This document shows positions 1-41,547 of a stretch of 41,547 bases of DNA, one piece after another. The translations under genes and the position numbers were made by a program. The notes beneath the pieces are model-generated. The model saw only the letters and a list, made by a program, of their open reading frames with translations. It was not told where the DNA came from and ran no database searches. Positions within the stretch are counted from its first letter, which is position 1, and each line of letters begins with the position of its first letter. The stretch is from an uncultured Planctomycetota bacterium (GTDB lineage: Bacteria > Planctomycetota > Brocadiia > CAIUPP01), in the NCBI GenBank assembly GCA_903901045.1, contig CAIUPP010000074.1, positions 1-41,547 of the forward strand, read 5' to 3'.

Positions 1-144
1 CGGAGCCTCCCCCAAGGGTCCGTCGCCCCCTTCGGGGGCTCTTAACGCCCGAAAAGCAACTTGGTCCCCACGACTCGCTTCGCTCGCCGTGGGCGACTGT
101 CTATCACCCCCTGCGGGGGTTCGCTGGATGATTTCAACAGAGCA
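1..144. repeat. Right half of an interspersed inverted-repeat element at the window edge
   Basis: This stretch ends at 132-144 with TTTCAACAGAGCA, the right terminal repeat of the element seen complete at 22761-22906 and 33371-33491. Inside it are short palindromes around 28-42 (a CCCCCTTCGGGGG core), 66-95 and 110-118. The first two reappear in reverse complement at 41469-41541, so the window begins and ends in opposite halves of the same repeat class. No coding potential is evident. Confidence 0.8.
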
Positions 145-446
145 AAACGGCTTCTAGAGCACTTAGGCTTTCATGGCTACGGTGTGTGATAGTGGCGAGG
201 AGCGCTAGCCTCGGCAGGCCGGTCGCCAGATGGGCGCAGCATGCTGCGCCCCTACACAGCGACATAGGCATGGAACGTTAAAACGCTCTAGAGCATTCAC
301 GGACAAGGCATGCCGCGGCGATGCGGCTTGGCGCGTACTGGCAAAGGCCGGGAAGCGGGTTGTCATTTTGGCAGTCGGTGACGGCGTTCGGGAGCAGTAC
401 CGCCGGAAACTCCCGCGATTGCGTCCAGCCGCCGCATGTCCCGGCG
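145..446. other. Non-coding stretch upstream of the TetR operon
   Basis: No convincing gene is visible; short ORFs on both strands lack family features and good ribosome sites. The stretch holds one copy of a 20-bp perfect palindrome at 232-251 and a CTCTAGAG palindrome near 286-293. It links the terminal repeat to the promoter of the efflux operon. Confidence 0.6.
232..251. repeat. 20-bp perfect palindromic repeat, copy 1
   Basis: GGGCGCAGCATGCTGCGCCC is its own reverse complement. The same sequence occurs at 20329-20348, and with one central change at 6852-6871. All three copies are intergenic, so it is a dispersed small palindromic repeat. Confidence 0.85.
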
Positions 447-475
447 TTGACAATTTGTCGCCGAGATGCTAATAA
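447..475 (+). promoter_or_regulatory. Sigma70-like promoter of the TetR efflux operon
   Basis: TTGACA at 447-452 is a perfect -35 box. TAATAA at 470-475 follows after 17 bp as a weaker -10. The palindromic operator at 472-501 overlaps the -10 and the likely start point, so a bound repressor would block the polymerase. Confidence 0.65.
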
Positions 476-501
476 TAGAACTGACCAGTCAGTTCTATTA
501 T
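472..501. promoter_or_regulatory. Probable TetR operator palindrome
   Basis: Two perfect 14-bp inverted arms (ATAATAGAACTGAC and its complement) are separated by two bases. The palindrome lies between the -10 box and the ribosome site of the TetR gene. TetR-family proteins bind as dimers to such palindromes next to their own gene, so autoregulation of the operon is inferred. Confidence 0.8.
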
Positions 502-514
502 CCTCGGAGGCCAA

Positions 515-1120
515 ATGGCAAGTCAGGCGAAGGAGAAGCAGATCGTCCGCGCCGCGGAGGAACTGTTCAACTCCCGGCGCTTTCACGAGGTCACGATGGA
601 AGATGTCTGCCGCGCAGCGGGAGTCGGCAAGGGAACCATCTACCGCTACTTCAAGGACAAGGAAGAATTGTTCCTCCGCGTGGCCACCTCGGGTTCCGAG
701 GAGCTGTGCGACGTGGTGCGGCGCAAGTGCGCCGAGGGACTCCCCTTTGAGGAGCGGCTGGTCGGCATCCTGATAGAAATCCACCAGGCCAAACGCCGCC
801 GCGGACTGGTGCGGCTGCTGATGCGTTCCGATGACGCGCGCGTCGGGCGGCTCAAGGGAGCGTTGCACTCGCATTTCGAGGACCGGCGCAGCGCGCTTAT
901 CAGCGCCATCACTCAGATATTTGACGAGGCGATCCGGGAGGGCAAGGTGCGCACGGACGTGCCGCCGGAGTTGCTGGCCGGAAGTCTCCTGGGGATGTTC
1001 CACGGATACTCCTGGCACGCCGAGACGCAGTTTCAGCGCGAGGAGGGGCTCCAGTTCCTGGACCTGTTCCTTCGCGGCGCAGGGGCACGCACCGCCTCCG
1101 CGCAAGAGGTCCGCCCGTGA
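515..1120 (+). CDS. TetR/AcrR-family transcriptional regulator
   Basis: This 201-residue protein has the usual TetR length. Its N-terminal DNA-binding domain (about residues 6-52) includes a helix-turn-helix with VTMEDVCRAAGVGKGTIYRYF, a classic TetR signature. The C-terminal half (about 60-195) is the variable ligand-binding and dimer region, whose effector cannot be read. The ATG at 515 follows GGAGG at 506-510. The stop overlaps the GTG start of the outer-membrane gene (GTGA at 1117-1120), so regulator and pump are translationally coupled. It most likely represses the five-gene efflux operon through the palindrome at 472-501. The inducer is unknown. Confidence 0.93.
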   Translation: MASQAKEKQIVRAAEELFNSRRFHEVTMEDVCRAAGVGKGTIYRYFKDKEELFLRVATSGSEELCDVVRRKCAEGLPFEERLVGILIEIHQAKRRRGLVRLLMRSDDARVGRLKGALHSHFEDRRSALISAITQIFDEAIREGKVRTDVPPELLAGSLLGMFHGYSWHAETQFQREEGLQFLDLFLRGAGARTASAQEVRP

Positions 1121-2781
1121 AATCCATCGCACGCTTTGCCCTGTTCCTCCTGCCCCCCCTGCTCCTGCTCGGCGCAGGCTGCACGCGCGCGCACTACAAG
1201 AAATCGGCCGACACGGACGTGTACAAGATCATTCAGCAGAAGCAGGAGAAGCTGTTCGGCGAGGCGCAGCCTTTCACGATTGAGCGGACTCCGACCGACC
1301 GGATCTCGAAGCTTCCGCGCGCATTCCAGCCGCTCCCCGGCACGGAACCGCCGGAGGGGCAGAGCCCGGAGGGGGAGCCTCCCGCCCTGCTGTCGCTGAA
1401 CGAAGCGGTGCTCCTGGCCATCGAGAACAGCCGCGATTACCAGTCGAACAAAGAGGCTCTCTACCTGAACGCGCTCTCCTTGACGCTGGAGCGCCACCAG
1501 TGGCAGCCGCTGCTCTCGGGAAGCATGTCGGGCAAGTACCAGAAGGCCGGGTCGGATGAGGCCTGGGCCGCGGATTCGCAGTTCGGCGTCTCGCAGATCT
1601 TCGCCTCCGGCGCGTCGCTGGGCATATCGCTGGGGACCAACCTGCTGCACTTCATCACCGGCGACCCGCGCGACGTGGCCCTCTCCGCGCTCACCGCCAC
1701 GCTCACCCAGCCGCTCTGGCGCGGCGCCGGCGCGTTGGTGGCCGAAGAGAACTTCGTGCAGGCGGAACGCAACGTGGTCTACCAGATCCGCTCCTTCCTG
1801 CGGTACCACAAGACCTTCCTCGTCTCGGTGGCCTCCAGCTACTACCAGGTGCTCGAACTGCGCGCCGTGGTGGGGAACGAGTGGAGCAACTACCAGCAGC
1901 TCATCGGGGCGCGCGAGCGCACGGAGATGATGGCCCAGGCGGGGCGGCTGGCGGAGTTCCAGGTGGATCAGGCCCGGCAGAATGAACTGAGCGCGCGCGA
2001 TAGCTGGGTCCATGCGGTGCAGCAGTACCGCCAGTCTCTCGACTCGTTCAAGATCACGCTGGCGCTGCCCACCGACTCGAATGTGGATGTGGACGCCGAA
2101 GAGCTCCCGCGCCTGCAGGAGCGCGGCATTCTGCACCCGGAGATCGCCGAGGATGCGGCGGTGCGCCAGGCCCTGGCGCGCCGGCTGGACCTGGTGACCG
2201 CGCGCGATCAGGTCGATGACGCGCGCCGCGAGGTGGAGGTGGCCGCCAACGGACTCGGGGCGGACATCAACCTGGTCGCCAGCATGGCCGCCCCGTCCGA
2301 CGCCACGCGCCCGACCTACTTCCGCTTCAACAACGCCGCGTACAGCGCGGGGCTGGACGTCAATCTCCCGCTCGACCGCGTGGCGGAGCGCAACACGTTC
2401 CGCTCCGCCCTCATCACGCTGAACAGCCAGCAGCGCAGCGCCGACCTGCAGGGGGACCAGGTCAAGCAGCAGGTGCGCCAGGATTGGCGCACACTGCAGG
2501 AGGCCAAGGAGAGCTACGAGATTCAGCGCAACAGCGTCGTGCTGGCGCAGCGCCGCGTCGACAGCACCACGCTGCTCCTCCAGGCCGGCCGCGCGGAAAC
2601 GCGCGACCTGCTCGATTCGCAGTCCTCGCTCTTGCAGGCGCAGAACGCGCTGGTCAACGCACTGGTCAATCACACCGTCGCCCGCCTGGACTTGTGGCGG
2701 GATATGGAAACCCTGGGCGTTACCGACCAGGGCGATTTGAAGGAAGATAACCGTGTCGCAGCCAACAGCCGCACCCCGTAA
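1117..2781 (+). CDS. TolC-family outer-membrane efflux lipoprotein
   Basis: This 554-residue protein is an outer-membrane channel of the OEP/TolC family, expected to pass substrates from the periplasmic adaptor to the outside. It starts with a lipoprotein signal peptide whose lipobox LGAGC places the lipidated cysteine at residue 22. The rest shows two long heptad-rich helical regions separated by beta segments, including stretches such as QVKQQVRQDWRTLQEAKESY and VDSTTLLLQAGRAETRDLLD near the end. The region before about residue 95 is a charged and proline-rich linker. It begins with GTG overlapping the regulator stop, and its end overlaps the adaptor gene by 29 bp. It could also serve the RND pump at 12.6-16.9 kb, which lacks its own outer-membrane gene. 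Confidence 0.88.
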   Translation: MKSIARFALFLLPPLLLLGAGCTRAHYKKSADTDVYKIIQQKQEKLFGEAQPFTIERTPTDRISKLPRAFQPLPGTEPPEGQSPEGEPPALLSLNEAVLLAIENSRDYQSNKEALYLNALSLTLERHQWQPLLSGSMSGKYQKAGSDEAWAADSQFGVSQIFASGASLGISLGTNLLHFITGDPRDVALSALTATLTQPLWRGAGALVAEENFVQAERNVVYQIRSFLRYHKTFLVSVASSYYQVLELRAVVGNEWSNYQQLIGARERTEMMAQAGRLAEFQVDQARQNELSARDSWVHAVQQYRQSLDSFKITLALPTDSNVDVDAEELPRLQERGILHPEIAEDAAVRQALARRLDLVTARDQVDDARREVEVAANGLGADINLVASMAAPSDATRPTYFRFNNAAYSAGLDVNLPLDRVAERNTFRSALITLNSQQRSADLQGDQVKQQVRQDWRTLQEAKESYEIQRNSVVLAQRRVDSTTLLLQAGRAETRDLLDSQSSLLQAQNALVNALVNHTVARLDLWRDMETLGVTDQGDLKEDNRVAANSRTP

Positions 2782-4795
2782 CGACCCGCGCTTCCTGAAC
2801 CGCGCGCGCGGCCTCCTGGCCGCCCTCACCGCCACCCCTCTGCGCACCGCGCTCAGCAGCGCCGCGCTGCTCGGGGTCGCCACCCTCGTCACCGTCCCCT
2901 TCTGGTCCTCCCCCGCCGTGTTGCTGGATCAAACCAGCTACAAGGTGCGCCGCGCGGACCTGGTGGTCTCCGTCCTGGAGGGGGGCACGCTCTTCTCCGT
3001 GGGCGCCAAGGAAATCAAGAGCCTGGTCGAGGGGAGCGTCACCATCCTCAGCGTCGTCCCGGAAGGAACGATGCTCACCGACGAGGACGTCGCCAGGCAG
3101 CGCGTTCTCATGGAACTGGACAGCTCGGCGCTGAAGGACCGGGCGGTGCAGCAGGATATCACGGTGCAGGGCGCCGCCGCCTCGCTGACGCAGGCCAAGG
3201 AGCAATATGCAATCCAGGTGAACCTGAACGACTCCAACGTCAAGGCGGCGGAACTGGTCGTCAAGTTCGCCCACATGGACCTGGAGAAATACCTCGGCGC
3301 GGACCTGGCCCAACTGGAACTGGACAAGAAAGTGGACCTGGCCACTCTATGCGCCGCCGAAACCGAGCCGGCGGCCATCGGCGAGAAGCTCCGGGCGCTG
3401 GAGATCGGCGGCGACGCCAAGCAGCAATGGCGCAAACTGGACTCCGACATTCAACTGGCCGGCGAAGAGGTGACGCGCGCCAAAACCACGTACGACTGGA
3501 GCTTGGCCCTCGGCGCCAAGGGCTACATCGCCGCCAGCGACGTCGAGGCCGACAAGCTGGCTTACACACGCCAGCAGTTGACCCACGAGCAGGCGCTGCT
3601 CGCGCTGCAACTCTTCCTGAAATACGAATTCCCCAAGCAGGTCGAGCAACTGACCTCGGACTACATCGAGGCGGGCAAGAAGCTGGAGCGGCAAGAGGCC
3701 CAGGCGCGCGCTCAGTTGGCCCAGGCGGATGCGGACTGGAAGTCCAAGGACAGCACCTATCGCGTCCAGAAGGACCGCCTGGACAAACTGAACGACCAGA
3801 TCGCCCATTGCACCATCACCGCCCCGCAGGCGGGGATGGTGGTGTACCCGGCCACCTCCATGAACGGGCGCGGCGGCTCCTCCGACAAAATCGAGGAGGG
3901 GGCGACGGTCCGCCAGAACCAGTTGCTGCTGACCATCCCTAACTCGAACAACGTGGCGATCAACGTCAAGGTGCATGAGGCGTCGATCAACAAAGTCGTC
4001 CCCGGCCAGACCGCGCGCGTGGTGCTCGAAGGCTTCCCCGACCGCGAGATGGCGGGCGTGGTGAAGAACGTCGCCGTCCTGGCCGACCAGCAGAACCCCT
4101 GGCAGAGCCCGGACTTGAAGGTGTACAACGTGGTGGTTTCGCTCCAGGACCCGCCCACGGACATCAAGGCGGGGATGATGGCGAAGGTGGAGATCCTGGT
4201 GCGGACCGTCCCCAACGTGCTGACCATCCCTCTGCAATCGGTCAGCACGCTCAAAGGCAAACACGTCTGCTGGGTGGATAACGGCGGCGCAGGGGATCAG
4301 CACAGCATTGAGACCGGCGACAGCAACGACAATTTCATCGAAGTGAAGAGCGGATTGAAGGAGGGGGACAGCGTCCTGCTGCGTGTGCCGATCCTGGCGG
4401 GCGCAGCGGCGGAGGCGGAGGTTCGGCCCGACATGAAGCCGCCCGAGAAGCCCGCCTCAGCCAAGAGCGCCGCGCCGGCAGCCGGCTCCGAAAAACCGGT
4501 CGCCCTGGCGACCGATGCCCCCGCGAAACCGGAGGCCTCCGCCGCCGACCCCAAGGCGGACGCGGCAGGCAAATTGGATGCGCAGACGGAGGCGCTGCTG
4601 GCCCGGGTTCCCGAGGAGCGCCGCGCGGATTTGCGCGCCCAGTTGGCGGCGATGACCCCCGAGGAGCGCGCCGCGCGCGTCAAGCAGATGCAGGAGCGCC
4701 GCAACAAACCGCGCGGGGACGGCGCCCGCCCGTCGAAGGACGGGAGCGCTCCGCAGGGCGGCGCGCAGCCGAAGGAAGGGGATCAGCCGCAGTGA
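2753..4795 (+). CDS. HlyD/MacA-like periplasmic adaptor with a long C-terminal tail
   Basis: This 680-residue protein is a membrane-fusion (adaptor) subunit linking the MacB-type transporter to the TolC-like channel. One N-terminal transmembrane helix spans about residues 31-51. A lipoyl/barrel-sandwich half follows, then a long coiled-coil hairpin (about 140-345), the second barrel-sandwich part, a beta-barrel (about 400-480) and a membrane-proximal domain to about 555. Residues about 557-680 are an unusual Ala/Pro/Lys/Glu-rich tail, likely disordered, with a short predicted helical segment (LLARVPEERRADLRAQL). Typical MacA proteins are about 370 residues, so the coiled coil and tail make this one long. 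GTG at 2753 has GAAGGA upstream and overlaps the preceding gene. Its stop overlaps the ATPase start (GTGA). Confidence 0.87.
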   Translation: MSQPTAAPRNDPRFLNRARGLLAALTATPLRTALSSAALLGVATLVTVPFWSSPAVLLDQTSYKVRRADLVVSVLEGGTLFSVGAKEIKSLVEGSVTILSVVPEGTMLTDEDVARQRVLMELDSSALKDRAVQQDITVQGAAASLTQAKEQYAIQVNLNDSNVKAAELVVKFAHMDLEKYLGADLAQLELDKKVDLATLCAAETEPAAIGEKLRALEIGGDAKQQWRKLDSDIQLAGEEVTRAKTTYDWSLALGAKGYIAASDVEADKLAYTRQQLTHEQALLALQLFLKYEFPKQVEQLTSDYIEAGKKLERQEAQARAQLAQADADWKSKDSTYRVQKDRLDKLNDQIAHCTITAPQAGMVVYPATSMNGRGGSSDKIEEGATVRQNQLLLTIPNSNNVAINVKVHEASINKVVPGQTARVVLEGFPDREMAGVVKNVAVLADQQNPWQSPDLKVYNVVVSLQDPPTDIKAGMMAKVEILVRTVPNVLTIPLQSVSTLKGKHVCWVDNGGAGDQHSIETGDSNDNFIEVKSGLKEGDSVLLRVPILAGAAAEAEVRPDMKPPEKPASAKSAAPAAGSEKPVALATDAPAKPEASAADPKADAAGKLDAQTEALLARVPEERRADLRAQLAAMTPEERAARVKQMQERRNKPRGDGARPSKDGSAPQGGAQPKEGDQPQ

Positions 4796-5484
4796 CGGGG
4801 ATCGTCGAGATCAGCCAGGTCTGGAAGACCTACCGCATGGGGGCGGAGGACGTGCACGCGCTGCGCGGGGTGAGCGTGTCCGTCCCGGAGGGACAGTACA
4901 TCGCCATCATGGGCGCTTCCGGCTCCGGCAAATCCACGCTGCTGAACCTGCTGGGTTGCCTGGATCGGCCCACCTCCGGCACCTATCACCTCGGCGGCGA
5001 GGATGTGTCCAGGCTCGGCGACGATCAACTCTCCTTCATCCGCAGTTCGAAGATCGGCTTCATCTTCCAGTCCTACAACCTCATCCAGCAACTGACCGTG
5101 GTGGAGAACATTGAAGTGCCGCTTTACTACCAGGGCTGGTCGGAGCGCGACAGCCTGGAGCGCGCCACCGCGCTGGCGGAGGTGGTGGGGCTGTCGAACC
5201 GCGTGAACCACCGCCCGACGGAACTCTCCGGCGGGCAGCAGCAGCGCGTGGCGATTGCGCGCGCGCTGGCGAACGACCCGCTGATTATGCTGGCCGACGA
5301 GCCCACCGGCAACCTCGATTCGCACACCGGCAGTGATATTCTCAGGCTGCTGGACCAACTCCAGGCGCAGGGGAAGACGATCATCACCGTCACCCATGAC
5401 GAACGCGTGGCCAATCACGCCGAGCGCATCATCCGCCTGGCCGACGGCGAGATCGCCGAGGAAAGGGCGGGGCGGCAGCCATGA
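4792..5484 (+). CDS. MacB/LolD-type ABC transporter ATPase
   Basis: This 230-residue ATP-binding subunit drives the adjacent permease. It shows Walker A GASGSGKST (residues 41-49), a Q-loop in IFQSYNL, the ABC signature LSGGQQQRVAIARAL, Walker B LIMLADEPTGNLDS and the switch histidine in VTHDERV. This is the standard composition of the MacB/LolD/FtsE group. In Escherichia coli MacB the ATPase and permease are fused; here they are separate genes. It begins with GTG overlapping the adaptor stop and ends in an ATGA overlap with the permease, so the two should be made in balanced amounts. The substrate cannot be told from the sequence. Confidence 0.95.
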   Translation: MTGIVEISQVWKTYRMGAEDVHALRGVSVSVPEGQYIAIMGASGSGKSTLLNLLGCLDRPTSGTYHLGGEDVSRLGDDQLSFIRSSKIGFIFQSYNLIQQLTVVENIEVPLYYQGWSERDSLERATALAEVVGLSNRVNHRPTELSGGQQQRVAIARALANDPLIMLADEPTGNLDSHTGSDILRLLDQLQAQGKTIITVTHDERVANHAERIIRLADGEIAEERAGRQP

Positions 5485-6758
5485 TCAGCTTCCAACTCAA
5501 GCGCACGTTCCTGGCGGGGGTCAAGAGCCTCTGGCTCCACAAGCTGCGCTCGGTGCTCACCGTGCTGGGCATGGTCTGCGGCGTCTGCGCGGTGATCATC
5601 ATGCTGGCCGTCGGCGAGGGCGCCAAGTTCGAAGCGCAGGAGCAGTTGAAGCAACTCGGAAGCACGAACATCATCGTCAAGGCGGTCAAGCCGCCGGAAG
5701 ACAAGACCTCCACGACGGGCATAACGAATGTGGCGCAGTTCGGACTGACGTACGACGATCTGGAACGCATGGTGGAAACCCTCCCCAATGTGCAGGTGGC
5801 CGTCCCGACGCGCAAGATTCCCAAAACCGTTGGAAATGGGGCGCGCACCCTGGATACGTCGGTCATGGGCACGGTTCCATGGCTGCCGACGGTGATGAAC
5901 CGCAAGGTGGCCGTCGGGCGGTTCCTGAGCAGCACAGACATGCGCTATCTGCGCAACGTCTGCGTCCTCGAACAGCCCGTGGCGAACACCCTGTTCCCCT
6001 TCAAGGACGCCATGGGCCAGGCGGTGCGGATTGACGGAAACTATTACCGGGTCGTCGGGATCATGGAGCCGGTCGCTCCCCCCAAGATGCCCAAGGCCGG
6101 CGCCGACAAGAGCGACGGCCCCACGGGCATCTACCTCCCCCTCACGACCGTGCGCGCGCGTTTCGGGGAGACGCTGGTCACCATGTCCTCCGGCAGTTTC
6201 CAGCGCGAGCAGGTGGAGATTCATGAAATAGTCGTCAGCGTCCCGGCGATGGAGCAGGTTGAGAAGACCGCGGCGGCCGTTCAGCAGATCATGGAGCGAT
6301 TCCACAACAAGAAGGACTTCGTGATGGTTGTGCCCCTGGAATTGATCCGCGCGGCGGAAAAAGCCAAGCGCCGGGACCAGATATTGCTGGGATGCATTGC
6401 GGCCATCAGCCTGCTGGTGGGCGGCATCGGAATCATGAACATCATGCTGGCCAGCGTCACCGAGCGCACGCGGGAGATCGGCATCCGCCGCGCCCTGGGC
6501 GCCAAGAAGCGCCACATTATCAGCCAGTTCCTCACGGAGGCCGCCCTGCTCTCGGGATTCGGCGGAGCGATCGGCGTCGTTGTGGGCATCATTGTGGCCT
6601 GGCTTATCGGCTACTTCATGACCACGACGACCATCGTCGTATTCTGGTCGCCCGCGCTCTCTTTCTCGATTTCCGTGACGATCGGCCTCGCCTTCGGCAT
6701 CTACCCCGCCTACCGCGCCGCCGAAATGGACCCCATCGAAGCGCTACGGCACGAGTAG
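5481..6758 (+). CDS. MacB/FtsX-family ABC transporter permease
   Basis: This 425-residue inner-membrane protein has the MacB topology. A first transmembrane helix (about residues 23-45) follows the cytoplasmic start, then a large periplasmic MacB-PCD-like domain (about 50-290). Three C-terminal helices lie near 305-330, 355-380 and 390-415. The conserved FtsX-type segment ERTREIGIRRALGAKKRHI precedes the third helix. It overlaps the ATPase gene by 4 bp and is the last gene of the TetR operon. With the adaptor and TolC-like protein it would form a tripartite pump of the mechanotransmission type. Macrolide, peptide, siderophore or lipid substrates are all possible. Confidence 0.93.
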   Translation: MISFQLKRTFLAGVKSLWLHKLRSVLTVLGMVCGVCAVIIMLAVGEGAKFEAQEQLKQLGSTNIIVKAVKPPEDKTSTTGITNVAQFGLTYDDLERMVETLPNVQVAVPTRKIPKTVGNGARTLDTSVMGTVPWLPTVMNRKVAVGRFLSSTDMRYLRNVCVLEQPVANTLFPFKDAMGQAVRIDGNYYRVVGIMEPVAPPKMPKAGADKSDGPTGIYLPLTTVRARFGETLVTMSSGSFQREQVEIHEIVVSVPAMEQVEKTAAAVQQIMERFHNKKDFVMVVPLELIRAAEKAKRRDQILLGCIAAISLLVGGIGIMNIMLASVTERTREIGIRRALGAKKRHIISQFLTEAALLSGFGGAIGVVVGIIVAWLIGYFMTTTTIVVFWSPALSFSISVTIGLAFGIYPAYRAAEMDPIEALRHE

Positions 6759-6795
6759 AACGGCCCGTGGGCTCGGGCGGATCAGACTGATCTGC

Positions 6796-6825
6796 TTGAC
6801 TTTACACCGCATGCGGCGCTAGATT
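6796..6825 (+). promoter_or_regulatory. Candidate promoter for the polyprenyl synthase cluster
   Basis: TTGACT (6796-6801) and TAGATT (6820-6825) are 18 bp apart in the 147-bp gap after the efflux operon. The palindromic repeat at 6852-6871 would lie in the leader of the transcript. Confidence 0.4.
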
Positions 6826-6851
6826 CCATCAAGCTGAGAGCGCTTTTACAG

Positions 6852-6871
6852 GGGCGCAGCGTGCTGCGCCC
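6852..6871. repeat. 20-bp palindromic repeat, copy 2
   Basis: GGGCGCAGCGTGCTGCGCCC differs from the copies at 232 and 20329 by one central base. It sits in the leader of the polyprenyl synthase gene and supplies a spurious GTG at 6861, which is why that start was not chosen. Confidence 0.8.
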
Positions 6872-6905
6872 TCACCGGTACGTCCGCCGCTGGAGAAGGA
6901 AGCTG

Positions 6906-7895
6906 ATGCCCTCACCCATCGAAGCCGAAATCCACCGCCACGCTCAGCGGATCAACGCGGTCTTGGAGAGCCTCATCCCTCCCGACCGCAAGGACTTCCT
7001 GAGCGAACCCTCCTGGTACCACCTGGCCACCGGCGGCAAGCGCATCCGCCCCGCGCTCTGCCTGATGGTCTGCGAAGCCTTCGGCGGGGACAGCGACCGC
7101 GCCCTCCCCTTCGCCGCCGCCGTCGAGTTGATGCACAACATGCTGCTGGTGCACGACGATATCGCCGATGGCGACACCGTCCGCCGGAACAAGCCGGCCG
7201 TCTGGGTGAAGTACGGCCTTGGCAACGGGGTGAACGTGGGGGATTACCTTCTGGCGCGCGGCCTGCACGCCGTGATGATGTCCCCCGTGGAGCCCGCGAC
7301 GCGCGTCAAGCTGCTGGAAGTGTATTTGGAGACGTTCGAGCGGACCGTGGAGGGGCAGGCGCTCGACATCAACTTCCGCTGCAACGAGCGCTTCACCGCG
7401 GAGGAGTATCTGCGCATGGCGATCCTCAAGACCGGCCACTACCTGGTGATCGGGATGCTCGGCGGCGCGCTGGTGGCGGGCGCTTCCGAAGCCGTCCTGC
7501 ACTGCCTGCGCAAGCTCGGGGAGAACCTCGGCCCCGCATTCCAGATTCGCGACGACCTGATCGACCTGACCGCCGGCAAGGGACGCGGCGGCGTGAAAGG
7601 CTCCGACGTCCGCGAGGGGAAGCCCAGCATCCTGTACGCGCACGCGCTAAGCCACTCCTCCCCCGGCGAGTGCGAACGCCTCCTGGATATTCTGCGCAAG
7701 CCCCGCGAGGAAACCACCGAGCAGGACGTCGCCTGGGTGATCGGCCTTTACGAACGCTGCGGCGCGCTGAAGTTCGCGCAGCAGATGGCGGACAAGCTCA
7801 TCGCCGAGGCGCTGAAAGAACTCGACACGCTTCCCGTGGAGCAGCAGCCCGGCCTGCGCCGGATCATTACCTACATTGCGGAAAGGACCACCTGA
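6906..7895 (+). CDS. Trans-isoprenyl diphosphate synthase (polyprenyl synthetase)
   Basis: This 329-residue enzyme condenses isopentenyl diphosphate with allylic diphosphates. It carries GGKRIRPA (residues 43-50), the first aspartate-rich motif DDIAD (84-88) and the second DDLID (216-220), the Mg-binding signatures of the family. Chain length cannot be read with confidence; a quinone side chain or an undecaprenyl precursor are the usual uses. The ATG at 6906 is preceded by GGAGAAGGAAG; an upstream GTG at 6861 falls inside a palindromic repeat and was rejected. The next gene starts one base after this stop, so they are co-transcribed. Placement next to a nucleotide-sugar gene fits envelope or glycan work, but that is inference. 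Confidence 0.93.
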   Translation: MPSPIEAEIHRHAQRINAVLESLIPPDRKDFLSEPSWYHLATGGKRIRPALCLMVCEAFGGDSDRALPFAAAVELMHNMLLVHDDIADGDTVRRNKPAVWVKYGLGNGVNVGDYLLARGLHAVMMSPVEPATRVKLLEVYLETFERTVEGQALDINFRCNERFTAEEYLRMAILKTGHYLVIGMLGGALVAGASEAVLHCLRKLGENLGPAFQIRDDLIDLTAGKGRGGVKGSDVREGKPSILYAHALSHSSPGECERLLDILRKPREETTEQDVAWVIGLYERCGALKFAQQMADKLIAEALKELDTLPVEQQPGLRRIITYIAERTT

Positions 7896-7896
7896 G

Positions 7897-8967
7897 ATGA
7901 AAGCGCTCATCACCGCCGGTGGAAAGGGGACGCGCCTGCGCCCCATCACGCATACCCGCAACAAGCACCTGATCCCCATCGCCAACAAGCCCATCCTCCA
8001 TTACGCCATCGAGTACGTCGCCGAGGCCGGCATCCGCGACGTGGGGATCATCGTCAACGCCGACACCGAGGACGTCCAGAAGGCGATGGGAGACGGCAGC
8101 CGCTGGGGGCTGCGCATCCGCTACATTCCGCAGCAAGCCCCCCTCGGCCTGGCGCACTGCGTCAAAATCAGCGAGGAGTTCCTGGGCAAGGAGCCGTTCG
8201 TCTTCTACCTCGGGGACAACATGGTGGTCGGCGGCATCCGGCGCTTCCAGGAGGAGTTCCTGGCGCGCAAGTCGAACTGCCATCTCACCCTCGCGCGCGT
8301 GAAGGACCCGGAGCGCTTCGGCGTGCCGGAGATCCAGGGGGACCGCATCGTGCGCATCGTGGAGAAGCCCAAAGTCCCCGCCAGCCGGTACGCCGTTTCC
8401 GGCATCTACTTCTACGATTCCACGATCTTTGAAGCGGTGAACGCCATCAAGCCCAGCGCGCGCGGAGAGCTGGAAATCAGCGACGCCCACCAATACCTGC
8501 TCGACCACGGCCGCAAGGTGACCTTCAGCGAAATCACCGGCTGGTGGAAGGACACCGGGCTGCCCGACGACCTCCTGGAGGCGAACCGGCTGATCCTGGA
8601 TCACATCGAGGCGAACGACCCGAAGGATGCGGCGGTGGACGGCGAGTCGAACATCGCCGGGAAGGTCATCCTCATGCCCGGCGCGCGGATCATCAACAGC
8701 AACATCCGCGGCCCGGCGATCATCGGGGCGCGCACGGTGATCGAGAACTCCTACGTCGGCCCGTACACCGCCATCGCCGAGGATTGCCTCATCCGCAACA
8801 GCGAGGTGGAGTTCAGCATCGTGCTGGCGCACTGCGCCATTCGCGACATCGGCATCCGCATCGAGGGGAGCCTGCTCGGCTGCGATACGACGTTGGAACG
8901 CGCCCGCGCCAAGCCCCGCACCCACCGGTTCGTCCTGGGCGATCAGGGGATGGTGGAGATCGCATAG
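7897..8967 (+). CDS. Glucose-1-phosphate thymidylyltransferase-like nucleotidyltransferase
   Basis: This 356-residue protein is a sugar-1-phosphate nucleotidylyltransferase of the long RmlA/StrD type. An N-terminal Rossmann-like catalytic domain (about 1-235) has GGKGTRLRP (9-17), the pocket LGDN and the sugar-binding EKPK motif. A C-terminal left-handed beta-helix (about 250-340) has hexapeptide-like repeats (SNIRGPAIIGARTVIENSYV). It would activate glucose-1-phosphate or a related sugar to an NDP-sugar for glycan synthesis. The ATG at 7897 follows GGAAAGGA in the end of the polyprenyl synthase gene. Family members act on dTTP or UTP; the exact nucleotide is not certain. No rmlB, C or D genes are in the window. 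Confidence 0.88.
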   Translation: MKALITAGGKGTRLRPITHTRNKHLIPIANKPILHYAIEYVAEAGIRDVGIIVNADTEDVQKAMGDGSRWGLRIRYIPQQAPLGLAHCVKISEEFLGKEPFVFYLGDNMVVGGIRRFQEEFLARKSNCHLTLARVKDPERFGVPEIQGDRIVRIVEKPKVPASRYAVSGIYFYDSTIFEAVNAIKPSARGELEISDAHQYLLDHGRKVTFSEITGWWKDTGLPDDLLEANRLILDHIEANDPKDAAVDGESNIAGKVILMPGARIINSNIRGPAIIGARTVIENSYVGPYTAIAEDCLIRNSEVEFSIVLAHCAIRDIGIRIEGSLLGCDTTLERARAKPRTHRFVLGDQGMVEIA

Positions 8968-8987
8968 AGGCCGGCGGCCCGCGCAGG

Positions 8988-9022
8988 GTTTTCGTCCGTG
9001 CTCGTCCGTATTTGTCCATCTT
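8988..9022. repeat. Degenerate ~10-bp tandem repeat
   Basis: Three imperfect units (TCGTCCGTGC, TCGTCCGTAT, TTGTCCATCT) fill the gap after the nucleotidyltransferase and stop just before the ribosome site of the TPR gene. It belongs to the set of short-period intergenic repeats found throughout the window. Confidence 0.7.
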
Positions 9023-9039
9023 CGCTGCGGGGAGGCCGC

Positions 9040-9861
9040 ATGTTCCGCAAAGCCGCCCAAGACGCCCCAGCCCCCTTCCTCCTGGAGCTGGCCCCCACCG
9101 ACCTGAGCGCCGCCTCCCTGGAAGCCGGCCTGACGGGCCGCGCCGAACGCTTCTATCGCGCGGGCCATCGGCTGATGACCCGCGGCTTCTACGCGGAATC
9201 GGCGCAGGCGTTCGACCATGCCACCCGCCATGACCGTTCCTACTTCGACGCCTACGTCGGCCTCGCGGAGGTGCTGGTGCTGGCCGGAAGAACGCAGGAG
9301 GCGGCCGAGGCGCTGGACCGGGCCATGGAGCGCTTCGGGCTCAACTGCGCCCTCGGCGCCGCGCGCGGTCACCTCTACCTCCACCAGCAGGACGCGGACA
9401 AAGCGCTCGAATGCGCCTCCATCGCCAACCAGCGCGATCCGGAATACGCGTACGCCTGGCTCGTGGCGGGCGAGTCCCGCCTCGCGCTCGGCGGCAAAGC
9501 GCGCGAGTATTCCGTGGAGGCGTTTGAGAAGGCGATGACCGTCGAAGTCCCCTGGCCGAACCTGAAACTGCGCATCGCCCTGGCGCACCTGGAGTGGGGC
9601 AACGCGCAGGGGGCGGGCGACCTGTGCCAGCATCTCCTCATGGAGGAGCCGGAACTGCCGCTGGCGTGGATCCTGGCGGGGGATGCCGCGCGCATCTCCG
9701 GAGAGCCCCACCGCGCCGAAGAGTGCTATCGCCGCGCCTGCGAGCTGGCGCCCGAGCTGACCTGGCTGCGCGAGCGCATGGGCTGGCGGGGAAAGCTGCG
9801 CCACGCCTGGAGCGGCCTGCGCCGGCGCGCGGCGCAGTTGTTGCAGCCGGCGAGCACGTGA
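9040..9861 (+). CDS. Tetratricopeptide-repeat protein of unknown role
   Basis: This 273-residue soluble protein is almost all helical repeats. At least five TPR-like units are visible between residues about 40 and 245, with the pattern of A8, G/Y and A20 in segments such as AYVGLAEVLVLAGRTQEAAE and AWILAGDAARISGEPHRAEE. There is no signal peptide or transmembrane helix. TPR proteins act as protein-protein scaffolds. ATG at 9040 follows GGGGAGG at the ideal distance; an upstream GTG at 8998 lies in repeat DNA and was rejected. It is 48 bp upstream of the AAA ATPase, so the two may work together, but this is only positional evidence. Confidence 0.8.
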   Translation: MFRKAAQDAPAPFLLELAPTDLSAASLEAGLTGRAERFYRAGHRLMTRGFYAESAQAFDHATRHDRSYFDAYVGLAEVLVLAGRTQEAAEALDRAMERFGLNCALGAARGHLYLHQQDADKALECASIANQRDPEYAYAWLVAGESRLALGGKAREYSVEAFEKAMTVEVPWPNLKLRIALAHLEWGNAQGAGDLCQHLLMEEPELPLAWILAGDAARISGEPHRAEECYRRACELAPELTWLRERMGWRGKLRHAWSGLRRRAAQLLQPAST

Positions 9862-9864
9862 TAT

Positions 9865-9892
9865 TGGACGGACCGGACAGATCCGACGGATC
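9865..9892. repeat. Degenerate tandem repeat (GGAC/CGGA type)
   Basis: The gap between the TPR and AAA ATPase genes consists of imperfect GGACGGACC / GGACAGATCC / GACGGATC units. The AGGAGGG ribosome site of the next gene follows directly. Confidence 0.55.
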
Positions 9893-9909
9893 ATCTTAGG
9901 AGGGCCACC

Positions 9910-11409
9910 ATGGACTGCGTCCGCGAACTCGACCTGCTCATCCGGTCGCGCTACCCCATCATCTACCTTCGCACCAACGAGGAGGAGCGCGCCGCCAACA
10001 TGCTGGCGAACATCGCGCGCGCCCAGCACAAGCGCCTCGTCGAATGGAGCAGCACCGAGGGGCTGCGCACGATCGAAGGCCCCCGCGAAGGGGAACGCCC
10101 CGACGAGCAATCCCGGCAGCCGCTGGCCGCGCTCGAAATCATCCAGCAGGACAGCGGCCGCACGATCTACCTGATGAAGAGCCTCCACCCCTTCCTGGAC
10201 GACCCCTCCATTCTGCGCAAACTGCGCGACCTGTACGAGTCCACCAAGCGCTCCTACAAGACCATTCTGCTGGTCTCCCCCGTCAAGAAGATCCCCGCTG
10301 ACCTGGAGAAGGCGATCTATTTCCTGAACATGCCCCTCCCGGACGTGGAGATGCTCAAGCGCCTGCTCAAGGAAATCGTCACGAACCTGGCGACGGATAC
10401 GCGCGTGACCATCGACCTGACCGAGCCGATCTACGACCGCATGGCCAACGCCGCCCTGGGGCTGACGCTGGAGGAGGCGGAACGCGTTTTCTTCAAAGCC
10501 ATCGTGCGCGACTCGAAGCTGGCGGGGGATGACGTCGGCTTCGTCCGCGACGAAAAACGCCAGATCGTTCAGAAATCCGGCCTCCTGGAGTATTACGAAA
10601 CCGGCGAGGATATGGGGTCGGTGGGCGGACTGAACCTGCTGAAGGCCTGGCTGAAGCGGCGCTCGCGGGCGTTCGAGCCGGCGGCGCATGACTACGGCCT
10701 CCCCGCCCCCAAAGGGCTGCTCCTGCTCGGCGTGCAGGGGTGCGGCAAGAGCCTCGCGGCCAAGGCGGTGAGCGGATCGTGGGGCTTCCCGCTGCTGCGG
10801 CTGGACATGAGCCGCATTTTCGGCAGCCTCATCGGCTCCTCCGAGGAAAACATGCGCCGGGCGCTGGAGATGGCGGAGTCGGTCAGCCCCGCCGTCCTCT
10901 GGGTGGATGAAATCGAGAAGACCTTCTCCGGCATCGAAAGCTCCGGCATGAGCGATGCCGGCACGACGGCGCGCGTCTTCGGCTACTTCCTCACCTGGCT
11001 GCAGGACAAGACCGCCAACGTCTTCTGCGTCGCAACGGCCAACAGTATCGAGCGCCTGCCCCCCGAACTGCTGCGCAAGGGGCGCTTCGACGAGATATTC
11101 TTCGTGGACCTCCCCAACGCGGCGGAGCGCACGGAGATTCTGCGCATTCACCTCTCCAAGCGCAAGCGCGACCCGGCGAAGTTCGACATGTCCCACCTCG
11201 CCGAGCATTCCGATGGCTGCAGCGGCGCGGAGATCGAACAGGCCATCGTCTCCGCCATGTACGACGCCTACGACGCCGGACGCGAGGTGGGCACGAAGGA
11301 TATCCTGCAGGCGATGCAGAGTTCTATCCCGCTGTCGGTGACCATGCGCGAGCAGTTGGAAACGCTGCGCCTCTGGGCGCAGGAGCGCGCAAGGCCGGCG
11401 TCGGGCTGA
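9910..11409 (+). CDS. Ycf46-like AAA+ ATPase
   Basis: This 499-residue protein matches the Ycf46/AAA family in layout. A poorly conserved N-terminal half (about 1-235) probably acts as an adaptor. The C-terminal AAA module has Walker A GVQGCGKS (274-281), Walker B VLWVDEIE (329-336), sensor ATAN (375-378) and an arginine-finger region LLRKGRFDE (388-395). It lacks a zinc-protease HExxH motif, so it is not FtsH. ATG at 9910 has a strong AGGAGGG site. Ycf46-type proteins are known from cyanobacteria and plastids, where a link to photosynthesis regulation has been proposed; the role elsewhere is unclear. Its stop is followed at 11421 by purine-rich repeats. Confidence 0.85.
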
Positions 11410-11708
11410 CGGCGAAAGCGTTCACCGCGGAGACGCAGAGAACGCGGAGAACGGCAAGGCGGGGATAAGGAAACGGCGAGACGGGACAACGGAAACGACG
11501 GCAACGGGGCTCGCGCGGAGTCAGGGAGAACGCGGAGAACGGCAAGACGGGGATAAGGAAACGACGACGGCGCTCACCACGGAGGACACGGAGGGCACGG
11601 AGAACGGCTTGGCGGGTTAACGACGAGCCAGAGAGGAAGTCTTTCAGTTCTCAGTTCTCAGTTCTCAGTTCTCAGTTCTCAGTGTTCTGCATTCTGCATT
11701 CTGCATTC
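11410..11708. repeat. Composite intergenic repeat block
   Basis: This 299-bp gap between convergent genes holds no ORF of note. From 11421 it contains purine-rich GGAGAACGG-type units, including a ~37-bp direct duplication (11438-11474 and 11526-11562). Five units of the heptamer CAGTTCT follow at 11645-11682, then three units of TTCTGCA at 11685-11705. The array ends immediately before the nnrE stop codon on the minus strand. Confidence 0.85.
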
Positions 11709-12395
11709 CTACGCCGTCCCCGTCTGTTCCACCAGTTCCCTTGGCACGCCGATGTCGATGATGGACAGTTTGCCGACGTGCGCCGGACCTTCCGCCAGGT
11801 CGAAGCCGATCTTGGGCATGACGAAGGTCGCCGTGCGCTCCGCGCGGACCGCCGCGCGCAGCACCTGCCCCGTATCCGCGTCGAGCCCGCTGGGGATATC
11901 CACGCTCAGGACCGGCTTGTCCTCGGCATTGATGAGCCGGATGAGCGCCAGGTAGGGGTCGCGCACCTGCCCGGCCAGACCGGTCCCCAGCAGCGCGTCC
12001 ACGATCAGGTCGGCGTCGCGCGCGAGAAGGGCGGCGTCCTCCAGGCCCGCCTCCGACTCGCCGATCACGAGGGGCATCCGCATGGCGCGGACGATGGCCA
12101 GATTGACCGCGGCGTCCCCCGCCGAATCGCCGGCTTCAGGGGTGAACGCAAGGACGAGCCGCACATGCGCGCCGAGGTTGTGAAGGTGCCGCGCGATAAC
12201 GAACCCATCCCCGCCGTTGTTCCCCTTGCCGCAGAAGATGACGGCGAGCTTCCCCGCAGCGCCACCCAGCCTGTCGGCCGCCACGTACGCCGCGCCGCGC
12301 CCGGCATTCTCCATGAGGACCAGCCCGGGGATGCCGTAGTGCTGCATCGCGCGCCGGTCGAGTTCGCGGATCTGTTCGCGGGTGCACTTGCGCAT
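11709..12395 (-). CDS. nnrE: NAD(P)H-hydrate epimerase
   Basis: This 228-residue protein is the YjeF N-terminal type epimerase that interconverts R and S forms of hydrated NAD(P)H, a metabolite-repair step. The diagnostic motif GKGNNGGDGFVIARHL is present (about 56-71), followed by VDALLGTGL and SVDIPSGLDADTG. Length fits the stand-alone domain; the dehydratase partner (NnrD) is neither fused nor in the window. The minus-strand ATG follows GGAAGGAGGGG. It lies 192 bp downstream of the RND pump gene on the same strand, separated by heptamer repeats, so it may have its own promoter. Confidence 0.93.
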   Translation of the reverse strand: MRKCTREQIRELDRRAMQHYGIPGLVLMENAGRGAAYVAADRLGGAAGKLAVIFCGKGNNGGDGFVIARHLHNLGAHVRLVLAFTPEAGDSAGDAAVNLAIVRAMRMPLVIGESEAGLEDAALLARDADLIVDALLGTGLAGQVRDPYLALIRLINAEDKPVLSVDIPSGLDADTGQVLRAAVRAERTATFVMPKIGFDLAEGPAHVGKLSIIDIGVPRELVEQTGTA

Positions 12396-12469
12396 CCTCC
12401 CCTCCTTCCGTTCAAACCGATTTCTATGATAGGCCGGAGGGGCGGGCGGTGCAATGGGGAGGGGACGGA

Positions 12470-12586
12470 TGATTGATTATTGATTATTGACGATTGATTA
12501 CTTGCAGTTCAATGCCAACAGTACAGTCCTATGCTGTTACTTCTGCACTCCGCACTCTGCATTCTGCACTTCTGCACTCTGCATTC
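12470..12586. repeat. Heptamer repeat arrays between the RND gene and nnrE
   Basis: TTGATTA-type heptamers run at 12470-12501. A mixed CTGCACT/CTGCATT array occupies 12541-12586 and ends one base before the RND stop codon. On the strand of the RND gene the array reads as GAATGCAGA / GAGTGCAGA units just after the stop, the same arrangement as at nnrE and recJ. Confidence 0.85.
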
Positions 12587-12587
12587 G

Positions 12588-15500
12588 TCATCCCTCCTTC
12601 TCGGGAGGCGCCGGCATCGCTTCTTTCTCCGGCTTGATGCCCCCCAACCCGAGCCGCTCGGTGGTGAATTTGTAGAGGATGACGTAGAGCGAGGGCACGA
12701 CCACCAGCGTCAGGACGGTGGCGAAGGTCAGCCCGAAGATGACCACGATGGACATGTTCTGCCACCACTGGCTGGAGTGGCTCTTGGTGGCCCACTCGAA
12801 GACGTGGAAGTCGTAGCTGACCCCCAGCGCCATCGGGATCAGGCCGAGCACCGCCGTGGTGGCGGTCAGCAGCACCGGTCGCAGGCGCGTTTCGCCGGCT
12901 TCCACCGAGGCGGTGACGACGTCCATGCCGCGCCGCTGAAGGAGGCGCGTGTAGTCCAGCAGCACGATGGCGTTCTTGACGACGACGCCCGCCAAGCTGA
13001 TGACGCCGAGGCCGGACATGATCACGTCGAACGGCAGCCTACAGCCCAGCAGGCCGATCAACGCTCCGGCCGTCGCGAGGATCACCGTGCTCATGATGAT
13101 GAGCGGCACCCCCAGCGAGTTGAACTCCGCCACGAGGATCAGCACGATGAGCATGCAGGCGATGAGAAAGGCCTTCGAGAGGAAAGAGATCGCCTTCTCC
13201 ATCTCCTCGTTTTCGCCGGCATAGCGGATTTCGTAGCCGGGGGGCAATGCGAGTTTCTTGAGCGCCGCCTGCGCATCCTTGAGCACTTCGGGGCCGAGCC
13301 GGCCTTCGGCGTCGCCGCTGAGGGTGACGACACGCTTCTGGCCGATGCGGTTGATCGTGCCGAACCCGCCGCGATAATCGAAGCGGCCCAGGCTGCTCAG
13401 GGGGATCGCCTCCCCTTTCGAGTTCGGGACGCGCAATCGCAGGAGGTCGTCGATGTTGACGCGCCGGGCAAGAGGCAGGCGCAGGGTGATGTCGTACTCG
13501 TCGTTGTACTCGCGGAACGTCCCCACCTTGCGCCCGAAGATCGCCATTTTCAAGTAGTTGCCGATGGTGGCGCTGTCCACCCCCTGCACCGCCGCCCGGC
13601 TGCGGTCGACGATGAAGACCAGTTCGGGGCGGCTGGCCTCGAAGTCGCTGCGAAGGTTCACCAGGCCCGGGACCGAAGCGATCAGCCCTTTGGCCCTAGC
13701 GCTCAACTCGTCGAGGACCTGGAAATCCCTGCCGATGAAGCGGACCGTCACGGCGGCTCCGGTGGGCGGACCTTCCTTCTCCTTGTCCACCTTGATCTCC
13801 GCGCCGGGCATGTCAACCAGGTCCTTGCGCAGCGCGGCGATGACCTCCGCCGCGGGGCGTTTGCGCACGGCGTAGTCGGGGAAGACGAGCGTGACGTTGG
13901 CGATGTGCGGGCCGGCCCCGCCGCCGCCGGAAAGGAAAGAGCCGACGTCGCCCCCCCCTTCCGAGCCGACGTTGGTGATCACATGCTCAATGTCCGTGTC
14001 GTACTTCTGGATGCGCTCCTCGACGATGCGCGCGAGCCGGTCGGACTCGTGCACGTTGGTCCCCTGCGCGGAGCGGATATTGACGACGGCGCGGTTCGGG
14101 TCCATCTCGGGGAAGAACTCCAGGCCGCGCCCGAACGCGGCGTAGAGGACGATCACCGTCACCAGCGTGAGGCCGGCGAGATAGACGGTGAAAACCCGGT
14201 GCTCGATCGCGCTGCGCAGGAGCGCGCGGTAACGGCGGCGGAACCAGTGCTGCTCGTCGCGGGGCTTGGGCTTCGGCCCGACCACGGCGGTGACGGTCGG
14301 GTTGATCACCATCGCCACGAAGAGCGAGCAGAGCAGCGTGATCATCAGGGTGATGGGCAGGTACTTCATGAAGGAGCCCATGATCCCCGGCCAGAAGATC
14401 AGCGGGAAAAAGGCCGCCACGGTCGTGAAGGTGGAGGTGATCACCGGCCAGGCGACCTCGCGCGTGCCCAGCATGGCCGCCTGCACGCGGTTGTACCCGA
14501 GCTGCCGATGCCGGTAGATGTTCTCGACGATGACGATGGCGTCGTCCACGAGCATCCCCAGCACCAGGATCAGGCTGAACAGGACGATCATGTTCAGGGT
14601 GTATCCCATGGCGGAGAGGATGAAGAAGCTCATCATCATGCTCAGGGGGATGGCCACCGACGCGATGAGGCTGTTGCGCAGCCCCATAAAGGCGAACAGC
14701 ACCAGCACCACCAGGATCAGGCCGGAGATGATGTTGTTCTCCAGGTCCATCACCATGTCCTTGATGTCCTTGGAGCGGTCGTCGGTGATCTCGAACTTCA
14801 TCCCCTTCGGCGCGGTGAGGCGCGCCTCGGCGCAAATGCGCTTCACCTGGTCGGCGATCTCCAGAACGTTGGCGCCCACGCGCTTCTGGATGCTCAGGGT
14901 GATGCTCGGGCAGCCATCGATGCGCGAGAAGGTGCTGGGGTCCTTGAACGTATCCTTGACCGTCGCCACGTCGGACAGGAAGATGGGCTTGCCGTCCTTG
15001 ACGGTGAGCAGCAGCGTCTGCACCTCCTCGGGCTGGACGAACTCAGCCGGGAGACGGACGAAGAACTTCGTTCCCTCGGTCTCCAGCGCCCCGGCGCTGA
15101 TGTTCACGTTCTCGCTGGGGATCAGCGCCAGGAGCTCGGGGATGGTGAGGTTGTAGGCGGCGGCGCGGTCGGGGTCGATTTCGAGACGGATTTCCCGTTC
15201 GAGCGCGCCGGAAATCTCGGCGCTGAGGACGCCGGGGATCGCCTCGATGGCGTCCTGCATGTCGTCGGCGATGGCCTTCATGCGGACGCCGGAAATGTCC
15301 CCGGAAAGGTTGACGAGCATGATCGGGAACTCGGCGATGTTGATTTCGCGAATGGAGGGCTCGTCGGCGTCCAGGGGGAGGTCCGGCTTGGCCAGTTCCA
15401 CGCGCGCGCGCACGTACTGGAGGGCGTCGTCAATCACCACGTCGGGGAGGAACTCGATGATGATCATCGAGATCCCTTCGGCGCTGGTGGAGCGCAGCTC

Positions 15501-15734
15501 CTTGATCCCCTTCACCCCGGCGATCTTCTTCTCCAGCTTCATCGTGACGGAGGATTCCACGTCCTCCGGGGAGACCCCCTCGTAGGTGGTGGTGACCAGC
15601 ACGATGGGGATGGGGACGTCGGGGGCGGCCTCGCGCGGCAGGGTGAAGTAGCTGTACACCCCGAGCATGATGATCAGCAGCGCCAGGACGCCGACGGAAG
15701 TCCGGTTGCGTACGGCGACGTCGGTGATAATCAT
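12588..15734 (-). CDS. RND efflux transporter, AcrB/HAE-like
   Basis: This 1048-residue inner-membrane protein has the length and layout of the hydrophobe/amphiphile RND family. One helix near the start (VGVLALLIIMLGVYSY) is followed by a large periplasmic loop, a helix bundle (about 335-540), a second loop (about 560-860) and a final bundle (about 865-1035). The proton-relay pair is visible in GMLVDDAIVIVENIYRH (about residue 390-400), and the relay lysine in GVVVKNAIVLLDY (about 920), so it should be proton-driven. It overlaps the adaptor gene by 4 bp (ATGA). No outer-membrane gene or regulator is adjacent. Substrate is unknown; both drug and lipid/hopanoid-type transport occur in the family. 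Confidence 0.94.
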   Translation of the reverse strand: MIITDVAVRNRTSVGVLALLIIMLGVYSYFTLPREAAPDVPIPIVLVTTTYEGVSPEDVESSVTMKLEKKIAGVKGIKELRSTSAEGISMIIIEFLPDVVIDDALQYVRARVELAKPDLPLDADEPSIREINIAEFPIMLVNLSGDISGVRMKAIADDMQDAIEAIPGVLSAEISGALEREIRLEIDPDRAAAYNLTIPELLALIPSENVNISAGALETEGTKFFVRLPAEFVQPEEVQTLLLTVKDGKPIFLSDVATVKDTFKDPSTFSRIDGCPSITLSIQKRVGANVLEIADQVKRICAEARLTAPKGMKFEITDDRSKDIKDMVMDLENNIISGLILVVLVLFAFMGLRNSLIASVAIPLSMMMSFFILSAMGYTLNMIVLFSLILVLGMLVDDAIVIVENIYRHRQLGYNRVQAAMLGTREVAWPVITSTFTTVAAFFPLIFWPGIMGSFMKYLPITLMITLLCSLFVAMVINPTVTAVVGPKPKPRDEQHWFRRRYRALLRSAIEHRVFTVYLAGLTLVTVIVLYAAFGRGLEFFPEMDPNRAVVNIRSAQGTNVHESDRLARIVEERIQKYDTDIEHVITNVGSEGGGDVGSFLSGGGGAGPHIANVTLVFPDYAVRKRPAAEVIAALRKDLVDMPGAEIKVDKEKEGPPTGAAVTVRFIGRDFQVLDELSARAKGLIASVPGLVNLRSDFEASRPELVFIVDRSRAAVQGVDSATIGNYLKMAIFGRKVGTFREYNDEYDITLRLPLARRVNIDDLLRLRVPNSKGEAIPLSSLGRFDYRGGFGTINRIGQKRVVTLSGDAEGRLGPEVLKDAQAALKKLALPPGYEIRYAGENEEMEKAISFLSKAFLIACMLIVLILVAEFNSLGVPLIIMSTVILATAGALIGLLGCRLPFDVIMSGLGVISLAGVVVKNAIVLLDYTRLLQRRGMDVVTASVEAGETRLRPVLLTATTAVLGLIPMALGVSYDFHVFEWATKSHSSQWWQNMSIVVIFGLTFATVLTLVVVPSLYVILYKFTTERLGLGGIKPEKEAMPAPPEKEG

Positions 15735-16849
15735 TGCGCGGTCTCACTCACGGGGACGACGCGCACGGCTTGACCGGGGCCGATGAGCCTCTGCCCCTTG
15801 ACGATGAGTTGGTCGCCCGGCGTCAGGCCGCTGGTGATCTGGACGTCGCTTCCCTTGAACAGCCCCAGTTCGACTCTTCGGGATTGCGCCTTGCCCCCCT
15901 CGACCAGGAAGACGGCCTTGCCATCTTCCAGCGGGATGACCGCCAGCAGCGGGACCATGATGACGTCATGCAGGATACGCCGGGACAACTGCGCGCGGAC
16001 GATCTCGCCGCTGCGCAACTGCCGGTCGGGGTTCGTCACGGTGATTTCGAGCCGCGAGGTGCGCGTGCCGGGGTCGGCCAACTGGCTGATATACGTGATG
16101 ACCCCGTGGAAGTCGCGCTCCTCCCCCTTGACGGTGGCGCTGACCACCGCTTTTTCCCCCACCGTCAGAAATTGCACATCCTTCTCGGGGGCTTCCACGA
16201 CCACCTTGACCTTGTCGAGTTCGATGATCTGCGCCACAATCGTCCCGGGGTTCACATACTCCCCCACCTCAACCGGCAGCCGGTTCAGAACGCCGCCGAT
16301 CGGGGCGCGGATGATGGCGCGCTCCAGGCGCGTCTTGGCTTCATCGGCGATGGCCTGGCTCACCTCCATCTTGACCTCGGCGGCCTCGCGGTCGCGTCCG
16401 GTCGCCGCCCCGCCGCGCGCGAGCTCCGCCAGGCGGTCGAAATCGGCCTTGTCGTACTTCGCCTGGGCCGACGCCCGGTCGTACTCCGCTTTCAGAAGCT
16501 CGGTGTCCAGGCGCAGGATAATGAAATCGGTGGAGACGGTATCCCCTTCATGGGCGAGAATCTCGTCCACGTGGCTGGCCACCTCGGCGGCGACGTTCAC
16601 GACCTGGAACGCTTCGACCACGGCGGGCAGCGTGACCGTGTCCACCATCTGCGGGATCGGGGTCACGGGCAGGACGGCCACGTCCACGGGAGGCGGTTCG
16701 ACGATGAGGTTCTTCTTCGGATGCAGATGCGCCCAGATCACGAGCAGCACAATCACGGCGACCACCAGCAGCGTGGCCACGATGGCGAAGAGTCTCAGGG
16801 TGTGCGCTGCGCCGCGAACGCCTCGGCGGTGCGGCTGGGGGATCGGCAT
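15731..16849 (-). CDS. RND-associated periplasmic adaptor (membrane-fusion protein)
   Basis: This 372-residue adaptor pairs with the RND transporter downstream. It has one N-terminal transmembrane helix (FAIVATLLVVAVIVLLVIWA, about 20-39), a lipoyl half (about 75-105), a short coiled-coil hairpin (about 110-165) containing TELLKAEYDRASAQAKYDKA, the second lipoyl half with IRAPIGGVLNRLPVEVGEYV and a C-terminal beta-barrel and membrane-proximal domain. The ATG at 16849 has GGAGA five bases upstream. An in-frame ATG at 16861 lacks a ribosome site, although it would add only four residues. The stop overlaps the transporter start. Confidence 0.9.
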   Translation of the reverse strand: MPIPQPHRRGVRGAAHTLRLFAIVATLLVVAVIVLLVIWAHLHPKKNLIVEPPPVDVAVLPVTPIPQMVDTVTLPAVVEAFQVVNVAAEVASHVDEILAHEGDTVSTDFIILRLDTELLKAEYDRASAQAKYDKADFDRLAELARGGAATGRDREAAEVKMEVSQAIADEAKTRLERAIIRAPIGGVLNRLPVEVGEYVNPGTIVAQIIELDKVKVVVEAPEKDVQFLTVGEKAVVSATVKGEERDFHGVITYISQLADPGTRTSRLEITVTNPDRQLRSGEIVRAQLSRRILHDVIMVPLLAVIPLEDGKAVFLVEGGKAQSRRVELGLFKGSDVQITSGLTPGDQLIVKGQRLIGPGQAVRVVPVSETAQ

Positions 16850-16911
16850 CTGGTTCTCCATCCGAGGAGCGGTTCCACTGAGCGCGCGCGGGCCGGCGGC
16901 GCTGAAAACAA

Positions 16912-16945
16912 CGCGTCCCCCGCAAGATCCTCCACGGGGGACGCG
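16912..16945 (-). terminator. Rho-independent terminator after gdhA
   Basis: A perfect 10-bp GC-rich stem (16936-16945 with 16912-16921) and a 14-base loop are followed on the minus strand by TTGTTTTC. It lies 25 bp beyond the gdhA stop and separates that gene from the RND operon. Confidence 0.75.
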
Positions 16946-16969
16946 GGCACTCTAACGCCTCAGATTGTA

Positions 16970-18172
16970 CTAAATCCAGTCGCGGTCGACCAGCGAGGAG
17001 ACCAATTCCTCGGCCGCCGAGACCTGGCAAGCGGTGCGGAACGGAATCTTCTTCGCGCGCGCCAGCTTGACCATGTCGTCGAAGGCAATGCCGATGCGCT
17101 CCTCCACGACCTGGAAGGTCTCTTCCTTGGCGGTGATCGCGCCGCTCTTGGCCTGACGCCATTCCACGTAGGAGGCGATCACGCCGCCCGCGTTGGTCAG
17201 AATGTCCGGCACGGCGAAAATCTTGCGCTTGTTCAGGATTTTGTCCCCTTCGGGGGTGGTGGGACCGTTGGCCCCTTCGACGATGGCGGCGGCGCGGATC
17301 TTGCCGGCATTCTCGCCGTGGATCTGGTCCTCTTTGGCGCACGGGGCCAGAACGTCCACCTCGAGCAGGAGCAGGTCGTCGTTCGAAATCTTCTTGCCCG
17401 GCGCGCCGTCGAGCGAGCCGTTCTTCTGCGCGTAGGCGAAGAGCGCAGGGATGTCCAGCCCGTTCGGGTCCTGGAGCCCGCCGTTCACGTCGCTGACGGC
17501 CACCACCTTGGCCCCCGCCTCATGCAGGAAGAGCGCCGTATAGCTGCCGACGTTGCCGAACCCCTGGACGGCGACCCGGGCGTCGGAGGGTTTCTTCTTG
17601 AGCACGTCGCGCAGGGTGAGCAGCGCGGTGTGGCTGACGCCGCGCCCGGTGGCTTCGCGGCGGCCGGGGAGCCCGCCCACTCGCGGCGGCTTGCCGGTGA
17701 CGCATTCGGGGATGTGCAACTCACCGAAGATCACCGCCATGTCCGTGGCGTTGGTTCCCATGTCGGGCGCCGGCACGTACATGCCGTTGCTCAACTCCAG
17801 CGCCATGAGATGCACGTATTCCTTGATGAGCGCCGTCTTCTCGAACCGGGAGAGCTTCCTCGGGTCCAGCCGGATGCCGCTCTTGCCGCCGCCGAACGGA
17901 ATGCGGGCCAGCGCGGTCTTCCAGACCATGCGCTCCGCCAGGTCGCGCGTCTCCTCCAGCGTGACATCCGGCGCCAGGCGAATGCCCCCCTTGGCCGGCC
18001 CGCGCACGGTGTTGTAATACACCACGAAGCAATCCCCATGGATCACCTGTTCCGCGCTGATCTTGATGCTGATGTCGAAGCTCGTCTCGCGCTCCGGGCG
18101 AGCGAGGATGCGCTCGGCCGGCGCGGGAATGGCGGTGTACTTGCGAAGCAACTCAAAGTCCACGTTAGACAT
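16970..18172 (-). CDS. gdhA: Glutamate dehydrogenase (Glu/Leu/Phe/Val family)
   Basis: This 400-residue enzyme is an NAD(P)-dependent amino-acid dehydrogenase, most likely for glutamate, joining ammonia assimilation to 2-oxoglutarate. It shows the N-terminal GPAKGGIRLAP motif (59-69), the catalytic lysine in PFGGGKSGI (Lys97), VPAPDMGTN, a Rossmann fold with VQGFGNVGSY, and EGANGPTTPEGD, which is typical of glutamate rather than leucine dehydrogenases. Length fits the hexameric short class. The start at 18172 has GGAAAGGAAGG upstream; a longer reading from 18223 runs into repeat DNA and was rejected. It is transcribed alone, ending in a terminator at 16912-16945. Confidence 0.92.
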   Translation of the reverse strand: MSNVDFELLRKYTAIPAPAERILARPERETSFDISIKISAEQVIHGDCFVVYYNTVRGPAKGGIRLAPDVTLEETRDLAERMVWKTALARIPFGGGKSGIRLDPRKLSRFEKTALIKEYVHLMALELSNGMYVPAPDMGTNATDMAVIFGELHIPECVTGKPPRVGGLPGRREATGRGVSHTALLTLRDVLKKKPSDARVAVQGFGNVGSYTALFLHEAGAKVVAVSDVNGGLQDPNGLDIPALFAYAQKNGSLDGAPGKKISNDDLLLLEVDVLAPCAKEDQIHGENAGKIRAAAIVEGANGPTTPEGDKILNKRKIFAVPDILTNAGGVIASYVEWRQAKSGAITAKEETFQVVEERIGIAFDDMVKLARAKKIPFRTACQVSAAEELVSSLVDRDWI

Positions 18173-18219
18173 GCGGCCCTTCCTTTCCGAAATGATGTTT
18201 TGGCTGCCCCTTGAAGAAG

Positions 18220-18305
18220 TCATTCTGAGCGCAGCGAAGAGTCTTTACGCGTGCGCACCCCGATTCCCGCGCACGGGAGAAGATGTTTCGCTTCGCTCAG
18301 CATGA
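18220..18305. repeat. Inverted-repeat element, CATTCTGAGCG type
   Basis: Two arms (TCATTCTGAGCGCAGCGAAG at 18220-18239 and an imperfect reverse complement at about 18281-18305) flank a GC-rich middle with its own small palindrome. It lies between rtcB and gdhA. The class looks like widespread intergenic repeats of environmental genomes; this is from memory and not checked. Confidence 0.75.
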
Positions 18306-18332
18306 CAACCCTGATGCTTCTTCACCGGGCAG

Positions 18333-19793
18333 TCAGCCTTTTATGACGCCCAGAGGTTTCATCCGGCATACCTTGGCGGCAAGCCCTGCCTTGTGGACCA
18401 CTTCCACTACGTCACCTACATATTTGTACGCTGCCGGCTGTTCTTCGTCAAGTCCATGCCGGTCGTGTGCCAGCGCAAAGACGCCCTGCGATTGCAGTTC
18501 CTGCTTAATGGAACGTCCGCGGGCGGCGGCGACCGCGGCGGTGCGCGACATGAGGCGCCCCGCGCCGTGGCAGGCGGAGCCGAAGGTAAGCTCCATCGCG
18601 GCGGGCCGCCCGGCCAGCAGGTAGCTGCATCGCCCCATGTCGCCGGGAATGAGCACGGGCTGGCCGATGGCGCGGTACTCCGGCGGAAGTTCCGGGTGAC
18701 CCGGGGGGAAGGCGCGCGTGGCCCCCTTGCGGTGGACGCAGAGAAGCTTTTCGCGGCCGCCCACGCGGTGCTTCTCCAGCTTGGCGATGTTGTGCGCCAC
18801 GTCGTAGATCAGACTCATCCCCAGCTTCTCCGGGCCGAGCTTGAAGAAATGCTGGAAGACCTGCCGCGTCAGGTGCATGAGCGCCTGCCGGTTGGCCCAG
18901 GCGTAGTTGGCGGCGCAGCGCATCGCCTTCAGGTAGCGCTGCCCCTCCGGGGAATGGACCGGCGCGCAGACGAGTTGGCGGTCGGGCAGCTCAATCCCGT
19001 ACTGGGCGGGGGTCTTCTGCATGGCATGAATGTAGTTGTCGCAGACCTCGTACCCCAGCCCGCGGCTGCCGGAATGGATCATCACCGTCACCTGCCCGGC
19101 ATGCAGTCCCATCGCCTCGGCGGCGGCCGCGTCGTGGATTTCATCCACCACCTGCACCTCGATGAAATGGTTGCCGGAGCCGAGCGTGCCGACCTGGCCG
19201 CGTCCGCGTTCGTAGGCGCGCGGGCTGACGGCGCCGGGGTCGGCCTCCTCGATGCAGCCCCCGCTCTCGGTATGCGCGATGTCCTCCGGCACGCCGTAGC
19301 CGCGCTCGACGACATAGCGCGAGCCCTCCTTCAGAATCTGCCGCTCCTCCGCGTCGCTGAAGCGGATGGAGCCCTCCTGCCCCACCCCGCAGGGGATGTC
19401 GCGGAAGAGCGCGCCGACCAATTGCTGGATGCGCGAACGGATCGCCTCCGCCTCCAGGTTGGTCCGCACGAGCCGGACGCCGCAGTTGATGTCGTACCCC
19501 ACCCCGCCGGGCGAGATAACGCCCCCCTGCTCCGGGTCCGTCGCCGCCACGCCGCCGATGGGGAACCCGTACCCCCAATGGATGTCCGGCATCGCCAGCG
19601 ACGCCACCTGGATCCCCGGCAGGAAGGCGACGTTGGCGACCTGTTCCAGCGCCTGATCGTTGCGGACGGACGCCAGGAGGCGCTCGTCGAGAAAAATGAC
19701 GCCGTCTACGCGCATCCCCGCGCGGTAATCGCGCGGAATGCGCACGCGGTTCTCATCCAGACGCTCGATCGGGCCGGTCCAGGTTGCGCCCAC
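18333..19793 (-). CDS. rtcB: RNA-splicing ligase RtcB
   Basis: This 486-residue enzyme joins RNA 2',3'-cyclic phosphate (or 3'-phosphate) to 5'-OH ends with GTP and Mn. The family's metal ligands are all visible: GVGYDINCGV (Asp101, Cys104), GSGNHF (His209), IHSGSRGLG (His240) and YDVAHN (His334). FGSACHGAGR supplies the predicted guanylylated His409. Length matches archaeal-type RtcB rather than the shorter E. coli form. The start is GTG at 19793 with AGGAGA eight bases upstream. It lies 60 bp after the archease gene on the same strand, its known activator. No RtcA cyclase or RtcR regulator is in the window. Confidence 0.96.
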   Translation of the reverse strand: MGATWTGPIERLDENRVRIPRDYRAGMRVDGVIFLDERLLASVRNDQALEQVANVAFLPGIQVASLAMPDIHWGYGFPIGGVAATDPEQGGVISPGGVGYDINCGVRLVRTNLEAEAIRSRIQQLVGALFRDIPCGVGQEGSIRFSDAEERQILKEGSRYVVERGYGVPEDIAHTESGGCIEEADPGAVSPRAYERGRGQVGTLGSGNHFIEVQVVDEIHDAAAAEAMGLHAGQVTVMIHSGSRGLGYEVCDNYIHAMQKTPAQYGIELPDRQLVCAPVHSPEGQRYLKAMRCAANYAWANRQALMHLTRQVFQHFFKLGPEKLGMSLIYDVAHNIAKLEKHRVGGREKLLCVHRKGATRAFPPGHPELPPEYRAIGQPVLIPGDMGRCSYLLAGRPAAMELTFGSACHGAGRLMSRTAAVAAARGRSIKQELQSQGVFALAHDRHGLDEEQPAAYKYVGDVVEVVHKAGLAAKVCRMKPLGVIKG

Positions 19794-19809
19794 GCGATTA
19801 TCTCCTGCG

Positions 19810-19850
19810 TTTGGCTGAAAAGGACAAAAAGGACTGCAACGACTGCAAAG
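19810..19850. repeat. Degenerate short repeat between archease and rtcB
   Basis: Units of the type AAAAGGAC / AAAAAGGACTGC / AACGACTGC / AAAGACG fill most of the 60-bp gap between the two genes. It resembles the other ~9-10-bp degenerate repeats of this window. Confidence 0.55.
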
Positions 19851-19853
19851 ACG

Positions 19854-20273
19854 CTACAGGTCAAAGAGGATTTCAGAGACCCATTGCCCGCCGCGCTCTT
19901 CAACGCGCGCGCCGTGCCAGGTGACCGCCTTGATCTCCTGCCCCGGCTCGTGACGCGCCACGTCCAGCGGCTCGCCGCGCAGACGCGCGGTCAGCCGCCA
20001 GGGCTGCAGCTCCAGCACATCCACTTCGGCAAACGCCATGCGCCGGGCGTCAAAACGGAATAGGATCTCATGCAGCCAGGTGACCATGAGGTCCACCGCA
20101 TCCGCGCCCTCCACCGTCACCATCTCCTCGCGCAGCGGCCGCACCTTCCCCGGCGCGGCCAGCAACGAGAGCAGCCCGCGCGCAGCGTTGGCATACACCT
20201 CCGGCAGCGACGCGCCGAACGCGCGCACCCCAACGTCCGCCGTGTGCTCCATAATCTCGAATGGCTGCGCCAT
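19854..20273 (-). CDS. Archease (RtcB activator)
   Basis: This 139-residue protein matches archease in length and sequence. It has the N-terminal EHTADVGVRAFG motif (9-20, with the metal-binding Asp14), VDLMVTWLHEILFRFD (61-76) and the late EIKAVTWHG segment. Archease promotes guanylylation of RtcB and allows multiple turnover. Its position directly upstream of rtcB supports a working RNA-ligation unit. The minus-strand ATG at 20273 follows TGAGG. It could be used for tRNA repair or splicing, but no target is visible here. Confidence 0.95.
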   Translation of the reverse strand: MAQPFEIMEHTADVGVRAFGASLPEVYANAARGLLSLLAAPGKVRPLREEMVTVEGADAVDLMVTWLHEILFRFDARRMAFAEVDVLELQPWRLTARLRGEPLDVARHEPGQEIKAVTWHGARVEERGGQWVSEILFDL

Positions 20274-20328
20274 GATGCCTCAGTGTAATGCGGGCAGGTG
20301 GATCAAACAAGCGCGCAAGCGGTTGTAG

Positions 20329-20348
20329 GGGCGCAGCATGCTGCGCCC
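20329..20348. repeat. 20-bp perfect palindromic repeat, copy 3
   Basis: This copy is identical to the one at 232-251. It lies upstream of the archease-rtcB genes, in a 263-bp gap that holds no gene. Confidence 0.85.
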
Positions 20349-20465
20349 TTGCCCAGCGCGCTGACGAGAACGGCAACGACTTCAACTACGAAACACGCGA
20401 AAGGCGCGAAAGACGGCGCAAGGAAGGCGGCCAAGGGGCAAGGTTCACGCCCGCGCAGGGAATTC

Positions 20466-20517
20466 GTCATTGCGAGGAGTCGCCCCGCGGGACGCGGGGG
20501 ACGACGAAGCAATGAGG
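20466..20517. repeat. Inverted-repeat element, TCATTGCGAGGAG type
   Basis: TCATTGCGAGGAGTCGC at the left and an imperfect reverse complement ending GAAGCAATGAGG at the right flank a GC-rich centre. It lies just beyond the amidohydrolase stop codon. I see no coding potential in 20274-20536. Confidence 0.7.
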
Positions 20518-20536
20518 CCTAAGCGGGCCCCTCGCG

Positions 20537-21709
20537 CTACAACGCCTTGTTCTCCAGGAACACGCTCGCTGCGAACCGGTTGCCCGTCTTCGGGTCGCGC
20601 AGGGCGCGCTTGAGGAGGAAATCGAAAAGGAGCAGGTTGCAGTTGTAGACCTCGTTCAGCGCGCGCCGCTCTTCGGGGGTGATCAGCCCGAGCCTGGCCA
20701 GCCTGCTCGTCCAGATGAGGCAGTTGATCCCCGGCAGCGGATAGTCGCTGCCGTTCACCAGCCGGTCGTGCAGCTCCGTCCGGCGCAGCAGCTCCAGCAG
20801 CGGCCCCGGAATGCGGTTGATCTGGGTGGCGGCGGAAATGTCGCCGAAGAGCAGCCCGCGATACCGCTCCTCCCCCATCATCCGCAGGAACAGGTCGAAA
20901 TTCTCCGCCTGCCGTCCGGGGTGGTCCATGTCCTCATTGCTCCCCATCCCCGCGCAATGCGCCACGATCACGCGCACCCCCAGATCCAGCGGCCGCCGCA
21001 GGCGCAGCGGGTTGCCCAGCGCCTGAGCATCGTGCGACTTGACGGCCTTCTCCTCCCCGGCATGGGTAAGCAGAATCATGCGGCGCGCGCTCATGAGGCG
21101 GTAGAAGGGATCGTGGCGGGGATCGGCGGGGTCCATCCCCTGCGCGCTGGGGAGCCACTTCACGAAGCGCGCTCCGCGCGCGGCGCATTTCTCCAACTCC
21201 GCCAGCGCGTCGCGCCGCGCGGGATGGACCGAGACGACCGGCACGAACAATTCCGGCTGCCGCTCCGCCAGCGCCAGGACGCTTTCGTTCGGGACGTAGA
21301 ACTCCGAGCGCTCCGGGCTGACCGTTCCGTCGGGGTTGTAGAAGTGGTCGAAGGCCAGGAGGTGAATGCGCGCGGGATGCCCGAACCCGCGGACCAGCCG
21401 CACAAGGCGCGGCGTGTACTCCCGGTCGATCTGCTCGAACCGTTCCACCCCCACCGCGCTGAGGAATATCCCCGCGAAAGCGCGCTTGATCGGATGCCGC
21501 CAGGTGAGCATCGTGGGGTTCACTTCCGCGCCGCTGCCGTCGCTGCCCAACCCGAGCAGGTGCGCATGGTAATCCACCAGCGGCGCGTTCCCCAGGTCGG
21601 CAAAAGCCCTGTTGATCAGCGCCCGCGTCGCCGGGCCGGCCTTCTCCTGCAACTCCTCCGGTTGCCCGCTGAACGCCCCCCCCAGGCGGCGCATGATTCC
21701 GTTCAACAT
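20537..21709 (-). CDS. Amidohydrolase-2 family metal-dependent hydrolase
   Basis: This 390-residue protein has the TIM-barrel amidohydrolase signature: VDYHAHL near residue 46-52 (HxH metal site), FVKWLPS around the strand-4 position, LTHAGEE, VIVAHCAGMG and the late NGSDYPLPG aspartate motif. These match amidohydrolase-2 (decarboxylase/lactonase-like) proteins. The substrate is not recognisable. It has no signal peptide and is probably cytosolic. It starts 11 bp after the UroD-like gene on the same strand, so they form an operon; the ribosome site is weak, suggesting coupling. A link to one-carbon or aromatic metabolism is possible but not shown. Confidence 0.82.
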   Translation of the reverse strand: MLNGIMRRLGGAFSGQPEELQEKAGPATRALINRAFADLGNAPLVDYHAHLLGLGSDGSGAEVNPTMLTWRHPIKRAFAGIFLSAVGVERFEQIDREYTPRLVRLVRGFGHPARIHLLAFDHFYNPDGTVSPERSEFYVPNESVLALAERQPELFVPVVSVHPARRDALAELEKCAARGARFVKWLPSAQGMDPADPRHDPFYRLMSARRMILLTHAGEEKAVKSHDAQALGNPLRLRRPLDLGVRVIVAHCAGMGSNEDMDHPGRQAENFDLFLRMMGEERYRGLLFGDISAATQINRIPGPLLELLRRTELHDRLVNGSDYPLPGINCLIWTSRLARLGLITPEERRALNEVYNCNLLLFDFLLKRALRDPKTGNRFAASVFLENKAL

Positions 21710-21720
21710 GAACGAGCGCC

Positions 21721-22725
21721 TTAATGAGCCTGGAACGCCAGGGGCCGGCAGAGCGCCCGCAGGTTCTCCGCGGGAGTCCCGGCGGGGATTTCGCAGCCGG
21801 CGTTCACCAGGAACGGGTTGCCCACGGCCTCATAGCTCCGGCGCATGCTCTCCGCAATCCCCTCGGGGGTGCCGCGCAGCACCTCCACCGGATCAATGTT
21901 CCCGGCCAGCGCCACCTTCGAACCCACGGCGCGCCGCGTCCCGGCCATGTCCACCATGTGGTCCACGTCCAGCACCTCCACGCGCAGATCGGCGATGCCG
22001 GGAAGCAGGCGGGTGATGTTCCCGCAGATGTGCAGTCGCACACGCGCCCCCATCTTCTGGATTGCCTGAATCAGCCTCTTCTCACGCGGCTGGATCAGCC
22101 GTTCATAGAGCGCGGGGGAGACCTGGCTGGCGATGGCGTCGCCGAGGCCGATGGTATCGGCCCCCGCCTCCACCTGCGCGCGCGCAAAGTCGACCCCCAC
22201 CTTCACGCACAGGTCCATCAGCTCGCATGCATACGGCTCGTCGTCCATCAGGTCCACCAGAAAATTGCCCACCATGCGCAAATCCGCCGCTTCCGCCGCA
22301 GGGCCTTCCACCCAGCCCAGGATCGAGCAGCGCCCCCCCGCCCGCGCCTTGTAGGAGCGCACGGCGTTGACGCGGTCGAGCATCCGCTCCGATTTCAGCG
22401 GATCAGGACGCGGGAGCGAGGAGAGGGACTTCCCCTCCTCCAGCGGGTGCTTCCGGCAGCGCGGCACGTTGTCGCGCTCATAGAGCACTTCCGCGCCGAA
22501 CCCCTGCGTCTCGCGGTACGGATCGGAGATGGTGCTGACCTGGTCCATCCCGAATTCCTCCGCACAGCGCAGGTTTGACTCCACCAGCACGCGGTAGTCC
22601 GAGGCAAAGGCGCCGTAGTTCGACCCGATGTGCTCCGCCGCCAGCCGCATCAGGATCGGCACTCGCGGAACGAAATCCACCCGCTCGCCGCGCAACATCC
22701 CCACATATCGCTCATAGCTATTCAT
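21721..22725 (-). CDS. UroD/MtaA-like methyltransferase family protein
   Basis: This 334-residue protein belongs to the uroporphyrinogen decarboxylase superfamily. It carries HICGN (about residue 235) and a late cysteine in NAGCEIPAGTP, which together give the H-x-C-(n)-C zinc motif of the MtaA/MtbA corrinoid:CoM methyltransferase branch. True heme-pathway HemE proteins lack this and have other N-terminal arginine motifs, so a methyl-transfer role is more likely than heme synthesis. No corrinoid protein gene is adjacent. The ATG at 22725 follows AAGGA. A repeat element (22761-22906) separates the gene from its predicted promoter at 22924-22952. Confidence 0.82.
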   Translation of the reverse strand: MNSYERYVGMLRGERVDFVPRVPILMRLAAEHIGSNYGAFASDYRVLVESNLRCAEEFGMDQVSTISDPYRETQGFGAEVLYERDNVPRCRKHPLEEGKSLSSLPRPDPLKSERMLDRVNAVRSYKARAGGRCSILGWVEGPAAEAADLRMVGNFLVDLMDDEPYACELMDLCVKVGVDFARAQVEAGADTIGLGDAIASQVSPALYERLIQPREKRLIQAIQKMGARVRLHICGNITRLLPGIADLRVEVLDVDHMVDMAGTRRAVGSKVALAGNIDPVEVLRGTPEGIAESMRRSYEAVGNPFLVNAGCEIPAGTPAENLRALCRPLAFQAH

Positions 22726-22760
22726 GCTGTTTCAATCCTTCCAGTGTCTGAGTCCGTTTC

Positions 22761-22906
22761 TGCTCTGTTGAAACCATCGCGATGGCGTGTCGCTCTTCGT
22801 GTGGTCGAGGTGGGGACACAAAACTTTCCTTTGGAAAGTATTGTGTCCCCACCGGCCCGTGTCCCCACCGGCCCGGCCCGCCAACAGGGATGATTTCAAC
22901 AGAGCA
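22761..22906. mobile_element. MITE-like element with 13-bp inverted ends and 9-bp flanking repeats, copy A
   Basis: TGCTCTGTTGAAA (22761-22773) and its exact complement TTTCAACAGAGCA (22894-22906) bound a 146-bp element. The 9-bp sequence GTCCGTTTC lies on both sides (22752-22760 and 22907-22915), as expected for a target-site duplication. Inside is a long hairpin (22809-22829 with 22833-22853, one mismatch, 3-base loop). There is no transposase, so it would be moved in trans. The ends resemble those of the IS903 group of the IS5 family, which also makes 9-bp duplications; this comparison is from memory. Confidence 0.85.
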
Positions 22907-22923
22907 GTCCGTTTCCTTCATCC

Positions 22924-22952
22924 TTCATACCTGCCACTTCAACCTTCGTCAA
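22924..22952 (-). promoter_or_regulatory. Candidate promoter of the UroD-like gene
   Basis: On the minus strand, TTGACG (22947-22952) and TATGAA (22924-22929) are 17 bp apart at the end of radC. The predicted start point lies at the right flank of the repeat element, so the element would be transcribed as the leader of the UroD-like gene. Confidence 0.45.
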
Positions 22953-23668
22953 ATCCTTCCCTTGTCCGCCAGGCTGACATAGCCTTCCTCGCCGACGACG
23001 ATGTGGTCGAGCAGGCGGATGCCGGTCAGGTCGCACGCTTCCTTGATGCGGCGGGTCAGGTTGATATCGTCGGCGCTGGGCTCCGGGTCGCCGCTGGGAT
23101 GATTGTGAAGCACGATCATCGCAGAGGCGGAGTCGGCCACGGCGGCCTGCAGCACCTCGCGCGGGTTCACCATCGCGGCGCTGAGGCCGCCGCGGCTGAT
23201 CTCCACCTCGCGCATGATGCGGTTTTTCGCGTCCAGCAGCACGCAGAAGAAGCACTCCTGCTTCAGGTAGCGCATGCGCGGGTAGAAACAGTCGAAGACC
23301 ACCTTGCTGCTGGTGAAGCGCTGCCCGCGGCGCAGTTGATTCTCCCCGATGCGGCTGGCCAGGGCAAGGGCGGCCTTCACCTGCGCGGCGCGCGCCGGAC
23401 CGATCCCCTTGATGCTGCAAAGCTCCGCGATGCTCCGCTCGCGCAGATCGCGCAGGTTGCCGAACTTGTGCAACATGCGGCGCGCCAAATCCAGCGCGCT
23501 CTCCTTGCGCGTGCCGTCGCGGATGATGATCGCCAGCAACTCCGCATCCGTGAGGCTCTCCGCCCCCTTGTGAAGCAGCCGCTCGCGCGGGCGTTCATCC
23601 TCGGGAAGCTCCTTGATGGTGAGGCGTTTCGGCTCCGTCGCGGGAGTCGTCTCGGCGTAATCGGTCAT
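22949..23668 (-). CDS. radC: RadC/JAMM-domain DNA-repair-like protein
   Basis: This 239-residue protein has the two parts of RadC: an N-terminal helix-hairpin-helix region (IKGIGPARAAQ, 86-96) and a C-terminal JAMM domain with the metal motif HNHPSGDPEPSADD (188-201). Length is typical. Despite the name, a direct role in recombination repair is doubtful for this family. The ATG at 23668 follows GAGGAG. It precedes the UroD-like gene but the latter has its own predicted promoter. Confidence 0.95.
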   Translation of the reverse strand: MTDYAETTPATEPKRLTIKELPEDERPRERLLHKGAESLTDAELLAIIIRDGTRKESALDLARRMLHKFGNLRDLRERSIAELCSIKGIGPARAAQVKAALALASRIGENQLRRGQRFTSSKVVFDCFYPRMRYLKQECFFCVLLDAKNRIMREVEISRGGLSAAMVNPREVLQAAVADSASAMIVLHNHPSGDPEPSADDINLTRRIKEACDLTGIRLLDHIVVGEEGYVSLADKGRI

Positions 23669-24049
23669 TCCGTTGCTCCTCGGCGGTCAATGACATAACA
23701 ACGCCAGCAGCGTAGCCGAGGGAGGGGAGGCGTGTCAACGGGAACGTCGAACGGCGAGAACTGAGAACTGAAAGAGCGAGAGCATCCGGGGGCAGCGCCA
23801 CATGCCCGAGTCAGGGTTGGAGTGTCAACCCGATGCAGCGTGACGAACAAGAGCAACGTGCGCGATGAGTCACAGGGAGTCCCCCATGAACCGCTCGCCA
23901 GGCCGGCTTCGTTATCTCTCCTTCTCTCAGTTCTCAGTTTTCAGTTTTCGTCGCGTGCCGAACACGACCTGAGGTCGGAGCTCCTTCGTCGGCCAGCGGC
24001 CTCCTCAGGATGACGCCCCGAGAGGGCGTCGTTGTTCTGCACTCTGCAC
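23669..24049. other. Intergenic region between recJ and radC with heptamer repeats
   Basis: No gene is visible. A possible minus-strand promoter for radC lies at 23709-23738 (TTGACA at 23733-23738, TACGCT at 23709-23714, 18-bp gap). AGAACTG heptamers occur at 23756-23774, TCTCAGT/TTTCAGT heptamers at 23925-23950, and TTCTGCACTCTGCAC at 24035-24049 runs into the recJ stop codon. A small palindrome-rich patch lies at 23965-24030. Confidence 0.7.
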
Positions 24050-25783
24050 TCACCCGACCTGGATGTCCCTCACATCCAGCTCCACCTTCTGCTCTCCCTT
24101 CCAGAGGTTCAGGCGCGGGACGAAGGCGATGGAGCAGGTGCGCGCGGCGTTGAGGCGGTCGGCCCACTCCCCTTTGCCGAAGGCGACGGCGCGGAAGGCC
24201 GCCCCATCCTGGTTGACCCAGAAGCTGATGTGCCGCCCCGTCTCCCCCATCGTGCGCACCCCGGCGGAGAGCGCCACATCGCGCGCGCAGAGCATCGGCT
24301 CCGGGTTCCCTTCGCCGAACGGCGCAAGCTGCTCGATCTGGTCGATCACCGGACGGCTGATCTCCGAGAGGCTCACCTCGGTGTCCAGCAGAAGCTCGGG
24401 GAAAAGCTCCTCCCCGCCGATGGCCGCGGCGGCGCACTGCTCGAACTCGCGCCGGAAGGAATCGATCTCCCCCACGGCCAGCCGCAACCCCGCCGCGCGG
24501 GCGTGGCCGCCGTAACTGATGAGCCGCCCGGAGCAGCAGCGCAATGCCTCGAAGAGGTGCACCGGGCCAATGGAGCGCGCCGAGCCGTGGCCGATGCCCC
24601 CCTCCACCGATAACAGGATGGCGGGTCGCCAGTACAGTTCGACGATCCGCGCGGCGACGATTCCGACGACGCCCGGGTGCCATCCCTCGCGCGCCAGGAC
24701 GATGGAGGCGCGGTCCTTCACGCCCCCCTCCGCCTCGATCATCGCGCAGGCTTCCTCGAGGATCTTCTCCTGCGCGCGCTGGCGGCGGCCGTTCTCGCGG
24801 TTCAGGTGCTCGACGATCTCCCCGGCGCGTTCGGCGGAATCGGTCATGAGCAATTCCACCGCCTGCCGAGCCGAGCCCATCCGCCCGGCGGCGTTGAGGC
24901 GCGGCGCGAGCTTGAAAGCGACGTCGAACCCGTTGAGCGCGCGCCCGTCCGCCCCGGCGCAATCGCGCAGCGCGCTGAGCCCCGCCGCCGTCGAGGCGCT
25001 CAGCCCGCGCAGTCCGAAATATGCCAGCGTGCGGTTCTCGCTCCGGAGCGGCACCACGTCGGCGATGGTCCCCAGCGCCGCCAGCGCGACGCTATCCAGC
25101 AGGAAGTCGCGGAACTCCGGCGTCACGCGCGCCCCCGCCGAGAAACTCTTTCCCACCGCCCACGCCAGCTTGAACGCCAGCCCCGCGCCCGAGAGATCGC
25201 GGAAAGGATACGGGCAGCCGGGGAGCTTCGGATTGATCAGCAGCGCGTCGGCGGGGACCAGGTCGCCGGGCTCGTGGTGGTCGGTGATGATCACATCCAT
25301 CCCCAGCTTACGCGCCAACTCCACCTCGCGCACGGCGCTGATGCCGCAGTCCACCGTCACCAGCAGCTTCGCCCCCGACGCCGCGATCTTCTCGATCGCC
25401 GCCGCGTTCAGGCCGTATCCCTCCTCCAGCCGGTCGGGGATGTAGAAATCCGCGTCCGCCTTGAGCAGGCGCAGGCAGCGCATGAGGATGGCCGTGGCGC
25501 TGATGCCATCCACGTCGTAGTCGCCGTAGACGACGACTTTCTCCCCGCGCTCGACCGCCAGCCGCAGCCGGCGCGCCGCCGTCTCCATCTGGGGGTGCAG
25601 ACAGGGATCGTGCAGGTCGTTCAATTCGGGGTGCAGGTGGCCGCGGGCAAGCGCCTCGTCGCCGAGCTTGCGGTTGAGCAACAGTTGACCCGCGACGCGG
25701 CTCAACCCGAGCTTCTGCCCGAGGAGTTTCGCCCCCTGCTCATCCTGAGGCAGCAACCGCCAGCGCTTCTGAGGAGAACGCAT
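24050..25783 (-). CDS. recJ: Single-stranded-DNA-specific exonuclease RecJ
   Basis: This 577-residue enzyme is a 5'-3' single-strand DNA exonuclease of recombination and mismatch repair. The DHH-family motifs are present: GDYDVDGISATAI (87-99), VTVDCGIS (142-149) and ITDHHEPGD (166-174). A DHHA1 domain follows with GHGSARS and SYGGHARAAG, then a C-terminal OB-like part. Length fits bacterial RecJ. The ATG at 25783 has only a weak ribosome site (AGGGA ten bases upstream). The stop codon abuts a heptamer repeat. Confidence 0.96.
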   Translation of the reverse strand: MRSPQKRWRLLPQDEQGAKLLGQKLGLSRVAGQLLLNRKLGDEALARGHLHPELNDLHDPCLHPQMETAARRLRLAVERGEKVVVYGDYDVDGISATAILMRCLRLLKADADFYIPDRLEEGYGLNAAAIEKIAASGAKLLVTVDCGISAVREVELARKLGMDVIITDHHEPGDLVPADALLINPKLPGCPYPFRDLSGAGLAFKLAWAVGKSFSAGARVTPEFRDFLLDSVALAALGTIADVVPLRSENRTLAYFGLRGLSASTAAGLSALRDCAGADGRALNGFDVAFKLAPRLNAAGRMGSARQAVELLMTDSAERAGEIVEHLNRENGRRQRAQEKILEEACAMIEAEGGVKDRASIVLAREGWHPGVVGIVAARIVELYWRPAILLSVEGGIGHGSARSIGPVHLFEALRCCSGRLISYGGHARAAGLRLAVGEIDSFRREFEQCAAAAIGGEELFPELLLDTEVSLSEISRPVIDQIEQLAPFGEGNPEPMLCARDVALSAGVRTMGETGRHISFWVNQDGAAFRAVAFGKGEWADRLNAARTCSIAFVPRLNLWKGEQKVELDVRDIQVG

Positions 25784-25884
25784 CGTCCAGACATCCCTTC
25801 GACGTCAACACCAGAGACTTCCACCCGCCGACCGTCACGCATTATACGCGCTGGGACTGACAGACGCCAAAGAACAGCCTCGAA

Positions 25885-25913
25885 TTGAAATATGCCGCGC
25901 GGGATAGGATACT
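25885..25913 (+). promoter_or_regulatory. Candidate promoter for the sialate O-acetylesterase gene
   Basis: TTGAAA (25885-25890) and GATACT (25908-25913) are spaced by 17 bp in the divergent gap between recJ and the esterase gene. The leader would be about 50 bases. Confidence 0.35.
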
Positions 25914-25968
25914 AACCGTTGAAGATCAAGTTCGGCCCCGGTGGGCCCATGGAACTCGGGAGGCTGCG

Positions 25969-27573
25969 ATGATTAATCGCTCTACATGGCGGAAGTGGTG
26001 CGTTGCGTTAGCGGTGGCGGTGGGACTCTTCCTGTGCGCGGCGGAGGGCATCGCGGCCGTGCGGATGCCGAAGATTTTCGGCAATGCGATGGTCCTTCAG
26101 CGTGAGATGGCCGTGCCCGTCTGGGGTTCTGCGAAGCCGGGCGAGAAAGTGACGGTCAGCTTCGCCGGACAGCAGAAGACGGCGACGGCCGACGCGTACG
26201 GCAAGTGGATGGTCCGCCTCGACGCCATGCCTACGAGCAAGTCTCCGCGTGAGTTGATCGTCGCGGGCGAGAACACGGTGACGTTCCAGAACGTGCTCGT
26301 CGGCGAGGTCTGGCTCTGCGGCGGCCAATCCAACATGGAGCTGCGGGTCCTCAGTTGCCTGAATCTGGAGGCCGAGAAAGCCGCCGCCACGAACTCCGCC
26401 ATCCGCTGCATCAAGATCACCGGCCAGGATGGCACTCTGCCGATGGAGGACGTCGTCGGCCAGTGGGTGGCCTGTTCGCCTGACGCCGTCCAGACGTTCA
26501 CCGCGGCGGGTTATTTCTTCGCGCGCGAGATCGCGAAGGAACTGGACGTCCCGGTCGGCCTGATCAGCGACAACTGGGGCGGCACGCGAATCGAGCCCTG
26601 GACGCCCCCGGAAGGGTTCCGCGCCGTACCCGAACTGGCCGAAATCAACAAGCTGGTGGATGGGTGGGTCCTGACGTCGGACGCGGGCCGGCGCAGCTAC
26701 GCCGCTTACCTGGCGAGCGTGAAGGCCTGGCTGCCCGAGGCGGAGGCCGCCTTCAACGTGAACCGCAACCCACCCCCTCCGCCCCAGCCGGCCGGCGCGC
26801 CGGCCGGCATTGGGCAGCCGACGCGACTCTATAACGGAATGATCGCCCCCGTCGTTCCCTATGCCATTCGCGGCGCGATCTGGTACCAGGGGGAAGCCAA
26901 CAACGGCGAGGGTGTCACCTATTTCCAGAAGATGAAGGCGCTGATCGCCGGCTGGCGGCAGCTCTGGGGCGAAGGGGATTTCCCCTTCTATTACGTCCAG
27001 CTCGCCAACTTCCAGAAATCCGATCCGAACAACCCCGCCGGCGGCGATGGCTACGCCACCGTGCGCGAGGCGCAGTTCCAGGCGCTCTCCATCCCCAACA
27101 CCGGCATGGCCGTGGCCATTGACCTCGGCGAGGCGGGGGACATCCACCCCAAGAACAAGCAGGACGTGGGCAAGCGCCTGGCGCTCTGGGCGCTCTCAAG
27201 GGATTACGGGAAGAAGGACCTCGTGGTCAGCGGCCCTCTCTACAAGAGCTTCGCCGTCGAGGGAAACAAGATTCGCGTCAGCTTCGATTACGTCGGCGGC
27301 GGGCTGATCGTCGGCGAGAAGAACGGACTGGAGCCTGCCAAAGAAGTCGCGGGGGGCAAGCTCAAGTGGTTTGCCATCGCCGGGGAGGACAAAGTCTGGC
27401 ATTGGGCGGACGCGGTGATTGACGGACGCACGGTGCTGGTCAGTTGCCCGGAGGTCGCCAAGCCCGTCGCGGTCCGCTATGCCTTCGCAATGAACCCCGA
27501 AGGCGCGAACCTCTACAACAAGGAAGGGCTGCCCGCGTCGCCGTTTCGGACGGATAGGCCGGGGGGCATGTGA
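25969..27573 (+). CDS. Secreted sialate O-acetylesterase-like SGNH hydrolase
   Basis: This 534-residue protein removes acetyl groups from sugars such as sialic acids or plant glycans, by family. A signal peptide spans about 1-30 (hydrophobic VALAVAVGLFLCAAEG, cleavage near GIAA). A beta-rich N-terminal domain follows. The SGNH catalytic serine is in GGQSNMEL (Ser121), the family motif IWYQGEANN occurs near residue 304, and the catalytic histidine is in DIHPKNKQDVGKRLA (His393). A C-terminal beta domain closes the chain. ATG at 25969 has GGGAGG five bases upstream; an earlier TTG reading was rejected. It suggests growth on host or plant polysaccharides, though no other glycan-degrading gene is adjacent. 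Confidence 0.9.
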   Translation: MINRSTWRKWCVALAVAVGLFLCAAEGIAAVRMPKIFGNAMVLQREMAVPVWGSAKPGEKVTVSFAGQQKTATADAYGKWMVRLDAMPTSKSPRELIVAGENTVTFQNVLVGEVWLCGGQSNMELRVLSCLNLEAEKAAATNSAIRCIKITGQDGTLPMEDVVGQWVACSPDAVQTFTAAGYFFAREIAKELDVPVGLISDNWGGTRIEPWTPPEGFRAVPELAEINKLVDGWVLTSDAGRRSYAAYLASVKAWLPEAEAAFNVNRNPPPPPQPAGAPAGIGQPTRLYNGMIAPVVPYAIRGAIWYQGEANNGEGVTYFQKMKALIAGWRQLWGEGDFPFYYVQLANFQKSDPNNPAGGDGYATVREAQFQALSIPNTGMAVAIDLGEAGDIHPKNKQDVGKRLALWALSRDYGKKDLVVSGPLYKSFAVEGNKIRVSFDYVGGGLIVGEKNGLEPAKEVAGGKLKWFAIAGEDKVWHWADAVIDGRTVLVSCPEVAKPVAVRYAFAMNPEGANLYNKEGLPASPFRTDRPGGM

Positions 27574-27703
27574 GTCCGACGAAATAAGGCGTGTGTCACC
27601 AGATATCTAATTCCGGGAGCGCGGCATAACTGGGATTGCACTCCGCCCCCGCGTCGGGTATGCTTTTGGTTGAAAGATAGGTTTCAGGAGGCGTCATTTC
27701 CCG
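27574..27703. other. Leader of the toxin-antitoxin-like pair
   Basis: A promoter-like pair TTGCAC (27636-27641) and TATGCT (27659-27664) with 17-bp spacing lies upstream of the antitoxin gene. AGATATCTAA at 27601-27610 resembles the GATATC cluster at 29092-29136 beyond the small gene. Confidence 0.45.
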
Positions 27704-28372
27704 GTGAATAAACTAACCACAATCCAGCAGGACATGCGCTATGCACCTCTCTATACCTTGGCGGATATCAGTCGCTACGCCCGCGTGCCGCTGCCCACTT
27801 TAAAGACATGGGTGGGCGGTATGCGTCCGTTGATTGTTCCCCCCGAACGAGAAGTAGCATCTTTATACAGCTTCATGAATCTGATCGAGGCGCACGTCAT
27901 CGGCGCTTTGCGACGAAAACATCGAGTCCCGCTCTCACGCATCAGGACAGCTATTCGTTTCCTTAGTCAAACACAACGTTCGCAACATCCGCTCGCAGAA
28001 ATGGACTTGGAGTTATTCGGCAGCAAGATAATCGTTGACCGCGGGGGCCGAAAACTCACGGCTTCGGCTGGGGGACAGATGGCCCTGGCCGAAATCATAA
28101 AGCCATACTTGGAGCGGTTGGAGTGGGACGAGCGCCACCTTCCTACCCGCTTCTTCCCCTTCACTTATGATGCCTGCCCCAAGACAATAGTCATGGACCC
28201 GCTGGTTGCTTTCGGGCGTCCCGTAATCAGAGGGACCCGAATCGCCACTGTGACAGTTTTCGACCGTTACAGTGGCGGCGAAAGCCTGCGTGAGATTGCC
28301 AAGGACTATGATTTGAAACTACCCGAAGTCGAGGAGGCGCTGCGGTGCGAGATCGAACGCCGCGCAGCGTAA
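27704..28372 (+). CDS. DUF433-type antitoxin with an N-terminal HTH
   Basis: This 222-residue protein has two parts. The N-terminal segment (about 15-90) looks like a MerR-type winged helix (LADISRYARVPLPTLKTWVG). The C-terminal domain (about 160-220) matches DUF433, with GRPVIRGTRIATVTVFDRY and GESLREIAKDYDLKLPEVEE. DUF433 proteins are commonly paired with DUF5615 PIN-like proteins and are predicted antitoxins. The start is a GTG with AGGAGG twelve bases upstream, which is long; the start is therefore not certain. The gene overlaps the next by 28 bp. Codon and base use is visibly less GC-rich than the neighbours, which suggests transfer. Confidence 0.8.
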   Translation: MNKLTTIQQDMRYAPLYTLADISRYARVPLPTLKTWVGGMRPLIVPPEREVASLYSFMNLIEAHVIGALRRKHRVPLSRIRTAIRFLSQTQRSQHPLAEMDLELFGSKIIVDRGGRKLTASAGGQMALAEIIKPYLERLEWDERHLPTRFFPFTYDACPKTIVMDPLVAFGRPVIRGTRIATVTVFDRYSGGESLREIAKDYDLKLPEVEEALRCEIERRAA

Positions 28373-28752
28373 CCCTCGTGCTCGACGAGAACCTCTCCGG
28401 CCACAAGGTGCTGGCCGGCCTGCAAGCGGCTGGAATTCCCGCGAAGATGCAAACGGAATTGATGAATCGCGGCCTGCCCGACGAAGAAGTACTCTGCCGT
28501 CTTGCAGGGCACCCCGATTACTTCCTTCTTTCCAAGGATTCTGATTTCCATCGGAGGCCCGCAGCGAAAGCGGCTCTCATCCGCCACGGCATCGGCGCAT
28601 TTGTCATCACCGCGCACAAAGACAAGACGGCTACGCAGCTCGTGGAACTTGTAACTCATGCGTGGCCCCGGATGCTACGCTGCACCCACAATCACTCTCG
28701 CCCCTTCGTCGCAAAGATTCTCGCGGATGGCAGCGTTGAGGTGGTAAGATGA
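28345..28752 (+). CDS. DUF5615 PIN-like toxin candidate
   Basis: This 135-residue protein resembles the DUF5615 (PIN-like) family: LVLDENLSGHKVLAGLQAAG near the start and LLSKDSDFHRRP in the middle supply the conserved acidic residues of a PIN-like nuclease fold. With the DUF433 gene it forms the classic overlapping order antitoxin-toxin. GTG at 28345 has GAGGAGG eight bases upstream, inside the antitoxin gene. Toxicity is predicted from pairing only; nuclease activity of DUF5615 is not established from this sequence. Confidence 0.78.
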   Translation: MRDRTPRSVTLVLDENLSGHKVLAGLQAAGIPAKMQTELMNRGLPDEEVLCRLAGHPDYFLLSKDSDFHRRPAAKAALIRHGIGAFVITAHKDKTATQLVELVTHAWPRMLRCTHNHSRPFVAKILADGSVEVVR

Positions 28753-28834
28753 GTCGGAGACTTCTAAAGCAACGGACCAGGAAGACGCGCAAGTCAAGTG
28801 CCCTATCATTACTATATTATGACCGCTGCACAAG

Positions 28835-28863
28835 TTGACTAGATTAACGGGCCGATCTACACT
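28835..28863 (+). promoter_or_regulatory. Promoter of the 53-residue gene
   Basis: TTGACT (28835-28840) and TACACT (28858-28863) are spaced by exactly 17 bp. The predicted transcript starts near 28870, giving a short leader with the ribosome site GAAAGGAG. Confidence 0.6.
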
Positions 28864-28898
28864 TCTGTCCGAGTCCTTTTTTGAAAGGAGCATCAATT

Positions 28899-29060
28899 AT
28901 GGCGAAGGAACGACAGAGCCGAAGGGGTGCGAGAGATTCAAGAACCGGCGAGTTCATTCCGATGAAAGAGGCGGAGAAGCGCCCTGCAACAACGCAAAAA
29001 GAGAATATCCCCCTTCCTGGCTACGGCGATACCGGGCGCGGCAACCAAAAGAAGAAGTAA
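28899..29060 (+). CDS. Small basic protein of the TGxFxP...A...PxTT type
   Basis: ATG at 28899 follows GAAAGGAG at good distance and opens a 53-residue frame ending at TAA 29058-29060. The product is rich in Lys, Arg and Glu. It contains DSRTGEFIPMKEAEKRPATT, which resembles small accessory-genome proteins with a conserved D-S-x-T-G-x-F-x-P, later A-x-x-x-P-x-T-T pattern. The family has no known function that I can name. It has its own promoter-like pair. It lies beside the toxin-antitoxin pair in the same lower-GC islet. Confidence 0.7.
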   Translation: MAKERQSRRGARDSRTGEFIPMKEAEKRPATTQKENIPLPGYGDTGRGNQKKK

Positions 29061-29091
29061 ATCGGCCATCTTGAAGCACTCGCAATCTGAC

Positions 29092-29136
29092 GATATCTAA
29101 TATCAAGATATCTCCCTCCAGATATCCCAGATATTG
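29092..29136. promoter_or_regulatory. Cluster of GATATC/GATATT boxes
   Basis: GATATC occurs at 29092-29097, 29107-29112 and 29121-29126, with GATATT at 29131-29136. The first two are arranged as a loose inverted repeat (GATATCT...AGATATC). The stretch 29061-29264 otherwise contains no gene. The boxes could be an operator or iteron-like site; no function is shown. Confidence 0.45.
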
Positions 29137-29264
29137 CGTAAAATCAAGAAGCGGATAACCGGCATGCATGCCCCGGCCTCGCAAATCAAGCTTCCTATCA
29201 ATAGATGACCACGGGAAATCGCCGCAAATGTGGTCCTTTCAGTTTCTCCTTCGTTCCCGCCCCG

Positions 29265-30071
29265 TCAGATCAGGTTCTCCCGCGCGAACTCCACCGCGTT
29301 GCGGAAGATGCGCACGCCATCCCCCTCCTTTTGGAGTCCGTCGCGCGTCCAGCGCGGGTGCTGGGTGGGCTCGACGTGCCGCTCCGGGTGCGGCATGAGG
29401 CCGAAGATACGCCCCGTCGGGTCGCAGATGCCGGCAATCGCCTGCGTTGAGCCGTTCGGGTTCCAGGGGTACTCCGGCGCGGCTTCGCCATTCGGGCCGA
29501 CATATTCGAGCGCAAGCATCTTCTTGTCCCGAATCTCCGCCAGCGCGGCGGAGGAGGCGACGAATTTCCCCTCCCCATGCGCGACGGGCAGATAGTAGAG
29601 GAGGTCGCTGGCGCGAGTCGCGCCACGAGCCGGCTTCAGGAAGACGCAGCGGCTGTCGCCGGACTTCAGATAGACCCAGCGGTCCTCGAACTTGCCGGAG
29701 TCGTTGTTCGTCAGCGTCGCCTCGTGCTTCGTGCCGGGGAGCAGGCCGGCCTTGACGAGCACCTGGAAGCCGTTGCAGATGCCGATGATGAGCTTCCCCT
29801 CCGCCTTGAACCGGCGGATTTCATCCTCCAGCCGGTAGCGCAATTCGTTGGCCAGCAGCTTGCCGGAGGCGATGTCGTCGCCGTAGCTGAAGCCGCCGGG
29901 CAGCGCGAGGATCTGGTAGCCGTCGAGCAGCCCCTTCTTCTCGACAAAGCGGTTGACGTGGACGCGCTCCGCGACCGCTCCTACCTTCGTGAAAGCGTAA
30001 GCGGTCTCCACGTCGCAGTTGGTGCCGGCCGTGCGTAACACGGCCACTCGTATTGCTTTAGCGTGGGGCAT
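29265..30071 (-). CDS. purQ: Phosphoribosylformylglycinamidine synthase subunit PurQ
   Basis: This 268-residue glutaminase subunit supplies ammonia for the fourth step of purine synthesis. It is a class-I amidotransferase with ALPGGFSYGDD (56-66), the nucleophile in GICNGFQVL (Cys99) and the His-Glu pair in GLMPHPERH (His228, Glu230). It is somewhat longer than the ~225-residue Bacillus PurQ, as in many phyla. It is not next to purL or purS here. The ATG at 30071 has only a distant GGAGAC site. The end faces the accessory islet. Confidence 0.95.
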   Translation of the reverse strand: MPHAKAIRVAVLRTAGTNCDVETAYAFTKVGAVAERVHVNRFVEKKGLLDGYQILALPGGFSYGDDIASGKLLANELRYRLEDEIRRFKAEGKLIIGICNGFQVLVKAGLLPGTKHEATLTNNDSGKFEDRWVYLKSGDSRCVFLKPARGATRASDLLYYLPVAHGEGKFVASSAALAEIRDKKMLALEYVGPNGEAAPEYPWNPNGSTQAIAGICDPTGRIFGLMPHPERHVEPTQHPRWTRDGLQKEGDGVRIFRNAVEFARENLI

Positions 30072-30363
30072 TAGTTTGGTCTGTCTCCAATCTGGTCTTT
30101 TCGCGAGAAAAGGGGGTCAGGCAACTTTTCCAACGGCGGAAAAGTAGCCAGACCCCTTTTCCCTCCTTTTCCCTCGCGGAGGAATACTGACAATATCGGG
30201 CGTAGGATGGGAAGTCAAGCGACGAACAAGGGCGAACGGCAGCGGCAGGAACCGCCGATGAACGCCGATGAACGCGGATACAGAATTAAGAAGAGGCCAT
30301 TCTGCGGAATTCTATATCGCTCTATTTTCCGTATCTGCGTTTATCCGCGTTCACCGGCGGTTT
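30072..30363. repeat. Repeat-filled gap between the GT4 gene and purQ
   Basis: Two inverted repeats occupy this gap. The first (30108-30160) pairs AAAAGGGGGTCAGGCAACTT... with an imperfect complement around an 8-base loop. The second has arms near 30249-30283 (CGCCGATGAACGCCGATGAA units) and 30331-30365; its right arm covers the stop codon of the glycosyltransferase. No gene is seen. Confidence 0.75.
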
Positions 30364-31524
30364 CTAACGCCGTGCCGTTCTCCGTTCCAGCACCTTCTGA
30401 TACACTGCGAGAATTTCGCGGAAGTTCCGCTCGATCGGCCGCGCCTCCGCCAGCGCGCGCGCGGCGCGCGAGGCCTCGCGCCGTCGCTCCGGCGGGAAGA
30501 ACTCCCCGATATATCTCGCCATGCACTCCGTATCATCGGGGTCGATGGCGTACCCTTCGCGCCCGGCGGTGAGGATTTCGCCGGAGCCGTTGGTGGTGCT
30601 GGTGATCACCGGCAGGCCGCAGGCCAGCGCCTCCAGGACGACGTTGGCGCAGGGGTCGTAGTAGCTGGGGAAGCAGAAGATATCGGCGGCGGCGTAGAAC
30701 TCCTCGGGGGCGTCGGTGGAGCCGGCGTACTGGATGAGATCGGAGACCCCCAGGCCGGCGGCGATACGGTCGCAGACGGCGCGCCGCCCCTTGCCGACGA
30801 CGACCAGCCGGAACCGTCCCTTCCCCTTCAGCAGCGGCAGCGCGCGGATCAGCGCGTGAAGCCCTTTGCGCTTGTAGTTGTGGCCGAGGAAGAGCAGCAT
30901 GACCTCATCCTCATCCAGCCCGAGCCGCCGGCGCACCGGCCCGCGCAGCGCGCGGACTTTTTCCAGCGTGAACTTCTCCAGGTTTGCGCCGTTGTGGACG
31001 ACGTGGATGCGCTCCGGCTCGCAGCCGTACCAGGTGAGGATTTCATCCCGCACGAGCTTGGAAACGGCGACGATTTCATGCCGCCCCCCCGGCCCGAATT
31101 GCCGCCGCTCGAGCCGCAGGACGAGCCGCTGGTCGAGGCTCGTGGCCTGCCTCAGCCGCGCGCCCAGCCGTCCCATCGCGCCATCGGTCGCCCGCAACTC
31201 ATGCCGCATCCATGCCTTATGGACTCCGCCGCCGGGCCGGAACACGTCCATGTACACGCTCTTGCCGAAGCCGTGGATGATGTCGAACGACTCCTTCAGC
31301 AGTTCTTCCCGAGCGCGCATGGCGAAGGCGTGGCGGCGGAACATGTTGAACGCCGGCTGCCTGAGCGGGTGGTGGATGAACCCCTTCTCGGCGGGGTCGA
31401 TGCTGAAGGAGTAGACATGCACCTCGTGCCCCTGCCCCAGGAGCATCCGCCCGAAGTTGCGCGCGTACGTCTCCCCTCCCCCACGGCGCGGTTCGAGATG
31501 CTCGATGGAGATGGCGATCTTCAT
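30364..31524 (-). CDS. GT4-family glycosyltransferase, WaaG-like
   Basis: This 386-residue GT-B enzyme is likely to add a hexose to the LPS core. It has the N-terminal GGGETYARNFGRMLLGQGHEV (donor/acceptor loop region), a nucleotide-sugar segment LFLGHNYKRKGL (211-222) and the C-terminal EX7E-like motif, here D290-P-C-A-N-V-V-L-E298. The first acidic residue is Asp rather than Glu. No signal peptide is present, so it is cytosolic or membrane-associated. The ATG at 31524 follows GAGGGAG, which lies inside an inserted palindromic segment. It is the last gene of the kinase-GT2-GT4 operon. Confidence 0.9.
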   Translation of the reverse strand: MKIAISIEHLEPRRGGGETYARNFGRMLLGQGHEVHVYSFSIDPAEKGFIHHPLRQPAFNMFRRHAFAMRAREELLKESFDIIHGFGKSVYMDVFRPGGGVHKAWMRHELRATDGAMGRLGARLRQATSLDQRLVLRLERRQFGPGGRHEIVAVSKLVRDEILTWYGCEPERIHVVHNGANLEKFTLEKVRALRGPVRRRLGLDEDEVMLLFLGHNYKRKGLHALIRALPLLKGKGRFRLVVVGKGRRAVCDRIAAGLGVSDLIQYAGSTDAPEEFYAAADIFCFPSYYDPCANVVLEALACGLPVITSTTNGSGEILTAGREGYAIDPDDTECMARYIGEFFPPERRREASRAARALAEARPIERNFREILAVYQKVLERRTARR

Positions 31525-31625
31525 GGCAACTCCCTCGCTCTCCCCGCGTCAGCGGAGGTGGGGACACAATACTTTCCTTCAGAAAGTTTTATGTCCCCGC
31601 TGCTCCCTGAGATGGCGATCTTCAT
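31521..31625 (-). CDS. 34-codon bridging ORF made by a palindrome insertion
   Basis: ATG at 31625 overlaps the GT2 stop (ATGA). The frame begins MKIAIS, a copy of the GT4 start, runs through the inserted palindrome and ends in TGA overlapping the GT4 ATG. It probably has no product role, but translation through it would keep ribosomes coupled between the two glycosyltransferase genes. It has no family match I recognise. Confidence 0.4.
   Translation of the reverse strand: MKIAISGSSGDIKLSEGKYCVPTSADAGRARELP
31525..31608. mobile_element. Inserted palindromic segment flanked by a 17-bp direct repeat
   Basis: The 17-bp sequence GAGATGGCGATCTTCAT lies at 31508-31524 and again at 31609-31625, on either side of 84 bp. 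That segment contains a hairpin (31557-31577 with 31581-31600) related to the one inside the elements at 22809 and 33419, but in opposite orientation and without the TGCTCTGTTGAAA ends. Confidence 0.75.
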
Positions 31626-32392
31626 TCCTGCTGCGCCTGCCTGCGCTTCTCCCACAGCTTCGCGTATTTGAGGAAGACGTAGTAACTGGAGAGGAACGCC
31701 AGGATGAAGCCGGCCGCGCCGTCCAGGAAGCCGAGGCGCAGCAGGTACATCTTCAAGAATCGCGCGCCGGGGCGGAAGATCATGTGGAGCAGCGGATGCC
31801 CGCGCCCGGCCTGGTACATCTCCCGCGCGGCGATGGTGGTGAAGCTGTCAATCGTTTTGAGGTGGTCGGCGATGTCGCGATAGGTGAAGTGAAGCAGGTC
31901 CCCCTTCAGGTCGCCCACGGGTCCGTCGGCATAGAGGTGATCGTGCGGGTTGGTGCCGGACCATTTCGCGCGGCCGCGCCGGACCAGGCGCAGACGCCGG
32001 CTGGGATACCATCCGCCGTGGGTGATCCAGCGGCCCAGATAGAAAGTCTTGCGCGGGACGGTGTAGCCGACCTGCGGACGGTCCGCGCGGCGGATGACCT
32101 CCTGAATCTCCACGGCCAGTTCCGGCGAGACGCGCTCGTCGGCGTCGAGGCTGAGGATCCAGTCCCCGGTGGCCTGCTGAAGGGCAAAGTTCTTCTGCTC
32201 GACGTGCCCCGGCCAGGCGCGCTGGATGACGCGCGCAGTGTATTCGCGCGCGATCTCGACGGTGCGGTCGGCGCTGAAGGAATCGACCACGACGATCTCG
32301 CCGGCCCAGCGGACCGATTCGAGGCAGGCGCGGATGTCCTGTTCCTCATTGAGGGTGATGATGCAGACGGAGATGGAGGGGCTGCCGCTCAT
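31622..32392 (-). CDS. GT2-family glycosyltransferase, WaaE/KdtX-like
   Basis: This 256-residue protein is a family-2 glycosyltransferase. It shows the opening ISVCIITLNEEQDIRACLES, EIVVVDSFSADRT and the DxD motif in SLDADERVSPEL (DAD at 83-85). The C-terminal hydrophobic stretch (GAAGFILAFLSSYYVFLKY) suggests membrane association. WaaE-type enzymes add a glucose to LPS-core heptose, fitting the neighbouring kinase and GT4. Its start at 32392 overlaps the kinase stop (ATGA); a longer reading to 32518 was rejected. Its stop overlaps the bridging ORF. Confidence 0.9.
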   Translation of the reverse strand: MSGSPSISVCIITLNEEQDIRACLESVRWAGEIVVVDSFSADRTVEIAREYTARVIQRAWPGHVEQKNFALQQATGDWILSLDADERVSPELAVEIQEVIRRADRPQVGYTVPRKTFYLGRWITHGGWYPSRRLRLVRRGRAKWSGTNPHDHLYADGPVGDLKGDLLHFTYRDIADHLKTIDSFTTIAAREMYQAGRGHPLLHMIFRPGARFLKMYLLRLGFLDGAAGFILAFLSSYYVFLKYAKLWEKRRQAQQE

Positions 32393-33312
32393 CGTTTGCC
32401 ACCCTTTCGCAAGGAGGCGTAACGCGCCGGGCCGTCGCCGCGCAGCGTGCGCTGCGCCGCCGTCATCGTCCACCAGAGTTCGTGGCTGCGCCCGCTGGAG
32501 GCGAGCTTCCGCGCCCATTGCCGCATCAGGAGGCGCCGCTGCGGCTCGTCGCGCAGGTAATCGCGCAGAAAGCGCAGGCGGTCCCAGGCGGTCAGCACCG
32601 AATCCGCCACGCTCAGCTTCCGCACGGAGCGCGCCAAGCGGTTCAGGTTGCGCAGCCGCTGCTCCAACGGCAGCGGGCCGGGGGTGGCGCGCGCCATGTC
32701 GAAGTCAATCACGTACACCAGCGGGGTGGAGGCCAGCCGTCGCTGCAGAAGAAGGTTCTTCAGGTGCAGGTCGCCATGCAGGATGCCCGCGTCATGCATC
32801 TTGCGAAGCTGATTCGCCGTCTCGCGGATCACGCCGCGCTTCTCGATGGCCGCCGTCTCCGCGGGATACTCTCCCAGCCGGCAGCAGTAATGGATGAGGT
32901 CTTCGCAATCCGGAATTTCCGCGCTCAGGAACGCCAGCCGCCAGAAGGGCCCCCCCGCCTTGGCCGCCAGGATGCCGATGGGCTGGGGGGAACGCACCCC
33001 CGCCGCGAAGGCCCCCTCCGCAACCGCCAGTTCGTTGAAGGCACGCTCCGCGCCGAAGTGCAGATCGCGCCCGATGGAGGCGAACAGCCCGCCATGCACG
33101 TAGCGGCGGACCATCATCGTCGGCAGTTCCTTGCCCAGGGGAAAACTGGCGACCCCGGCGCGCCCGCGCACGGTGAAACGCCGCTGCCTGATCCGATCCC
33201 ACACCTGATGCATCGGGGCAAACGCCCGAGCCACCGGCTCGGCCAACTCCCGCCGAACGACCAGGAAGCCGTCTCCCTCATCCCGCCTCTCGTAGCCGGG
33301 GGGCGCAGTCAT
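32389..33312 (-). CDS. WaaP/KdkA-like lipopolysaccharide kinase
   Basis: This 307-residue protein has an LPS-kinase (Kdo/WaaP) fold related to protein kinases. A glycine-poor N-lobe precedes the catalytic loop LHGDLHLKNLLL (178-189, with Asp181 and Asn186) and the metal motif VIDFDMA (Asp203, Asp205). These enzymes phosphorylate sugars of the inner LPS core. The ATG at 33312 is chosen; the frame stays open upstream into the repeat element at 33371-33491, giving in-frame ATGs at 33387 and 33462 with no ribosome site. The chosen start also has only a weak site (GAAGAA). It is the first gene of the operon with GT2 and GT4. Confidence 0.88.
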   Translation of the reverse strand: MTAPPGYERRDEGDGFLVVRRELAEPVARAFAPMHQVWDRIRQRRFTVRGRAGVASFPLGKELPTMMVRRYVHGGLFASIGRDLHFGAERAFNELAVAEGAFAAGVRSPQPIGILAAKAGGPFWRLAFLSAEIPDCEDLIHYCCRLGEYPAETAAIEKRGVIRETANQLRKMHDAGILHGDLHLKNLLLQRRLASTPLVYVIDFDMARATPGPLPLEQRLRNLNRLARSVRKLSVADSVLTAWDRLRFLRDYLRDEPQRRLLMRQWARKLASSGRSHELWWTMTAAQRTLRGDGPARYASLRKGGKR

Positions 33313-33370
33313 CGGGCTGTTCTTCTGTTCTGGCACGCGCTCTCCAATGCGAACGGAATCGATACGGAAT

Positions 33371-33491
33371 TGCTCTGTTGAAACCATCGTGACGGCGTGT
33401 CGTTCTTCCCGTGGTCGAGGTGGGGACACAAAACTTTCCTTTGGAAAGTATTGTGTCCCCACCGACCAACCGGGAAGGTTTCAACAAAGCA
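33371..33491. mobile_element. MITE-like element with inverted ends and 9-bp flanking repeats, copy B
   Basis: TGCTCTGTTGAAA (33371-33383) and TTTCAACAAAGCA (33479-33491, one change) bound a 121-bp element. The flanks are ATACGGAAT (33362-33370) and ATACGGGAT (33492-33500), matching at 8 of 9 bases. The inner hairpin (33419-33463) is the same as in copy A. The element sits between the predicted promoter at 33504-33532 and the kinase gene. Confidence 0.85.
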
Positions 33492-33503
33492 ATACGGGAT
33501 TGA

Positions 33504-33532
33504 ATTATAGCACCGCAGGGGAATGATGCAAA
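33504..33532 (-). promoter_or_regulatory. Candidate promoter of the LPS-core operon
   Basis: On the minus strand TATAAT (33504-33509) is a perfect -10, with TTTGCA (33527-33532) 17 bp upstream. The transcript would start at about 33497, within the flanking repeat of the element, so the element is transcribed as leader. Confidence 0.55.
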
Positions 33533-33638
33533 CCTGTGGCAGCGCGGCGGGCAGGCGATGAGTGACCGCAGCCTCCAGCGCGGGAGTCCCCCGGGCGCAG
33601 CCGAGGGCGGCGGCGATTCCTTTCCCCCGGAAACAGAA

Positions 33639-33660
33639 AGGGGAGCCTTTCGGCTCCCCT
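33639..33660 (-). terminator. Rho-independent terminator of the fasciclin gene
   Basis: A perfect 9-bp stem (AGGGGAGCC with GGCTCCCCT) and a 4-base loop are followed on the minus strand by TTTCTGTTTCC. It lies about 35 bp beyond the fasciclin stop codon. Confidence 0.8.
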
Positions 33661-33693
33661 TCCCTTTCGGCTTGAGTGAAACGGCGCGTGCAG

Positions 33694-34317
33694 TTACTTC
33701 GCGGCAGCCGCTTCGGCGGGCATAGCGCAGGAAACGACCAGCTTGTCGATCGCCTGGACTGTACCGTTCTTCGCGGCGATGTCGCCCTTGACGATCTTGG
33801 CTTCGCCGACGGTGACGACCGCGCCATCCTTGGCGACAACCATCAGGTCCTTGCCGGAGGCGACTTTGACGGACTTCATAGCGGCAATGTCCGCAGCCTT
33901 GAGCGACTTGGTGACGCAGACATGATCAAGCAGAAGAGCCTTGAGCTTGGCCGGGTCCTTGACGAGAGCTTCCATGCTCTCCTTCGAGGCGGCGGCGAAA
34001 GCGGCATCGGTCGGGGCGAACACGGTGACGGCCGGGGCGGCCTTCAGGGTATCGGCCAAACCGGCGTCTTTGATGAGGCCGGAAAGCTTGCTGAACTGCG
34101 CGTCGGCGGCCAACGTGGCGACGATGTCCTGGGCTTCAACCGCAGCCGGCTTGGCGACGGGAGCCACGGCCGGGGCAGCGACCTGGGCGGCGGCCTGAGC
34201 GGCAGCCTGAACCGGGGCCTTGGCCTCGTCAGCCAGAGCCATGCCACCGAAATAGACGCCGGATGCCAACGCGGCGCCCAATACGCACGCACTAACGAGC
34301 TTGATGCCAGACTTCAT
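33694..34317 (-). CDS. Secreted fasciclin (FAS1) domain protein
   Basis: This 207-residue protein has a signal peptide (about 1-29, hydrophobic CVLGAALASGVYFGGMALA), an Ala/Pro/Val-rich linker (32-62) and one FAS1 domain (about 64-196). The domain shows the opening DIVATLAADAQFSKL, VTVFAPTDAAF, LLLDHV and the closing NGTVQAIDKLV. FAS1 domains act in adhesion or matrix association. It is a single-gene unit with a consensus promoter, AAGGAGAG ribosome site and terminator, which suggests high expression. Confidence 0.92.
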   Translation of the reverse strand: MKSGIKLVSACVLGAALASGVYFGGMALADEAKAPVQAAAQAAAQVAAPAVAPVAKPAAVEAQDIVATLAADAQFSKLSGLIKDAGLADTLKAAPAVTVFAPTDAAFAAASKESMEALVKDPAKLKALLLDHVCVTKSLKAADIAAMKSVKVASGKDLMVVAKDGAVVTVGEAKIVKGDIAAKNGTVQAIDKLVVSCAMPAEAAAAK

Positions 34318-34382
34318 ACGTCACTCTCCTTTTCCTATTCCGTGGCTGTGGGGAACTTCCCCATGCCCTAACGGTCCCCCAG

Positions 34383-34410
34383 ATTATAGCAGCAGCGCAG
34401 GGTCTGTCAA
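34383..34410 (-). promoter_or_regulatory. Consensus sigma70 promoter of the fasciclin gene
   Basis: TTGACA (34405-34410) and TATAAT (34383-34388) on the minus strand are both perfect and separated by 16 bp. The start point near 34376 gives a leader of about 58 bases. Confidence 0.8.
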
Positions 34411-34424
34411 GGCCAGTACAGTAC

Positions 34425-34500
34425 CATAGCGCCCCATAAAGGCCCATAAGTCCACATTTAAGCCAATACAGCCCCACGCAGCCCTATAAATGCCTACGGT
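34425..34500. repeat. Degenerate CCCATAAG-type tandem repeat
   Basis: Imperfect ~10-bp units of the form GCCCCATAAA / GGCCCATAAG / TCCACATTTA / AGCCAATACA fill the DNA between the fasciclin promoter and the unknown membrane-protein gene. Nothing coding is visible. Confidence 0.6.
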
Positions 34501-34537
34501 GTAGGAGATTAGCGCGGCCCCGTGCACAGGCCAGCCG

Positions 34538-36049
34538 TTAGCTGAAGGAGAGCCAGGTGGAGATGTGGATCAGGAGGAGCAGGATGGCCAGCAGGAGGGT
34601 TGCGAAGCAAAGCCATATCACCAGTCGCGCCAGCGCCTGATACTCGCGTTCCGGAAGGACTGAAAGCGCGCCATCGCCGGCGTCGTCGGCGACGACCTGT
34701 TCCTTCCGCAGGGCGTAACGCAAAGCCAGTAAGGGTGTTATGAAAGGGGAAGCGGCTGCCAGAAACGCGAACCGCCGAACCGTCAGACGGGCTGGGACAA
34801 TGCCGCTCATCCAGCGGCAGGCTCGCTCCCCGAGCCAGAGCAGGCCGAGGTAAATAACGGCCAATAGCGGCCAGAGAAGCCACTCCAGCGCAACCCCACC
34901 CCATGCGCGCAAGGGCCCAAGCGCCCCCAAGGGCTGGTTGTGGAAGAGCACCCGGGGCGGTTCAGCCCATGCGGCCGACGCGCCAATCAGGCGGGTGGTT
35001 CCTCCACCGTCGCGGCGGCGGAGGGTATCCAGCCGGAGCGCGGCGGCCCCGCGCGCATTCTCCCGAAGAAACTCTTCGGAGTAGCCGAACCCGGCCAACG
35101 CGCGGCTCACAAGCCATTGCGGCGAGGAGGCGTGCGAAGCGACCCCTCCGAGAATTATCTCCGGCGCTATTCCCGCCCGAGTTTGGGCATAGATGCGGGT
35201 CAGGGCCGGAGGCTGGCCCGGCGATTCCGCCATGCAGAGGCGAAAAGCCTCCGCCTTCCCCTGGTGCCCCAGCGGTGCAAGGAAGCTGATACGGATGCCC
35301 GCGGAGGCCGGGAGGGTGAACTGCCGCTCCTCGACGCGCCCCGGCTCGAAGAGGACCGCTATCACGCAGTGCGAGCTTGACAGGGCCATCGCCGCGGCAC
35401 CGGCAGGCCTCAGAGGGAGGGGAAGCTCCTCCAGTCCCTTCTCGCCGATCATGATGCGCGCGCGCTGGAGTTTATGAGGGGGCAGTTGAGTCAGTTGGGC
35501 GAACGGAACCATCGCCGTGAATTCCCCCCCGCGCGGCGGCCAATGCGCGGCCAGCATCGGCCAGGCGGGCGGGCCTGCGGCCAGGCAGATTCCCGTCCAA
35601 AGCAGCGCGGTCGTATGCCGCTCCGACAGCGCGCGCGCGTGGAAGGCCCCCTCCAGCGTTCGGTCGCAGACGGCGCTCGCGTCGAACTGCGCGAGCCCCA
35701 TCGCCTGCGCGCGCACCTCCTCGGGGACGCCATCCACCGGCAGCAGCAGCGCCCCTTCGCACCCTTCTTCAGCGCGCGCGGAGAGGCCCACGAAGGCGGT
35801 GACCTGACGCCATCCCGGACGGTCGGCGGGCGAAACGATGAAGGTCTGGAAGTCGATACGGTGCGCGACGGCGGGGGAGAAGGACACGGTTGCGGCGGGG
35901 CAGGAAATTCCAAAGCAGAGGAGGAGTGCTGGAAAGCAGAGCAGCCGGAGAAAGAATGATTTGAGATTGGCGAATAGCGAATTGCGAATTGCGAATGAAT
36001 CGACACAACGGCCACAATCAAAGCGACGCACTGTTGCTTCTCTTTTCAT
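34538..36049 (-). CDS. Exported membrane protein of unknown function
   Basis: I do not recognise a family. The product (503 residues from ATG 36049) has a likely signal segment (LRLLCFPALLLCFGISCPAA, about 35-54), a long extracytoplasmic region rich in beta structure (about 55-370), then hydrophobic helices near 388-410, 425-445 and 480-501 with the short segment between the last two charged. The layout (exported beta domain plus C-terminal helices) recalls BatD-like proteins but no motif proves it. The first 30 residues are partly encoded by a heptamer repeat (GAATTGC type), and no clear ribosome site precedes ATG 36049 or the nearby GTG 36031, so the true start is uncertain. Confidence 0.65.
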   Translation of the reverse strand: MKREATVRRFDCGRCVDSFAIRNSLFANLKSFFLRLLCFPALLLCFGISCPAATVSFSPAVAHRIDFQTFIVSPADRPGWRQVTAFVGLSARAEEGCEGALLLPVDGVPEEVRAQAMGLAQFDASAVCDRTLEGAFHARALSERHTTALLWTGICLAAGPPAWPMLAAHWPPRGGEFTAMVPFAQLTQLPPHKLQRARIMIGEKGLEELPLPLRPAGAAAMALSSSHCVIAVLFEPGRVEERQFTLPASAGIRISFLAPLGHQGKAEAFRLCMAESPGQPPALTRIYAQTRAGIAPEIILGGVASHASSPQWLVSRALAGFGYSEEFLRENARGAAALRLDTLRRRDGGGTTRLIGASAAWAEPPRVLFHNQPLGALGPLRAWGGVALEWLLWPLLAVIYLGLLWLGERACRWMSGIVPARLTVRRFAFLAAASPFITPLLALRYALRKEQVVADDAGDGALSVLPEREYQALARLVIWLCFATLLLAILLLLIHISTWLSFS

Positions 36050-36066
36050 TGGCAATTCGCAATTGC
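35978..36066. repeat. GAATTGC heptamer repeat at the start of the unknown gene
   Basis: Units GCGAATA, GCGAATT, GCGAATT, GCGAATG occur at 35970-35998, and an inverted GGCAATTCGCAATTGCC lies at 36050-36066. The repeat overlaps the predicted N-terminal codons of the unknown membrane protein. Confidence 0.7.
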
Positions 36067-36075
36067 CTAGAAGCT

Positions 36076-36173
36076 GTTTCATAACTGATTTTGGCCGAAA
36101 TCCGCATGCTGTAACTTACTTAGATGCAATAGGTTAACAATTGCCTGCCCTGCCATTTTGGCAGTTATGAAAC
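36076..36173. repeat. 98-bp inverted-repeat element upstream of the unknown gene
   Basis: GTTTCATAACTG (36076-36087) and CAGTTATGAAAC (36162-36173) are perfect 12-bp inverted ends around an AT-richer middle. A small hairpin lies at 36150-36164. No clear target duplication is seen. It may be another small mobile repeat. Confidence 0.6.
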
Positions 36174-36212
36174 ATGCTGTATTGCCCATTCGCTATTCTT
36201 CTGTTTTTCCCG

Positions 36213-36908
36213 TTACATCCGTTTCGCCGCGCGGCTCCGGCGGGTAGGTCTCTTGACCGCCACGGCGGAGGGGGCCAGCGCCGCCTCGATGATCTCCTCC
36301 GGCTCGTCCGCCATACGCATCAGCTCCATATCCTGCGGGCCGATATAGCCGGAGGCGCGCATCGAGTGCTTCATCCAATCCACCAGGCCGCGCCAATAGG
36401 CGCTCCCCACCAGCACCACGGGGAAGCGCGGGGAGCGTTCGGTCTGGATCAGCGTCAGCGCCTCGAACAATTCGTCCGCGGTGCCGAAGCCGCCGGGGAA
36501 AATGAGGAACGCCATCGAATGGTACAGGAACATGTACTTGCGGGCGAAGAAGTAGCGGAAGGTGACCTGGCGCGTGAGGTAAGGATTGGGCTTCTGTTCC
36601 TCGGGGAGGCTGATGTTGAGCCCGATGGAAACGCCGCCGCGCTCGAACGCCCCGCGGCTGGCCGCTTCCATGATGCCCGGCCCGCCCCCGGTGATGACCG
36701 GCACCCCCCGCGCCGCGATCAATTGCCCCACCCGGCGCGCCAGGCGGTACTGGCTGCTGTTGCGCTTGGCGCGCGCCGAGCCGAAGCAGGAGACCCCGGG
36801 CGAGACGCTGGAGAGTTCGTCGAAGCCCTCAACGAACTCGTTCATGATGCGCAGAATCCGCCAGGGCTGCTCGGCCGACGGGCCGCTTATGGAAGGCTGG
36901 ACGGGCAT
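36213..36908 (-). CDS. LOG-family nucleotide 5'-monophosphate phosphoribohydrolase
   Basis: This 231-residue protein has the lysine-decarboxylase-like fold of the LOG family, with the diagnostic TGGGPGIMEAASRGAF (about 72-87) and PGGFGTADELFE (about 137-148). LOG enzymes cleave nucleoside 5'-monophosphates, including cytokinin forms, to base and ribose 5-phosphate; in bacteria they are mostly housekeeping nucleotidases. A basic tail (KRPTRRSRAAKR) ends the chain. ATG at 36908 with GAGGA upstream is preferred to the TTG two codons earlier. It lies 78 bp after the leuB-like gene on the same strand, across a GCAATGG heptamer array. Confidence 0.9.
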   Translation of the reverse strand: MPVQPSISGPSAEQPWRILRIMNEFVEGFDELSSVSPGVSCFGSARAKRNSSQYRLARRVGQLIAARGVPVITGGGPGIMEAASRGAFERGGVSIGLNISLPEEQKPNPYLTRQVTFRYFFARKYMFLYHSMAFLIFPGGFGTADELFEALTLIQTERSPRFPVVLVGSAYWRGLVDWMKHSMRASGYIGPQDMELMRMADEPEEIIEAALAPSAVAVKRPTRRSRAAKRM

Positions 36909-36912
36909 GGGC

Positions 36913-36975
36913 AATCCTCAATGGTCAATAGGGCAAGTGGCAATGGGCAATGGACCGTTGCCCATTGCCCATTGC
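36913..36975. repeat. GCAATGG heptamer array
   Basis: Units GGGCAAT, CAATGGT, GGCAATG, GGCAATG and inverted GCCCATT units fill the gap between the leuB-like and LOG genes. The two halves can pair as a hairpin centred near 36955. Confidence 0.75.
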
Positions 36976-36986
36976 TTCCGTTTCCG

Positions 36987-38042
36987 CTATTTGAGCGCCG
37001 CCACGACCAGATCCCCCACTTCCTGCGTGGAGTATCCCATCTTGCCGGCGCTGAGCGACTTGAGTTTGTTCCCGGTGACGAACTTGATCGCCGTCTCGAT
37101 TTCACCGGCGACGGCCTTCTCCCCCAGCGAGTTCATCAGCATCGCGGCGGCGCCGATGGCGGCCAGCGGGTTGATGACGTTCTTGCCGGTGTACTTCGGA
37201 GCGGACCCGCCGATCGGCTCGAACATGCTGACCCCCTTGGGGTTGATGTTCCCGCCGGCGGCGATCCCCATCCCGCCCTGGATCATCGCCCCCAGGTCGG
37301 TGATGATGTCGCCGAACATGTTGTCCGTGACGATCACGTCGAACTGCTCCGGGTTCTTCACCATCCACATGCAGATGGCGTCCACGTGCGCGTAATTGCG
37401 CTTCACGTCGGGGTATTCCTTCTGCCCGATCTCGTTGAAAGCGCGCTCCCACAAGTCGAACGCGAAGGTCAGCACGTTGGTCTTGCCGCAGAGGGTCAAT
37501 TCCTTGCGCTTGTTCCGGGTGCGGCAGTAGTCAAAGGCGAAACGCAGGCAGCGCTCGACCCCCATGCGGGTGTTGATGCTGGTCTGGATGGCCACCTCGT
37601 CGGGGGTGCCTTTGCGCAGGAAGCCGCCGGTGCCGGCGTAGAGCCCTTCGGTGTTTTCGCGCACGACGACAAAGTCGATCTCCGCCGGTCCCTTGTTCTT
37701 CAGCGGGCAGTCCACCCCCGGATAGAGCTGAACGGGGCGCAGGTTGATGTACTGGTCCAGCTCGAAACGCAGCCGCAGAAGAAGCCCCTTCTCCAGGATG
37801 CCGGGCTTGACGTCGGGATGGCCCACCGCGCCCAGGAGGATGGCGTCGGCCTTGCGCAGTTGCGCCAGTTCATTCTCCGGCAGGATCTCCCCGGTGCGCA
37901 GGTAGCGGTCTCCGCCGAAATCGTAGTGCGTGGTTTCATACTTGACGCCATGCCTGGCGCAGGAGGCCTTCATGACCTTCAGCGCTTCGCGAATGACTTC
38001 CGGCCCGGTTCCATCGCCGGGGATGACGGCGAGCTTATACAT
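36987..38042 (-). CDS. leuB: Isopropylmalate/isocitrate-dehydrogenase family enzyme
   Basis: This 351-residue beta-decarboxylating dehydrogenase begins MYKLAVIPGDGTGPEV, typical of the family. The substrate loop EKGLLLRLRFELDQYINLRP resembles LeuB (Glu and paired Leu before the arginines). Catalytic Tyr and Lys lie in RENTEGLYAG and the AHVDAICMW region, and metal aspartates in VTDNMFGDIITDLGA. The coenzyme loop reads SAPKYTGKNVINP, with Lys-Tyr as in NADP-isocitrate dehydrogenases instead of the Asp of NAD-LeuB. 3-isopropylmalate dehydrogenase is the best guess, with doubt over cofactor and substrate. ATG at 38042 follows GAGGAGA; it starts 19 bp after the FHA gene. Confidence 0.85.
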   Translation of the reverse strand: MYKLAVIPGDGTGPEVIREALKVMKASCARHGVKYETTHYDFGGDRYLRTGEILPENELAQLRKADAILLGAVGHPDVKPGILEKGLLLRLRFELDQYINLRPVQLYPGVDCPLKNKGPAEIDFVVVRENTEGLYAGTGGFLRKGTPDEVAIQTSINTRMGVERCLRFAFDYCRTRNKRKELTLCGKTNVLTFAFDLWERAFNEIGQKEYPDVKRNYAHVDAICMWMVKNPEQFDVIVTDNMFGDIITDLGAMIQGGMGIAAGGNINPKGVSMFEPIGGSAPKYTGKNVINPLAAIGAAAMLMNSLGEKAVAGEIETAIKFVTGNKLKSLSAGKMGYSTQEVGDLVVAALK

Positions 38043-38061
38043 TCTTTCTCCTCTCTGAGTC

Positions 38062-39453
38062 CTATTTGCCGCCGGCCGAAGGGCTCGGCTTGCGCGGCTT
38101 CTGCGCGACCTCCTCCACGGTGAGGAGGCCGTCTCCAATGCGAATGGTATCACCCGGCCGCAGGGCCGTGGTGGTGATGCGCGTCCCGTTCAGGAACGTT
38201 CCGTTGCGGCTTCCCCCGTCGCTGAGCGTGGTCTGCTCCGCCTCCAGCAGCACCTTGGCGTGCCGGCGCGAGACGGAGGCATCCACGATGCGAATCTCCA
38301 CGCCGGGGTCGCGCCCCAGGACGGTGACGGCCTTCTTAATGAGGAACTTCTTCCCCTCGACGGGGCCGCCGATGCCGATCAACTGCAATTGTCCGGCGCG
38401 GTACGCTTTCGCCGTGGGTCTGTCCGCGGGCGCTTCCTCGCCGAAGAGCCGCTTCTTCAGCTTCATCTCCGTCCCGGGCTCGACTTCGGCGTCCGCCGCC
38501 ACATCGAAGGTCGAGCGTTCCGCCTCGCCCCCCTGGAGGAACTGGGCTTCGAAGCGGTCCGCCCCCACCTCGACCACATCCCCCTGCTTGAGCAGATACG
38601 ACTTCACCGGCTCGTTGTTCACCCGCGTGCCGGTGCGGCTGTGCAAATCGGCGATGCGCACCCCTTCGGGGGTGGCGGCCACCTGGCAGTGGAACTCGCT
38701 CACCGCCTCGTCGAAGATGCGGATGCCCGCCAGCTTGCTGCGCCCGATGACCAGCGGGCGCTCGCCCAGGTAGAACTTCGCCCCCTTGCGCTTTCCGGAA
38801 ACGGCCAGCAGGCACAGCAGCGCCTGCCCGGCCACGTCGGAGGCGCTGGTCGGCTCCGGAGCCGATCCCTCGCCATAATTCTCCAGGCAGAGCAGTTTCG
38901 TCGAGCCGATCAGCAGCAGGTCGTTCGCCCGCAGGCGCGCGCGGCGCATGCGCACGTCATTGATGACCAGTCCGGTTCCGCGTCCGGCATCCTCCGCCAT
39001 GAACCCCTTCTCGTCGAAACGCACGCGAATCCGCTGGTCCTTGGCGTCCGGATCCTCCAGGGGAATATCGGACTCCACGCTGGAGTCGATCATCACCACC
39101 CGCTCCGGCAGGGGCCAGGCGCGGCACTTGCCGCTGCGCTGGATGCGGACCAGCAGCAATCCTCGCGGCTGCGCGCTGGGCACGGCCAACTCGTCGGCGG
39201 TCTCTTCCTCATCCTCCGCCGGCTCCTCCATCGGCTCGGGCTTGCGCAACTGAGGCGCAGACTGCCCGCGCAGCTTCGCAATCGCCGCGTCGGTCATGTA
39301 ACCGCGGCGCGACACCACGTCCCACAGGCGCTTGGGGCTCCCCGCGCGTTCGAGCGCCACCAGCACCTCGATGCACTCATCGAGACGGTCCTGGCTCAGC
39401 GCGCCGGATGCGACGGCGGCCTTGCCGAACTCATAGTCGCTTTCAACGGGCAT
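38062..39453 (-). CDS. Triple FHA-domain protein
   Basis: This 463-residue cytosolic protein has an N-terminal helical module (about 8-62) like that found before secretion ATPase and kinase domains, then an acidic linker (72-92). Three FHA-like units follow. The first (about 98-192) is degenerate. The second (213-305) has GR at 237-238 and SEFH at 252-255. The third (355-447) is canonical, with GR at 380-381, SRRH at 395-398 and NGT at 417-419. FHA domains bind phosphothreonine, so it is likely a signalling scaffold, but no kinase or phosphatase gene is in the window. ATG at 39453 follows GGAGG. It heads the FHA-leuB cluster. Confidence 0.9.
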   Translation of the reverse strand: MPVESDYEFGKAAVASGALSQDRLDECIEVLVALERAGSPKRLWDVVSRRGYMTDAAIAKLRGQSAPQLRKPEPMEEPAEDEEETADELAVPSAQPRGLLLVRIQRSGKCRAWPLPERVVMIDSSVESDIPLEDPDAKDQRIRVRFDEKGFMAEDAGRGTGLVINDVRMRRARLRANDLLLIGSTKLLCLENYGEGSAPEPTSASDVAGQALLCLLAVSGKRKGAKFYLGERPLVIGRSKLAGIRIFDEAVSEFHCQVAATPEGVRIADLHSRTGTRVNNEPVKSYLLKQGDVVEVGADRFEAQFLQGGEAERSTFDVAADAEVEPGTEMKLKKRLFGEEAPADRPTAKAYRAGQLQLIGIGGPVEGKKFLIKKAVTVLGRDPGVEIRIVDASVSRRHAKVLLEAEQTTLSDGGSRNGTFLNGTRITTTALRPGDTIRIGDGLLTVEEVAQKPRKPSPSAGGK

Positions 39454-39494
39454 GCGGGGACCTCCGCCGGGTCGGAACCATTCAGAACGGTGCG

Positions 39495-39523
39495 ATTATA
39501 GCCGAGGCGGGGGTAAGGCTCAA
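39495..39523 (-). promoter_or_regulatory. Promoter of the FHA-leuB cluster
   Basis: On the minus strand TATAAT (39495-39500) is a perfect -10 and TTGAGC (39518-39523) lies 17 bp upstream. The leader would be about 35 bases. Confidence 0.65.
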
Positions 39524-39568
39524 GTGGACCGATTCCGACGCGAGTCCCATGGGCCAGCGCGAGCCTGT

Positions 39569-39750
39569 AATGACGAATGACGAAGCCCGAATGACGAAGG
39601 AATGCCTCAATTCTCCAATCTCCCATTTACCCAATATTCTTTTGGAGGCATGGCAGTGAACCTGGGAGATGAGGGATTGGGACAGCCGCAGGATTGTGCT
39701 TGGCGTTTCGGGCTTTCCTTCGTCATTCGGGCTTCGTCATTCGTCATTTG
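39569..39750. repeat. Inverted ATGACGA heptamer arrays
   Basis: Units ATGACGA, ATGACGA, AGCCCGA, ATGACGA run at 39571-39600; the exact reverse complement pattern occurs at 39718-39748. They flank about 115 bp with no gene. The gap 39454-39884 otherwise holds only the FHA promoter and the HU terminator. Confidence 0.8.
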
Positions 39751-39825
39751 CCCCTCGCCCGCACGAACGCGCCCTATTCCGAAACAAGCACCTCGAGGAG
39801 TTGCTGCCTGAGGTTCAGAAAAGAG

Positions 39826-39855
39826 AAGCGGCGCACCCTTTCGGATGCGCCGCTT
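39826..39855 (-). terminator. Rho-independent terminator of the HU gene
   Basis: A perfect 10-bp stem (AAGCGGCGCA with TGCGCCGCTT) and 10-base loop are followed on the minus strand by CTCTTTTCTG. It lies 30 bp beyond the HU stop codon. Confidence 0.8.
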
Positions 39856-39884
39856 GAACTTCAAGCGTCTTGACGAATCGTCGC

Positions 39885-40157
39885 TTACAGCACGGCTTCC
39901 TTGGCGGCCTTGGCGACGCGGAACTTCACCACGCGCTTGGCGGGAATCTGGATGGCTTCCCCGGTCTTGGGGTTGCGGCCCATGCGCGCCTTGCGGTCGA
40001 CGACCACCAGCTTGCCGAGACCCGGCAGCGTGAAGCCATTCTTGGCTTCCTTGTACGCCAGGCACACGAGCTTCTCAAGCCCGGCGGCCGCCACCTTCTT
40101 GCTGACTTCCATCTCCTCGGCCAACGCGCTGATGATCTGCGTCTTCGTCATTGCCAT
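39885..40157 (-). CDS. HU-family DNA-binding protein
   Basis: This 90-residue protein has the HU length and fold: N-terminal helices (MTKTQIISALAEEMEVSKKV), LPGLGKLVVVDRKARMGRNPKTGE, and IPAKRVVKFRVAKAAKEAV at the end. The DNA-binding arm motif RNPKTGE is intact. HU packs the nucleoid. The start at 40157 follows AAGGA; an upstream frame start at 40220 was rejected because it gives a non-HU extension. It has its own promoter and terminator. Confidence 0.95.
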   Translation of the reverse strand: MAMTKTQIISALAEEMEVSKKVAAAGLEKLVCLAYKEAKNGFTLPGLGKLVVVDRKARMGRNPKTGEAIQIPAKRVVKFRVAKAAKEAVL

Positions 40158-40269
40158 CGTCTCACATCCTTTCGTCGAAAAAACCCTTCCGTTTCCCGCG
40201 CGACCCACGGCCGCGCACAATGTTTCGAACGTCCACGGCTCGCTTCGTCTTTTACCTCAATTTGGGCGT

Positions 40270-40298
40270 AGCATAGCAGAGGCTTTTGCCTTATGCAA
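40270..40298 (-). promoter_or_regulatory. Candidate promoter of the HU gene
   Basis: TTGCAT (40293-40298) and TATGCT (40270-40275) on the minus strand are spaced by 17 bp. The leader would be about 105 bases. Confidence 0.45.
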
Positions 40299-40345
40299 TA
40301 TCAAGTCGACAAAATCTTCATATTTTTCAAGGGAATTTTGATAGG

Positions 40346-40373
40346 TTGCCTTTCGTAAGTCCTGAGGTACAAT
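40346..40373 (+). promoter_or_regulatory. Candidate promoter of the pseudouridine synthase gene
   Basis: TTGCCT (40346-40351) and TACAAT (40368-40373) are spaced by 16 bp, leaving a leader of about 20 bases with GGAGT as the ribosome site. The promoter is divergent from that of HU. Confidence 0.45.
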
Positions 40374-40399
40374 GGCGGGCGAGAAAGGCAGGAGTTGGA

Positions 40400-41356
40400 A
40401 TGGCTGAGCAAGCTGTACCCCGCAGGCGGTTCAAGACGATCGAGAGCGACGCCGGCAGAACCCTGGCCGACGTCCTGGCCGCGCGCTGCACGGAGGTGCC
40501 GGCAGGCTTCCTTAACAAGCTGCTGCGCAAGGGGTTCGTACAATTGGACGGAAAGGTTGCCGACGGGCGGGACTTCCTGCGCGCAGGGCAGTCGGTGACG
40601 TTGAGTCTGCCCCCAGGCGCGTTCCTCGTGGCCCCGAATCCCAAAGTGCCGTTCGACGTCCTCTATGAGGATGCGCACCTGGTGGTGTTGAGCAAACCGG
40701 CGGGAATTATTTCCGAGCCGGGGATCGGGCATAAACTCGATACGCTCCTGAACGGGCTGGTGGCGCGCTACGGCGAGGCATTGGACCGCATCGGGCCGGA
40801 GCATGACTATGGGATGGTGCATCGGCTCGACAAAGACACGTCCGGAATCATGGTGATCGCGCGCAGCGCGGAGCTGCACCGGCTGCTCAGCGCGCAGTTC
40901 CGCCGCCGCGAGGTGCAGAAGCGATACGAGGCGCTCCTGGTCGGAGCGATGGAGCGCGACCAGGGGATCATCACGCTGGCGCTCGGACGCAAACGAATCG
41001 GCGGGCGCATGCGCGGGCTGGTGGCGCCCGGAGCGGATGCGCGCCCGGCGGTGACGGAGTGGCGCGTGGTCAAGCGCTTCGAGGGGCTCACTCTGGTCGA
41101 AGCCTTCCCCCGGACCGGGCGGTGGCGTCAGATCCGCCTGCACTTCGAAGCGGTCGGCCACCCCGTAGCGGGCGACCCGGAACATGGGGATGCGGCAGCG
41201 AACGCCCGGCTCGCGCGCGACGCGGGATTGACGCGGCTGTTCCTGCACGCCGGGTCCCTCTCCTTCCGCCACCCCGTCAGCGGGGAGAAGCTCTCTTTCT
41301 CACTGCCGCTGCCCCCGGACTTGCGAGCCGCGCTCGCCAGACTTCGCGCCGTGTAA
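40400..41356 (+). CDS. RluA/RluD-family pseudouridine synthase
   Basis: This 318-residue enzyme isomerises uridine to pseudouridine, most likely in 23S rRNA. An N-terminal S4-like RNA-binding domain (about 18-85) precedes the catalytic domain with the signature VHRLDKDTSGIMVIA, whose aspartate (about residue 145) is the nucleophile. RTGRWRQIRLHFEAVGHPVAGDP matches the C-terminal RluA motif II/III region. Site specificity (RluC or RluD type) cannot be told. ATG at 40400 follows GGAG; a longer frame from 40286 overlaps the promoter and was rejected. Its stop is followed at 41368 by a GGAGACACAGAGAACGG repeat. Confidence 0.92.
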   Translation: MAEQAVPRRRFKTIESDAGRTLADVLAARCTEVPAGFLNKLLRKGFVQLDGKVADGRDFLRAGQSVTLSLPPGAFLVAPNPKVPFDVLYEDAHLVVLSKPAGIISEPGIGHKLDTLLNGLVARYGEALDRIGPEHDYGMVHRLDKDTSGIMVIARSAELHRLLSAQFRRREVQKRYEALLVGAMERDQGIITLALGRKRIGGRMRGLVAPGADARPAVTEWRVVKRFEGLTLVEAFPRTGRWRQIRLHFEAVGHPVAGDPEHGDAAANARLARDAGLTRLFLHAGSLSFRHPVSGEKLSFSLPLPPDLRAALARLRAV

Positions 41357-41408
41357 CCGTCGTTGTCACCACGGAGACACAGAGAACGGCGAACTCTCGA
41401 GACAGCTT
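41357..41408. repeat. Purine-rich repeat after the pseudouridine synthase
   Basis: CACCACGGAGACACAGAGAA at 41368-41387 resembles the CACCGCGGAGACGCAGAGAA stretch at 11423-11442, which also lies about 12 bp beyond a stop codon on the coding strand. Confidence 0.65.
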
Positions 41409-41547
41409 TGCTCTGTTGAAACCATTCTGTTCCGTTCGTCAGGCCGCGAAGCGGCCGTCGGACTTTAGCCCACGGCGAGCGAAGCGAGTCGTGGGGGCAA
41501 GTCGTACCCAATCATCGAGCCCCCGAAGGGGGCGACGGAAACTCCCG
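41409..41547. repeat. Left half of the interspersed inverted-repeat element at the window end
   Basis: TGCTCTGTTGAAA (41409-41421) begins a copy of the element whose inner palindromes (41469-41497 and 41519-41541) are the reverse complement of those in 28-95. The copy is cut by the window end. The 9 bases before it are AGACAGCTT. Confidence 0.8.

Follow-up and report, generated by a model that had tools for sequence, protein, structure and literature searches.

A MITE family with 9-bp target duplications in a Planctomycetota genome and its nesting in the tips of an IS427-like element

Two copies in the window and their surroundings

The window, which is the whole stretch of DNA analysed (41,547 bp), corresponds to the complete contig C74 of a genome of 4.77 Mb in 154 contigs, hereafter the host genome. 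It contains two short elements, copy A and copy B, that share 13-bp terminal inverted repeats (TIR1). Copy A has a URO-D-like gene on one side and radC on the other, and copy B is upstream of a Kdo/WaaP-kinase-like gene, at a distance of 58 bp, with a fasciclin-domain gene beyond that. Partial elements with the same ends are found at both limits of the contig, together with tips of a second repeat, TIR2. The features are the following:

1-144, minus strand: incomplete TIR1 element of the long class at the start of the contig, cut by the assembly, with TIR1 at 132-144
145-157: TIR2 tip AAAACGGCTTCTA outside the TIR1 element of the contig start
22752-22760, plus strand: left target duplication of copy A, GTCCGTTTC, 9/9 against 22907-22915
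22761-22773, plus strand: left TIR1 of copy A, TGCTCTGTTGAAA
22774-22893, plus strand: body of copy A, with arm A, hairpin module, a small internal duplication (CCGTGTCCCCACCGGCC) and arm B
22809-22853, strand unassigned: hairpin module H of copy A, GGTGGGGACACAA...TTGTGTCCCCACC
22894-22906, minus strand: right TIR1 of copy A, reading TTTCAACAGAGCA at the element end
22907-22915, plus strand: right target duplication of copy A, GTCCGTTTC
31555-31609, strand unassigned: solo hairpin H, without TIR1
33362-33370, plus strand: left target duplication of copy B, ATACGGAAT
33371-33491, plus strand: copy B, 121 bp, TGCTCTGTTGAAA...TTTCAACAAAGCA, TIR1 at both ends with one mismatch
33419-33463: hairpin H of copy B
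33492-33500, plus strand: right target duplication of copy B, ATACGGGAT, 8/9
36068-36181, strand unassigned: second-family element with TIR2 ends, not interrupted by TIR1; ends TAGAAGCTGTTTCATAAC at 36068-36085 and GTTATGAAACATGCTGTA at about 36164-36181
41409-41547, plus strand: incomplete TIR1 element of the long class at the end of the contig, with TIR1 at 41409-41421 and a TIR2-like tip GAGACAGCTT outside it

The initial annotation had described copy A (22761-22906) as having perfect 13-bp inverted ends and a perfect 9-bp flanking repeat, and copy B as having the same ends with one change and an 8-of-9 flanking repeat. Both descriptions held when the sequence was read again, with 13/13 and 9/9 matching positions in copy A and 12/13 and 8/9 in copy B. 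The body of copy A has no apparent coding capacity, both copies fold into strong hairpins around a central palindrome (z about -10), and the search of the window against Rfam gave no matches.

Copy A also has a small tandem duplication by its hairpin (22846-22875), and likewise the copies at loci L041, L045 and L113. These duplications, of CCGTGTCCCCACCGGCC or CACCGGCC, look as if they came from replication slippage at a hairpin. In addition, the window contains palindromic or tandem intergenic repeats that are unrelated to TIR1, at 39569-39748, 11640-11700 and 23742-23953, which are of the GAATGACGAAGCCC type and the TCAGTTCTCAGTTC type.

TIR1 elements in the host genome

The 18-base end TGCTCTGTTGAAAYCATC, allowing up to 2 mismatches, was found at 78+73 places in the host genome vs 0 for the reversed control, and a 14-base end with 2 mismatches was found at 89+87 places vs 18 for the control. 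The family thus comprises roughly 75-150 ends, at about a hundred sites in the assembly. Each of the 57 relatives compared, none of them from the genus of the host, has 0-2 matches to the 18-base end, and in this sample the expansion is private to the host lineage. The elements measure 121-146 bp in the window and mostly 100-380 bp elsewhere, and they are non-coding and bounded by inverted repeats of 13 bp, as MITEs are.

At least three kinds of interior are found between the TIR1 ends. In the class of about 130 bp the interior consists of arm A, hairpin H and arm B; in a longer class, of roughly 190-380 bp, there are other hairpins (CCCCCGCAGGGGG, CCCACGGCGAGCGAAGCGAGTCGTGGG and GAGCCCCCGAAGGGGGC); and the third kind has stems of the GTCCCGTAGGGAC type. 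The long class is found at many contig ends, both ends of the window included, which suggests that its repeats broke the assembly. This MITE family would explain many contig breaks in the genome, and the limits of the window are probably assembly breaks of this sort.

Regarding the target duplications, we read 123 distinct TIR1 ends with their flanks, L033 and L035 probably being the same copy, present at two contig ends. Among the 26 two-ended pairings in the sampled loci, the direct repeat was 9/9 in 10 cases (copy A included), 8/9 in 3 (copy B included) and 7/9 in another 3, while the numbers expected by chance for 26 pairings are about 0.0001 (9/9) and 0.003 (8/9 or better). The perfect duplications of the 10 copies are ten different sequences and therefore represent independent insertions. 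Perfect abutting repeats of 5-8 or 10-13 bp were absent from the 13 copies with 8-9/9 flanks, which serves as a consistency check only, these copies having been selected at length 9.

The genome-wide search of the ends with scoring of the flanking 9-mers, which the initial annotation had proposed, therefore extends its claim of a non-autonomous element with 9-bp target duplications from two copies to the genome, since 13 of the 26 pairings reach 8-9/9 with diverse sequences, far above chance. The initial annotation had also held that copies lacking the 9-bp repeats would speak against the claim. Several two-ended copies without direct 9-bp repeats do exist, and many copies are one-ended, but these stand beside the 13 with duplications and are accounted for in part by being one-ended or by a position between the inverted tips of another element.

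Nesting in TIR2

That other element is the one with TIR2 ends. Of the 123 TIR1 ends sampled, 64 (about half) adjoin TIR2 at its first 10 bp, reading TAGAAGCTGTTT or, for the opposite side, TATGAAACAGCTT. The rate expected at random is 0.0003-0.0005, and 48 of the 64 are on the TAG-side and 16 on the CAT-side. TIR2 (TAGAAGCTGTTTCATAAC) represents the ends of a second mobile family, an IS427-like IS5. It occurs uninterrupted at 34 places in the host genome, one of them at the 3' end of a fragment, on contig C110, of an IS5-family transposase matching NF033580 (transpos_IS5_3). In several intact TIR2 MITEs the 2-bp flanks match (TA, GA or TC), and a target duplication of 2 bp is listed for the IS427 group (PMC3281130).

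Some TIR1 copies located in TIR2-like sites keep direct repeats (L015, L033 and L092 at 8-9/9, L078 at 7/9), and at L015 the TIR2 element that was hit has its opposite end intact, which provides an internal empty-site control. Four other copies (L018, L042, L087 and L093) are bordered on either side by TIR2 tips in inverted orientation (8-9/9), in most cases followed outwards by TA. The same nesting is seen in Roseomonas: at L225, in Roseomonas mucosa, the insertion is inside ACCCCGTTT of a TIR2-like end, and its neighbour is a complete IS5 element that has the same TIR2-like ends and a transposase matching NF033580. The Roseomonas elements L261 and L263 lie between inverted tips, and L209 and L212 have inverted flanks of different sequence. 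Other Roseomonas sites have no TIR2 (L229/L262/L266/L272 and L268), and therefore the preference for TIR2 is not absolute. We also observed that in the four host copies and in L261, L263, L209 and L212 inverted repeats of 8-17 bp, perfect or nearly so, stand in place of the direct 9-bp repeats; no solo palindrome GAAGCTGTTT(N0-16)AAACAGCTTC was found as an empty site for the copies with inverted flanks.

These composite copies could be read in another way, in which TIR1 is the inner part of a terminal repeat of about 22 bp, [TA]GAAGCTGTTTTGCTCTGTTGAAA, belonging to what is really a TIR2-type IS5 (IS427-like) MITE with a 2-bp duplication, so that the 9-bp flanks would be its end and not duplications. 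The TAGAAGCTGTTT-like outer flanks of 48 of the 123 ends agree with this, as do the four copies with both outer tips inverted, but it is possible for a minority of composite copies only. The perfect direct 9-mers of ten copies have ten sequences, mostly without similarity to TIR2, full IS elements in other taxa are bounded by TIR1 alone and have 9-bp duplications, and the flanks of copies A and B are direct, mutually unrelated and unlike TIR2, which refutes it for these two. We consider this reading very improbable for the family.

Partner transposase and proposed mechanism

Scanning genomes with the 18-base end led to a Gemmataceae contig (L199) with an IS of 987 bp that has TIR1 ends and a 9/9 target duplication (CGCCGGAGT), and with a separate MITE of 102 bp on the same contig, also with TIR1 ends and a 9/9 duplication (ACCGGCAGT). 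The first 18 bases of copies A and B are identical to the left end of this IS, and related ISs are found at L191 and L201. As a second route, we searched for transposases with the L201 protein and then scanned for ends without assuming the TIR1 sequence. In this way, 9/9 repeats next to TGCTYTGTTGAAA-like ends were recovered for L225, L220, L221 and L222, and a variant end, GGCTCTGTAGAAA, in L223. IS5-family elements of about 0.95-1.0 kb with ends TGCTYTGTTGAAA and 9-bp duplications are thus present in Gemmataceae, other Planctomycetota genomes and Roseomonas, and the duplication is 9/9 in L199, L220, L221, L222, L223 and L225. A length of 9 bp is the value of the IS903 group and not that of the IS427 group (PMC3281130).

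The partner transposase matches PF01609 at 2.2e-20, its best model is NCBIfam NF033579 (transpos_IS5_2), with E 1e-31 to 1e-39, and the D, D and E residues are conserved, as in the IS5 family. The likeness to the IS903 group lies in this same model, in the 9-bp direct repeats and in the similar ends (GGCTTTGTTGAATAAATC in the IS903-type vs TGCTCTGTTGAAA in TIR1). However, the single-ORF partner members score 126-134 bits, below the model cut-off of 140, whereas the IS903-type control scores 338 bits; the identity to the IS903-type transposase is about 23%; and the partner is slightly shorter. Several members (L201, L210 and L261) also differ in that two overlapping reading frames encode the transposase, an arrangement reported for the IS427 group (PMC3281130). 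We therefore describe the partner as an IS5-family element working like the IS903 group, a divergent relative for which we do not claim membership.

Relatives of this transposase were found in 11 of 392 genomes of the phylum and in 24 plasmids, mostly of Roseomonas. The search of the host assembly, which is incomplete, gave 0 matches at E<=10 and no IS with TIR1 ends; PF01609 detected nothing there beyond an IS1380-like protein and a fragment of IS427-like type, and PF13737 gave 0 matches, likewise 0 for the control. The full IS with the same ends that the initial annotation had recommended looking for was thus found in other genomes (L199, L201 and L225), which gives the MITEs an autonomous partner, but not in the assembly of the host. 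The suggested IS5-family, IS903-like transposase acting in trans gains support, since IS5 elements have the same ends and 9-bp duplications and NF033579 is their best model.

It might be argued from the lack of an IS with TIR1 ends in the host assembly that some other DDE family with 8-10-bp duplications mobilised the elements, the match to the IS5-group ends being convergence. This seems extremely improbable to us given the 18 bases identical to the Gemmataceae IS end, the equal duplication length and the IS and MITE with these ends on one Gemmataceae contig.

We also considered as partner an IS630-like transposase that starts in TIR1 elements at contig ends (L026/L105 and L074/L106), and rejected it because these look like separate insertions at TA, with ends resembling TAGAGC...CTTTCAT, and because the target duplication of IS630 elements is TA rather than 9 bp. 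At L105 (start of contig C36) and L106 (start of C128) the transposase starts inside the TIR1 elements, apparently inserted at TA. Related short elements, with ends near TAGAGCACTTTAGGCTTTCAT, occur at L062.

Regarding hairpin H (GGTCGAGGTGGGGACACAAAACTTTCCTTTGGAAAGTATTGTGTCCCCACCGGCCC), it is an independent genome-wide repeat present at roughly 115 places, with 113 forward and 120 reverse half-matches in the host genome vs 0 and 1 for the control. It has sharp edges and occurs alone, within TIR1 elements and within TIR2 elements. Many one-ended copies start with TIR1 and stop at the H edge, after GGCCC or TCGACC, with host DNA directly next, and H itself may constitute a unit of insertion or recombination. 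That the copies are passively spread, REP-like H units, perhaps moved by a RAYT-type Y1 transposase, with TIR1 as only a part of the hairpin repeat, is hardly credible although H does occur solo and Y1 transposase genes do exist in the host genome, since TIR1 elements without H have perfect 9-bp duplications (L010, L092 and L116), which refutes it for the mobility of TIR1 and rules out a RAYT/REP origin of the whole element, no H lies within about 2 kb of any Y1 (RAYT) gene in the host genome, and 9-bp duplications are not expected from HUH/Y1 transposition.

We infer that an IS5-family, IS903-related DDE transposase of the partner type very probably moved the TIR1 MITEs in the host. It would recognise, cut and join the ends TGCTCTGTTGAAA, and its staggered cuts of 9 bp would give rise to the 9-bp duplications. 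A donor and a MITE together in one cell were seen on the Gemmataceae contig only, and not in the host genome. Since the assembly has no autonomous element, the transposase would have been lost, be missing from the incomplete assembly, or have been present in the host only for a time. The ends of this high-copy MITE family are now named, and both a length of duplication and a partner transposase are assigned to it.

The TIR2 element resembles the IS427 group in that NF033580 is matched by both the fragment on C110 and the neighbour in Roseomonas, and in the 2-bp flanks of several TIR2 MITEs. It would not be the source of the transposase of copies A and B but would provide their favoured target. 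TIR1 elements may prefer the first ~10 bp of TIR2, and insertion in a TIR2 tip, followed by recombination or deletion, would leave a TIR1 element between TIR2 tips. We favour a route in which both ends of one TIR2 element receive an insertion and the two TIR1 elements then recombine. The reasons are that insertions at a single end are present, as intermediates, and that the interiors vary between composites. Owing to these different interiors, the composites would have formed more than once. The TAG-side excess (48 to 16) points to retention or amplification of the composites or of deletions within them, and the TA outside most composites is weakly consistent with the TIR2 transposase also moving them, as it may. 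As a general rule, that one IS5 group, ISs and MITEs alike, homes to a fixed position about 10 bp inside IS427-like ends in at least two phyla, and that the hybrids, in which TIR2 tips lie outside and TIR1 ends inside, can be moved by either transposase with 2-bp or 9-bp duplications, is a tentative and rather doubtful proposal. If the targeting of the tips of another IS is real, it would offer a simple testable case of target selection in the IS5 family and of elements gaining second mobile ends.

As a MITE, the family is of a known kind. Like other bacterial IS-derived MITEs, it is short and non-coding, with inverted ends, target duplications, high copy number and an autonomous partner in other genomes, but it differs in having several unrelated interiors within the same ends, independent hairpin repeats inside, and many TIR1 copies inside the tips of another IS. 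The unusual part is this repeated nesting of the ends of one IS group in the tips of another; a limited search of the open literature found no description of such nesting of IS5 groups. IS5075 and IS4321 prefer to insert into the terminal inverted repeats of Tn21 (PMC8269217), and the two-group nesting resembles them as a mobile element that prefers the terminal inverted repeats of another transposon. However, the families are others: those are IS1111-group (IS110-family) elements, whereas here an IS5-family DDE element and its MITEs would be involved, the target is an IS427-like IS5 tip and a 9-bp duplication is made.

Finally, two loci of the Verrucomicrobia MAG JABDHJ01 (L189 and L198) contain MITEs of 146 bp with TGCTCTGTTGAAATCATC ends and flanks of 7/9 and 8/9, so that ends of this kind are present in another phylum as well.
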